NCBI RefSeq assembly: GCF_037392515.1
Contig: NC_090295.1
Location: 24,034,501-24,098,500 of the forward strand
From: Haliotis asinina
Taxonomy: Eukaryota; Mollusca; Gastropoda; Lepetellida; Haliotidae
Length of the DNA stretch: 64,000 nt
Reading direction: 5' to 3'
The notes below the pieces were generated by a model that saw nothing but the letters and a program-made list of their open reading frames with translations, searched no databases and was not told the DNA's origin. A program made the position numbers and the translations under genes. Shown here one piece after another: positions 1 through 64,000 of the stretch. Each line of letters starts with the position of its first letter. The stretch's first letter is position 1.

Positions 1-3000
1 CAGAGTCCAGATCGAGATGGGTGTGAAGGCAAGAGACACAAGGGGGAGGGGTCAGTATCCCCCCCAGGAAGTCTCCCAGCCCTGCCAGAGCACCCAGCTA
101 GCATGCGGGGGATGTCAGCGTTCCAACCCTGGTCCCCAACAGTGCTCAATGCCATTAAGGAGGGCAAGCTGCTACCTACACCACCAGCCATTATGAGAGA
201 AGGGTGAGTTAGAGATGATGTCAAAGTTGATGGAGTTCATCCTAGAGCTCAGTTTATTTACCCTTGTGAAAAAAAACATCACAGGATTGTGCAACTGTAT
301 TTTTAAGACATTTGCTGGCACATGTTTTGCATTGGCTGCCAATTAGCTAGCCTTTTGAATAAGCAGACAGGTGATCCGCGATATGAGCATAAGCATTGCT
401 GTTCTTATTTTTTTGTGGAACTGTCTCCGTCAGAATGTACAGGTTGTTGAATCACCTGGTGCTAGTGGACTTAGGGGTGGTTGGTAGCGTTTGTTCTTCA
501 GTGGAAGGCAGGGGTTCAGTTCCCCAAGAGTAAAATGTATGAAGCCCATTTCTGGTGTCCCCTGATGTGATATTGATGGAATATTCCTCACAGTCATTTA
601 AACCATCCATCCATCCATCCATCCATCCATCCATCCATCCATCCATCCATCCACACTCGCTCACTCACTCACTTTAGGACTACGTTCTAGACCGACACTT
701 CTACTGCAGGTTGCCTGGGATCCTACCTTCCTATCTACACACTGGTCCTCCGGTGCTGCTGCACCCAGAGAGAGTGGTGCCATACTCCGAGTCTGAGAGG
801 TGAGCATCCTTAATTTTGTGCGTGTTGCTGGCACATTTTGGGCTTCATGTCAATCTGAAGCATGCAGTAAATGGATCCTGAAATCTGCTTGGCCAATTAT
901 TCGTGGTAGCAACCTTTTGCTAATGGCTTCTAGGCTGTTGCTTTCAAGAGGAGTCTATAACTGCAAAAAGGTTTCTCTAAAGTGGTTGTAATTCTGTAAA
1001 CTAATATTATTATGGTTTTATTCAGCTCAATATTTAGCTTTATATTGAGAACTGTGGAATAGTTGTCAGATCTAGGTAGTTCTGTGGTCAGAAATTAGAT
1101 GTGAGTGTCGGTGCCATACCACCTCTTAGGGGTTATCCCAAACGGTAACTAGTGATTCCTCCCAAGTTAGCTAACATGCCATGATGTTCATGTGGTACTT
1201 GTTAAAGGTGGCATCCAACCTAACCTCACTCACTCACACACAACACTGACAAACCCTTGGAGATCCGTGTTAGAACTTCATTAACTCATGCTTGTCCACT
1301 AGAGGTGACTAATGGGCTCGGGTGGTCAGGCTGGCTGACTTGTTCGACACATGTCATTGTATCCCATCGATACTTCAACTGTCAATTACTCGATTGCAGA
1401 CTTGATTATGTACAGACTGCTGCCATAGAGCTGGAATATTGCTTAGTGCAGCGTAAAACTAAACTCCCCCACTCCCAACACTGACTTCCTTGGTCACAGC
1501 TATTGTCATTCAAAATGGCCTTTTTATGTAGATTTTCTGTTTAAATTCACCAGGTATGAGCGGCACTTCACACCAAATGTTGCTCTGGCTCCACCTCCTC
1601 AAGAGAAAGGAAAATCAGAAAACGGGGAAGTGTCTCCGACTCCCAAAATAATCGAAATTACGGACTCAACCCAGTTATCTCCGCCACGAAGCAGCAAGGA
1701 GTATCGAGAATACGACCTTCCCACCGACACAGACGATTCCTCCATAGGACAGTCTTCCCCTTCTGATGGTGAGTTCACTTAGAGTTAGCCCCCTTAACTT
1801 TCTGAACTTCCTTACATAGATTACTTGAGTATTATGTGATCTTCATCTGTAATTATAACACATCATGTACTGCATAATTTATTTCTGTACAACCTCTTGT
1901 GTTTTTGGGGTGAAATAGACTGAATGAAACTGAAAAATTGAAATAATCTTGTTCTGTTGTTCAGGAGAAGAGGCTCACACAGTTGATGGTGTGCGGGCCG
2001 AGAGTTCACTGGAGGCAGAAATGGTGATGATCCGACGGGCCCTAGATGGGAAAATACCCAACACGAAAGAAGCTAAAGATACCTTCATGCACGAGTTTTC
2101 CAAGCTGCGCACAAGACAAGAGGAGCTCCTCAACACATTAACAATAGCCAAAAACTCTCTCCAACAGGTACTTGTTACTGTTTGTCATTCATGTAAAGTC
2201 AAGATGTTAGAACTTGAAGGTTGTTATACAGTCATCAAAGTGTTTTATGCCTGTATGTACATCTTCAAGCTATACACAAGGGCTGTTGTGTGGTCATGTG
2301 GTTAAAGCGCTAGCTTCTCACATTGAAGGCCTGGTTCATTCCCCCACAGGTACAATGTGTGCAACTCATTAAAGATGCTTCTGTGTTTTCTAAATGTCCC
2401 AAACTGTTTGCCTGCCAAATTGATACTTTGGATTAATTTATAAAACATGTGACATGTGTCAGTCATTAATTTGCAGCATCAGTGAGCTTAATGCTGATGG
2501 TAATTCACTGTGTTCACATTCCACCAGCCAGAGAATCAGCAGGAGAGCAGAGATACTGGAAGCCGGTTAAAAGAGGGTTAATCACTGTACAAACAGACAA
2601 TTGGGCGGTCCTTTTTGTGCTGAAATATGGAATAGACTGACAAGGATAGGAGGGCATGACAGTTATCATAAGTTAACTGTTTTCTGCCAGAACTAAATTC
2701 TGATGCTAGTTTTGAGAGCCTACCAGATTGGAGGACTGTCAGATTTGAGAGCTTCCATTGAGGCTCTACCATAATTTGTATGTTAACACCTGAAACTATT
2801 TCATGAATAGTGATTTGAAGCCAAGTTGCTTTTTTCTCTGTAGGAGGTGGCGGCAGTCAAAGGACGTATGCGAGACGGAGTCGAAAAGAGACGCAACCTG
2901 CAGAAGGAACTGGAACGGATACGAATTGAGTGCGAATGCCGTCTTCATGACCGAGAAGAAGAGAAAGAGAGGTTGCTTAAGGAGATCGATGTGTTGAAGT

Positions 3001-6000
3001 CCAGAGATGAATGTGAGGTAGGCGCTGGTGGTGTTCATGTTGTTGATACAGAAACTGATGGGGAACCCAGGGGATATTCTCTGTGAGAAATCAGCCATTT
3101 GTTTGAGATTTTCTGAACATGTGTTTCATAAGGGCACGACAGGAATTGTTGGGAACAAGGACTGTGGATGTTCAGTGTGTTCTAGGAGGAAATTCAGTTA
3201 GCTGTGGGAGGATGTTCAGTGTTGAGGGAGTGTTGGGTGGGTGGGTGGATGGTTGGTTTGGGTGGTTTGGGGTTTGTTCAGTGAGCAATGCTTGTATGTC
3301 GAGTGTGCTGTGGGTAGAGGAAGATGCATCTACAAGCACGTCGTCAAAAATTTGAGCTCCCAATATATGGCAGTACCTTCTGCAATACTGATACCATCAC
3401 CACGATATATTGGGATACCAAAGTTTCACCTAAACATTGTTATAATGGATGGTGGTGTGGGTGGCCTTTCGGTAGAAGCCGTCATTCAGATCCGCTCATG
3501 GTTACAATGTATAAAGCTTATTTCTTGCATCCCCAGTCATATCACTGGAATAATGATAAAATGTCATAAAATCATATTCACTTCTTTCCACACCTGCTGA
3601 TCAGGGTGGTCAGGCCTGCGGACCTGTATGGCACGTTGCTTCACAATCGCGATCAGTGCTTATGATGTTGATCACTGGTTTGTCTGGTGCAAACTTGATT
3701 ATTTACATGTGACAGAATATTGTTAAAAGTAGCTTTGAACAACAATCAAACTTACAATATCGATAGAATTACTGTATATGGAGGTCAGATCTGCATTGGA
3801 GCAAGGCCACTTCTGATTGAATGATGGTATGAAATTTGTTGTTTACCTCATTGTTTCCAAGTATAACAATGGTACAGTTTACAGATATGTAGAGATCTGA
3901 ACCTTTGTTGGTATTGTCATAGCGTGAGGTATGAGTTGTTAGATGCAAATCGTTAAGATTGCTGAAATTTACATAAACAACATTTTCTGTGCAGTCCTGG
4001 GAATTATATGAAAAAATGCATAGACAACAGAATTTATGTGAGTAGGTTAGGAAAATAAAGTCTGACACTGAAACTCTCAGCAGGCTGGGAGGGTAATCAC
4101 ATCCACATTGTCAGCAGGATAGGCAAATCGAGAGACTGCACTCCTGATGAAGTAAACATGTTGGACAACCCTCTGTTTGGGTTGAATTCTTGGCAAGTTT
4201 GGCTAAATGGCTGCTAGTGGCTCTGGCATAGCTCCACTAGAGGGAGCCACATGTTGGCATTAACTCCCCAACTGGGCCAACAGTGAGGAGCTGTAAGGAG
4301 CTTTGCATCAACTTTCAAGTTGTCAGCCGACCAAGGTCAGGCCACAGAGTTTCCATGTTTTCTGTGGATGTGGAGATTTAGAAACATCGAAAGCAGTTTT
4401 TGATGCTTATTGTGTGTAAAGAAACAAGGGTAGCTTCTGTTGTGGTGATTTTTTGTCTTAACAATGTGTGTACAGTCTGTATAGTGTTTAAATGGACATA
4501 TTGTAGCAGGTTGACAGGCTTGTAGTAATGTCAGTAATAATGATACTAATAATCAAAATTTGAATATAAAGTAAAGATTTTGTAATGAATTTATGCTTGT
4601 CAGGTGATGTCCAGCGTTGGCACACACAGTATCTTGAGCTAATAGATGGCGTCACTTTTAGTTTGACTTGGGATCCAATCATCCTCTGACCCCGAATTAA
4701 TGTAAGATGTAGAAAATGACAGTTACACGATTCTTTTGAATTGGCCCATATGTAACTTCTGACATAACCCAGTCAACGACACATAACCTTGACACACTAT
4801 TAAGTTGTCAGCTGGAGGTAGATATTCCCTGATTTTATCTAAATCTGTAAAACAATACTAACAACTGTTCTAAAATAAGCACATGTAATGCAAGTCTGTG
4901 CACCAGAGAGTTTAGGCTCTAAATATGATTACAAGTGAGGTTATCGGCTCCCTGGGGAGTACACAACCCAAGCTGCAATTCTTGCATTGACGTTACCATC
5001 TTGACCTGGGGTTAGATTTTCAAAGCTAAAATTAACATTAACTTACGACCGTCTTAGTGCTAAGAGAGCCTTGAAAATCTAGGCCCTGGTGGGTTGCATC
5101 TTAATTTGAACTTAAATGTCGGTGAAGCAGTAGGCATGAGAAAAATGCTGAAATGTTGCTCACACAATAATCTGTACTGTTAGTGTGAGTCCTTCATGAA
5201 TACTGCAAAGATCAGGTTATAATTAGTCTTCAGAAAAACATGCTTGCCTTCGAAGGCAGGTAACTAGTTGGTGTGGATTGGTGACTTGTAGATTACTGTT
5301 TGTGTAAAACTGTGAGGATTTGGTCCTCAATAACCCATGTGACTAACAGAATGTGGTGGTTCGATTCACCAACTTGGTTGATGAGTGTCTTCAGTGATAT
5401 TGATACTTTTGACGTCAACCATGGGATTGTGTGGTTTAGACTGTAATTATATACTTACAACTGTTGTCACAGACAAGCACTTCAGCCTCTAAATATATAT
5501 GGTTTTGATAGAAACAAACAATTCCTTATGACTTTGAAAATGAGGCCCAATATGAAAGGAGATTTAGACTTGCTTCATTTGGAGCTTTAGCGTTGTTGAG
5601 AAGCTAGGAGGTAGAGAAAATAATGCTGGTGCAGGGACTGTGAGGCAGTCTTTCATCATATTGCTGGAATATTGCTGAATGAGAGATTAAAATGCAACAA
5701 CACACCACACCACACCACACCACACCACACCTGCACTTACTCATAATAGCTGTTCTATGTCATGATTCACTGTCAGTTTGTAGGAATGTTGTCTCAGAAA
5801 CCAGTGAAGAATATACAAGGTGTGCAGCAGATTCTGTTCAGTTCCTGTTCAAGGGAGTCGGTACCATGTCCAAAATCTGGAACACAGTCTGTTCCCTGAT
5901 GTTCCTCAGTGTCAAGTTTTGGACACAGGGAAGAATGGGAAGTGTCATCCACCAACAGGCCTTCCAGCTGCTTTGTGGCAGCCAGGGATTGTTTGCTGTA

Positions 6001-9000
6001 CAGATAATCAGTACAAAGCTTTTATTAGTCCACCTTTATGTCCTACATTCACCACTTGGATGGTCATGTCTCTGCTATTAGGACAAACATTTTGGGACAG
6101 GTTTCGAGAGTCCTTGAACTGGAAAGTATGGTGTCTGGTCAGCAACAAACACAAGTTGATCACTATATCTGATGTTCTGTAGGTTTGCAGGACAAATAAT
6201 TTAACCATTATGAGGGAAGTTGGAACACTTCTGCTTTCAATTTTTTTTTCTTATTTGCCATTATTTGGTCAAATGTTTTCCTTGATTTGGTGGTGTTAAA
6301 TTGAATTAAATCCATGATTTAGAAAGGAAAGCGAAGAGGGACAGGACAGAACTTGGACAAAGGTGTCTGTTTAGACCACTTCGGAACCATTATTTTGTTT
6401 GTGGGGGTTTCTTTGAACTATTGGTTAAGATCAGTTGAGAATGGAGTCATCTGAGGCACAACACTTCTTATCTGTGTATGTGTCCAGGTTTCTCATCATG
6501 CTGAGGCTTCACCTTAATGCAGCATTTCTTCTCAACAGGGTGACTGCTACATCCAAACACTCTCTAGAAAGCGTATCTTATGCTTTAAAGGCTTCGAGAG
6601 ATCTCAGTGGTAATGCTACCTTGTAAATATTCATCATTTCCAGAAATGCCTTGAATTTTGTGTTTATGATAAATTGCAAATCAAGGATAAATATTCTTTT
6701 AAAAATGTGGAGCTGCTTGCAGGCATTGCATGATCACATTTCTGGGTTCATGAATTGTGGAAAATTTGGGAATTTGTTGTATTAAATGTTACGAGAGGTA
6801 TGCATTGTCACTTATTAAATGTTCAGTGAGGTGTGGATGGTCACATTAAGTGTAAAGTTAATTTAGAACTGCTGACTTTGTGCTTTGTCTGTCTGTCTGT
6901 TATTTATGTAATGAATAATGGTATTCTACTTGTCTTACAAACTCAAAAGCGATCAGTCCAAAAACCTTTGAATGTGAACTTTCCTTACTTCTTTCTGAAT
7001 GAAACCCGTCACTTCAACCACTTTGTTGATATTCAGATAAGGAGAGGGTTTGACCTGGTCAGTTGTGGGTCAGCTCTCCTAATTGAAAAGTGATGTAACC
7101 CTCTTGTTAGGCCACAAACCTTTGGTCAGCATGTTTGTATGGCTCTCCAGTTATCAATTTGTCTATGAAACCAGGGAACAGTATAAGGGTACCACAGTTA
7201 GCTGACGTTCAGCAGATTTTTGAATTGCTTGGCAGAGTGGTTAATATAAGAATTACACTTATCAGAGGAACACACAAAGTCCTTGGTCCCAGCTACCAAT
7301 TGTCAGATTTTCATTTTAGTGCAGTGGATTGCTGACTTTCGTGCTGGTGATTAGATGCTTACTACGTGTTTGGTAGACAAATGCTTACTCTCTCAATATC
7401 TATAATCATGATAGAAACAAAAAGTTCCTTCAGATTTGAACCCCCATGAGATGGAGAACAGGAGGAAATCTTCACTTGTTTCTTTTAGGGTTGCAGACTA
7501 AGGTCAAAGATGATAGGATTCACCCTCTGAATTTTATGAGATTACATACTTGACAAACAAAGTGTAATGTCATAAATGACATACATTACAAATGTCTGTT
7601 TAGACACTGGAAGAATGGTGTAGTTTCTACACTCTTGAACCCATTGTTTAGCCATCAACTGTTGAAAGTTTATGGCTCAAGTGTCCTCTGACTGCACAAA
7701 TCTTAATTTTATAGGCCCGTTTTTATTAAAGTTTGTGAATGTGTGCATATAAATTCTGTGTTCCAAGATAATAACAGCACAATGGATGCAGGAGTTTATC
7801 AAGTATATTTTTATGTTTGTAGGCTTTGAAAGCAAAACAAACTGGTAATTGCAGGAATGCGTATTCCATTTGTCATCTGTAAAATATACAACTTTCAAAT
7901 CTTACTCTTTATGTAAATGATGCATGAAGGTTCCCGGTAGAATAGGCCTTCAGTAACCCATTCTTGCCATAAAAGGTGACTATGCTTGTTGTAAGAGGTG
8001 ACTAATGGGATCCCATGGTCAGGTTCGTTGACTTGGTTACAATTCATTGGTTCCCAATTGCTTAGATCGATGCTCATGATGTTGATCACTGGACTGTCTG
8101 GTCCAGACTCGAATATTTACAGACTGCCGCCGTATAGCTGATTGCAACGTAAAACTAAACTCACTCACTCTCTTTGTTTTATATTTTTAGACTATATCTG
8201 TAACGTTCCATCTTCCGTTCAATTGTTTACATGTTGATTAGTTGACTAGTTGGCATGTTGATTATTCCTGAAACTTGTACGAGTTGACCAGACTGAGATA
8301 ACAATGACAATCCTGTTTTGAAAATGTGATGCACCTTCCATTCTGTCAATCAAGATAACGTCTGATGTCACTGATATGTGCTTAACCAGCATATTTATTC
8401 TAATATTTCATGAAAAAGAAATTTGGCATTAAGAGTACATTTGCCTCCAGTGCTTCATGTTGCTGGAAGCATTTTGTTAAATGTTTTGCTTAATGAACTG
8501 TTGAAGGATATGTAGTGAAAGTAATTTTGTAAGAAGATGCACATGTTCATTTTGAAATTTTAAAAATAATTGTTTAGTGTGGCTATTCAATCGGTTGACC
8601 TAATAATAAATGACATGAAACCATTCTAGTCTCTACTCACCGAGAACTGCTGCATTGTAAAGACTGTTTCCAAATGTTTTTTGGTTGTTTTCAGCTTGAC
8701 ATTTTGACTCGAGTTTTCCAGTGTCATTTTGGTGGAAGATTTTTAAAAAATCCCATCACTTTAAATTTGTATCCTCGTTTCATATTACCTTATCTCCAGC
8801 AAGTTTGTGACAGACGCTACCCACGAGGTACACTCATCAACTATAATGTACATTTATCACTGTCGATTCTGACATGAATATTTCTTTAGAGGTGGTATTC
8901 ATCTGAACCTTGTGTTATAGTCGCAGATAGTGATTCTGTGACATTTTATTGTTGTGAGCTTGTATTTATATCTGTCTCGACCAAGGGTTAGGGAATGGAG

Positions 9001-12000
9001 ACCACGAGAGACACGGTGTCTACTGTATCATGACACAGTGTCTACAGGGGTGACTGAGTTAGTTCACATGTGACTAGCGGGCTTTTTTTTTTTTCGCAGT
9101 GAGTGCTTGGAGTAAACAACCAGTTCGCCAGTACTTTAAGTCGGTTTGTTTTTGTGGGTTCATATTTTGAAGACACGACCCATTTGGTTTGTTTACTGTC
9201 TGGGTCAATATGTCAGGATGCAGGCGATTAAATAAGATTTAGGAGAAACTTTTTCTGAATTTGTGGTCGATTAATTATTTTAATCTTCAGTGACAAAAGT
9301 TGTATCAGAATTGAAAATTATTGTATTTCAGTTTTCGTTATATTATGTGAATTTTAATATATTTTTAGGTTTTAAATAATTGGAAAAAATATTTTTTTCT
9401 GTAATACTTATGTAAGAGTTTTGCTTAATTGTGTATTTGTACGGAACTGACAGTTAATACTTGCATGTGCATTGGAGACAGTTGGTGTATGTACATGCAT
9501 TGCAGATAGTTGATACATGCATGTTGGTGCATTGCAGATTCAAATTCTCATTTGCAGGGATAAAGGGTTAGTTACTTAATGTGTAAATTGTTATGAAGTG
9601 TGAATTTCAAATTCTCTTTACACAGATTTCAAATCCTTTTGAAAGTTTGATTATTGTAGGCTGTAATACAGGAGGTAAATTTCACTGTCTTTTTTAATAT
9701 TATCTTGACCTCAAGTTCCTGATTCAACCACTAACTATGCCTTCTCCCGAGATAATATTTCAAACATTGAAAGTAAATAAGTTTCATTTATGGAGTTCAC
9801 AAAGTCGGGAGTTAAATCAAATTTCAAATCCAAGCATAGTAAATGAAAACTGAATTTAGTACAGTGAAAAAAAAAGGGCTGTATGTGACTGAGTATCCAA
9901 GGAGTATTCTGTATTGAGGTTGGCGATGAACAGGCTGTATTGAGGTCACAGCATCATCTGTGGGAGGGGACTTACGGGTGGCGGAGCCTACAGAATTGTA
10001 CAATGGGAGGGGAGCTGCCACAGGTCAGCTGGTAAAGTCAACTAAGCACTCAAGCGTCACTGTGCTATCACCATGTGACCGCCTGTGTAGGCTGGGTGGC
10101 TGGTGCAGTGTTAGGGGAACTTGTATAATTATGTCTGTCGACTCACCTGATCTTGAGGTCAAGGTTGGAAAAATCAGGCTTGTTTTCCCTGGACAAATTG
10201 TTGTTTGGAAATGCTCCGGGTTGAATCCAGACATTTCATGTTGTTTAGATTGTTAGGTGTTTATTTCTTGGCATAGCTATTTTCTTGATGTGGGAAGTGA
10301 TCCTTTCTGGCACAAAACATTTAGTTTTGAAATATGAAAGTATCCACATTATAGGTTTGGAAGCATTTTGATATGCTCTATGTAGTTAGTGAAATAACAG
10401 ATATTTAAGTCCTGGGTATGAAAACCCAAAGCTGATATGTTTTTGTAAAATAGAATGCTTTCATGTTTTACATGATAAAAAAGGTAGGCACATCTGTGAT
10501 AAGGTAGCAGTGAGAGGCGTTGAAGCTGGACTAAGAAATGTTGCAGTAATCTCTCTTCTTTCAAAATAAATCCCTCCAATTTCTTCATATTTCATTCCCC
10601 ATACTTTCTTGCACTGATTGGATAACATTTCCCATAAGCAGACCTGCAGAGGCGACTATCACTTCACTTCTGTCTAAGAGCTCGACATTTCTAATTGATG
10701 GTTGCCATGGCAACGGGGTATTTTTTTTGTGATCTTACAGAAGCATTGTTGAGGCATGCACAGCCTTCACAAGCATGATGAAGACTCACTGTGAGACAAA
10801 TCTTCTTTGGGGACTTGAGATATTGGCTGTGAGAAACTGTGAACATTTAAAGGTCGAGTAAGATTCAGCTTTTTTTCCGTCAACAAAATGCCACGAGATT
10901 TTCCTCCATGAAATTAAATTAAAACAAAAGTTAGTTTAGTTACAGTGCCATGTTTGCAGGCAGGTATTTGGGGAAAATTGAATTAAATCCCCAAACTAAA
11001 GCAGGATGAAACTAACTTAAACCAGACCTTCCCCCTCTTCTCCCCCCCCACCCCCCACCCATCTCATTTTGTGTCTTATTTATTTGCTTTTTATTGGTTT
11101 TTTACTCAGCATAAATCAAAAGCATATACATGAGGTTCTGTGGCTCCGTCTGTCCCACTGGGAAAGTAGAAATGCCAAAGTGAGATCCTTATCAGGAGTC
11201 TGGAAGCTAGTGGGAGCTCTGTACAACATAGACAGGTGGACATGGTTGAAAATACACACCAAGCAATTTTAGGAATGTTTTGTACATTTTCGTTGTAAAA
11301 TGGTTATGAGTTAGCATGGACTTATGGTTTTGTAGTACATATTTTTTTGTTTTTGAATCTGAAACAAGGTAAACATGATTAGATTAGAGGGTTTTTAAAG
11401 TGTCTTTATTTTAGGTTTGTTTGTTTGATATGTCAATATGAACTAGCTTTACTGACTTAAGTTGCTGATTGTGCAGATGCAGATAGGCTTTGCTTGTGGA
11501 TGTTTGCTAAATTGGACAATTTCAAGTTAGGAAGGGTACATGGGTATGCAAAGGCATTAAGGAAACACATTTACTTGTTGAGTACGTCTTTTCTACCAGC
11601 AAGTGGAGCCCCAGGTGAAAAATCACCAAAAAGTGACAACAAAATACTGATCGTTTTTAAAACATCTTTTTTATTCGGGTGTCCAAAATTCTGAAGCAGA
11701 TCATCCGAGTTGGTCTGTTGATTTCATGTGACTGTGCAAAATTTGATTTGTTGCAGTTATTAGATTTTGTTTTAGCATGAAATTCATTGGTCTGAAATGA
11801 AATGAGACTTTAGTGTGCACTGATGCTGTTTTGACTGATGGAACCTGTAGTGGTGTAAATGATGGAGTATTCAACAGCTGTTGTATGAGACTCAGAGCTT
11901 GCTGCATTAGGATAACTGTTTATCATATATTCAGCAGGATATATATATGTAGTTTCAGTATTACATTCTAGGGACAGAGTTCACCAAGTTCAACTGTTTC

Positions 12001-14938
12001 ATTTTAAATACTGGTTAATAATGCATAGGGCATTCTTAGTGTGTATTATTCAGTAGTAACTGATAGCATGTAAGAAGGCAAGGACTGAAGAGGTCTGAAT
12101 GCTCAACCTGGGCAGTGAAACTTATCTGTGACCTGAGCGCTAATCTTGGATCAACAAGGGGCAATGATAACCTTTTTCTCGTGTCCAAAGAGACACAATG
12201 ACATTTTGTTCAAATGATGCTATGTTTTGTTCTTGTCTTGAAGAGATAATGAAGCTATGACCTATTCTGTTATATGTTGTTTGATGTGCAGGAATGCCAG
12301 CAGAGACTGAGATATATTGCACCATATGTTTATTGTGTTTAAAAGGATCAGGGATGTGTATTATTGACACCATTAGTTCAAATAATTCACAGCTTTTTTC
12401 ATGCTGGTTATTGAAAGCCCTGTTTTAACAATAAGCTCTGGGCAGAGCCCCATGAAGGTCCCAAGGTAGAATAGGCCTTCAACAACTCATGCTTGCCATA
12501 AAAGGCGACTATGCTTGTCGTAAGAGGCGACGAAGGGGATTGAGTGGTCAGGCTCACTGAGTTGGTTGACAAATGTCATCGGTTCCCAATTGCTTAGATC
12601 GATGCTCATGTTGTTGATCACTGGATTGTCTGGTCCAGACTCAATTATTTACAGACCACCGCCATATAACTGGAATATTGCTGAGTGCAGCATAAAAGTA
12701 AACTCACTCTGGGCAGAGCATCTTCCTTCATACCCACTTTTACTCACTGATGCCAACTGACATTAATATCAGCATGATGAACATGGTGACATCAAGCTTG
12801 TGGTCCCTAAACCAATGGTTATTCTCTAAATATGTATAACATGGATAGTACCAATTAAACCCATTGAATTGGAAAGGATCCCCAACCATTATAGACAAAC
12901 ACTTAGCCTCGGAATGTATATAATTTTTATAGAAACAAACATTTCCGTATAATATCGAAAAGGAGTGCTATACAGAATGGAAACTCAGAACCTAGAAATC
13001 TAGACTTGCTTCATTTAGAGCTTAAGCATTGCAAGGAGGGCTAGGTGGTAGGGAAAATAATGTGGTTCAGAGACTGTGAGACATACTGTAGCACCATTGG
13101 TTGTTGTTCCTGGGGCTACCACCAGGCTAGACTGCGCTTAATCTCTGAATATACATAATTTTGATGGTAACAAACACATTTATATTGAAAGGATCCCAAG
13201 TGAGATAATAAATTCAGAACTTGAGGAATTCTAGACTTGCTTCATTTAGGGTTCAGCTATTGCAGGGAGGCCAAGACAGTAGGGAATGTAAAGTTATTGA
13301 GGAACTGTGAGACAGTTGCTAGGCATATTAATATGTTATGGAACAGAATGCCAGGACTGGAACACAATCCACCTGATTTTCACTTTTTTTCTGAGAGTAG
13401 CTGAATGTGTGTGATGTTCTGTTCAAACGTGATCAAATCAGATTTGAAACCAATGAAACTTCACTGTGTGAATTTGTTTATTTTATTTCGGATTTTAAAA
13501 ATCAAATGCTTTGTACTCAATTTTCTTATATTTATTTTGATCAAAAAGCCATTCCCTTGTCTGGTTGACATGGTAACGTGATATCCTCCATTGTTTGATC
13601 TCAAAGACAATGGATGAGATGACGGTACTCCAAAGTGATGACATTTCTTATCACAGATGCCCTGAGTGTAGTGTTAGAATGAATATTGCACTTTTCATTT
13701 TGAAGATGTCATTTAGCATTTCATTTCCAGATTTGTTTAGAGCATCAATTCTTCCATGGGAGCAGAAATTCATAAAGTAAATTAAGACAATGGATGAGAT
13801 TTCTCCATTGCCTAGTCTTTTTCATGTGTTAAATGTGCGCTTTTATCATGAAATCCAGTGAGTGTATCTTCCACAGGCGTACAGATAAACTGCTTAATAT
13901 GCTAATATTTAAGTGAAAATTCAGTTCTTATTATGTCTATTGCATACAAGTATTTTTGAATTTTTGTATTTGCTCAATAAATTTCATCTTATATGCCTAT
14001 TCACACAAATGCCATATGTTAGTTTGCGTACCAGTGGTTAAGATAAAACAACTGATGTATATTTACAGGTTCTATTTTAGCACTTGAACTTTGTGACATC
14101 ATGTCTTTCTTACCGTTTCACATATTACACATCACATATAAATAACAAACACATATAAATAACAAGCAACATTAAAACTTGATTACATTTTTACAGTTAA
14201 TGGAAAATGGTAAATACCCATTTGAGTGTCAGTGAGGTGGGTACAGTTTGTGAGGTAACTAGAAGGAAAATTAGGATACCCAGGTGAGATGAACTCAGTG
14301 ATCCAAAAAGTTTGAACTCATAGACCTGCAGAGTTATCTGCAGCTCTACTTCCACTCAGTGAACCAATAATGATGGTTCACTGTGGGTTTTGAGTCTTCC
14401 AAAGCACCATGATGCCAGGTGATGATAAATCAATCTATGGTCCAAGGGAAATAACTCTGCTTTGCAGTTGGACAGCCTATGTCATGTTTGCATACATAGT
14501 GCATTGAATATAGTTTGAGTAGGAGCCAAAGGGATTAATTATTTACGTTTGTGGTTGTTTGACCTTGCTGGCAGACAATATTTTTGTTGTCTGTGGATGT
14601 AAACATTTGATCTTTTATATTTTCAGGTTCATGAGAAATTTATTCAGCTAAACCGTGACTTGGCAAATCGCCTGAAGCACTTCGAGAGTGCTTACCATGA
14701 TGCAGAACGGGAGAACGCAGTTTTCCGAGAAGAACTCAAACGAAAAGGCATCAACATCTCGGAACTGCTCCAGAGCAAACAAAAATACACGCTGTGCAAC
14801 GGAACCACCGGAAAATCTGCACCAAGAATAGTGTCCCCAGAAAAACTTCCAGAAGGAATTGCAAAACAGGACTTTGTGTCATTCCGACACCCTAAATGTC
14901 TCCCTCCCAAAAAGGAGAGGGAACACGTTATTGATTGA
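1..14938 (+). CDS. SKI: SKI/SnoN-family transcriptional co-repressor, C-terminal part (5' end outside window)
   Basis: Six coding exons join in frame: 1-203, 710-799, 1554-1768, 1965-2167, 2844-3017 and 14627-14938 (TGA). They total 1197 nt, or 398 residues, and every junction has GT-AG. Residues 39-46 read SAFQPWSP and about 104-111 PNVALAPP, both matching the conserved linker of vertebrate SKI. About residues 175-345 form a long charged coiled coil. Its phrases LEAE and NTKEAK, then an arginine/glutamate-rich heptad run, match the SKI dimerisation coil. SKI proteins act in the nucleus, bind SMADs and NCoR and repress TGF-beta targets; the C-terminal coil mediates homo- or SnoN dimerisation. 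The Dachshund-like and SMAD4-binding domains would lie upstream of the window. The last exon ends in a basic tail. The family is secure. SKI versus SnoN cannot be decided, because invertebrates often have one ancestral gene. Confidence 0.92.
475..602 (+). repeat. tRNA-derived SINE copy with tetranucleotide tail
   Basis: The body has a tRNA-like B box (GGGTTCAGTTCCC near 511-523), then GAAGCCCATTTCTGGTG and a TGATATTGATGGAATATT core. These are shared with the reverse copy at 28051-28214. It runs straight into the CATC microsatellite. It lies in a SKI intron. Confidence 0.65.
602..673 (+). repeat. (CATC)n microsatellite followed by (CTCA)n
   Basis: About 12 CATC units run from 603 to 653, then a short CTCA/CACT run to about 673. 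It sits as the tail of the SINE and ends about 36 bases before SKI exon 710-799, so length change here could approach the branch point. Confidence 0.9.
1279..1480 (+). repeat. Diverged copy of abalone-type short interspersed repeat
   Basis: Shares the order of blocks AGAGGTGACTAATGGG, GGTGGTCAGGCTGGCTGACT, TACAGACTGCTGCCATAGAG, CTGGAATATTGC and CGTAAAACTAAACTC with the copies at 7926 and 12450. The 5' part is truncated. Confidence 0.8.
2284..2372 (+). repeat. tRNA-derived SINE head fragment
   Basis: Contains GGTCATGTGGTTAAAGCGC (A-box-like) and CTGGTTCATTCCC (B-box-like), then ACAATGTGTG as in the other SINE copies. The 3' part is missing. Confidence 0.45.
3598..3715 (+). repeat. Fragment of abalone-type short interspersed repeat
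   Basis: Retains GGTGGTCAGGCCTGCGGACC, TTGATCACTGGTTTGTCTGG and CTTGATTATTTACA in family order, but it is strongly diverged. Confidence 0.55.
5006..5088. repeat. Short inverted-repeat (MITE-like) element
   Basis: The left end CCTGGGGTTAGATTTTCAAA and the reverse complement of the right end (CCAGGGCCTAGATTTTCAAG) match at nearly all positions. The centre is about 40 bp of unpaired AT-rich DNA. This looks like a tiny non-autonomous element or its remnant. Confidence 0.55.
5472..5655 (+). repeat. Unnamed ~200-bp repeat, copy A
   Basis: Shares ordered blocks with the copies at 7372, 12893 and 13128: a CTCTAAATATATA-like stretch, GATAGAAACAAACA, TAGACTTGCTTCATTT, then GGTAGAGAAAATAATG and GACTGTGAGRCAG. 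No coding capacity or tRNA head is seen. Confidence 0.65.
5698..5731 (+). repeat. (CACAC)n microsatellite behind a SINE-type tail
   Basis: Six to seven pentamers follow an ATATTGCTGGAATATTGCTG tail at about 5658-5680, the 3' sequence common to both short repeat families here. Confidence 0.8.
7372..7493 (+). repeat. Unnamed ~200-bp repeat, copy B (truncated)
   Basis: Has the CTCTCAATATCTATAAT block, GATAGAAACAAAAAGTTCCT and a CTTGTTTCTTTTAGGGTT block like copies A, C and D. The 3' third is missing. Confidence 0.5.
7926..8172 (+). repeat. Abalone-type short interspersed repeat, near full length
   Basis: Runs from GAAGGTTCCCGG and AATAGGCCTTCAG through GACTATGCTTGTTGTAAGAG, TTAGATCGATGCTCATGATG and TTGATCACTGGACTGTCTGG to CGTAAAACTAAACTCACTCA. 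About 245 bp. The end is an ACTC-type simple repeat, as in SINE tails. I recall this family as abundant in Haliotis genomic sequence. Confidence 0.85.
12450..12710 (+). repeat. Abalone-type short interspersed repeat, near full length
   Basis: Same block order as the copy at 7926. It is better preserved at GACTATGCTTGTCGTAAGAG and in the 3' part CATATAACTGGAATATTGCT. Confidence 0.85.
12893..13087 (+). repeat. Unnamed ~200-bp repeat, copy C
   Basis: Full copy: ACAAACACTTAGCCTCGGAA at the left, TCTAGACTTGCTTCATTTAG in the middle, GGTAGGGAAAATAATGTGGT and AGAGACTGTGAGACA at the right. Copy D follows about 40 bp later in the same orientation. Confidence 0.7.
13128..13320 (+). repeat. Unnamed ~200-bp repeat, copy D
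   Basis: Same blocks as copy C: CTCTGAATATACATAATTTT, TTCTAGACTTGCTTCATTTA and AGGAACTGTGAGACAGTTGC. C and D form a tandem pair. Confidence 0.7.
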
Positions 14939-17900
14939 CTAGAAGAGAGGTCAGGGCAGAGACGCTGTGTGCTTGCGTAAAGCATACGATTCAGTGCCCC
15001 ATGTACGTTTGAATCTTGTGACTGTTTATGCGGCGACGATTCAGCACTGCACGGTGTAAATGTTGTCCATATTTGAAGGCTGTGATTGTTATTGTGGAGC
15101 CTTTCATCCCTTTGAACCAACTTGGTCTGTGCCCCAAGCCAGGACTCTACCATTATGGTACAGAGGGATGATGGGATGTGCTGAACTATATGCTGAGTTG
15201 TTAGGGTCAATGGCCCACCTATTGTTGTCATTGTGGCGTGTTTGGTATTTATACAGTTTGTGTCATATTAACATGCCTCTCGCATGTTAACAATGCGCTG
15301 GATGGTGTAGGTTTAAAAAAATGGCAAACCTTTTGTAATTTTATGGACTTAGTTTTATTTTACGGGTCGCACTTTATTACTCTTTTTTTTTTCATTTTAA
15401 CCGTGTCTATTTATGGTGCTACAGCCTGATTGTAATGTTTTGATCAAAACTTGTGGTCTTAGCTTAGCTAGGTTCACCCTTCTTGTTGATATTAAACTAG
15501 CAAGCTGCACTTGACTACACGTCGGAGCAATGGACCAGAGGAAGGTTGTCATCCAGGCTGCACTGCTGACCACGTCTCCAGGGTTGCCGTGTCAACCAAG
15601 TCATGGCGATGTCACCCAAAAATGTCTCGTGTGCATGTTAAGAAAAGTATCGTTTGTCCACGTCACTGTTTGGGCGTGGATTGTCTTCCCACTTTTGTTA
15701 CATAGAGTATGTATGTTTGAGCTCTGGTGTTTTGCAAAGGCAACAATAGTGCTATTTTATATCTGTTCTGTCTTCTGTGGTTACCGTGGAAATAGTCTTG
15801 TTCTAGTTTGTGCTAGGAGTCTTCTCACTTCAATACAGCACAGCCTAAACCTGATAGGAAGAAGTACAAAATCTACTGTAGAAAAATGCTCATTAATGAA
15901 TGAAGGTAGTATGTTTGTTGAAGGTGAGGATGTTACTAGTATCAGAGGGACAGTGTTGAAACTGTATGAAACAGTGTATCAGTTGGACAGTGTTGCAGCT
16001 GTATGAAACAGTGTATCAGTTGGACAGTGTTGCAGCTGTATGAAATGGGAAAGCAGCTACATCAAACATTGTTGCACTTGTTGCTGAAGGTGTACCTGGG
16101 TACATTTGAACCAGACAATACTGGAACTTCTGACAGTTGTATTTACAATGCTGCTGTGAGATGTTTAAAGTTTGTCCAGGATGTCATGTTTTCTAGGTGT
16201 CTGTGGTGAGCATATTGACGAGGGCATGTGCTGTGTTGAAGTAAGATCGTCAGTAGGAGTTCTTTGTCCAATATCTCTCTGTGGGATGTCATGACGATGT
16301 GTTTTAAATTGTGTAATTAGTCAAAAGGCGAGATATTAACCTTGATCAAATTTCAAGATGGCAGCCAGTCACTATCTGACAACAGTGACCCTCTATCACT
16401 CGACATAATATTTGTATGCCACATTTACTGTTAAATCAGGATAAATAAGCAGAACCAGTTAATCTCTGGGAAGGACTTTAATCACAATCTTTAGACTAAA
16501 TATAGGTAGGAATATGTTATTACTTGTCAAATTACCAGCCATTTTGGGACCATAAAGGGGAGATAACTTGAAAAAGTCTAAATCTTGAACAGGTTGACAG
16601 ATGTCTTCAACAAGTGGTTTTTAGTTTGCTACAGAAAATTCTATGATCTCAGAAGAAATTATTACCCAGATGTCATGCAGTCATTAAGTGCATGTATTTA
16701 ATCTTTATAATCTTCAGTGATGGCAGCAGAACTTTCATCGACAACTGATTTTTAAATCTCTCCATGAACATAACCACATGCAACTCATTTTCTAATATTG
16801 TGAATAGAAGTTTTCTTCAGAAACAAAACATTTTGCATGAGAACAGTGATTGCCAAATTGCTGTCAATTTGTGGTGGGTCATCTAGCAATTGACGGTGTT
16901 GATTGCCGAGTACAAGTAATTAATGACTACTGTGACATAGTTGTCCACTTTACATGTAAATACCATAGTTGAAATGGTGGCTATGTTTAGAAGTGTTCGA
17001 GGCTTTTTGTCTGTGTTCTTCAATCCGCGTTCTGTAATTGTTCAGGATTTGGGGCGTCAATCACCGCACCAACTGGGGCTGTCATTGAAAAAAATAGGCA
17101 TTTTTCATATTAATTTTTAATGTCATATGACTTATGTACAATTCGTCCTTGACTACACTTTGTTACAAAGTCAGATAATTTAGTTTTAACTGCATACTAT
17201 TCTTTGAACTTATATAGTCTAGTTAAAGCTGTTGCTTTTTCAGTGAGAGCCCTTGTTGAAGATCACTCAAGTTCAACTTCATAGCACCAGGGTTTAGAAC
17301 TGGTTTTTGGTTAAATGATGACACACATGAACCACATTTTATTTCAAAATTTCAAAGTTTTATACGAATCAAGCAGAAAATCAGTTTCACACCCAAATGC
17401 CAAGCATTATTTTATCATGGCAAAGGTTGACTCTACGTTATTTTTTTGTTTTCTCATGAGTGCGTTACCATAATTGGCAAAGGAGGCAGAGTGTGCAATT
17501 TCTTTCCCTTTGTGATAAAAGTGAAACCGTTTTACCTCAATCTACAAATGGTGGCAGTATTATCTTGCATGGCTAGCTAATATGCCCAAAGACAAAAAGA
17601 GGAAATTATTTTTTATTAACATCCATCATTAAGGATTAAATAGTTTATTATGCTTGTTGAAAATTTCAAGTTCTGCTAATTAGGTAGGCTAAGAGTTATA
17701 TATTTCATTGGATGATTGCAGTGTCTCCAACAAACTTGACCAAAGAAATGCTATGTTTGTGCTGCCTATTGTCTGTTGAAGTTGTAAGGGAAATGGTTCT
17801 GTAGATTATATACAGATTGTATGGTTAGTGGGAGTTTGAAGACTTCACAGATGTATAATGTTGTTCTTCTTTCCCAGAATGGTATACTTTGCCGAGTCTG

Positions 17901-18100
17901 TATCCCCTTGCCATATTCTTATGTTCAAACAATTGACATATTTAAGCTGTGAACACGTTTCAATGTTTCAAAACATAAATGAATTTTAGATTAATGATCC
18001 ATTTTACAGACTTCAGGTATTTGTCATATTGTCGTTCTTCAGTTTTAATTGTTTATTTTTTTAGAAACAACGAAAGTGAATAAAATTGAGAAATGAGTTC
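14939..18100 (+). other. Probable 3' UTR and downstream flank of SKI
   Basis: No coding exon follows the TGA at 14936-14938. The DNA is AT-rich. Candidate polyadenylation signals are ATTAAA near 15490 and AATAAA at 18079-18084, so the 3' UTR could be about 0.6 or 3.1 kb. The sequence alone does not decide. A 37-bp tandem duplication lies at 15962-16045. Confidence 0.4.
15962..16045 (+). repeat. 37-bp tandem duplication
   Basis: Starts CTGTATGAAACAGTGTATCA. It is present at 15962 and 15999, with a partial third copy at 16036. The copies are almost identical, so the duplication is recent. It lies in the SKI 3' UTR or flank. Confidence 0.9.
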
Positions 18101-19559
18101 CTTTCCTGCAATTTGAACTCTTCCATTAACAATATAGGGCATTGAGGAACTGATCATTTTATCATCCCAGGGGAAGACTTTCTCAGTGGCTGAAAAATAT
18201 TTGTTCATTGAAAGAAAATAGTACAATACAATGTAGCCCCAAGAAGGAAGGAAGGAATTGTGGGTGTTTTGGAAGTGAAATCATATCTGCTGGTGGAGCA
18301 CCACCCCCAGGATTCATACAATGGTCTGTTACTAAACTCTCAGCACATGACATTCATCCATATGTCGAGGATAGTGCAAAAAGCAACCAACTTTTTTTAA
18401 AGCATATTTATGAAAGGATAAAACATATTTATGAAAGGAAACCACCAAGATTATGTAAGTTAACAGGGAGATGATCTGTTGTAGGAAATTTCAAAAGGAG
18501 CCAGTGACAGATTTTGGATTCTTGTATGGAAGAAACTTTTGTTTCTGCACTGAGAAATGTAAATGGGAAAATGATTAATGCTTTTGTACTATCCACATGA
18601 ATTATATTACCACGACTGCTTCACGGGTACTCATTCATTGTTCATAGTTTTGATAATTGGCGACAAAAAACATTTTAAACTTCATTGCCATAAAGATTGC
18701 CAGTGTGCATTTTAAGATTACATGTTTTAGACGATTGGTTGCCATTGGTCAGTCCGCATATTTACTTTGTCCTTTAAACAGTGGTGTTTTCCATGTGTTG
18801 AATTGTTTCAAATAACCAACCTGAAATCGTAACCACCTCATCGTTCACTTCCAATATATAGCACACAGTTAATGTTCAACCCTCACAAGTCATTGTAAGC
18901 TGGAGTGACCAGAATTTCATGTCCATCAGCCGTGTAATTGTCTCGTGTAATTGTTCCAATAATGGACAAGCTGTACTTTCCTTCATCGCACAATAATTGT
19001 TCTAGGTTGTGTGCATTTATTGTCGAAGATCATCCTTGTTGTAAATGTTATCCTTGGAGGAAGATAATGCTTTCTAAATAACACCAATCCCACTAACTTA
19101 GTTACAAAATGTTAAGTTCTGACCAACTGTGGCAATTTCACTTCATAAAAAACATTAATTGTTCTTGTACTTGGAGAAGGTGTGATGTAACTAGACTGAA
19201 ACTAATGAATATTCATGTCTTTTTTTGTATGAATATGTATAGCATGCCCATTAGCTGAGTTGAGATCAACGTGAATAATTCATGAGTTCGTAAAATAATC
19301 TTTACCTACCTTCAGAAGGCAAGGAACTTCCTGTATGTAAACTGCCCCAAGTGTAAATATTTTGAGAAAATATATCTATGGGGTGACTTGGGCAAATTTG
19401 GGACCCACCGAAATAGATGTTTTAGATATATATTATGGCAAAACGCTGACAATTGTATCAAAACATGCTATGCAGGCTGTAAATAAGTAAAGCATGCACT
19501 TTGCTTATAAAGTTACATGTGTACAGTGCAAATGTGTAGGATTGCTGAATCATGTACAT

Positions 19560-19985
19560 GTTGAGTAACTTGTGATTACTGTACAGTGGCTAGTCACTGG
19601 TGATCAGGTGCTTGTGAACAGTGTACATGTGAAATTGCTTGTGAACAGTCACTTGTGGAACTGTACTCTAGGATTCTAATTGTGAACGGTGCACATGTCA
19701 ACTGGTGGTTGTGAAACTGTACACACATACTTGTTTATGTTGCACATGTAGTCTCTTGACAAGTGTAAACTTACAACTGTACACATAATTGTGTACCTTG
19801 TACATGTATACAGTCTGTCAACAAGTGTACAGGTGCAACTGTGAAACTGTACTCACACCTCTGTACCTTGTACATGTGTACAGCCTCAGAGAGTAAGGCT
19901 TTGAAACTGTACACACATACTTGTGTACCTTGTGCATGTGTACAGTCTCTTGACAAGTGTACAGATAGCAAACCCTGTGACCCGT
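19560..19985 (+). repeat. Degenerate minisatellite of roughly 75-90 bp units
   Basis: Recurring phrases GAAACTGTACACACATACTTG, TGTACCTTGTACATGTGTAC and CTTGACAAGTGTAC appear in the same order about five times with gaps. The best units are near 19730-19985. Confidence 0.7.
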
Positions 19986-22900
19986 GTACAGTACTGGACA
20001 GACACAGGAAAGCTGTGCATTATTAGTGTGAAAAGTGTGCCATATGTTTCTTCAACTGCAGTCAGTGTCCACCCATCATGCCCTGCAGCTATCTGAACAC
20101 CACAGTCTGTCAAGTATCTTGTCCTTTCTTGTACATTTCAAGGCCGTTGTTATCATGTTCACGGATGTATGCTGTGAGGTATAATAGTGTAGTGTATGGG
20201 TTACTAAAAGAAAACAGTTGTCGTTAATGTCAAACAGTCTTCTGTTCTTCTGGAACACTGAATGTCAAGAACGACAGTGGCTGTTTCTTGTTTCTTTGAG
20301 CTATGAAGGGAGTGATCACATCTTATGAACAGATAAGCACATGAGACACATGTTCACTGTTCAGAGGCAGAGCCAACAGCACTAGAACGAACATTCTTGT
20401 GTGTGGAATTTCAGTGTAAGCACTTTATTGTCAAGTGTCTTCAATCTTGAACACAAAAGAACTGACCTTGAATCGTTGAATATCGTTTATGGTAATCGGA
20501 TGGAAATCCAATGCCTAGATGATACTGTGTTCATAGATTGATAAACAGCTGACTGTCTTTCTGTCTGTCTGTCCTTAAACTGTATCTAATTTGGTTTTGT
20601 TGAACATTTTCTTAAATGTGAATGTTAAGAACATTAGTAATCATCGGATGTTCATTTCCTCCTAGCTTATGCAGGGAGAAAGAAGACATTAACATCAGTT
20701 GCATGTCTTTAGAAACTTAAATCTATTTATTTTTTCAAAATTAAGTGAACTGTTTTGTGCCACATGAATATTTGTGAACTTTGTTTGATATTGTTAATCT
20801 TGTGACGAGTATCGTATTGTTTCTTTGTAATGAGCCGGAAGAGGAATTACAGTAATGTACGTATTGGTATGCTTTAAAAGCAAAAAAACATGCTCTGTGG
20901 AGCAATTTTCGGAGAAAGAACACTTCAATCTTAGGATCATTTTGGCTCGGAGAGTCCAAAACAATGTAGTTATGCAACATTTTACTATTTTGTTTCTTGA
21001 AACTGGGGACAAAGAGTGATGTCTCAAATATCTTACACAAAACATTATCCATCTGTCTCATGGTGTTGTTGTAGCAAGTTTCTTCATGCAATTTCAAATT
21101 TTGTCAATCAAAACCCCAAACATCAAACTTTTTTGCTGAAATTTTTTCAAGCTATTTTGTGTCGCTGGTATGATTTGAAGCTGTCATTACAACTGTTGAG
21201 AATACACATGTCATTGACAAATACCAACGACCATTGCTGTAGAACTGGTTGCTTGTACTTGAAAATTTAAATTGTAAATCATGAATCAATCTCTTCGTGG
21301 AAATTTTGTGAGATGGTTATCGTACTGCAAGTGTGACATGGAATCGGTAACTGTTAGATGGGGCCAGGTCTCCAACACTGGGATATATGTACATACGAGT
21401 CCTTGAACAACAGCCGTTTGCAGAAGCTTGTTAATATCATGACATCACGTGAGTGGATCTACAGATGGAGAGCCATATGATGGCCATCCTGTTTGAAACA
21501 ATGGCTTAAGGATACGTGCAAAACTAGGATTTTGCTCATCTGAGGTATCATCTCAAAAACAACCTGAATCGGAAATGAGTCAAAATGGGGTACTTTACTT
21601 TCACAACTGAAATTTGTGGGGTTTGTAGTTTTTGAGATGATCCCGTGTATTAAGAAGTTATAGATTAGAATGCTGAAAGACTACATTTTGTTTACAACCT
21701 GTGATTTGTCTTCTGGAGAATATAATATAAACCCTGCAATTCTTTCCCTGCTGAGCTTAGCTTGAGTTTTGTTTCCTGGCTGCTTGATGCTTTCAAACAC
21801 AAGTTTAAGTTACATGGAATAATTTTTTGTCAGGCCATTATTTTGAGAATTCCATTAATTTGAGAATTTTTGGCAATAACTTATTTCCAAAGAGTGACAG
21901 TATATCTGAAAGCAGTTTGGATAAACATTGATGCAGCCATATTTACAGTGCCATACTAGGGAATGCTATTTATGGGTCGATTTATGCAGACATGTAAAAT
22001 CTAGTTGCCTTTAAGGTGCTTTTCAGCTAGCCTTACAAGAGAGCTTTCAAAAAGTCAAAGGTTAGCTTTCAAGAATATTAACGGAGACTCAGTTTCATGC
22101 ATGTTTGCTCAAGAATGCAATTTTCAAATGCTTGCTGTTGTTTCTTACCATTTATCCAAACAAATGTACATTTAGGAGATGGAAAAACAAAATTTCTGTG
22201 ATAAGTTTTCCACTGTTACTTCAGCCAACTACAACATTTTCTAGGCGTGTTTTGTTTTACTCTGACTTTTGTTCTGATCCTGAAAGGTGGAGTCACTGTA
22301 CGATACTTGGTGATGCAGAATACAGAGGGATGGTTTATGACAATGTTGGGGAGATATAGCTGTGTATTGCCAACCTTCCATATGTAGGCCTGTCTTGTGA
22401 GATATGCTTGTGAGAAGCACTGTTACTTCAAGTAGGATTACTCTCAAAACTGTTTCAGATTCTACTTGTTCCTTTGTGTCTGTACTTGCTTAAAGATTAA
22501 ATAAGTGCTATATGACAAAATGTGTTGTTTCTTTGTTGGCTGCAACATTACCTCCACAGTGCACAGGATAAAGACAAGTCAGCCATGGCACAATACATTT
22601 TTTATATCAAAATATGAAAAAAAAAAAATACATATACACACACTACAAAATTGCCTTGACACAAGGGAGACAACCTCTGCACACAAACATGTCATTTCAC
22701 AATAATTGATGCACACAAAACAGTTGCAACTGTGACAAATGATTTCATTATGTTTAGAGCTGAAAGTCAATCTCAAATGGCCACAAGATTGAAAGTACCT
22801 CAGACATGCTTCAACTGTTGAAACTTGCACACCCAGGAACCAAACAGTTATTGACCCAGTTGACTGTGGCCAGCTCTTTAGTCTGATCCTGTTCAGTACG

Positions 22901-23471
22901 ACAAGTTGCTGTAGAAGCTGTTTACTCTCTTTATTTCCTCAAGATCGAGTGATGAATGTCCAGCTGGCATCTTCAAGGCCTGACACACACATATCAGTAA
23001 TCTTGGTCATACGTGTCTGTGTCACTTTCACTGTCCGACCTGTCAGTTATGCTCACATCAGCATTATCTACATCTGAATCATCAAGGAGGGTCACCAGTT
23101 CTCAGTGATACGGATCAACACCAAACTAAACAGATTGGAAGGATTAATCAGCTAACTTCCTGCCATGTATACCCATCCACAAACTAAAAAGTCTACATGA
23201 CCTTCCAATTGATAGTTGCCATCTAGGAACTACTTGCACAAAGCCATTGTAGTGCTACAATGATCGTAATTCCCATGGTCTTTCACACTGAATTAAGACA
23301 GTCTAAGTGCTATGGTTGCTTAGAAGGCACAGGCACCAATGAGTCCACATACATATCTTTGGATACTTTTGTCCATAGTACCATGGGCTCAAACAAGAAG
23401 TGTCTGATGACAGAGACAGTTCCAGTTGGGAATTGAGAATAAGTATCCCACAACAGATCACTAAGAAGATA

Positions 23472-23590
23472 ACGTGGTCAGACTTGATTACATTGTTGAT
23501 GGATGCCCTTGCATTCCATTTGTGCAGGCGGTGCTCATCACAGCAACCACTGGATTGTCCAGACACCTGGAATATTGCAGAGAACAGCTT
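23472..23590 (+). repeat. Strongly diverged abalone-type short repeat
   Basis: GTGGTCAGACTTGATTACAT, GGTGCTCATCAC, CCACTGGATTGTCCAGA and CTGGAATATTGCAGA keep the family order. Middle parts are lost. Confidence 0.4.
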
Positions 23591-23617
23591 TGAACAGCCA
23601 AAAGAGAATTGTAGCTA

Positions 23618-23740
23618 ACATCAGACCACTGGCTTACCCTTGATCAAGAGGGAAATCACACGGTATGTGAACGGCTGTGCCTCCTGTCAAGGCTTACATC
23701 AGACCACTGGCTTACCCTAGATCAAGAGGGAAATCACATT
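23618..23740 (+). repeat. Local duplication, two ~43-bp copies 78 bp apart
   Basis: ACATCAGACCACTGGCTTAC through GATCAAGAGGGAAATCACA occurs at 23618 and again at 23696 with one mismatch. Confidence 0.9.
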
Positions 23741-24879
23741 AACGCAAGCTCACTATTTCAAAAGCGCAGGGAATTTAGAAGCTTGCGTTATTGTTCACGC
23801 AATGCTACTGGGTCCTTAGTTCAGATAACCTAAACTTTGCTGTTGCTAAAACTTAGTTTCATATCAGCTAGTTAACTGCATAGCGTCGAATAAATGCAGG
23901 ACCTACATTACCTTGTTTTTGTCATTATTAAACTATGATGGTTGCTGTCTGGATGAAAGTTCCAGACTGAAGTTGCCTCTCCAAAACATGTCCACATGTC
24001 CTTCTCATGACACCAGGGTGACATGATGACTTATAAAATATTCACGTCAAGACAAACACTGACAGGAGCAGTATCTATTGATGTCATGATTCATATCACA
24101 GATCACCTGTGTAACCGCATGCAACCAAATGCATTATGAGAGTAGTAGCCACCAAAACTATAGCTTACTGGTGTCAGGTTCCTCACCATGCACAACACTG
24201 GCTACCAGCAGACCATGACAAATTCAACAATGACTTTGATGTACTTCTCCAAGAGTATGGATAATCATCTCAGGTACAAACATAATATTCCTTGGCTGAG
24301 TTTCAAAGAGCAAATCAGCAATCAAAACAAACTTCAAACTAAACTTAATGAACTGAAAGATGATGACAGGCTGTCTGTGAACTATTTGAAGAGCCTGTGA
24401 GTTAGTGGAAACGTTTGAAGAAACAAACACCCTTGACTCATGACATTCTGCACGCCGAACTCCACTCAGGCTGGTAAAGCCTTCCAACTAACTGCATGTC
24501 TGCATCAGGTAAAATCAACGGTTTTGTACCTGTCAACACACATGTGAGGAGGACCTGCCCGAGATCTGCTGATTCGTTTTTGGAGCTCATCATCTAAAAC
24601 CTTGTGGTTAGCAATTGGTCAGCAGCATGCTGGGAGGTAGAATCCCCTCAAAGAAGGGTTTTGCTGCTTCATCAGATTTAACCTTGGAAAGGAAGACGGA
24701 TAGAGGAAGTAGCAGCTACAAGACAAGGCGGTTCATCAACGCAATTAGGCCTGGATGGTGAAGAGTCCAAACTTCCACCTGAACATCTATATATAAATAT
24801 ATCAGAAAGGTAGTGTCTACCATTGCATGTGATTCAGTCATCCGAAACCATACCACAGACACAATCACACAAGGCGATT

Positions 24880-25018
24880 GGTAGCTCTGTGTTCAAAGGG
24901 ATGCCTTGTCAAGCCGAACGCTTTGATTCCCTACAATGTGTGAAATCCATTCCATTTGTTCCCTGTTATGATATTGCTGGAATAACGCTGAGGGCAGAAT
25001 AAAACCAAAATCGCTCTC
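24880..25018 (+). repeat. tRNA-derived SINE copy, diverged
   Basis: TTGGTAGCTCTGTG (A-box region), CGCTTTGATTCCC (B-box-like), ATGTGTGAAATCCATT and TGATATTGCTGGAATAACG occur in SINE order. Confidence 0.5.
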
Positions 25019-26657
25019 AGTCAGAAGAAATCGTTTCTGGATTTACCAAGTTTGAATGCACTTTATTCCAGATCTAAGACATCCAATATAAATGACATTC
25101 AATTTAGTGTAGTTCTACCATAAACACTCCATCACTTATAATTCAAGAAGTGAGCCATTTCAGGAGAAAATACTGGTGGGAAAGATCCATCAAACAAATG
25201 CTGCATCAAGTGTTAGGAGAAATCCTCTCACAATCCTCAAACATCTGTTCACTATGTACCAGGACATGGCCAGAAGTCTGTAAATGCAACCTACCAAATT
25301 TGTGATCAAATGTCAAGCTGCATCACTGAGAAATGATGATTATCCCTGAAGATTCAGACATAGATAAAGTGATGTAAGGATTAGAGACAGTTCTTACCAG
25401 TTTCTGTTACACTTCCACTGTGTGGAGATTAATGTCATATGCTTGCCCTTCCTTGACAATGTCTGTCTGACTGGCACCACTCCGCATCTTGAGGAAACAT
25501 AGACAGGAAATAACTTAAACAACAACTTATGAGATACCAAACAACATCAGCCTTCAAAGCAGGCTACAATCAAGTGGATGAGGAACTGCTTGATTTCTGC
25601 TTTCTAGATATGCAAATTTGGACAGTGGAAATACATCTGAAGTACTTACAATCAGGAGGCCATTTTGATTCACAAATTGAAACTCAAAACATAATAATAT
25701 TCATTGTCACAGTTACATGAATCTATAATCACATGCAGGGATAAACCTATGATGATTTTTGGTGGGCCAGTGCCTTACTTGGTTAAATTTGGTTGGGCTC
25801 CAATGCTCGAAACAGAGCTCCAGATAAGATTTAGCTCATGTGGGTATTGTACCACTGTATTTTTTGGGAGTGGGTATTTCAGCGAAGTGTATACCATTGA
25901 GTACTATCCGATATGTACTGCCTCATGTCATACCTAAACAAAACAAGCTTAAACACTGTGGTAATGATTTCATAACAACTTACTCATCCTATACTGTCAG
26001 TACACCACTAGTCCTATACATCAATACAGCTTCAATGTCTTTATCGTGAGCATTATTTATAAATTTATATATTTTCTATGCATAAATATGCCAAATGAAA
26101 CAATTTTAGAAACACACATTTTCATTGGGTGAAGTTATTACAACAACCAATGAGGGATATTATTGCATTTGGATTAAAAGGGTCACTTAATAGTCTTTGG
26201 TCTGACTGAGCAAACGATAATAACATTTATTGCACTATAACTACTTAGACCACATTGTACTTTTTGGATATGGTGTTTTCAAATCTTTTGTGTCCAGAGG
26301 ACACAAACCAAATTTCTGCCAGCGGAAATTCATATTTTGATGTAGAAGTGCTACAGGAACGCATCCAAAGTTTATCCCTGTACATGACTATTTTTGTAGG
26401 CTGGATCATATTTTATATTATTACAGACATCCTTACTGAAAGAGCTGCAAGTTTCTCTAAAGGATAATAACTGTAATCTGTGAATCTGCAATATAATGCT
26501 AATTCACCTGCCTCACTATAAAAACAGAAGGCTCACATCATCTCAACACAACAGAAGACTCAGTGACCAGATCACCATGTCACATCTCCAGCCTCTGTAT
26601 GACAGAAGATGGTTCAGTGACCAGATCACTATGTCCAATCTCCAGCTTCCGTATGAC

Positions 26658-27551
26658 CAGTCCCTCCTGGATTCCACGGCAAATTTTAGCAAATTCTGAT
26701 CGATTTTGAGAACATAATTGCAGTGTCAAGTTTAGGCATGTTCCAAATAAAATTAGATGAATTTGACACTGCAATTATGTTCTCAAAATCGATTATTTTG
26801 AAAATGGAAATGATTTCAGATTTCGTTTAAATATAAAATTGTAATTTGCATAAAACCGGAAGTTGTTCGTCTGCATCAAAGTTACGAATGAGAGGAGAGA
26901 ATTAACTTTCAGCGAGAGTTTAATTCTCAAACGCAGAAAAAGCTGTCGGTGCTTTGTCATCAAGCTTACTCAAAATGTGATATGTGCTGTCGACTTAACT
27001 GGAGCACCTTTAGAATTCAGCACCACAATTTCTGGGGAACTACTACTGGAAACTCGCAACATCGTTGGGTATCTGTAATGACATGGCTAGTAGAGATGAA
27101 ACATCAGTGAGCGGAGCTTATATGCAGTCGCTGAGCTTGACGACCTTGTTGCTATGCCAGGGTCATAGGGCATTGTTTCAAGAACATTTGAACAAAATCA
27201 CCTGCAATTACGTAAAATAGTATTATGACGTGTCTTTAAACTTTGTGGTGCTGTATTCTAAACGTAGGCCTAAACTTGCTTTATTAATAAAGTATCTTCA
27301 ATCGTAATTGTTTTGAAAATGTTGTCTCAATAAATATGCCAGTTTGTTTTATGTGGAACCGTCAATTTTCGTTTCGGCTGTCAGTCAGTTTTCACTCAAT
27401 CTTTAAAATAAGCAAATTACGCGGCAGAAAAGTGGCAAATTCTGCATGGATTCTGCACAAAAATGCGTTTTCCGCGGACAAAATGTTTTTTGGCATGGAA
27501 AGGTAAATTCCATGATTTTTTTTCTGCAACCGTGGAATCGCGGAGGGACTG
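26658..27551. mobile_element. 894-bp non-autonomous terminal-inverted-repeat DNA transposon
   Basis: The ends are inverted repeats of 22 bp with two mismatches: left begins CAGTCCCTCC and ends ATTCCACGG at 26679; right is CCGTGGAAT...GGAGGGACTG at 27530-27551. The 6-bp sequence TATGAC flanks both sides (26652-26657 and 27552-27557), as expected for a target-site duplication inside the minisatellite. No transposase ORF is present. TATGAC is also part of the minisatellite unit, but the junctions restore one uninterrupted unit when the element is removed. I cannot assign the superfamily. Confidence 0.8.
26699..26793. repeat. Perfect 31-bp inverted repeat (hairpin) inside the TIR element
   Basis: Arms 26699-26729 (ATCGATTTTGAGAACATAAT...) and 26763-26793 are exact reverse complements, with a 33-bp loop. 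Perfect pairing implies recent formation or selection. Confidence 0.9.
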
Positions 27552-27964
27552 TATGACAAAAGATGGCTCACTAATCGGATCACCCTCTCACATCTTCTGC
27601 CTCTGTATGACAAAAGATGGCTCAGAGACCAGATCACCATGTCACATCTCTTGCCTCTGTATGACAAAAGATGGCTCAGTGACCAGATCACATCTCCAGC
27701 CTCTGTACGACAGAAGATGGCTCAGTGACCAGATCACCATGTCACATCTCCAGCCTCAGTATGATAGAAGATGGCTCAGTGACCAGAGTACAACAGAAGA
27801 TTACCTAAGCATATTACCATGCTATACCTCTAACCTAAGTACGAAACAGAAGGCTCAGTGACCAGATAACCATGTAACCCCTATAATCTGTATGTGACAA
27901 CAGAAGGCTCAGTGACCAGATTACTTTCAACAGAAAGACTCCATGCTCACTGCTGGTTTGCTTG

Positions 27965-28048
27965 TTAATTTATGCCACATTCAGCAATATTCTAACTCTG
28001 AATGGCAGTCTGTAAACCAGTCAACAACAGATTGATTGACATGAGAAT
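27965..28048 (-). repeat. Fragment of abalone-type short repeat, reverse
   Basis: TTAATTTATGCCACATTCAG, CAATATTCTAACT and GGCAGTCTGTAAACCAGTC match the reverse complement of the family 3' half. Confidence 0.5.
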
Positions 28049-28050
28049 TG

Positions 28051-28214
28051 TGAGTGAGTGAGAACTATTTCATGCCGCTTTTAGCAATATTCCAGCAATA
28101 TCACAGCACAAAACACCAGAAATGGGCTTCACACACTGTACCCGAGTACGGAATCAAACTCAGATCTTCAGCATGACAAGTCAATGCTTTAACCACTAAG
28201 CTACCCCACCACCC
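28051..28214 (-). repeat. tRNA-derived SINE, best copy in window
   Basis: On the minus strand it starts GGGTGGTGGGGTAGCTTAGT (A box TAGCTTAGTGG), has a B box GAGTTTGATTCC, then GAAGCCCATTTCTGGTGTTT, a GATATTGCTGGAATATTGC core, and a CTCACTCAC tail. This is RNA polymerase III type SINE architecture. It lies downstream of the UBZ4 gene. Confidence 0.8.
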
Positions 28215-28278
28215 ATACTGAACAATGATATACATCATTAACATTCCGGTATTTTAGCAGAAGGCCCTGTGACCATAT

Positions 28279-28348
28279 CACTATATATCATTCTCACTAT
28301 ATATCATTCTCACTATATATCATTTTCACTATTTATCATTCTCACTCA
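28279..28348 (+). repeat. 16-bp tandem repeat, about four copies
   Basis: CTATATATCATTCTCA is repeated at 28281, 28297 and 28313, then a diverged unit. Confidence 0.9.
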
Positions 28349-28351
28349 GTG

Positions 28352-28475
28352 GGAGTGAGTCTAGTTTTATGCTCTCTGTAGCTATGTTTCAGCAATATCA
28401 CAGCGGAGAACACCAGAAATGGGCTTCACACATTGCACGCATGTGAGAAATCAAACCCGGGTCTTCTTTGTGACA
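28352..28475 (-). repeat. tRNA-derived SINE fragment, reverse
   Basis: AGCAATATCACAGCGGAGAA, ACCAGAAATGGGCTTCACAC and AATCAAACCCGGGTCTTC match the 28051-28214 copy. Confidence 0.65.
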
Positions 28476-28648
28476 ATATCACCATATCACATGTAACACT
28501 GTCAGACTCAGCAGTTCAACAGGGAGTCATTCTGCCAACATATTTCTCAATGAGTCTGACCATCCTGTTCCTTCAGTCACATCTTTCAAAAAGCATGGGG
28601 TCCTGAAATCTGTCTGGGATCTTCACGATTGAAGGCTCAGTGACCAGA

Positions 28649-31600
28649 TCACCAAGTTGCATCATCTCCAGCAGCTGAGAGGCAGGCAGCGATGTGGCCA
28701 TCAATGTCCAGTTGGGATGTCCTGTAACAAAGAAGTAGATACCCACATCAAAACTAAAGATATTGCATAGACTAGATGATCACGACACACTATTTATGAA
28801 CCAAAGGCAGGCACAACAGATGATCACTCAGGATTTTAAATTAAACCACAGGAAAATATATCAAATGAAATAGAAACCTCCTATGTATTGGTTATCTTAT
28901 TATTGAAGCACAAGACATCCCTACAAAACCATTGGTCAATATTGGTACATGGTTTTACAGGCCCTCAAATATGTATTTAGTGTACAGGAAAATACCTACA
29001 GTGCTAGAGCGTGCAAGTTACTTCAACATCAGTCAACAGTCCACATGATCACTGATTAATTCTAGCCCTGAAGTAATTATCTGAATATATATACTACACT
29101 ACATCATTTCAATAGTTTGATTGACGCTCATACTGCTTGCCAGGGGTTTGAAAATCCCACTGACCTATGCCCGGTTCAAGTCACTTTTCATTCCGGCAAT
29201 CAATTTATAGTATCTGACTTGTATGTGGGTTACTACGTATTTTCTGCTTATGCAAAGGTGTTCATAGTTGATTATCAGTGGTCCCCTTAACTCTAACTTT
29301 TCTAAAGAAAGTTACAGAGTTTATAAACACAGGACATTCTCTGCATCAATCCAAAACATGCCGTAAGTGTCATACTCAAATGTCCCTTAAATTTATATCA
29401 TCATAATCTTGCAAACTATTTTTGGTGTGTGGTCCAGTGCATAGGGCTCAGATCAGAAATCAGTTGAAGTAAAGTAATGTTGAGTCGATAAGTGACTGTA
29501 CTTGGCAGCTTGACTCCTGAGTGTTTCCAGGACTTCTGTCCTGCCCCACAACAAAGACGATGTGATACATGTCGTATCACCTTAGGCAAGTGAGTTTGGT
29601 CAGGATTGGCACTGTTCATCCAGCAGAAAACAGATCAACTTATATGCTCTACATACCCTTTTTCAAACTCCATATTGCACAGCGGACATGCTGATAGTAT
29701 ATGTCCTCCACAAACAGGTGCAGACGTGTCAACATCCACTGATGAACTTGGCCCATCTTTCAATGTTTCATCTGTTGTTTTCACATCTAGTTTGCCTTTT
29801 TCACAGTTTTTAATTTCATCTCTTTCTTCAATATTTGACATAAGAATATCGTCTTCAAAATCAGACATGATGTCAAAATCTAGAACTGGAGATTTTGAAG
29901 CGACAACAGCGTCACCACTTCGATCACAATCTGATGACAAAGTACTCAGCTTTGTCGGACAACTTTCAGTTTTCAAAATCTTGGGAGACTTGCAGTCTGA
30001 TGAATTGTTATCATTGTGTGGTGAATTTATTATTGAATTTATCAACGAGTCGAAGTTGTGACTGATTGGTTTCCTGTGAGCACAGGCCGAACACATTTGA
30101 GGCAGGGGAGAGTACTCTTGATCACTGGAAGCCAGAGAAGTAACTGGAGTTGATTCCCTTGCACCACTAACTTTCTGAAATGGAGATGATTCTTTTTCAG
30201 TATGAGTAGGATGTCATATTCAAACAATTTTATAGACTGAAATACTTAATATCCCCTATGATTTGCATGAACTGAAAGTTCGAGGCAAATCGTTTCCTAA
30301 CAGAGAAACAGTGTTCGCATCAACGCAGAAGGCTGCGTTTTACATGTAAAAAACAGTGTTTTGTGTGTGTGTTTTGCCCACATAGATTCTGGTCTATCTA
30401 ATTATAAAAAAATATTTAAAAACAGCAACATGCAAAAAAAGAATAAATTCTGAAATGATTCAAGACTGCAATGATCATTTCACGCGAATACAGATTTAGA
30501 CTACATATTCACAATTTCATTTCTGCACGCACTCGTACAAAACCTACCATGGACATTTAGAATACACCTGTCATATATGGAATGTAAACAACTGCTCCGT
30601 ACAAAAACACTTGCATGTGGTGTTGTCGGTGTTTGTTGAACTGCTTTCAATAACCAATCATGCATAGGATGTTTGTAAAGAACACTCCAAAAGATATAAC
30701 GCCATGGGGGTTTCATTGAAATAATGTTCGGCTGGCAGAAAGCGTGAGAGTCAGTTTTACACAACATTGCATTAATTCTACAAATGGACCGTAAATTTGT
30801 ATGCATACCAGTTTTGGGTAAATATAACAGTTATAACATAATATCCACCCTGAACACATGATGATTGTTTTGTGTTGATAGTGCTGATGACGATGATGCT
30901 TGCATGATGTTGGCAAGGTGGTTTGTACGAAGTTTTGCACAAAGTATTATGATAAGAACCAACTGATGACAAGGATGTGCTGTACGATGTTTTCTCCAAT
31001 GTATCATAACAGTAACAAATTAACGACTAAATGGTTTGCAGGATGCTGTGTACCATGTAATTTGATCAACAAATTGAGGATGAGGATGGTTTGGATAATT
31101 CTTTACACGACAATACGACAACAAATGAATGACAAAATGCTTGGCATGATGCTTTTTGCAATGTACTATGACAACATGTACCTTGGGAAATAAAAATCCT
31201 TAAAAAACCCTAAAAGGCCCCCCCCAAACCATTGCATTATGTAATTTTTTGAATAAAATTGATATTTTATACTTATCCTGATTCATCCCTTCAAGTTCCC
31301 TTCTAAAAGAAGCGAACGTAAAATACACTCACCCACCAGAAGCCTCCCCTTTCACGCCAAATCGGTCACATGATCAATCATGCTTGTCACTCTCTCCTTA
31401 TAAATCGCCCAATCAGACATGAGAATTATGGAATTCAGCGTGCCTGTGAGGAGTGGCTGTGAGGACTTTCCTCATGAGTCAGGATAAGCATAAAATATCA
31501 ATTTTATTCACAAAATTACATATTTTTCCTTATCCTGACTCATGCTTTATTGCTTACAGAATTCGACAGAAATGACAGTGGGTCAGGCCACGCTGGATTC

Positions 31601-34600
31601 TGCTGGCTGTCAAAATTACGTCCAATATTCCTCCCCTAATGAGAACTTGTAACGGCGATAATAAGGTCCTGTTCTTCCAATTTTCATTGTAGATTCTGAG
31701 GGATCACATCCAGACGAACTTGTCTTCTGAGGAAGGCTTTGTTGACTGATACTTGATGATAACTAAAGTAATTAGCGTCCTGCTAGTGTCTGATGCAACT
31801 GAATGTCAAGATATTCTAATTAAGACTAGTTGCGACCCTTCTTCATGTACAAGTATCTTCATTACCAGTACAGGGTCATAATCACTCATGCTAGTCTGAG
31901 ACATGCGCATGAACTTTCCAACACTATACTCCGCAGAACGTCTGGCTTCCACAAGTCACGTGATAAATGGGTGAGTGAACTCAGCATCTCTGAGGAACCA
32001 TTAGTTGCTGTGCAACGATGAGAGGCCCAAACTGATGCCAGTGACGTCCTCCATGGTTATGTCTTGTAGGTAATGTTTGGCAAACACCGCATTTGACTTC
32101 CAAAAGCAGCCCTCCATTATAATTGATAGCGAGCAATTCCCATGTAGCGCTAGTGTAGAGGCCAAGGCTCTAACTTCATGTCGGTTGGAGGCTCGTGTAG
32201 GTTCCAATCTTGCTGCTTTATAGGCTCTCAATATAACAGCTCTGATCCACACTGAGATAGTGTTACGTCCATAGGTGTCTCAGTAGATATAGGGATAAAT
32301 AGGCACTTGAAACGTTGTCTTCTACACTTGGTATGTGTGAGATATATCTTCAGTGCTCTGACTGGACATAATGATAGGTCTTGAGTATCATGAAGTCCAA
32401 GGATTGAAGGTAAAGTTAGTATGTGGAATTGTCTATCTGGTTGACCTGGCAGTTGATTCTTTGCAATAAAATCCCTTCGTACACCCAGATGAACTGTCTC
32501 TTGATGACTTGCATCAAATCTCAAATTAAAGTCCTGAGCATGAATTTCTGACATTCATGCAGCTGTAGCCAAGGCAAGTAAAAGCAGCATCCTCTGAGTC
32601 AGCAGTTCAAATGAGATTCAGTCGAGCGGCTCATATGCATCACTTGTGAGAAGTTGTAGTACGATGTTTAGATCCCAAGCTGGAGCTCTAAATCTGTGTG
32701 GTTGATCTTCCAACTGGAAGGAGCGTATTAAGGCAAGTAGCTCATGTACTTTAGTCAGCTTGATCCCTGTTTTCATGGTGCTGACTGAGCTGTGAGCTGC
32801 CAAGTACGTAGATCATGTAGAACCTTTCACACCTCTGGAATGTCGTAGATGACATAGATAATCTGCTATCTGAGGATGTGGTGCCTTCATCGCCGCGAAT
32901 CCTTTCTTCCTGGCATATGTCTCAAATCATTTCCACTTGTCATCATATTAGGTGCAAGTGGATTTCCATAAGGTTAAGGTACCTTCTTTCGCTGCTCTCG
33001 CTGAGTATCCTCTGTGTTTCAGACAGGTCTTAATACAGTCCATACGTGAAGTCGGAATGCAGATGCTGTTTTGTGTTGGGATAGAGAAGATTCTTCTAAT
33101 CTGGTAGTTGTAGCGCTGGCTGTCCTAACTCTTCTGTAAGTGTTGGAAACCAATGTCTCGTTGGCCAGTAAGGCACGAACAAAATCAGTTGTAGCAGTTT
33201 CGTCTGTATGATTTTCTCGATGACCTTTGGTAGCAGCACTGGACAAACACCTGTAAAGCACCGCGATTCTTGCAGTGTCTGGTGCACTCTTGACGAGCTG
33301 GGGAGACTGATGACGATCTTCTGCGTTGATGAGTAGACCTGTGAGATCTAGTTGCGTGCTCACCCGGAGCAGCAGTCAAAGTATTTGAAGATTGCAGTCT
33401 TCGTTCTGACTGCAAGACATCATGACACTCCATCAAGCTCATCATGTGTGTGGTGAACTGATGCATGAAGGCGCTAGCATCTAACGGTTGCGTTGAGTGT
33501 AGTGACGGCTGACTCGTAGAGTTGTCTGCCCCGATGACTGAGGCTGCTGACAAAGTCTGCGATGTCTGATGACCCTCGTAAGGGTTTCAGAGGAGTGACA
33601 AAGCAGTCGGGGCCGATCTAGGTGATGATGACATTCTGCTCGTTGTGTAGGATCAACGGTGGCTCGTCGTAGATATGTCGTTCCTGTAGAAAGATGATCT
33701 ATTCACCAAATGATTTCTTCTTCAAAGTATGTTGATTCTGCAACGACTGTGATGAGTACATTGAATACATTACACGGTAACTTCCCTGAAGGCTGATAGC
33801 ATTATTTCGAAAAATGCATAATTTATCTGAAGAAAAGAGTGGTGTGATACAGTGTCTTCAAGCCCTTGTTCATTGTGGGACTGATTCATAGTCAACTCTT
33901 TAGTTTTGTCTTGGGGATCAACACAAAACAATGACAACAATCACAAACCTCTTTTTCTGGCAGTTCAAGTTCTGGTAACTGTTGTATGTATGCCATGCAT
34001 GATCCCTGCTCTCTCAGTGCAAGTAATTGTCTTCTCACTTCTCTTAACTGTTCATCAGGAATGTCCAGAATTGAGCTGGCAGCTGTATCAGTATTTCTGA
34101 AAACACAAAATTACCATATCATTATCTTTATGCAGTTTCAAAGACATCCTCAATGGCAAAGTTTGAACTCCTACAAGATTAACAATTTAAAGGGTACCGA
34201 TATACAGTTGAAATATTCTGTTGAAACCACTTTTCACCACAGTTGGGATGAAATTAGTGAATTATTTGAATTCTGATTTTGTGAGGTGTTTTTTTGTCAC
34301 ATTATTTTTCAACATTTTTGATAATATGTTTCTGGAAGCCCACACCAAAAGTTGTGTTTCGCATTGCATTTGAGATTTAAGGTTATGGATAGGTTAACCT
34401 TGGGCAGCATACAAATTGTATAGGGGTTGCATTTGTGATATTAGCAAATGACAGTGAAAGCTTGTTTATAGTTATGATACAGACAGTGACTCAACACATC
34501 TGGAGCCTTTAGCCACAAAGTTTAACAACCACTAACATTGTATGACAAGCAGCTACAATGTATATGCAGATTTTAAGAGGACATCACTGTAGGTTTGTGC

Positions 34601-37600
34601 TTTACCAAGTGAGGTTATAAAGCTGGTCCCTTCCACATCAGCCTGAACCAAGGCAACCATGTATTTGCAACCAAGAGCATTGAGTTCTACAGACACATCT
34701 TTGCTGATGGTCAAATGAAATCGAAACCCATCAAATGCTAACAACCAAATTCTGACCTTCGAAGAAGTCAGGAGTTTCCAAGGGATGATATGACTTCTAC
34801 TGAAGTTCATACAAAGGTATTTACTCCTGACCTTGCCCACCAGTTCATTACAACAGCAGATCCTTGACTGATATGGAGGACAGGTACTGTCAAATGAAGA
34901 CAGACAGATGACTAAGCAGCGAGATGGGCAAACCAGATATTTAAAATGTACTTGCTGGGTGCTCTGAAGTTCAACATAGTAACAGAACCCAAGCCACTGA
35001 TTCTGATGTTCAATAAAGCTAGCAAGCTACCATCCGGTATAGTGAGTGAATGCAATCACTGAAGAATGTGAAAATGAAGAATCCTAAATGAAGACTGGGG
35101 AAAGCATAGACAAGATCCAATTAAGATGTGAGAATCAAACTCAACTACGATGACTCAACCTTAAGGGCCACATGCAACCAAAAAATCAAACATACTTAAA
35201 ACACAGCTATTGCTTGTTCATGATATATATAATGCATTGGTGATTGTGAAAAAACAAATAAGTGAGTGAGTGAGTGAGTTTAGTTTTACGCCGCACTCAA
35301 CAATATTCCAGCCATATGGTGGCGGTCTGTAAACAATCGAGTCTGGACCAGACAATCCAGTGATCAACAACATGAGCATCGATCTGCGCAAATGGGAACT
35401 GATGACGTGTGTCAACCAAGTCAGCGAGCCTGACCACCCGATCCCGTTAGTCGCCTCTTACGACAAGCATAGTCGCCCTTTATGGCAAGCATGGGTTGCT
35501 GAAGGCCTATTCTACCCTGTGATCGAAAAAACAAATAAACAAAATTTCAAGCGTATAACAGCAAATCAAAATTGCAATATTCTGTTCTTGGGTTTACCTC
35601 CCTTGAAACGAAGCAGCCGTGATTCCGAACCCAGTCAGGGCAGGTGGATGTGCACTCATCCGAAAGGAAACCTTGTCACTGGCCACTGGTAGATCATTTA
35701 TTTGTTTGTGTATACAACCAACATTAGACTACTGCACACGACCTCATACTTCGTGCAAACATACTGTTTCAAGCTCTGCAAACCTATTCACTGCACATGT
35801 GTTATGAGTGCGCAGCACAGCTGTTAAAACCACTTTTTCACCCCAGAGCTGGGGGAAAATTAGTGAATAGTTTGAACTCTGATTTTGCAGGCTTTTTTCA
35901 TCGCGTTTTATTTCTTCAACTTTATAGGCTGAATTGGCATTTTTGATGATTTGTTTCGGTAAGTGCATACTGAAAGGTATCAGAATCTGCAAAGTTGTGT
36001 TTTACGTTGCATGTGACCTTTAACTTTAAGGAAACCTGACAAAAGCAGGGAGCTGGGAGACAACCGTTTCAAACAGAGGATAAAAGTAACATGCTGAAAA
36101 CAAGTTCAGTACAGAACAGGACACTATGTGAAGGTGAATCAATGGAAATGGAATAAATGAAGGATGGTATATGAAACAGCATCCTACATTGTTTACTGAG
36201 TCCAAGGTTCAGCATCATGAATAAATAATGGTAGAGAGATCATCAGAGATGCCAATTACTTTAAATTAGTCCACACAGTAGAACAAAACCAGCAGGACGG
36301 TAAAGAAATCCCAATACATATAGTCCACGGGGGTGGTAGAAAAGTTCAGATATCAATCAAAGTGATTTTGTCATCTCATTCATCCAAGGCAACTACTACC
36401 ATCATCAACAGAGTAGGTGCAAATAGGAGTAAGCTTACAGTGGCTCTACCACATAATTTTCATATTACAGATAACTGGTTACAAGTAACATTCTACTGAT
36501 CTGGCCATAAATTAATATTTTAGAGGCATATATAGTTCCAGTTGTTCCAATAGCAGCAAATGAGGTCACGAAGACATCTAACATGAAAGTTTGTGTGCCT
36601 GATGATCAATCAAAAGCAAAAAATATCTTTGAAATGACCCCTTGCACCTATAGGCAGCTGATGCATTTCATGCCAGGTAAGCCAACAGTCATCATGCCTG
36701 GATGAACAACGTAATTGCCATTAATAGTCTGATCTATTGTTTTCAGCAGGTGGCTATATTTGCTCCATTTTGTGAGTAAGCAGGAGACAAAAACACAACT
36801 CACACACCAACAACCCAGTCACTACGGAGAAACATACACCACTCAGAAATCAAACAAGACCAGAATATCTGAAACATAGTGTTTCTTGAACTGTAACTTG
36901 AAAATGAACCTTTCAAAGATTGAGGAATAATGGACTGTTACAGTGAGTGAGTTTAAATTTATGCTTTTAGCAAAATTCCAGCAAATATCACTGTAGGGAA
37001 TTAGACTGACGCAACTGTATCCAAGTAGGGATGACTGTTAAAGTCACACATACTTTCTTACACAGGCTTTCCTTTTGAAACCAGGGTAGATATAATGTGG
37101 GAATATGTGGACAATCGGTGACATAAAAAAGTAAAATGTGTGCACAGAAAGATAAGCTGCCAACTTAAAAACTTTAATATTCGTTAGCTGAAACCTAATA
37201 CTATTTTTGGTGTTTTAAACAGATGTTATTGTACAGACAAGTATACATTAGTAAATGGTAATTTTACTAGGTCGTATAAAGATAGTATATAAAATGCTTA
37301 TTTTGGTCAATATTGTAGTTTTCATATAGAACGGATGGCAAATGTTTTGACAAGCAGCTTAAGTGTACATAGAGATTTTAGGAGCGCTTCTCGGTATGTC
37401 TGTACCCATTACCAAGGGAGGTAATATAGATAGTCCCTTTTGACGAAGTTGCCATGTGGTCGTGTTTTCCACAAGCGACGGCCGTGAATTTCGGAACGAC
37501 CGATATTACACACATAATGATTCTGCTCCATACCTTAATTTGACTTCTTTACAATTGCTGGTTTCTTCGTCAGAGAGACAAATGATTTCCGGTTCATGTC

Positions 37601-37766
37601 TTTCTGGGATGCTCTTCAGCAAGTTCAGGTCAACGGAAGCACTGGATATCTTCCTTTTCTTACATACATTCCCATTACTGTCGTTGTCGGGAACTTTAGC
37701 CTTTGGGAGAGTTGGTTTCTTGGTTTTTAAGCTCAACCGTTTTCGCTTCTCGATGCCGTCAGTCAT
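28649..37766 (-). CDS. FAAP20: FAAP20-like protein with C-terminal UBZ4 ubiquitin-binding zinc finger
   Basis: Four minus-strand exons join in frame to 323 residues: 37766-37534 (ATG), 34096-33949, 30174-29657 and 28721-28649 (TGA). Donors are GTATGG, GTTTGT and GTATGT; all acceptors are AG. Residues 7-17 and 36-39 are lysine/arginine nuclear-signal-like patches. The middle is acidic and serine-rich, probably disordered. C290-x2-C293-x15-H309-x3-C313 fits the UBZ4 pattern and the chain ends in Trp323. Human FAAP20 has the same layout: UBZ4 at the extreme C terminus ending in a functionally required Trp. It joins the Fanconi anaemia core complex through FANCA and binds ubiquitin in crosslink repair. 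The protein is longer than human FAAP20 (180 residues) and I could not recognise the FANCA-binding part, so orthology rests on the C terminus. Another C-x2-C pair (155, 158) precedes H160. Confidence 0.7.
30880..31185 (+). repeat. Old degenerate tandem repeat, ~55-60 bp units
   Basis: Phrases of the type ATGATGTTGG, TTTGTACGAAGTTTTG, TATCATAACA and AACAAATTAACGAC recur about five times with drift. It lies in the second intron of the UBZ4 gene. Confidence 0.4.
31239..31545. repeat. 48-bp inverted repeat with an extra palindromic copy
   Basis: The left arm 31239-31286 and right arm 31474-31521 pair with about three mismatches. CATGAGTCAGGATAAG (31473-31488) also pairs with CTTATCCTGACTCATG (31530-31545). 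A TATAAAT lies between the arms near 31400. Confidence 0.85.
32001..33060 (-). pseudogene. Broken tyrosine recombinase of the DIRS-like element
   Basis: The reading is broken by stops near 32618 and 32555 and a frame change near 32240. Recognisable parts: PAWDLNIVLQLL and a following YEPL (32690-32620), a core-domain start at ARMSEIHA-like sequence (about 32570-32540), then the catalytic HEVRALAS (H-x2-R) near 32190 and KHYLQD near 32060, whose Tyr would be the nucleophile. This order is typical of DIRS/Ngaro recombinases. It cannot be functional as read. Confidence 0.75.
34205..34410 (+). repeat. Unnamed repeat, copy 1 of a pair
   Basis: TGTTGAAACCACTTTTCACC, GATGAAATTAGTGAATTATT, TTGTGTTTCGCATTGCATTT and AGGTTAACC align in order with 35820-36040. 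Confidence 0.6.
35262..35525 (-). repeat. Abalone-type short interspersed repeat, reverse, near full length
   Basis: Starts with GTGAGTGAGTGAG and AGTTTTACGCCGCACTCAAC and ends CTGAAGGCCTATTCTACCCT. This is the reverse complement of the plus copies, with the best preserved sequence in the window. Confidence 0.88.
35820..36040 (+). repeat. Unnamed repeat, copy 2 of a pair
   Basis: TGTTAAAACCACTTTTTCAC, GAAAATTAGTGAATAGTTTG, TTGTGTTTTACGTTGCATGT and AAGGAAACC are the matching blocks to 34205-34410. Confidence 0.6.
36942..37030 (-). repeat. SINE fragment, reverse
   Basis: GTGAGTGAGTTTAAATTTAT, AGCAAAATTCCAGCAAATAT and CACTGTAGG resemble the 3' half of the tRNA-type SINE. Confidence 0.45.
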
Positions 37767-38039
37767 GTTGGTGAGTTTGAGATTACCGCCATATGGAAAG
37801 AGTGCTAAAGGGAGGCAACTCAGTCTTTGCCTTCACTCTTTACATTTTCGAACCAGCAAGTTGAGTTCGAATTAAATAAATATTTTCAATTTTTCTTTTC
37901 ATATTTTAAGTTTATTTTTATTTTTTTATAGCCACAGAACGATATATTGGGTGTCATGGGTGGGAGTTCTTATAAGTTTTAACTTCTGGCGTTATACTGA
38001 ATTCTGAACTACCTTCCGAAATAGAATGACCGACATTGA

Positions 38040-38205
38040 TTAATGTGGTCTGTAAATAATCGAGAGTTTGAACCAGAAAATTCAACAGCACGAGCATCGA
38101 TCTGCGCAGTTGGGGACCGATGGCGTGTCAACCAAGTCAGCGAATCTTTGTGACTGATCCCGTTAGTCGCCTCTTACGACAAGCATAGTCTCCTTTTGTG
38201 GGTTG
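38040..38205 (-). repeat. Abalone-type short repeat fragment, reverse
   Basis: GGTCTGTAAATAATCGAGAG, CGAGCATCGATCTGCGCAGT and GATCCCGTTAGTCGCCTCTT match the 35262-35525 copy. The 3' end is missing. Confidence 0.8.
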
Positions 38206-38996
38206 CAGTCATATTTACTGAAACTACAGTGAATTAGTGAAAGACTGGCCATACAGTAATCAGTATGGCATCATCATTATCAGAGCTATTTACTGTCTAA
38301 CTATCTGACAAGCTTTTTAAAACGTGGGGCGACATTTTTAAATATGCAAAACTGCAGACAACAGTGCCCACCTCGTTTCCTTTACGTGCAAAGGGAAAGT
38401 AAACAACTGGGCAAGACAGGGAGTGCCTCACTATGTCAAATCAGTAAAAATAAGCATTGTGCCAAAATATGCTGGTTGCAAATTACAGGTGATTTTTTAA
38501 CCCAAGATTGAAAATCGTGCATTTAAGCATGGAAAGGTACATTAGAATGGATGTGGTATACTGTAGATGTCAGAGATATGATTTTATTCGCGAATTTTTC
38601 ACAGTTTGAAACTAATATGCACATTCCCTGCTTGACACTCATTGTAAAGGAAAAATGTTTCACAAACATCGGAACACATTCGGAACTGACATTTCCACGA
38701 GCTAATGTCCAGGTAGGAATTTTATTTTCATCAGGGTAAAAGGAAGAGACGCATTACTGTGATGGTTTTTGTTGGTTTTACATTAATGGAGGCAAAGCGT
38801 ACGAAAGCCTAATGCTGCCACTTTTGTAGCATAAGATATTTTTTTTCAAAGACAATTCTCGTTACTTCAATCATTGACTCGTTGCTTCAAGTATTGTCTC
38901 GTTATTTCAATGATTTTCTCGTAACTTCGAGTATTTTTTCGTTATTCCAAATATGTTTTCGTTGCTTCGATTAATTTCTCGTTACTTCGAGAATTT

Positions 38997-39757
38997 TCTC
39001 GTTACTTCAAGTTTCAGTCAAAAACTTGAAATTTCGAGTATTTTCTCGTTGCTTCATGTTTCTTTCAAAAACTTGAAATTTCGAATATTTACTCGTTGCT
39101 TCAAGTTTCAGTCAAAAACTTGAAATTTCGAGTATTTTCTCGTTGCTTCAAGTTTCAGTCAAAAACTTGAAATTTCGAGTATTTGCTCGTTGCTTCAAGT
39201 TTCAGTCAAAAACTTGAAATTTCGAATATGTTCTCGTTGCTTCAAGTTTCTTTCAAAAACTTGAAATTTCGAATATTTTCTCGTTGCTTCAAGTTTCTTT
39301 CAAAAACTTGAAATTTCGAGTATTTTCTCGTTGCTTCAAGTTTCAGTCAAAAACTTGAAATTTCGAGTATCTTTCTCGTTGCTTCAAGTTTCAGTCAAAA
39401 CTTGAAATTTCGAGTATTTTCTCGTTGCTTCAAGTTTCTTTCAAAAACTTGAAATTTCGAGTATTTTCTCGTTGCTTCAAGTTTCTTTCAAAAACTTGAA
39501 ATTTCGAGCATTTTCTCGTTGCTTCAAGTTTCAGTCAAAAACTTGAAATTTCGAATATTTTCTCGTTGCTTCAAGTTTCTTTCAAAAACTTGAAATTTCG
39601 AGTATTTTCTCGTTGCTTCAAGTTTCTCTCAAAAACTTGAAATTTCGAGTATTTTCTCGTTGCTTCAAGTTTCTTTCAAAAACTTGAAATTTCGAATATT
39701 TACTCGTTGCTTCAAGTTTCTCTCAAAAACTTGAAATTTCGAGTATTTACTCGTTGC
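38997..39757 (+). repeat. Left foldback arm: 47-bp tandem array (~16 copies)
   Basis: The unit runs CTTGAAATTTCGAGTATTTT, CTCGTTGCTTCAAGTTTC, then AGTC or TTTC, then AAAAA. Two variants (CAGTC and CTTTC) alternate irregularly. Within each unit CAAGTTT and AAACTTG, and CGAG and CTCG, are inverted, so a single arm can also fold locally. Confidence 0.95.
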
Positions 39758-39785
39758 TTCGATTCCTTTTTCTTAATTTCTAAGT

Positions 39786-40150
39786 CTGATGGAGGTAGCA
39801 TGTATATTTTAGGAGATCTGCTCCGAGCAAGATGACATCCTCATAGTCACAGCCTAAGTCACATGTCCATGGATACAGCAAAAAAAAATAAAATTCATAT
39901 CTGAGTATAACCATCAAATGGCACATCTATGGATCATGCTTGGTACGTGTGCCAAATTTCATGAAGCTAGCATGTATAGTTTAAGGAAATCTTCTCCGAA
40001 CAACATGACACCCTCATATCCACAGCCTAAGTCACATTTGGGAGGAAACCGGAAAAGCTTAAGGTTCATATCTGGGTTTAAACCCCAAATGGCAAACCTA
40101 TCATGCTTGATACGTGTTCCTAGTCTGATGAAGTTATCATGAATAGTTTA
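39786..40150 (+). repeat. Direct repeats of ~170 bp inside the foldback element
   Basis: AGCATGTATATTTTAGGAGA, GATGACATCCTCATA, CACAGCCTAAGTCACAT and TCATGCTTGGTACGTGT recur at about 39961-40130 in diverged form, with a partial third copy after 40131. Confidence 0.7.
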
Positions 40151-40611
40151 GGAAATATGCTTGGTATCGACCCCCCAAAAGACAGACCACTTAAAACAAC
40201 ACATTTTATGGTTGGTTGCACAAGGCTTAATTTAGCTGTGTCGTTGAAAATTGTGGTATGTGTCCTGATAAAAAAGACAACATTAGGTTTAGAAATGGTT
40301 ACACGACCTCTGGCCATATGAAACTTTAAGTGTTATTGAAATTGTTCATTTAATATTTTCAAGAAAACTGCTTCGCCACATGTTGTATGTGGAGACAGGA
40401 AGCAAAGCAATTCGTACTGATATTCATACCAAAATGGTATGCTTTTGGAGCAAATTGACTTCAGTCAAGTTATCGAATATATGGTATCATTTCACAGTTA
40501 AGTCTTATTTGCGGTTCACTCCAAAATGACCGACCTTCTGTAAGATAAATTCAATGAGTACACTAGTTAGCTCAGCCATGCTCTCCACCCCTATTCCATT
40601 AATGAGTTCAC

Positions 40612-40968
40612 TTGGAGTCAGTACATAGTATACAGTCTGTTCAATCTTGGAATTTAAGCAATACTCAATCATCAAAAGGATTTCATTTCACAATGTATGA
40701 AATTGAACTTATTCCAGAACCTTATCTTAAATTAACCTTACAAAGTAGAATTTCACTGAGAAAATTTAGGACAACAAATCATAGGTTACCAATGGAAACA
40801 GGGCGCTGTCTGAATGGTTTGAAAGAAAGCCGACTTTGTAATCTTTGTAAAGCCATATGTGACGAATTCCATGCTTTACTAATATGCCCACCACTTGTCG
40901 AACAACAACGAATATCATTTCTGTGTGAATCCCTCTACCTGTACATGTATTTTTCTCATGAAATGTGA
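40612..40968 (+). pseudogene. C-terminal fragment of a non-LTR retrotransposon protein
   Basis: An open frame of about 118 codons. It has LRKFRTTNHRLPMETGR (near 40762-40806), then C-x2-C, a DEFH and a downstream C (CNLCKAICDEFH), then LLICPP. This is the zinc-knuckle tail common at the end of reverse transcriptases of many invertebrate LINEs. Everything upstream of it is absent, so it is a dead 3' piece trapped in the core of the foldback element. Confidence 0.6.
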
Positions 40969-41619
40969 TTATCAACCACTCACTCTCAAATTATCCAAAT
41001 ATATGACACACTGTGCCTTTTCAAATGATATCATGTAAATATATTAATTATATTCACATATACAGGTATGTTCTATGTTTCACCTTTTGTGTTTTTGAGA
41101 AAAGAATGAAAATTCTGTTTGTTCTTCTACCAGTCACTACAGAGTATAGTAACAACACATTTCCATATTTCTTAATTTACTTGTAATTAGAGTGAAAAGT
41201 AGTCGAGAACTGAGTTGCTTGAGAAGCTGAGAATGTTCTCAAGCACTTTTAATATAAAAAGTCTTAATATAAAAATCATAATTCATTACATGAATTAAAA
41301 CAAAGTATAGTTTCCATATCTGGGCACATGTTATTATTATCAGCTTAATTAAGCCTTATGCAAACAACCCTAAAGTGTGTTGTTTTAAGCGGTCTGTCTT
41401 TTGTGAGGTCTGCTTTATAGGAAGATAACGCGGTTGCAAGGGTGCGCATCCTCCCTATTGAACTGAAAGTTTGTTTTATGACCACTGAAACTCGGGTGGT
41501 GTAGGGTGTAGCTTGTAGGGTGTGTGTGACTATGAGGATGTCATCTTGATCGGGGCAGATCTCCTAAAATATACATGCTAGCTTCATCAAACTTAGAAAA
41601 TTAAGAAAAATAAAATCGA

Positions 41620-42415
41620 AGCAACGAGAAAATATTCGAAATTTCAAGTTTTTGACTGAAACTTGAAGCAACGAGTAAATATTCGAAATTTCAAGTTTTT
41701 GAAAGAAACTTGAAGCAACGAGAAAGATACTGGAAATTTCAAGTTTTTGACTGAAACTTGAAGCAACGAGTAAATATTCGAAATTTCAAGTTTTTGAAAG
41801 AAACTTGAAGCAACGAGAAAATATTCGAAATCTCAAGTTTTTGAAAGAAACTTGAAGCAACGAGAAAGATACTCGAAATTTCAAGTTTTTGAAAGAAACT
41901 TGAAGCAACGAGTAAATATTCGAAATTTCAAGTTTTTGAAAGAAACTTGAAGCAACGAGAAAATATTCGAAATTTCAAGTTTTTGAAAGAAACTTGAAGC
42001 AACGAGAAAATACTCGAAATTTCAAGTTTTTGAAAGAAACTTGAAGCAACGAGTAAATATTCGAAATTTCAAGTTTTTGACTGAAACTTGAAGCAACGAG
42101 AAAATACTCGAAATTTCAAGTTTTTGAGAGAAACTTGAAGCAACGAGTAAATATTCGAAATTTCAAGTTTTTGAAAGAAACTTGAAGCAACGAGAAAATA
42201 CTCGAAATTTCAAGTTTTTGAGAGAAACTTGAAGCAACGAGTAAATATTCGAAATTTCAAGTTTTTGAAAGAAACTTGAAGCAACGAGTAAATATTCGAA
42301 ATTTCAAGTTTTTGAAAGAAACTTGAAGCAACGAGAAAATACTCGAAATTTCAAGTTTTTGAAAGAAACTTGAAGCAACGAGTAAATATTCGAAATTTCA
42401 AGTTTTTGACTGAAA
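41620..42415 (-). repeat. Right foldback arm: 47-bp tandem array in inverse orientation
   Basis: Reverse complement of the left array, about 16-17 units, again with CAGTC/CTTTC variants but in a different order. The arms therefore changed by unit exchange after formation. Confidence 0.95.
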
Positions 42416-42616
42416 ATTCTCGAAGTAACGAAAAATTTATCGAAGCAACGAAAACATATTTGAAATAACGAGAAAATACTCGAAGTTACGAGAAAATTAT
42501 TGAAATAACGAAAAAATACTCGAAGCAACGAGTAAATAATTGAAGTAACGAGAACTGTCTTTGAAAAAAAATATTTTGTGCTACAAAAGTGGCAGCATTA
42601 GGCTTTCGTAAAAGCG

Positions 42617-42712
42617 AACAAAACAGCTGATGTTGAATTTAGGGATTCAGTCCGGTTCCTGGGCTATTACCAAAACATGGCAATATTTGACGCTTTCTCA
42701 CTGTTCAGGTAC
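42617..42712 (+). pseudogene. Possible first exon of the SLC22-like copy 1
   Basis: An open frame reads VEFRDSVRFLGYYQNMAIFD and ends at a GTACGT donor (42710-42715 region). SLC22 proteins begin with a similar F-x-D-x-V-x2-LG-x-Y/F-x-YQ pattern. The foldback element is inserted directly upstream. The match is short, so this is tentative. Confidence 0.3.
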
Positions 42713-42778
42713 GTGTTTCAAAATGCAGCTTAAATGCGACGTTTTCTTAAAACTTGCTAAAAGGGGTCCGACCTTTTG

Positions 42779-43019
42779 AAATCCGGTCAAAATCAGCGGC
42801 TGTTCGTCATCCACCACGTCACATGCAGGCGCGATTGAGACGGAGAGCACATGTGACCGCTGGAATCACCGCCGATGGTCTCGTGTGGCCTTCCCATATG
42901 AAGCAGATTCAGTTTGTCCTTCCATGATCAGCAGAGGATTTATCTGTGTAACGCCAACGATTCACAGATGCAACAGTGGCAACGCATAACCGATTTGGCG
43001 GGGGTCATGGTTTGGGCCT
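42779..43019 (+). pseudogene. Tc1/mariner-like transposase fragment, middle part
   Basis: Broken frames contain VTAGITADGLVW-like and DATVATHNRFGGG-like stretches. They match the region of Tc1 transposases just before the MVWGGI motif (seen here as VMVWAS in another frame). Several stops occur. The fragment abuts SLC22-like intron sequence at about 43020. Confidence 0.6.
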
Positions 43020-43536
43020 CCTACTGCAGATATCCACTTCCTGCAATAATTACCACCAGTGTTGTTGTGAGCATCACAACACCACTTGTCTGTTTTCAGC
43101 TCCACATGAAATTTGGTTCAGGCTGTCTTTGTCCACTATGTACTATGCGATTACATTTGGTGTAAAGAACCGGTCAGGCGACTTATATCTGAACCTTATG
43201 GTAATGGCGCTACTGGAGGTTCCGATGTCCTTCGTAGAACTCTTCGTGGTATCAGTGTTAAGATTTATGCTCAACCAATGTTGATGTTGTAACACAGGTC
43301 CTCCGAAATGACATTTCACTGTTTAGCATTACACAACCAGTAACCTTTATTAACTGGTGAAAATGGACATATATTCCAAAATTTTGTGGTAGTGAAAAAG
43401 GCGTCGTAAGTTGGGTTTCATTTGTCCCATGGTCTTGTGTATATTTAAAACAAATTAATGCCTCTGTTTTATGGTGTGTTGTGCCTGTCAAAATGGAACT
43501 CATATTACAATGTCTGTAAACAGATAACTTCGCCAA

Positions 43537-44050
43537 CTAATAACACGAAATCAAGTGCTTTATCACATGCACGTGCTTACTGCATGAACTCAGGTCTAAT
43601 AACATGAGATCTAGTGCCTTATCACATGTACATGCTTACTGCATGAACTCAGATCTAATAACATGAGATCAAGTGCCTTATCACACGTACATGCTTACTG
43701 CATGAACTCAGGTCTAATAACATGAGATCAAGTGCCTTATCACACGTACATGCTTACTGCATGAACTCAGATCTAATAACATGAGATCAAGTGCCTTATC
43801 ACATGTACATGCTTACTGCATGAACTCAGATCTAATAACATGAGATCAAGTGCCTTATCACATGTACATGCTTACTGCATGAACTCAGATCTAATAACAT
43901 GAGATCAAGTGCCTTATCACATGTACATGCTTACTGCATGAACTCAGATCTAATAACATGAGATCAAGTGCCTTATCACATGTACATGCTTACTGCATGA
44001 ACTCAGATCTAATAACATGAGATCAAGTGCCTTATCACATACACATGCAT
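43537..44050 (+). repeat. 59-bp satellite array, ~8.5 copies
   Basis: The unit begins ATCTAATAACATGAGATCAA and ends TTACTGCATGAACTCAG, 59 bp. Inner units are almost identical and the edge units are diverged. It lies in an intron of SLC22-like copy 1; copy 2 has one diverged counterpart near 55165-55205. Confidence 0.97.
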
Positions 44051-45431
44051 ACTGGTCTTTATACACGTTCAGTTGGCGTTGGGCGTGCTCCACACTGATT
44101 TTGTTCCAAGCTGTTGCCTGTGTTGGTGTTGACATAGTAACAAAGTTTGGTGAATATGCGTGCCTGTCCTGATTCTGTTTGGTGGCAGTTGGCAAATCTG
44201 GTGTGAAACACGTGGTAATCAGATGTGGGACATTTCCCCCCAGCAGAACATTGATTGTAAACGTGGACAACAAAAGGAAATCACTACGTTAATGACAATG
44301 GCGTTGTCTCAGGAAAGTGTAAATGACCGCTTCAACCAGGAATAAAGAATATTAGTTTGGGCATCTTTATAATTTCATTCACCATTACCTGTAAAAGCGC
44401 ACACTGTTCTTTTTTACAGCTCTTGCGAACATCGACGTGCCGTTAGAAAATAGATTTGCAGTCTCCGCCAAATTATCAACCATTAGTGCATGGATGTTGA
44501 TTGGAGCGTTGACAATGGAACAGTTCCAGTCACAGTCGGGTGATTCTGCTAGCTGCAGTTAGTGTAGATTGAAGTGTTGAAGTGAATAGCAGTAAATGAC
44601 AAACTGATGATTGTATTCAAACCACCCGCGGATTTTGTCAAAAATACAAGGAATATAACTCTACACAGCAATATTGGCTCATTAATCAGCTTGGCCTCTT
44701 GCGCGACAAAATTAAATGCACATAGCATAGGGCACATTCCTAATAAAATATTTAACCAATGTTTCCCGTGTGCCCTTCGTTATGAAATAATCGCGACAGT
44801 CTGCTGGATTTCCTAAGGTTATTTGTGCTGTGTTTGTACACAGCAGCTTGTATTATTGACGCTATTTCTTTCATAAACTGGGTATTTAAAATGTTTTTAT
44901 GATAAATAATTTCGTCATATGTTTGACTTTCAGTTACAAAATCAAACGTTACCTATATTATATCTACATAAAACTAGACAATGTACTGACACTACATGCC
45001 AAGAAAGACTATATAGTTTGAAAATAATAAACCCAGTACGATATAATACATAACTGCCACAAATGTATATCTTTGATATCTAATCTTTTGAAAACAACAT
45101 ATGTAAATGTTCTGTATAGATTTACAACAAATTCATGTCTTCACTGAACTTGGTTACTTTTATACAAAATTACAAATTCATTGATTTCTATATACAATTT
45201 CTTTCAAATATGAGTGATGATGAAATAGACAAAATAACATTCTTTTCATTTCCAATGACATACAAAACAAACTCGTTTTGCGTTTGACCTTTTGTATGAT
45301 TTTGGACAAAGTTGTACTGTATTTTAAAATAAAGTGATAGTAGATAGAAGTAATGACGCTATTTTTGGCAGTGGAGTTTACCTTTGAAGACTGGTATTTC
45401 TCACATTGTAAATGATTTATTTTCCCACGAC

Positions 45432-45585
45432 CTGGGCCCCGTTTCACAAAGCTCTTGTAAGCCAAAGATCTCCTAACCTTTCTCATAGCATTGGTACTTC
45501 ATATGTTACAGTGGAGGAGGTTGGGAGGCTACAAGGAAATTTACGAGATCTTAAACTTACGGGACCTTCGTGAAACGGGCCCCAG
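45432..45585. mobile_element. 154-bp MITE
   Basis: Terminal inverted repeats CTGGGCCCCGTTTCACAAAG (left) and, reversed, CTGGGGCCCGTTTCACGAAG (right) extend to about 30 bp. There is no ORF. This GGGCCCGTTTCAC-type end is common in mollusc genomes. The element ends 11 bp before the AG acceptor of the exon-like block at 45597. Confidence 0.8.
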
Positions 45586-46048
45586 ATATGTTCCAGGTAC
45601 TTGTGATATGCTGCTGGTGCCTGCGAGACATGGAGGGATCGTAGCAGCTAAGATATTCTCTTTGGTAAAGGAATTTATGTCTTTACAAGTAGCCAGGCTA
45701 CAAACGGCAATAGTTGTATCCTCGACACGTAAGGGCACTGCATTTTAAAACAAGTATACTTGTTGTCTCCTGCCCGAAGTGGTTTGACCATAACTATTAA
45801 CAGTGTCCAGCCTAAGACCTCTTTAGCAAATTCCCATCCCTCTGTCTAGGATCCAAGGACGATCTGAGGCCACCTTTACTCGCCATCGGAATTTTGATGT
45901 CTTCTATAGCATTGTCAGGCTTCGGTCTTGAGGAGACGAGCTAAAAGGCATTAGGTTACGCGACGAAGAACTGAGTATACAACAGATGGCTTGAATGAAG
46001 AGATTGAAGAAAGTCTTCCTCTGAACGATATCGATATTACTCTCAATA

Positions 46049-48600
46049 AATGACACTGATGGAGTGAGACATTCCAGAAATGAAAGAATAGTGTACATCT
46101 GCAAAACTGTGGGGAGATGCTGACGAAGCAGGAAGTATTCGCCGGTGAAAGGTGAAGATAGTTGTGGGACTGGTTGATAAGTGAGCAGGAGAAGAATGAA
46201 GGAGAGGAACAAAGGAGCAGTAACACAAGTCAGAACATGACATGGTCCTGGGTGTGTGCAGGACAACCGACGTTGTTGGTGGTGATAATTGCATAATGAT
46301 GTCATTTGACGGTCATGAACGATCAATGGTTAAATATTAAACACTTGATTGTAATCATTGTCAACAACGGGCGTTTAAATTACGTAAATGACTTGTGCAT
46401 ATGTGTGCATACTAAAAATAACAGATTTTTTGTTGTTGATATCAGTGGTGCATGTAGGTATCCACGAGTCACTCCACATTCACTGAAAACACAAAATAAC
46501 AAACATTCAATTCAAGTCAGAACATGAGGACAGGGTCATGGAACTTTACTACCAAGCACATTGAAATGCATTTTTATGGCAACATAAGGTTTCGTCACTT
46601 TGCTATATTTGTGCATTGATAAGTGAGTAAAGCAAAATCAGCAACAATGCAACTACTCGCTTCCAGAAGTCAAACACATATGTCTGTGGAAAAGATCATA
46701 GAATAAAAGTGCCGACAAAGATCTAAAAGCTCTAATATGAATCACAGAGTTACTTTCTACGCAATACTCATAAATCGAACTGGAGAAAAAGGAATGGGAA
46801 GTTGTGAAATGGTTTGAACACTAAAGAACAATGAAGTAACTGTACATGTCCACTTATCACTGAGAGGTGGTTGCCTGCCACAAGGCTATGAAAAAAGGAT
46901 CGTCTGTCAAAGCGCAATTGATATCAATTTCTAGCATATCGCCGAACAGCAGGTTTCAAACGTACTCGATACTGAAATGTCAAGAGAAACTTTATAGGCA
47001 GACTATACTTTTGATTTCACCACTGGAAAACCAGCGAAAGAAGATGTCCATATGAACGAATTCAAACACCGTTTGGAAATGTCAGCTGTATGAAGATGGT
47101 CAATTTACGATTCCTAATTGCCTGAAAGCATGACAAACAGTCTATAAAGGAGGAGTCGAGGAAGGGCAACCATTTGACTGTAATGACAAAGTATGACAAG
47201 GCGCAACATCTGATTCTGAAACTGTATCCTTTCTTCTATTAAACGGTGGAAATGATGGTATGATTATGGCTAGTTGATGTGACAGGTAGTGTGTGCTAGG
47301 CGTTTTCAAGTTGGCAAAAATCGAAATTGACATCAGGTTGCATTGACCATGTCAGTTTGAATCCAGCGGCCACAGAAATAGAAGTGGTAAACTCTCGAAT
47401 GTGTGCCCGTTTTGGGGTTCTTATGTACCTGTAATATATCGGGATAGTATTTTATATGTTAATATGAGGAATACATGACAATCTCTTGTCATGGGTTCTT
47501 CTCACAATTTGGCCTCTTTGACCATTTTCATTGACAGCTGTGGCAACTAAAAGAATCACTTCAGTTGTCATTATAGTTCAGTAATACAGAAACGTTTGTT
47601 CTTGACGGAAACAGTGTCTCATAATTGTTACTCTGTTAGTGCACTTCAGGGTTCAAATCTTTCTCTCACTTCCCCTTAACTTTACATACAAAGAATACTA
47701 TTTGTCTAAATTTATCATCGACCTGACTGAATGAATTGAACAAAACTCAGTCGGGTAATTTGAAAACCCACGTGTTCCTAAGGGAGGTAAGAGAGAACAT
47801 AATCAAATTACACTATCTCATCTCAATCATCGTGATATATTTGTCTCTTTCGGGTGGAAAGCCTGATTCAGATTCACATGCACCAAACATTTTCAGGTAT
47901 GCATAGCTACACATTAATTTCACTATTAATACCATTTGAAATGATAGAAACATTGAATTAGCCCCACTGAGTTCGGAAATTCAGAACCAGTTGGTCTCTG
48001 TACTGGCTTTTAGTATGGGCAACTGTATCGCACAATTTGTCGGGCGGATAGTTTGGAGTGTCGGTTCCCTTGTTCCCGGTTCCTTTCATTGAACACAAGC
48101 TCTGCTGATCACAGCTGGTGACTTCATAATGTCTGTTGGAGCAATTCAGTTGACTACTTGGTAGTGATCATCTGGGCGAGGTCTGTCAATAGTTCTGCAC
48201 TGACTTCCTATTGTTGATTCCCGAGAGCCATGATGCGCTAACTATTTTCAATTCACCAACTCTCTGTTTGACTGACATCTTCATGCGGAACACAGAAATC
48301 GTGAAATGAAGGACAGTTGGTCTTTTATCAACATGTTTACGTGATCTCAAAGTTTTCCACGAAAAATCCAATTCTTAAGCATCTAATTCGTCAGCCGTCG
48401 TCTGTACGTGCGTGTATTGCATAGCTGATAGTGATTACATGTATTAAAAGCCTTTAAAACGCAATTTGACGTTCTTACTTTCTTTACTCACACAAATGTC
48501 GACATATATAGATGTAACTGGCAGATATGTTTTAAATAAACATCTGTGCATAACTTAATCGGAAATTGTCCAATCAACAACAACGTCAGTGACGACATCA
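46049..48600. other. 3' flank of SLC22-like copy 1
   Basis: Non-coding by eye. Large parts match 56.7-59.2 kb. Minus-strand ORFs near 45904-46326 are antisense of the transporter tail. Confidence 0.5.
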
Positions 48601-49290
48601 AACAAAGGAGGGATCACTTGCAGTTAATATCGCGTGTGTCCATCGTGCACTGCAAGACAGTCTCCAGGGGCATTGGATTTCTCAGAAACAGCTGTGGAAT
48701 GGTCTGCCAGTGATGTTGATGAGTCGGTGTCAATTCAGCAGTTGTCTTTGATCATGGCATCATCCGTTCCAGTACGACCATGTTCAAGAACACAGTTTGG
48801 CGCAAGTCTTCCTTCTCGACGTCGATAAATCCATTAACGTCCATCTGCAATGGGTACGGTAATGCTTTGATAAGGCGTCCTCGCACCCTTTGGGCGCAAA
48901 CATGGGACAACTGTCCTCCTTGCAGTATTAGCACCTGTTTTGAACCGGTTTCGCGAGTATAGGACTCGGATATTTCGGTCCTGTCGAGCTGTCATCAAAG
49001 GTGGCGCACCAGGTCGCAGACAAATGCACCACTTCCGGTGTCCCGAAAACGTTGTCTGAGTTGACCAACAGTGGATGGATGCACATTACAGTGCCTGACA
49101 ATCATCACATCTATAGAAACACATTTAAGCATAGCGAGAACCTGTTTCTTTTCGTATTGTGTCAAACGTGAGATTTTCTCAACGTGATTTAGTTTCACAA
49201 TTCCTTGTGCTTTTATAGGGCCTGGGTGCAGGTAATGCACGTACACAACGTGTTTTATGAATATGGTTGTGTTTACGAGAAATGTCAAAG
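48600..49290 (-). pseudogene. Tc1/mariner-like transposase, N-terminal half, decayed
   Basis: On the minus strand from about 49180: LTQYEKKQVLAML, then a helix-turn-helix ending VHPSTVGQLRQRFRDTGS, then RDLVRHL. Past a frame break come ARQDRNIRVLYSRNRFKTGA and a RPKGARTPYQS block (about 48980-48870). This is the paired DNA-binding region of a Tc1-like transposase. The catalytic DDE part is missing or unrecognisable. Confidence 0.65.
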
Positions 49291-49559
49291 CTTCAGTTTT
49301 AAGCATAAAAGTTTATAAAAGAGGAATGCTCTGGGACTCAAACTTGAAATGGACAAGAATATCAGCCTTTTATCCCTACATCCTCTGTATCGCAGGAGAA
49401 GAAAATCGTCAGTAGAAGTCTTGTAAGTTCCAGGACAACAAGTACCAACTGTGTTTTTAATGGCTTTCAGTATATAACTTGACAATCATTATGTTTTCTG
49501 TACTGATAAATACTACTAATAATACACAAGATTTCTATAGCCCTTTATTTGCCTATTTA

Positions 49560-50470
49560 AAAACACTAAGGAACTTCACTCGTAAAATACTTTATGGTGA
49601 TATACAGGTGGTATACAAGGGATGCTTAAAGTTAAAACAGTGAAAGCATGGTAAAACACATTAAAGAAAGAGAAAAAATGCAAATGGTGATAAAACCAAT
49701 GATACATTATGTGGAATAAGTAGCTTTAAAAAGATGAGTTTTAAGAGCATTCTTAAAATGTCCAGTGAGGATGAATTTTGTAGGCTGACTGGTAGACTGG
49801 GTCCAGAGATGAGCTGAAATGTTGTCAAACATCTGTTGCCATATGTAACAGTACCTGTCTTTGGTTGTCAGAGACGAGATTCAGATTCTGATCTGAGCGA
49901 CCTGACAGGATGATATGGCATAACACGTTCCCGAAGATAGTTTTGGGGGCCAAAATGTGGAGACATTTATAAGCATACTTCAGAATCTTATACTGGCATC
50001 TCTGTCTGACTGGGAGCCAGTGCACCTTCTCTCTCACAGGCGTAATCTCCCCACGTCGGCCAGTTTGGGTAATGAGTCGAGCCGCACCTTCTGTAGACAA
50101 CTGGTGAGAGTTTCAGGTAGTCCTCAGAGAAGACCATTTCCACAATCCAGTCTAGATGTCACTAAAGCGTGTATTAGAGTCTTACAACAATCTCCTGTGA
50201 TATATCTGCGTATGGCTGAAATACTTCCGATCTAAAAGTAGCATGACTTCGCGATGGCATTGTCTTGCCTCTCCATTGTCAGTTTGTGGTCGAAATGAAC
50301 ACCAAGGTTCTTCACAGAATCAGCTGATTGAACAGAGCTGTCTCCAACTTACATGTCACTGGTGGTAACTTTAGAGTTCTTGGAACTGCAAATAATAACT
50401 TCAGTTTTGGGGTTAAACCCAGATATGATTTGTACTTTTGCGGTGTCCCTCGAAACATGACTTAGACTGT
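49560..50470 (-). pseudogene. LINE remnant (CR1/L2-like), reverse transcriptase C-terminal end
   Basis: Minus-strand frames give SADSVKNLGVHFDHKLTM (about 50320), ISAIRRYI and LIHALVTSRLDCGN (about 50210-50140), then AARLITQTGRRGEITPV and VHWLPVRQRCQYKILKYAYK (50090-49960). Near the end comes a LKTHLF-like tail (about 49740). This order is that of CR1/L2-type LINEs. Frameshifts and stops are present. Confidence 0.8.
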
Positions 50471-51513
50471 GGCTTTGAAGATGTCATCTTGTCCGCAGTA
50501 GATGTCCTAAACTTTAGCTTTATTAAACGTGGTACACATGTTCGCCATGTTCATCACGCTCTCTGAATGTCCCTTGTGGGGGCTACACCAGTGTGTTAAT
50601 TTGATTTTTTGTGTCGTTTCCATGGCAACAAGTTTGACTTTGACTGAAATTGGTGGTTATGGTCTTTTCTGGAGCAGAACTTTAAAACCGCTCACTATTT
50701 CTTCACCAAACATGGCACATAGACAGGTTTGGTGGCATAATGGTGCCTTTGGTAGGTTTGGATGTCTGAAGAAAAATTAAATTGTTTCATTCGACCCTGA
50801 CTGCAACTTGGTTACATTAAGTGCAAATTACTGAAAATACTACAAACTACTGCAAATTACTGAAGTGTGAACGAAATAAATAAAATAGATTAGGATTTTG
50901 TTCAAGAGGTTGTTCAAGAAACTAACGCGTACACAATACATATCTATATGACTTAACAGATGACACTATGATTCTGCTTCCCTTAATTTGACTTTGACAG
51001 TGCTGGTTACCTCGCGTGAGACAGGTAATGTCATGCAAAGCAAAGGCCATGTAGACAGTAACGGATACAACGGAATATAATTCATGACATTAATGTTCAT
51101 TCTGGTTTAACGGGGACATGAACAAAATATAAGAAACCTCTCCTTTTCGATGAAATGAGACTAGACCCAACCGGAGACCTTTATGTAGTATCCATGTTTG
51201 AAAAACGAGCTTTACAAAATACGAAAAAAAGGTTGTTTCGAAAAATGATTTTCGGCAGAAAAAAGGTAGTTGGTTTATTTTCTTTCAATTCCAATGAAGA
51301 TGTCTTTCATTAAATCAATGGAATTATAAACAACTGGTAAGAAAAATCTAATTGCATTTCTTTGATGATGAGCCATATTTTCAGCAGCTTGAATAATATC
51401 GCATATTCAACGCAGAAAAGTGAATCCCTTCAAAGGCAGACCACATGCGGCGATTGCCTTCTCCACAAAGAGCAAATCACCCTCCACGCTGAGACCGTGA
51501 GCTATGTACATAT

Positions 51514-51540
51514 GGGGAGGGGTGGGGTGGGGTGGGGTGG
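51514..51540 (+). other. G-quadruplex-type motif
   Basis: Five runs of four G separated by single A or T residues (GGGGAGGGGTGGGG then GGGGTGG units). Confidence 0.8.
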
Positions 51541-51589
51541 TATTTTGGCGTGTTCGAGTGTTTCCTGTGTTAAGAGACAAAATTCATAT

Positions 51590-51860
51590 TCATAGACTTA
51601 CTGAAATGTACCCTTAACACACTAAAATTAAATAATATTCATACATTCACTGAAATATATCCTTAGCACACTAAAACGAAACCTAAATTATTTATGTAAC
51701 GCACTAAAATTTCTATTGATTGTAAAAAAAGAAATACAACGAACTAAATTAACCAGCTTAACTACCATTACCCTACACCTAATCTTATAGCAATTTTCTT
51801 AACATCACTGAGATGTCTCCATAACACACTAAAATGAAACCTCAAGTATTAATGTAATGA
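51590..51860 (+). repeat. Degenerate tandem repeat built on AACACACTAAAA
   Basis: CTGAAATGTACCCTTAACAC, CTGAAATATATCCTTAGCAC, GTAACGCACTAAAAT and GATGTCTCCATAACACACTA are successive diverged units of about 55-60 bp. Confidence 0.6.
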
Positions 51861-52077
51861 ATAGTTTTACCCCTTAACAGTGCGCAAACACAGAGATAAA
51901 TTATTTCAGCAATGAAAATATGCACACATTTTCTTAGGCCCATATTCTCAGCTTTCGTATTTCCGCCAAAACGGACAACATTTCGTTTTGTCACACACGG
52001 AAGAAACTACAACCAGAGATTACGACTATCTCAGCTTTAAGAGAGCTTAAACAATCTAGACCTTGATTACAATCTTG

Positions 52078-52150
52078 GTCCAGGCTCGATTACTTACAGA
52101 CTACCGCGTTACAGCTGGAATAGTTTTGGGAGACGCACTAAACAATAAAC
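52078..52150 (+). repeat. 3' fragment of abalone-type short repeat
   Basis: GGTCCAGGCTCGATTACTTA, CAGACTACCGCGTTACAGCT and GGAATAG keep the family order. Confidence 0.6.
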
Positions 52151-53039
52151 AAACAAAATCAAACTACTCACATCACGAGTATTTCCAGCCTTGATTTCCA
52201 CTGACACTCCCTTTTACAGAGGTACTGTTAAAGTTGCTGGTCTGCAGACTAGTAGTACTTTGTGTGATTTGATCTTGGGTAATACTCCTGGACTTAGAGC
52301 CCATAGGAACAGTGTTAGGAGAAGAAACTAGAGGTCAGAAAAGAGTGAGAGAAGAAAGTAAACTTCCCATGAAAACTACGTAGTCATTAGGTGTTTCTTG
52401 GAGAAGAACATTAGTGTGTGGAAATGCAGATGCATGATGAGAGTTTGAATGAAGTGAGGAAACTGGCAGAACAGGACAATGTGAGATGCACTATTTGTGG
52501 TACGTCAGGCTGCTTCATTGATCATGGTTTGTTGCACAGGAGATATGCTTATCTTAAAGCTAATAACAGTAAACCAGTTATACAAGAAATTCTGAATGCT
52601 CAACCCGTTTTACCCGGTTGTTGAGGAAAGTCCTAAAGATAGTTTCAGTGTTGATAATCACATTGATGACACCTTGTAGACCACAGAGGATTGTGAGAAC
52701 CACAAAGGTAGTCTCAGAATGGTGTCTGATCACATCTTAAGCAGCATCATTTGACAGCATGTGCACAGTTTATGTCATATTTTGAGTGTTACAACTGTTC
52801 CCTACACAGTTATCAACGGAGAGAAGTATTGTCAAGATCACAATTAGTATAATTTATGTAATATCTGAAGTGTGACAGGTTTGGAGTGAAGGCATGTGAG
52901 CTAGAGCAGTGATGTAAGCGACGAGCGATTGATTTTGTAGAGGTGCGCAGCATGTGACACATACCTTATGATTTTCCCTTACCACTCATCACTATCCAGA
53001 CAGACTGCAATGGACAACTCAGCATCGAAATTGGTGTCA

Positions 53040-53440
53040 TCGACAATGAATGTTGGTCCAGAATGAGGAAGTGGCATGAGAGTTGCGCACTATTTTGCCC
53101 AAGTCATAAGACCAAACGTTGAACCACATTTTGGACGTTGTCGAAATCACATTTTTCATCAAGACAACTCTCGTGCCCACACTGGCAGAGCAACACTGGG
53201 CTTCCCAAGACAAATCCGTGCAACAGTCTGTACTCAGTCTGGATTCAAGTCCATTAGAACACCTTAGGGACGAGATTCCAAGAAGACCGAATGATCTACC
53301 AAGCACTTTGCAGAGTGTGACCCAAGACCCCCTTCATCAACTGACTAACTCATTCCATGTACAAACGATGCTTTCACTTTCATCAATGCCCATGGAGGCT
53401 TCTCACAATACTGACTTTGGGGTATCTCATTAATACCATT
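53040..53440 (+). pseudogene. Tc1/mariner-like transposase, C-terminal half, decayed
   Basis: VEPHFGRCRNHIFHQDNSRA (53116-53175) carries the second catalytic Asp of Tc1 transposases in the HQDN motif. In another frame SPLEHLRDEIPRR (about 53242-53280) has the Glu of the SP-x-EHLWDE motif. A frameshift separates them and the N-terminal half is absent. It lies directly upstream of SLC22-like copy 2. Confidence 0.75.
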
Positions 53441-53591
53441 TTTGATGATTTTGTCTGTGTGAACGCTAAACGTGATTGCCGAAAATGTGTTAACCATGTC
53501 AAGTTTGAACGCAACTCTGAGTTTTGATAGTTAATTAAAGTGAATTAAAGTGTGTGCTGTAAGAACCCATGCAACATTTTTTATGATTCAG

Positions 53592-56500
53592 TATATGTTA
53601 TATTATGGCCGGAAGAATGTTGTCTATGGCGGACTGCTCTTGAGCGCCATCAGCAACCTGATATCTTCATTCTCTCTGACATGGATCATGTTTGCTGTAA
53701 TTCGAATGATCATTGGACTGGCGGTTGGAATGACAATGTCCTGTAGCTTCTTGTACCGACTGGAATATGTGGGAAAGAAATGGCGAGGGGCGTGTACTAC
53801 GATTCCATCCTGGCCCCTCGGAGTGGTGCTGTTTGCCATTTTATGTTGGTCCATCCGGAACTGGAAATAGCTGTATCTAACTATTGTTGCAGTCAACATT
53901 CCTTTGCTGCTGACTTAGTTGTAAGTGAATTATGTACACAAATATATTTCAAAATACCAAGAATGTTTACACACCTTTCATTAAAATGTCCGTGGAAAAT
54001 ATTAACTGAAAGTGCAAAACAACTCCTGATTTAGAAACCTAATTTCTTCGATCGAGTTAGTGCACCAAGCATGAAAAACCCTAACACTATTTCATCTGTA
54101 CCATTCTCCTTGTCACGTGGACATTTGTATTTATTATAAACAAAATACCAAATAGTGTAACAATTGGAAATCACGTTTACCATTTACTGCTAATGTGATG
54201 CCAGAATCGCTCCGCTGGCTCACTGTGAAGGTACATCTTGAGGAGACGAGGCGCATCGTCATCAGGATTGCCAAGTTCAACAAGAAGGCTGTTCCAGACA
54301 TGTCCATATTGGAACTGATCGCTGAAGAGGAGAGGGTGGAGAGGAACAAAGCTAAATCCTACTCCTACATAGATCTGGTTAGACCCAGGACACTGAGGTC
54401 AAGAACTCTTATAACATGCTTTATTTGGTAAATACTTTACGCGTTTTGAGTTACTCAAACATATATCTGCGCTGTAGAAGAACTTAAACCGTGAACCATA
54501 GTGCAAGATCCATCTCCGAGCTCAACATCAGCATCAGCAACAGCAGTAGCTGCTGCATTTTATCATCAGCAGCATTACTACTAACAAAGTTCAGCATCTC
54601 TTTTGGCAATAATTACTACCAGTGTTGCCATAATCATCACCTAGCTACTTATCTGCTTTCAGCTCCACATGAAGTTTGTTTCAGGGTATCTATATCAATT
54701 GTGTACTATGACAAAACATTTGTTGTGAAGAATCTGTCAGACGACTTCTATGTCAACCTGATGATCATGAGAGTACTAGAGGTCCCGATTTCCATTGTGG
54801 AACTTTTCATGGTCCCAGTGCAAGGACTTAGGCTACTTTAATCGTCATTCAGCATACAAGTGAACGCACTGTGTATGTGTGTTTGCTGGTGCTACTCTCG
54901 ACTAATGCTGATATATCAAAGGTCCCCCGAAATGCTATTTTGCAACATTTTACAACCAATACCTAACAGGTTCAAGAATTACTGATAATCCATACCTATT
55001 CCAATGTTACGTTCTTGTATTATTCTGTACAGTTTTTGTGTTTATGGAGAAGTCGTTGTACTTTGGGCTTCATGATTTATGTTAATTTGTGTATATATAT
55101 TTATAACAAATGGATATTCACGTTTTATGGATAGCTGTGCCTGTCAAAATGGTTTTCTCATTACAAATTCCTCGTGCCTTCCCACATGCACATATTTACT
55201 GTTAAAATTCGGGTCTTATGTTCACACAGGTTCGGTCGATGTTAGGCGTGCGCCATACTGCTCCTGTTCTCAGCTGTTTCCTGGTTTGGTGTTGCCATAG
55301 TAACAAAGCTAGGTGAGTATGCTTGTCTGTCTCGACTATGCTTGTTACAATTGGCAAATCTGCTGTGAAACTAGATCACGAAAGTATAAATGGACGTGTT
55401 TCAAACAGACATGAAGAATATTTGTTTCGTCATCTCTATAATATCATTCACCACTTCTAAAAATACACGCATTGTACGTACCTTTTCACAGCTCCTGCAA
55501 ACATCAAAGTGCCCTTAGAAAATGGATTTGCAATCTCTACCAAATTATCCACCATCAGTGCATGGACTTTGATTGAGACATTGACTAGTGAACAGTTCCC
55601 AACCGTGGTCAGGTGATTCGAAAAGTCATACTGAGTGTAGACTTGAGTGCTTAAGTGACTAGCTGTTAATAACAAACCGATAATAGATAGAAATTCATGT
55701 CTTAATCGAACTTAGGCACAAAAACTGCCAATTCACTCATTTCTGTTTACAAACCGTTGCAGAAATGAGTGATGTTGAAATATACCGAATCACATTCATT
55801 TCAATGACATAAGGAACAAACCCTTTGTACTGTTTGCAATGGAGGACTAGTAGTTTCATGTTGTTAATCATTTGAATAATTAGCGACTTCCTCTCCTTTT
55901 CCAGGAACTTGGCATATGCTGCTCAAAACAGATCTGGGTGGATCGCAGCAGCTCAGATATTCTCTTTGGTAAAACCTATAAGTCTTTATGATATTCTCTT
56001 TGGTAAAACCTATAAGTCTTTATGTATAAGCACTCTACAAGCAAGAAACGTTTTATCCACTACAATGTTTTATATACCTCTTTGTTAAGCTGAGCTGTAA
56101 TTTGAGTGGATGATGATAAAATAAAAGAAGAGATTAGAGCTTGATTTAAAAATAGTATGACTACAAAATGTTAATATACTACATTCTATATCATTAGAAT
56201 GCCGTAAGAAATATAAAGTCTGCAAACTCTTCAACAAATTCTTGTTCCTCTGCCAGGGTTCCAAGAACGATCTGATGCCACCTTTCGATGGCATGGGAAT
56301 CTTGATGTCTCTTACGGAATTAATTATCATGCTTCGGTCTTGAAGAGACGAACAAACAGGCATTAGAGGACACAATGGAAAATATACAAGAGGGGGCATG
56401 AATGTAGAGGTTGAAGAAAGTCTTCCTCTGAACGACGATGTTACACTGGCAATGACTGACAGTGATAGGGTGCAGGGAGAAAACCCAGAAAAAGACGAAT

Positions 56501-56679
56501 GCTGTACCTATGGAAACTCAGGTGGTGATACTGAAGAAGGAGGATGTATTCGCCAGTCAAAAGTGAAGATAATTATGGAACTGGCTGATAGCAGTGAGTC
56601 AGAGAAGAATGGAGAGGAACAAGGGAGTAGTAACACATTCTCCAAGTCGGTTCATGACATATATGTCTATCGTGTATAA
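53592..56679 (+). pseudogene. SLC22-like organic ion transporter, decayed copy 2
   Basis: Exon-like blocks: 53592-53920 (YYGRKNVVYGG after TM2, through TM3-5 to IRNWK), about 54190-54427 (MPESLRWL and the cytoplasmic loop with AKFNKKAVPD), 54663 to about 54830 (SDDFYVNLMIMRVLEVP), 55230-55312 (AILLLFSAVSWFGVA), 55492-55612 (ends EQFPTVVR, a family signature), 55905-55968 (NLAYAAQNRSG) and 56257-56679 (last helix and acidic tail). Breaks: TAG at 53868-53870 and 53915-53917 region, TAG at 55243-55245, and a double frame change around 56335-56400 (EETNKQALEDTM is in a different frame from the flanking parts). The second block lacks a clear acceptor. SLC22 proteins are about 550-residue, 12-helix carriers. 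Assembly error could explain one break but not all. Confidence 0.78.
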
Positions 56680-57741
56680 AGTACAACGGCCATGGTGACA
56701 AACAAATACTTAATGATGTCATTTGACGATAGAAAACGATCAATGGTCTAATAGTAAACACTTGATTGTAATCATTGGCGTATTTAATCAGTATATTACC
56801 ATTTGTGGTGATCAAATTACGTAAATGACCTGCTGATATGCATCGACCATCGACTGTTTCTTTCAGAAGTTTCGTCTTTCTCAACTATATTAATCTTCAC
56901 ACCCAGTGGTAGGTATCCATGAGGCAGTCCACATTGACTGAAAACACTAAATCACAAACATTCACTTTAAGTCAGAAATGGACAGTAGGGTCCTGGAAGT
57001 TTACTATCAAACACCAGGGAATGCAATTTTATTTCAACATGAGGTTTCGTCACTTTGTTCACAAGTAATGCCGAAACAGAAGCTCTTCACGTCTTGAAAG
57101 CAAATACAGTTTCCTGTGGAAGGGAAGTGCTGATAAATATCACTGAAACAATAAACGTTTATTTTTATCACAGAGTTAATTTCTTTCCGATATACCAAAC
57201 AAAGAGAATCTTCACTGAATGAAATGCTTTGAACAATAAGGAACAGTGAGAACTGAATTACAGATACCAGGACGGTAAACAAACTGGAGACCAATATCCT
57301 TACTAAATGTGTCGTACAAGATCGGTACGGCAACAGTAGCAATTAGTAGAGTTTTAACTTCAATTATTAACGAAGATAAACAAGATCCTTGGTAATAGAT
57401 ATAATGGAGATTGTAAACCTAAAGTCACTGTGTTCTGTAATCTGAATGGTTGAAAATCATAATCAAATGGAATTCGATTCCCGTAAACAGCAAGACTATT
57501 CGCTGCGTATTGACACATAGAAACATCGTAAACAATTGTTTTGTTGTGTCACCACGATGGTGATGCCATCCAAATCATAGTGTGATGTAAAGTTAGAATG
57601 ACTTCACGGGAGGACCTCCAGATGCTTCCATGGGACCCAGCTGAAACGGCCAGCTGATGACACTTCACTGCGGTACTTGTACTCGATGTAAACGAGTGCA
57701 GACACTAAAACCCTATGGTTTACTTTTGTGTTTAGAATGTC

Positions 57742-57867
57742 GATACACATCATGTATTGGCCAATTTTCGGGTGTTATTGAGTATACGACGCCGGCGGTT
57801 CTAAATGTATTGCCGTGCTTCAAATACTCAATAACACCCGGAAATGGGCCAGCACATGATGTTTATC
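57742..57867. repeat. Inverted repeat with 44-bp arms and 38-bp loop
   Basis: Arms 57742-57785 and 57824-57867 pair with about five mismatches (GGGTGTTATTGAGTAT against ATACTCAATAACACCC is perfect). The loop is GC-richer (CGCCGGCGG). It could be a MITE or a local hairpin. Confidence 0.9.
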
Positions 57868-58580
57868 TTCTTAATACACAAGACATACTACATAATGGAT
57901 TACATAAAACCTATGGACATACTTGGACTGTTACTACTCTTCGATTTCGAAAAAAGCCATAGATTCCGCATATGGGAAATTCATTGAAGTCGGTTCACTT
58001 TTTGGGAATATGTAAGAAAGAGGATCAAGACATTTTTGCCATGTAAATTCATCAGTATTAGAGAATACATTTGGTTCTGACTTAGTATATCTATCTCCAG
58101 TGCAGTGAATGTTTACCTGCAATGATTTGAAACAATTTAGGGGTAATGGGCATAACAGTTGGAAATACAGAATATCTAGTTTCCCACTTTGCAGCTGACA
58201 GTCCCTTGTCTTGTATGGCACTGCAAAGCCTCTTCAAATATGTGACGATCATGCTCTTTTACTGGTTTGAGAATAAATGTAAGCCAAACATAAATTTCAA
58301 CAAGAGTTGTAAATAGTGTTAAGCTCTCGAATGTATGCCACGTTTTAACATTTAAAACGGCCTTTGCTATATCAGGATAGTAGCCTAACTTAACACACTC
58401 TTCTCACTGATTGGTCTTCTCGACCGTTGTGATTGAGGTATTGTAAAAAGTGACAACTAAATGAAGTCATCGAAGGTCTATTACAAGCAGACAATCGATC
58501 TTGACGAAAGTGGTCTTTTAAAATGATTGTTATCCTGACAGCCTCTCAAATGGCTTAGATAGATTTAGTTTTGTGATTTA

Positions 58581-58637
58581 AAATCATTTTAACGCCCTGT
58601 CATTTGTGATGTCAAATCATTTTAACGCCCTGTCATT
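58581..58637 (+). repeat. 24-bp sequence repeated 33 bp apart
   Basis: AAATCATTTTAACGCCCTGT plus CATT occurs at 58581 and 58614. Confidence 0.9.
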
Positions 58638-59605
58638 GTAATCTGTTGCTCAGTAAAAGAATGAGTAGTTCATGTTTCAGAAATTGGAGTGATTACTTGA
58701 AGCTTTTAATCCTCAAAACGAAGCAGAGGTCATTCGAAATAGGAAACTTTGATAGACGTAGGTAACTATGTTTATACTGAACAACTCCCAGTGAGCCCGA
58801 AGATTCAGAACTAGCCCGATTCCAGACTGTCTTCATTTTTGATTATTGCGTATGGAGCATGAGACAAACTTCTGGAATGTGGCTAAGGTTATACAGAGCC
58901 AATGTGGTTCTTACAAAGTGGGAAACGCATTTAAAAAAAACCCCAAACATTTTAGTAATATTAGCATTTGTATTTTGGAAAATAAATATATAGATCTGGA
59001 AAAGCAGGAGATGCCCTTAATTAAAAACACGCTTTAGTCCTGTCTATTGAAACAATTCAGTTGACTACACCCGATTGAATGTCCATCTGCATGAGGTCTG
59101 TCAATATTTAAGGACGGACGCTGCATTATTGAAAAGCTGGTGAGGATAGTGATTCACGTGAACCATTCCATGATGCTCTGACTGTTGTCAGTTCACACGA
59201 GATACTAAAATGAACGACAATTGGTCGCTAAATTATCCCTGATTGTGAAAAATCACATCCCATTCGGTCACCAGAACTGCACCACATTTTCACCATTGTG
59301 TGTGTCTATCTTTAGGTCAAATGCCAGTGTTGGGGCAAAGCTGGACTGCCAAGAAATGAAGAACATTGATACTTATTCGTTCATCACTTTTCACAGGCCC
59401 ATTAACTAAAAACAAGTTAAAAACATAGCAAAAGTTCAAAAGTAAATTCCCAAATCTGTTTAGAATAGTATCCCGTATTGATCTAGTGTCTATTGGTACT
59501 GATTTATCTTAGTAGATATAAATTTCATTCTACAGCACAGACAATAGAAACTATGTCAAAACAATGCTAAAACAATGCGGTAATTAGCTAAAACAATAGC
59601 CCATG

Positions 59606-59722
59606 ACCCACATCCCTCATCCCTCATCCCTCATTTCGTGCTCCAATTAGCAAAGACAATGAAACCAGTGACCGTAAATCCCCCATCCCTCATTTATCCC
59701 TCATCCCTCATCCCTCATTTGG
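59606..59722 (+). repeat. (CCCTCAT)n microsatellite in two blocks
   Basis: CCCTCATCCCTCATCCCTCA at about 59613-59633 and again at 59682-59720, separated by about 50 bp of other sequence. Confidence 0.85.
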
Positions 59723-60115
59723 CCCACATTTCATCCCAAAAATAGCTACACGTGACAGTCATTATCTAATCATATCAATTTCATTAAGCCTAGTGATACA
59801 TAATATCACCATGATGAAAAGAAGTTAATGATGTTTAAGGAGAAATTATCAATGGATGTTTCACGCTATAGTTGATGGTTATTTGTTACAAAACGATTGG
59901 AATGCTGTCTATTCAAATAAGTTGTTTATACAGAACAGTCACGACAGGGTGGCATGACCGGTTGATACCCAGTGCACGGTGTACTCTATATATAGAATCA
60001 ACAAACCAGGGGTAGCATGACTGGATGATGAAACTTAAACCTTTGAATAGTGCCATGTCATGATTAGTCATCCCTTTCACATTCTTTTTTTAAAAAACAC
60101 ACGTTCCACTACGTC

Positions 60116-60122
60116 TATAAAT
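60116..60122 (+). promoter_or_regulatory. Possible TATA box for the NADAR gene
   Basis: TATAAAT lies 163 bp upstream of the ATG at 60285. A second AT palindrome, CTATATATAG, is at about 59985. Both are plausible only by position. Confidence 0.25.
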
Positions 60123-60284
60123 CTACCAATGAGCGATGGTGATTATTGTGTGTTGTCCAATGACATACAGTAGTTTGAATTCACCAATAGATGTGCGCAT
60201 GCTCGCATCCATCACTGCTTACAGCAATGTTATTCCAACTGAGTACAAGCAACAGACAAGGTGTGTCTTTGCTGAACAGACATC

Positions 60285-60797
60285 ATGGGAACAAGAGTTA
60301 CAGATCGGTTCGTATTCTTTTATACAAAATCTTCCCCATTTAGCCAGCACTATCCTGTTAGGATTGAAGTTGATGGTAAAATCTTCAACTGTGCTGAGCA
60401 GTATTATATGTACATGAAGGCAATGACGTTTGGCGATGTGGTTACAGCTGAACACATTTTAAGAGCCTCTTCTGCTGTTATGCAGAAGAGATTAAGAAGA
60501 TGTGTGAAAAACTTTATTCAACACAAATGGGATGTTGTGAGTTACCATGTTGTGAAGAAAGTTACCCTGGCTAAGTTTACTCAGTCTTCCACTCTTCGAC
60601 ATGCATTAATGAACACCTCCACAAAAATATTAGCTGAAGCCAGTCCATATGATAGACGGTGGGGTGTTGGACTCTCTCTTCACGGTCCCAAGCTATTAAA
60701 TCCATCTAACTGGAAGGGACAAAACTGGTTGGGGAAAGCTTTGATGGAGGTCAGACAAGAGCTTATGGACAAAGTTGTTGAGAGTGAAAAGTGTTAA
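60285..60797 (+). CDS. NADAR-family protein (YbiA-like fold)
   Basis: An intact 170-codon frame with ATG at 60285 and TAA at 60795-60797. It spans the whole NADAR domain: SPFSQHYP (17-24), CAEQYYMYMKA (36-46, with Glu38), Trp82, EASPYDRRWGVG (118-129) and NWLGKALMEVR (147-157). NADAR proteins act on ADP-ribosyl or related N-glycosidic bonds; some bacterial and viral members remove ADP-ribose from guanine in DNA, and YbiA cleaves riboflavin intermediates. The biochemical role here is not shown. It is the first gene of the Polinton block. NADAR is not among the core Polinton genes, so it looks like a captured accessory. The next ORF continues in the same frame after the stop. Confidence 0.88.
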   Translation: MGTRVTDRFVFFYTKSSPFSQHYPVRIEVDGKIFNCAEQYYMYMKAMTFGDVVTAEHILRASSAVMQKRLRRCVKNFIQHKWDVVSYHVVKKVTLAKFTQSSTLRHALMNTSTKILAEASPYDRRWGVGLSLHGPKLLNPSNWKGQNWLGKALMEVRQELMDKVVESEKC

Positions 60798-60890
60798 ATT
60801 CTTGTTTACAGTCAGCTGAATGGTAAAGCAGCTTTCTATTCCTGGAAGCAAGTTCTACAATCATCACACACCTTGCACGAAACAGTTGTC

Positions 60891-61418
60891 ATGCAATCTA
60901 ACGAATGGTTTCAAGATCGCAGTGAATGTGTCAAGGATGCTAAGAGAAAGTTTCAAGATGATTCTAGGTCAACGAAAAGAATCATCATCAAGAAGACAAG
61001 AAAACTGTTCTTGTGTGTCGACGAAGTTGATAGTGGAAATCACATAAAGCATGCGGAAAATCTTCTCACTTTGTGTTACACTTTGGAACTGGCTAAGATT
61101 CTTAGACGGTTATCCTGTGATTTGTGTTTTGGATGTATGTTTGAACCTGAGGGAGAACTGGTGCACACGTGTAAGCACATGCTAGAACAGGATCACGTTG
61201 ATGGTCTTTTCATGACGGCCATGAGTGAAATAAATGATGAACACGTGATTGATAAATGGTTGGAAGTATTTAGTGATGACACATCTCTGAATTACGTGAA
61301 CATAGTTTCATACCGCTGCAAAGACTTTCGGGACACTCATTTTAAAACATCAGAGTGGCTTCATGATCTGAAGCAACGTGTGGTTAAGATGCTGTTGTTA
61401 GAAAATCGCTTTCAATAA
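60891..61418 (+). CDS. Uncharacterised Cys-rich Polinton ORF
   Basis: A 175-codon frame from the first in-frame ATG (60891) to TAA at 61416-61418. The frame is open without Met back to the NADAR stop at 60797, so the true start may lie in a spliced upstream exon (acceptor-like TTTACAG at 60805-60811). The protein has a basic N-terminal part (KRKFQDD, RIIIKKTRK) and a C76-x2-C79-x2-C82 group followed by H92-x-C94, a possible zinc site. The C-terminal half is helical and charged. I do not recognise the family, though unnamed ORFs with similar Cys clusters accompany Polinton integrases elsewhere. Confidence 0.6.
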   Translation: MQSNEWFQDRSECVKDAKRKFQDDSRSTKRIIIKKTRKLFLCVDEVDSGNHIKHAENLLTLCYTLELAKILRRLSCDLCFGCMFEPEGELVHTCKHMLEQDHVDGLFMTAMSEINDEHVIDKWLEVFSDDTSLNYVNIVSYRCKDFRDTHFKTSEWLHDLKQRVVKMLLLENRFQ

Positions 61419-61542
61419 TTGTGAATGTATACATGAATGAATTCTATTAATTAAAGCATATGTTCCTTCCTATTCGTACCTTCATGTTATATATTGCCTG
61501 TTACAACTGGTTTCATTCAGTACGTGTGTGAGTTCACAAAAG

Positions 61543-62667
61543 ATGAACAGGGTATTGTTAGAGAGGCACGAAAAAGCATTAGAAAAGTATTATTATGACC
61601 CTCACAATCCAGGAGCCTACTATGGTCCGTCCAAACTCCGACGGGTATTGAAGACAACACCTCAACCTGATGTTAAGCTCAGGAAGGTGAAATGGTTTGT
61701 CAACAACCAAGATCCTTACAGTTTACACAAACCAGTCAAGCATAGATTTAAAAGGATGAAAGTCAGAGTGAATTCCATGGACGAAATGTGGGATGTGGAC
61801 CTTGCTGATCTTTCACGCTACAGCAAAGAAAATGAGGGTATCCGGTATTTGCTTGTCGTGATTGACATACTGAGTAGGTTTACTTTTGTCCTTCCTTTGG
61901 AAAATAAAAGGCCAGAGTCCGTGTTGAAAGCCTTTAAAAAAATACTTCAAGAAAGAAAACCAAGAAAAGTACGCGTAGATGGTGGTAGTGAGTTTAAGGG
62001 AGTGTTCAAATCTTTTTTGGAAAAACAAAATATTACCATTACTATTGCACGCAACGAAAACATTAAAAGTAATTATGTGGAACGCTTCAACAGAACACTG
62101 AAGTCGTTGATCACACGTTACATGACACGTAAGAACACCAAACATTATCTCAGTGTTCTACCTGATTTGGTGTACAACTACAATAACACCCCACATTCGT
62201 CTTTACCCCTTCTATCACCTGCTCAAGTCAATAAAAGCAATGAATTGAAAGTTTGGCAACACTTGTATGTCAAACCCTTGTTGAAGTCAAAGGAAAAAAA
62301 AGGTCAAGTGATAAAGAAATACAGATATAAAGTTGGTGATCTTGTTCGCATCCCATACCTGAGGAAACCGTTCAGCAAAGAACTTGATCTGAAGTGGACG
62401 GAAGAACTTTTCAAAGTAACAGAACGTTTCAAGAAACAAGACATACCTCTGTACAGAATTAAAGATTTTCATGGTGAACTTATTAAAGGGAGTTTTTACA
62501 CTGCCGAACTGCAAAAGGTTAACAAAGGAGACGATATTGAGTGGCAAGTGGAAAAGATCTTAAAGAAGAAACGCATGAGAGGAAAAACGTATGTTTTGGT
62601 TCGTTGGTTAGGTTGGCCTAGTTCTTTTGATTCACATGTGGAAGAAAGTCAACTGAAAAACCTATGA
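61543..62667 (+). CDS. Polinton integrase with C-terminal chromodomain
   Basis: 374 residues from ATG 61543. The open frame extends 15 bases further to a GTG, which is not expected as a eukaryotic start. Retroviral-type integrase core: Asp86 in WDVDLADL, Asp146 in VRVDGGSEFKG and Glu180 in NYVERFNRTLK give a D-59-D-33-E triad. The N-terminal zinc region is not obvious. After a basic linker, residues about 333-374 form a chromodomain (EWQVEKIL, then YVLVRWLGWP). It cuts and joins element ends into host DNA, and the chromodomain probably guides it to methylated histone tails. The stop overlaps the next gene's ATG (ATGA at 62664-62667). Length is typical of Polinton integrases and the frame is intact. 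Confidence 0.93.
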   Translation: MNRVLLERHEKALEKYYYDPHNPGAYYGPSKLRRVLKTTPQPDVKLRKVKWFVNNQDPYSLHKPVKHRFKRMKVRVNSMDEMWDVDLADLSRYSKENEGIRYLLVVIDILSRFTFVLPLENKRPESVLKAFKKILQERKPRKVRVDGGSEFKGVFKSFLEKQNITITIARNENIKSNYVERFNRTLKSLITRYMTRKNTKHYLSVLPDLVYNYNNTPHSSLPLLSPAQVNKSNELKVWQHLYVKPLLKSKEKKGQVIKKYRYKVGDLVRIPYLRKPFSKELDLKWTEELFKVTERFKKQDIPLYRIKDFHGELIKGSFYTAELQKVNKGDDIEWQVEKILKKKRMRGKTYVLVRWLGWPSSFDSHVEESQLKNL

Positions 62668-63095
62668 CGGAGAAATATGTGTTTCTCAAGAGTTCTGACA
62701 CAAAAAATTCTTATTTCAAGGATAACAGCCCTTATCATTTTCGCATTAAGCTCAATCAAAGACTGCTGTTTGATGGATTTTGGGTCGTGTCTTTATCCGA
62801 GTTAAACTTTGGAAAGATAGACCTCACTCATGTGAACGATCCTTATGTAGATATACTGTGTAACCTGTGCGATAGTTCACTGGTGGGTAATACCCAGTTA
62901 CCACTGTTAAGACGCATTGATCTGAGGAATGGACCCAACTTTTCCTTTGCTAATGAATACAATATCCATGTGATGGTCAAAGAGTCACCTGACATTGAAA
63001 TCTGTATAAAAGCGAGCAGTGGAACACCACTGTCATTCTTGAAAGAGCAGACTTATGCAACACTTCACTTGAGACGTTATCCCTTTGCTGACTGA
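62664..63095 (+). CDS. Polinton structural-type protein (probable minor capsid / penton-like)
   Basis: 143 residues, ATG overlapping the integrase stop. Starts with a TEKYVFLKSSDTKNSYF segment, then FRIKLNQRLLFDGFWVVSLSELNF (short of a strand-rich unit) and a VGNTQLPLLRRIDL block, ending LHLRRYPFAD. This pattern recurs in unnamed proteins next to Polinton integrases in many invertebrates, often in longer form. The strand-rich composition suits a jelly-roll. Its assignment as minor capsid is inference from context. The stop lies 2 bp before the next ATG. Confidence 0.6.
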   Translation: MTEKYVFLKSSDTKNSYFKDNSPYHFRIKLNQRLLFDGFWVVSLSELNFGKIDLTHVNDPYVDILCNLCDSSLVGNTQLPLLRRIDLRNGPNFSFANEYNIHVMVKESPDIEICIKASSGTPLSFLKEQTYATLHLRRYPFAD

Positions 63096-63097
63096 AC

Positions 63098-63451
63098 ATG
63101 GATTCCCTCCCTCTGTATATCCCAGATTATAGCAAATGGCAGAAATACTTCAAGAAACAAATGACAAGTACTTCTCGTGTTGTGAATGGAAAAGCTCCCC
63201 CTAAAGTTATTCCATCTCACCGATCTGTTTCTCAACCGGAAGAACCTAAAATCGAACTGCAGATGACTTCAGAACAACAGAGTGTTGTGGAGAGAGCGGA
63301 TGCTTAAGAAAAGCGTCATAGGTCTTTAAAAAGAGCTGCAGGTGAACAGATTGCCACAACCAAGAAGATACGTCAGACAAGTAACATCGCCTCCAAGACA
63401 GCTAAAGTGCTCAAGTGTACTCCTGTGAAAGAAAACGACATCTTCAGTTGA
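63098..63451 (+). CDS. Basic Polinton ORF interrupted by one in-frame stop
   Basis: ATG at 63098 gives 69 residues to a TAA at 63305-63307. The same frame then stays open for 47 more codons to TGA at 63449-63451. The first part has PDYSKWQKYFKKQ, the second is very Lys/Arg-rich (KRHRSLKRAAGEQ, TTKKIRQTS), like a core or DNA-condensing protein. The original product was probably about 117 residues. The stop suggests a mutation or read error; I give no function. It ends 5 bp before the next ATG. Confidence 0.6.
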
Positions 63452-63456
63452 GCATC

Positions 63457-64000
63457 ATGTCTTTATTGAATAGCAAAACGTTTGAAGAGTTGGTACCGGA
63501 TTCGCTCAACCTATTTACCTTACCTCCATATCAGACCAGTATCCAGCAACACTATTTTGTAGATGTACGCCCACTCAGTCAAATTAATGACTCTTCTCCA
63601 CTGGAATTTCACATATCCAATTCGGGTAGTGATTACATTGATTTGAAGCGAACAAAACTGCATGTAAAACTCAAAGTCACCCATGCGGATGGATCGGTAT
63701 TGGATGCAGACGAACACGTGGCACCTGTCAATTTGCTTTTGCAGGCACTGTTTTCTCAAATTTCAGTGTATATGCAGAACCAGTTGGTGTCTTCGACCAA
63801 CAATCATTATGCTTACAAGAGCATGATGAAGACCTTGCTAAACTATGGAGCTGATGCGAAAAGCTCTCAAATGACATCGCAGCTGTTTTACAAAGATGAG
63901 GGTGAAGATAATGATGCCATTGAAACAACTGATTGTGTCACTGGAACCAATTACGGTTTGATTGCACGTGGTACCTACATCAAGAAGAGCAATGAACTGA
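63457..64000 (+). CDS. Polinton capsid-type protein, N-terminal part (runs off window)
   Basis: Open for 181 codons from ATG 63457 to the window edge, with no stop. Begins MSLLNSKTFEELVPDSLNLF, then PPYQTSIQQHYFVDVRPLS, YIDLKRTKLHVKLKVTH, HVAPVNLLLQALFSQISVYM, a NNHYAYKSMMKTLLNYG motif and SQLFYKDEGE. These ordered motifs are those of the transposon protein annotated in animals as F54H12.2-like, which belongs to the Polinton virion gene set and is probably a jelly-roll capsid protein. Which capsid component it is cannot be settled here. Confidence 0.75.
   Translation, partial: MSLLNSKTFEELVPDSLNLFTLPPYQTSIQQHYFVDVRPLSQINDSSPLEFHISNSGSDYIDLKRTKLHVKLKVTHADGSVLDADEHVAPVNLLLQALFSQISVYMQNQLVSSTNNHYAYKSMMKTLLNYGADAKSSQMTSQLFYKDEGEDNDAIETTDCVTGTNYGLIARGTYIKKSNEL

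Follow-up and report, generated by a model that had tools for sequence, protein, structure and literature searches.

NADAR proteins hydrolyse guanine-linked ADP-ribose, according to the accessible parts of two reports (PMC11543638, PMC11125620), the second of which describes their roles across eukaryotes, animals included, as unclear. Six edible clams were found to have DNA ADP-ribosyltransferases acting on guanine N2, and electroporation of the cloned clam enzyme, CARP-1, made HeLa and TMK-1 cells undergo apoptosis (PMC11209040, available in part). Members of the family are described in NCLDVs, phages and animal RNA viruses (PMC9503650, in the portion available). NADARs were also reported in Ectocarpus Gypsy elements and in ORF1 of a Crassostrea gigas Tx1 LINE (PMC12477816, likewise in part), so a NADAR in a eukaryotic, even a molluscan, mobile element is not new. 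Adintoviruses, as described in the available text of PMC11071296, carry a chromodomain integrase, and most of the mammal-associated ones have anti-apoptotic homologues. The word NADAR does not occur in that text, no word starting with maverick, polint or adinto occurs in the available part of the PMC9503650 virus survey, and no paper joining NADAR with Polintons was found in the literature searched, most subscription papers lying outside it. The presence of NADAR in Polintons, its two positions there and its expression modes appear to be new as far as that literature goes.

The DNA analysed here (the window) is a stretch of 64,000 nucleotides from the abalone Haliotis asinina, and it holds the left part of an element with a NADAR gene at its head. 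The left terminal inverted repeat, which begins AGTAGATATAAATTTC, occupies 492 bp (59511..60002, forward strand) and is preceded by a 6-bp target site duplication copy, TATCTT (59505..59510). An inverted arm at G000:C16:24110441-24110939 matches this repeat at 97.4% over 500 columns with 9 gaps, and the second TATCTT follows directly after it (L090:2540-2545, which is G000:C16:24110940-24110945). The 492-bp inverted repeats, with TATCTT outside both ends, delimit an element of 16,929 bp, equivalent to window positions 59511-76439, the right part of which lies past the window. Of 16 further copies set against the window, 15 share homology from 59508-59511 onwards and the remaining one from 59542. 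An earlier local alignment of the duplicated host segment had set no more than a limit for the left end (score 296.5, highest shuffle 269.5) and gave nothing above the shuffles downstream; it is superseded by the copy comparison.

All genes in the window part of the element are on the forward strand. The NADAR gene (60285..60797) starts 774 bp inside the left end, after the terminal repeat, and is followed by the main exon of a second gene, ORF2 (60812..61418), and by a Polinton integrase (61543..62667). The rve core of the integrase is over the Pfam cut-off (1.5e-8) and its C-terminal chromodomain just under it (5.4e-5, 23.5 bits against 25.1); its closest named relatives are Haliotis proteins (67-75%), and two unnamed relatives reach 80% and 76%. 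Next comes a probable penton-like minor capsid protein (62664..63095), which has no Pfam match and resembles the protein at the same place in a divergent lineage, the C10 type described below (33% over 145 aa, E 4.8e-21). A small open frame of 69 aa, also without a Pfam match, lies at 63098..63307. It is followed by the start of a probable major capsid protein (63457..64000), which matches a C10-type protein at 47% over 163 aa (E 1.4e-43) and continues past the window, where the match was recovered at L087:3-509. The penton and major capsid names are ones that we presume to apply; both candidates are conserved between the two lineages, yet no Pfam model is over its cut-off and no PHROG match was found for them.

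Past the window, in L087, the element encodes an adenain-type protease (Peptidase_C5, 3.5e-5, 24 bits against a cut-off of 21.3), PolB (DNA_pol_B_2, 1.1e-22, at L087:4944-8150(-)) and a probable packaging ATPase (Pox_A32 at 0.035, under the cut-off; 75% over 228 aa with the 321-aa lineage described below). A BIR (inhibitor of apoptosis) domain (7.4e-24) is encoded there too, so one gene of a host-response type is already present in the element. In the window copy an additional N-terminal portion of PolB sits in a different frame. With terminal inverted repeats, a 6-bp duplication, a retroviral-type integrase, a family B polymerase and an adenovirus-type protease, the element is by its anatomy a Polinton (Maverick). 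The inverted repeats, the 6-bp duplication, the rve-chromo integrase, the adenain-type protease, PolB and the capsid-like genes are shared with Polintons/Mavericks and with adintoviruses, the likeness to the latter being drawn from the description in the available text of PMC11071296 and not from reference sequences.

The NADAR gene encodes 170 aa and ends with TAA at 60795-60797. Its product, of the YbiA-type ADP-ribosyl hydrolase family, belongs to the NADAR superfamily by its PF08719 match (E 5e-44, 150.9 bits against a cut-off of 35.1), which covers profile positions 2-162 of 163 and hence a complete domain. The structure model has the YbiA fold in bare form, and its fold matches include Marseillevirus, Fadolivirus and phage proteins. 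E38, K45 and E118 are invariant in the 60 rows of one alignment (A3) and the six rows of another (A5), so that the YbiA-type active-site glutamate and lysine and the later conserved glutamate are all present; from spacing and alignment, they are probably the counterparts of the published E88, K95 and E173. The protein is like DarT1-NADAR and other YbiA-type NADARs in its fold, in the conserved glutamate and lysine and in a glutamate that aligns with YbiA and 8BAU. It differs from DarT1-NADAR in its surroundings: no ADP-ribosyltransferase family was matched among the scanned element ORFs (Pfam, PHROG, PADLOC, NCBIfam), some of which are without assignment. The domain begins at residue 12, which leaves little room for a DarT1-type N-terminal extension.

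At least 122 NADAR matches were found in the H. asinina genome, 114 of them over the curated cut-off, along with at least 111 matches to the window integrase; both tables give lower bounds, and a copy in fragments can fill more than one row, as with C2:10349245 and C2:10349944. The neighbour count for the window integrase took in 106 of the NADAR matches, with 16 of the C7:25.6 Mb cluster omitted. For all 37 listed integrase matches of at least 79% identity a same-strand NADAR match lies 0-2.5 kb upstream, the commonest distance being 779 bp (25 rows), and NADAR, ORF2 and integrase have the same order and strand in 16 of 16 fetched loci of the 173-aa type, which were the best-scoring NADAR matches of that type and not a random sample. 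Together these counts mean that the association of NADAR with the integrase is not due to chance. The other 74 listed integrase matches (64-75% identity) behave differently: 57 are without a NADAR match within 25 kb, 15 have one 10.5-12.9 kb downstream on the same strand, and two have one on the opposite strand in another arrangement. The gene is therefore dispensable for Polintons in general and is an accessory; it goes along with the family of the window, and the wider kin may have it or lack it. The 79% identity cut, like the 53% cut used below, was chosen after the match tables had been viewed.

These results agree with the original prediction of a complete NADAR in an animal Polinton, on the same strand as the integrase, in all but one point: it had placed the two genes as immediate neighbours, and the ORF2 exon lies between them. 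Looked for but not seen were a position in host DNA outside the repeats and absence from the other copies. Lying inside the terminal repeats and copied with the element, the NADAR gene is truly an accessory of a Polinton family, as had been proposed; the interpretation given with it, in which it would counter host ADP-ribose-based defence or keep element DNA clean, is partly supported.

Three Polinton lineages with NADAR can be told apart. In the window type NADAR, ORF2 and integrase stand at the head of the element. In the 321-aa type, whose integrase and PolB are 73% and 74% identical to those of the window, the NADAR is at the opposite end and lies past the PolB 5' end; some 140 residues precede the domain. 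Of 14 fetched copies, 13 have PolB next to the NADAR, the exception being L067. One 321-aa-type copy (C13:53.69-53.71 Mb) has a head without a NADAR or ORF2 match and inverted repeats outside both ends (83% over 696 columns, 85 gaps). A PC4 identity considered for the N-terminal part of the 321-aa NADAR protein was unsupported (Pfam E 0.17, hhalign probability 0.1). In the C10 type the integrase is only about 35% identical to that of the window, and the NADAR lies immediately upstream of it in all 13 loci read. A NADAR is likewise upstream in 30 of 32 listed integrase rows of at least 53% identity, in a count that took in 43 of at least 113 listed integrase rows and the 54 NADAR matches unexplained by the window-integrase count; here too one copy can give several rows (C4:2670867, 2670996 and 2671731). 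In intact copies of all three lineages the NADAR domain is an uninterrupted frame.

In a tree of 66 rows, 14 Polinton rows (11 of the 13 C10-type loci were taken into the tree) and P0001, from a 1.6-kb contig, form one group with support of 99/92, values that are rough because the bootstrap had not settled. A first tree had grouped the window with P0001 only; the conclusion rests on this second set, with host and other Polinton rows. The group holds neither the two host genes from the NADAR cluster at C7:25.60-25.65 Mb, which were read by eye and have three exons each, nor two Helobdella genes, nor any of 16 IMG/VR rows. One NADAR clade is thus present in three Polinton lineages, at two positions. 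A tree had been suggested as a check on whether the Polinton copies group with viral rather than host genes; they are set apart from the two host genes, and none of the viral rows groups with them (0 of 16). In IMG/VR no relative of the window integrase or of the available part of the capsid protein was found, and at 64 distinct NADAR loci there (the union of sets of 54 and 27) no Polinton query besides NADAR was matched (tblastn, E 1e-3). The NADARs of NCLDVs, phages and animal RNA viruses in the available part of PMC9503650 are alike in being a viral use of the family, but the Polinton NADARs form their own clade, the viral rows of the tree being the 16 from IMG/VR, none of which nests in it. 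The retrotransposon NADARs are also YbiA-family proteins inside eukaryotic mobile elements, one of them in a mollusc; as far as the accessible part of PMC12477816 goes, they sit at the Pol N-terminus or in ORF1, whereas the abalone NADAR is a protein of a DNA element with virus genes, a distinction made by description and not by sequence.

The C10-type NADAR has an unusual junction with the sequence before it. The junction was read in 10 of the 13 loci (L104 is internally deleted, L088 is without upstream sequence and L101 was not counted), and in eight of these (L091, L092, L096, L097, L098, L099, L100 and L102) TGA CTA stands in frame a few codons ahead of the conserved F12-Y13, with no ATG between. 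UGA CUA is a known readthrough signal. L094 has GGA CTA and hence a frame without a stop at that place; in L095 a shift in a T-run puts the TGA out of frame, and an in-frame ATG precedes the domain. The upstream piece of L101 (L115) has the same shifted reading as L095. No AG occurs between the TGA and the first residues of the domain, which makes a splice around the stop unlikely. Upstream, the frame of L108 encodes CARD (9.7e-15) and PC4 (1.2e-11, in two stretches) and that of L114 CARD (4.2e-5) and PC4 (5.1e-10), both open down to the TGA.

The NADAR codons are stop-free in 10 of 10 C10-type loci, and dN/dS is at most 0.35 in 41 of 44 pairs with dS above 0.05 (exceptions 0.50, 0.57 and 0.69); the pairs are not independent and come from 10 of the 13 loci, L097, L101 and L104 being omitted. 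On these values the C10-type NADAR shows purifying selection. A NADAR that is conserved yet without a start of its own is best read as a product of readthrough, and in the C10 type it would mostly be made as a readthrough extension of the CARD-PC4 protein. Counted against this are the out-of-frame UGA of L095 and the state of the CARD-PC4 frame, which is open throughout in only two of eight displayed pieces (L108 and L114); in L106 and in L109 a single stop interrupts the frame between or within CARD and PC4, and L107, L110, L112 and L115 are decayed in that frame.

A different arrangement is predicted for the window type. NADAR and ORF2 share one frame with a single TAA between them, and the first ATG of the ORF2 frame is at 60891. 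Conservation of the ORF2 protein with its H. rubra and H. asinina relatives reaches back past that codon, and the H. asinina protein has no methionine there. H. rubra P0241, a database gene model, opens with MGTRVTDR, identical to residues 1-8 of the window NADAR, after which its sequence follows the ORF2 frame. Excision of a predicted facultative intron of 504 nt (60308..60811, forward strand; donor CG|GTTCGT, acceptor TTTACAG|TCA) from the window reproduces this structure exactly and takes out all of the NADAR except its first 8 residues. All 16 copies compared retain the acceptor AG, and 15 of them retain the donor GT, which is CT in L081. The donor looks weak by eye. The P0241 structure and the kept splice sites suggest that the body of the NADAR would be an intron, either retained or spliced out, so that one start codon may serve two products: NADAR from unspliced RNA and the ORF2 protein from spliced RNA.

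What the protein may do for the element is suggested by its family. The YbiA-type product would hydrolyse ADP-ribose from guanine bases of element DNA, whereby a host ADP-ribosyltransferase would be countered or the lesions made by it repaired. Polintons replicate through DNA, and their protein-primed replication is thought to expose single-stranded DNA, which would be the most useful substrate. PC4 binds single-stranded DNA, and its link to NADAR in the C10-type lineage points to the same substrate; readthrough there might supply a small dose of a protein combining PC4 binding to single-stranded DNA, guanine de-ADP-ribosylation by NADAR and CARD death-fold signalling. With its NADAR and its BIR protein, a Polinton would be equipped against a CARP-1-like attack on two fronts, ADP-ribosylation and apoptosis. 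Taken together, a genuine Polinton accessory gene, guanine-ADP-ribose hydrolysis on element DNA and two expression modes are somewhat favoured by this evidence, which suggests that abalone Polintons protect themselves from host ADP-ribose-based attack. Counted against it are the polymorphic NADAR codons of 17 near-identical window-family copies, six synonymous-only and nine non-synonymous, which give no sign of strong constraint on the short time scale of these copies. The fuller version, a dedicated eraser of ADP-ribose from element DNA with a UGA CUA-linked CARD-PC4-NADAR and an intron switch, is more tentative and on balance doubtful.

The Polinton NADAR might instead act on soluble immune signals derived from NAD or ADP-ribose and not on DNA, which we consider unlikely though worth keeping in mind. 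Soluble ADP-ribose derivatives are proposed as substrates for many phage and other viral NADARs in the available part of PMC9503650, and the window NADAR model is bare, without the extension of other NADARs in the accessible parts of PMC11543638 and PMC11125620. On the other side, all tested NADARs of E. coli hosts and phages were active on guanine-ADP-ribosylated DNA in the latter, as far as it was available. The C10-type NADAR is moreover in frame with a PC4 module.

An enzyme that serves RNA, stripping ADP-ribose from transcripts or aiding RNA processing, is improbable, given replication through DNA and a linked module that binds single-stranded DNA. RNA viruses do carry NADARs (PMC9503650, in part), and an RNA-processing role was suggested for the retrotransposon NADARs of Ectocarpus and the Pacific oyster in the available part of PMC12477816.

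Slightly less probable still is a metabolic or incidental cargo, either an N-glycosidase of riboflavin intermediates or a passenger that plays no part in conflict. The best NCBIfam model for the NADAR is TIGR02464 (riboflavin biosynthesis intermediates N-glycosidase, 2.1e-46), and many Polinton integrases of the same genome are without a nearby NADAR; against this, one clade is kept in three lineages at two positions, and the C10-type dN/dS values are low. That the NADAR is host DNA at the insertion site, outside the element, has almost no probability, for although the host has its own NADAR cluster, the gene lies inside the terminal repeats, is carried by copies at many sites and is set apart from the two three-exon host genes, which fall outside the Polinton clade.

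A NADAR kept by elements, at either end in related lineages, offers a testable case of DNA ADP-ribosylation in animal host-parasite conflict, with the Polinton NADAR as a possible opponent of the guanine-modifying DNA ADP-ribosyltransferases of clams. If the fuller version described above holds, it would imply that molluscs defend themselves against viruses or transposons by guanine ADP-ribosylation of DNA with CARP-1-type enzymes, as an animal equivalent of DarTG. The facultative intron and stop-codon readthrough are unusual expression modes and worth study on their own.

The ORF2 product has a C-x2-C...H-x-C pattern and is 87% identical to H. rubra P0241 and 52% to H. asinina P0242. It has no Pfam match over the cut-off and no PHROG, PADLOC or NCBIfam match at E 0.1, and its structure model, from three sequences, reached a pLDDT of 46 and gave no fold. 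Several window-type copies are damaged: L072 has a stop in ORF2, L073 a gap in ORF2, L077 an insertion and L080 a broken integrase.

The NADAR of the window Polinton (60285-60797) matched PDC-M42C, a candidate anti-phage family in PADLOC, at 1.4e-37. Against the NCBIfam anti-phage NADAR model NF053876 it scored 45.6 bits, which is far under the cut-off of 240. A further NADAR protein, P0001, is 57% identical and is encoded on a contig of 1,582 bases. In the tree it clusters with the Polinton NADARs, and it may be derived from another Polinton. Host-like NADAR genes form a cluster on contig C7 of the H. asinina genome (25595000-25655900, covered in part by L089), where three exons were read by eye in each of two genes.

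The head of the Polinton may be a variable gene slot. In L105, a copy of the lineage with the 321-aa NADAR, the head position that is taken by NADAR and ORF2 in the window lineage holds two other ORFs of 184 and 183 aa (L105:2502-3592). The window element also encodes a protein with a BIR (inhibitor of apoptosis) domain at L087:2079-2465, equivalent to window positions 66079-66465 (Pfam, 7.4e-24), and a frame resembling this protein by eye is located at the same position in the 321-aa lineage (L085:1584-2015). In the window copy, L087:8132-8971 on the minus strand encodes the N-terminal portion of PolB, including a C2H2 finger, in another frame than the remaining PolB, whereas PolB of L085, the 321-aa lineage copy, is a single frame of 1373 aa.

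Polintons of the C10 type carry a CARD-PC4-PC4 protein before NADAR, as seen at L108:152-1084 (contig C12, 14.59 Mb) and L114:315-1100 (contig C13, 19.79 Mb). On contig C10 itself, at least nine NADAR matches of this type, all on the same strand, lie inside 0.7 Mb (30057239-30762389), and each of the nine precedes an integrase that matches the query at 98-100%. These matches are a local cluster and not dispersed insertions.

To the left of the window element, the host DNA contains an old segmental duplication (window 43043-48217 and 54606-59132), with aligned pieces approximately 69-88% alike, which stops left of the Polinton. Two tandem arrays are also present, at window positions 41586-42559 and 43419-44126; their units repeat every 47 and 59 bp.
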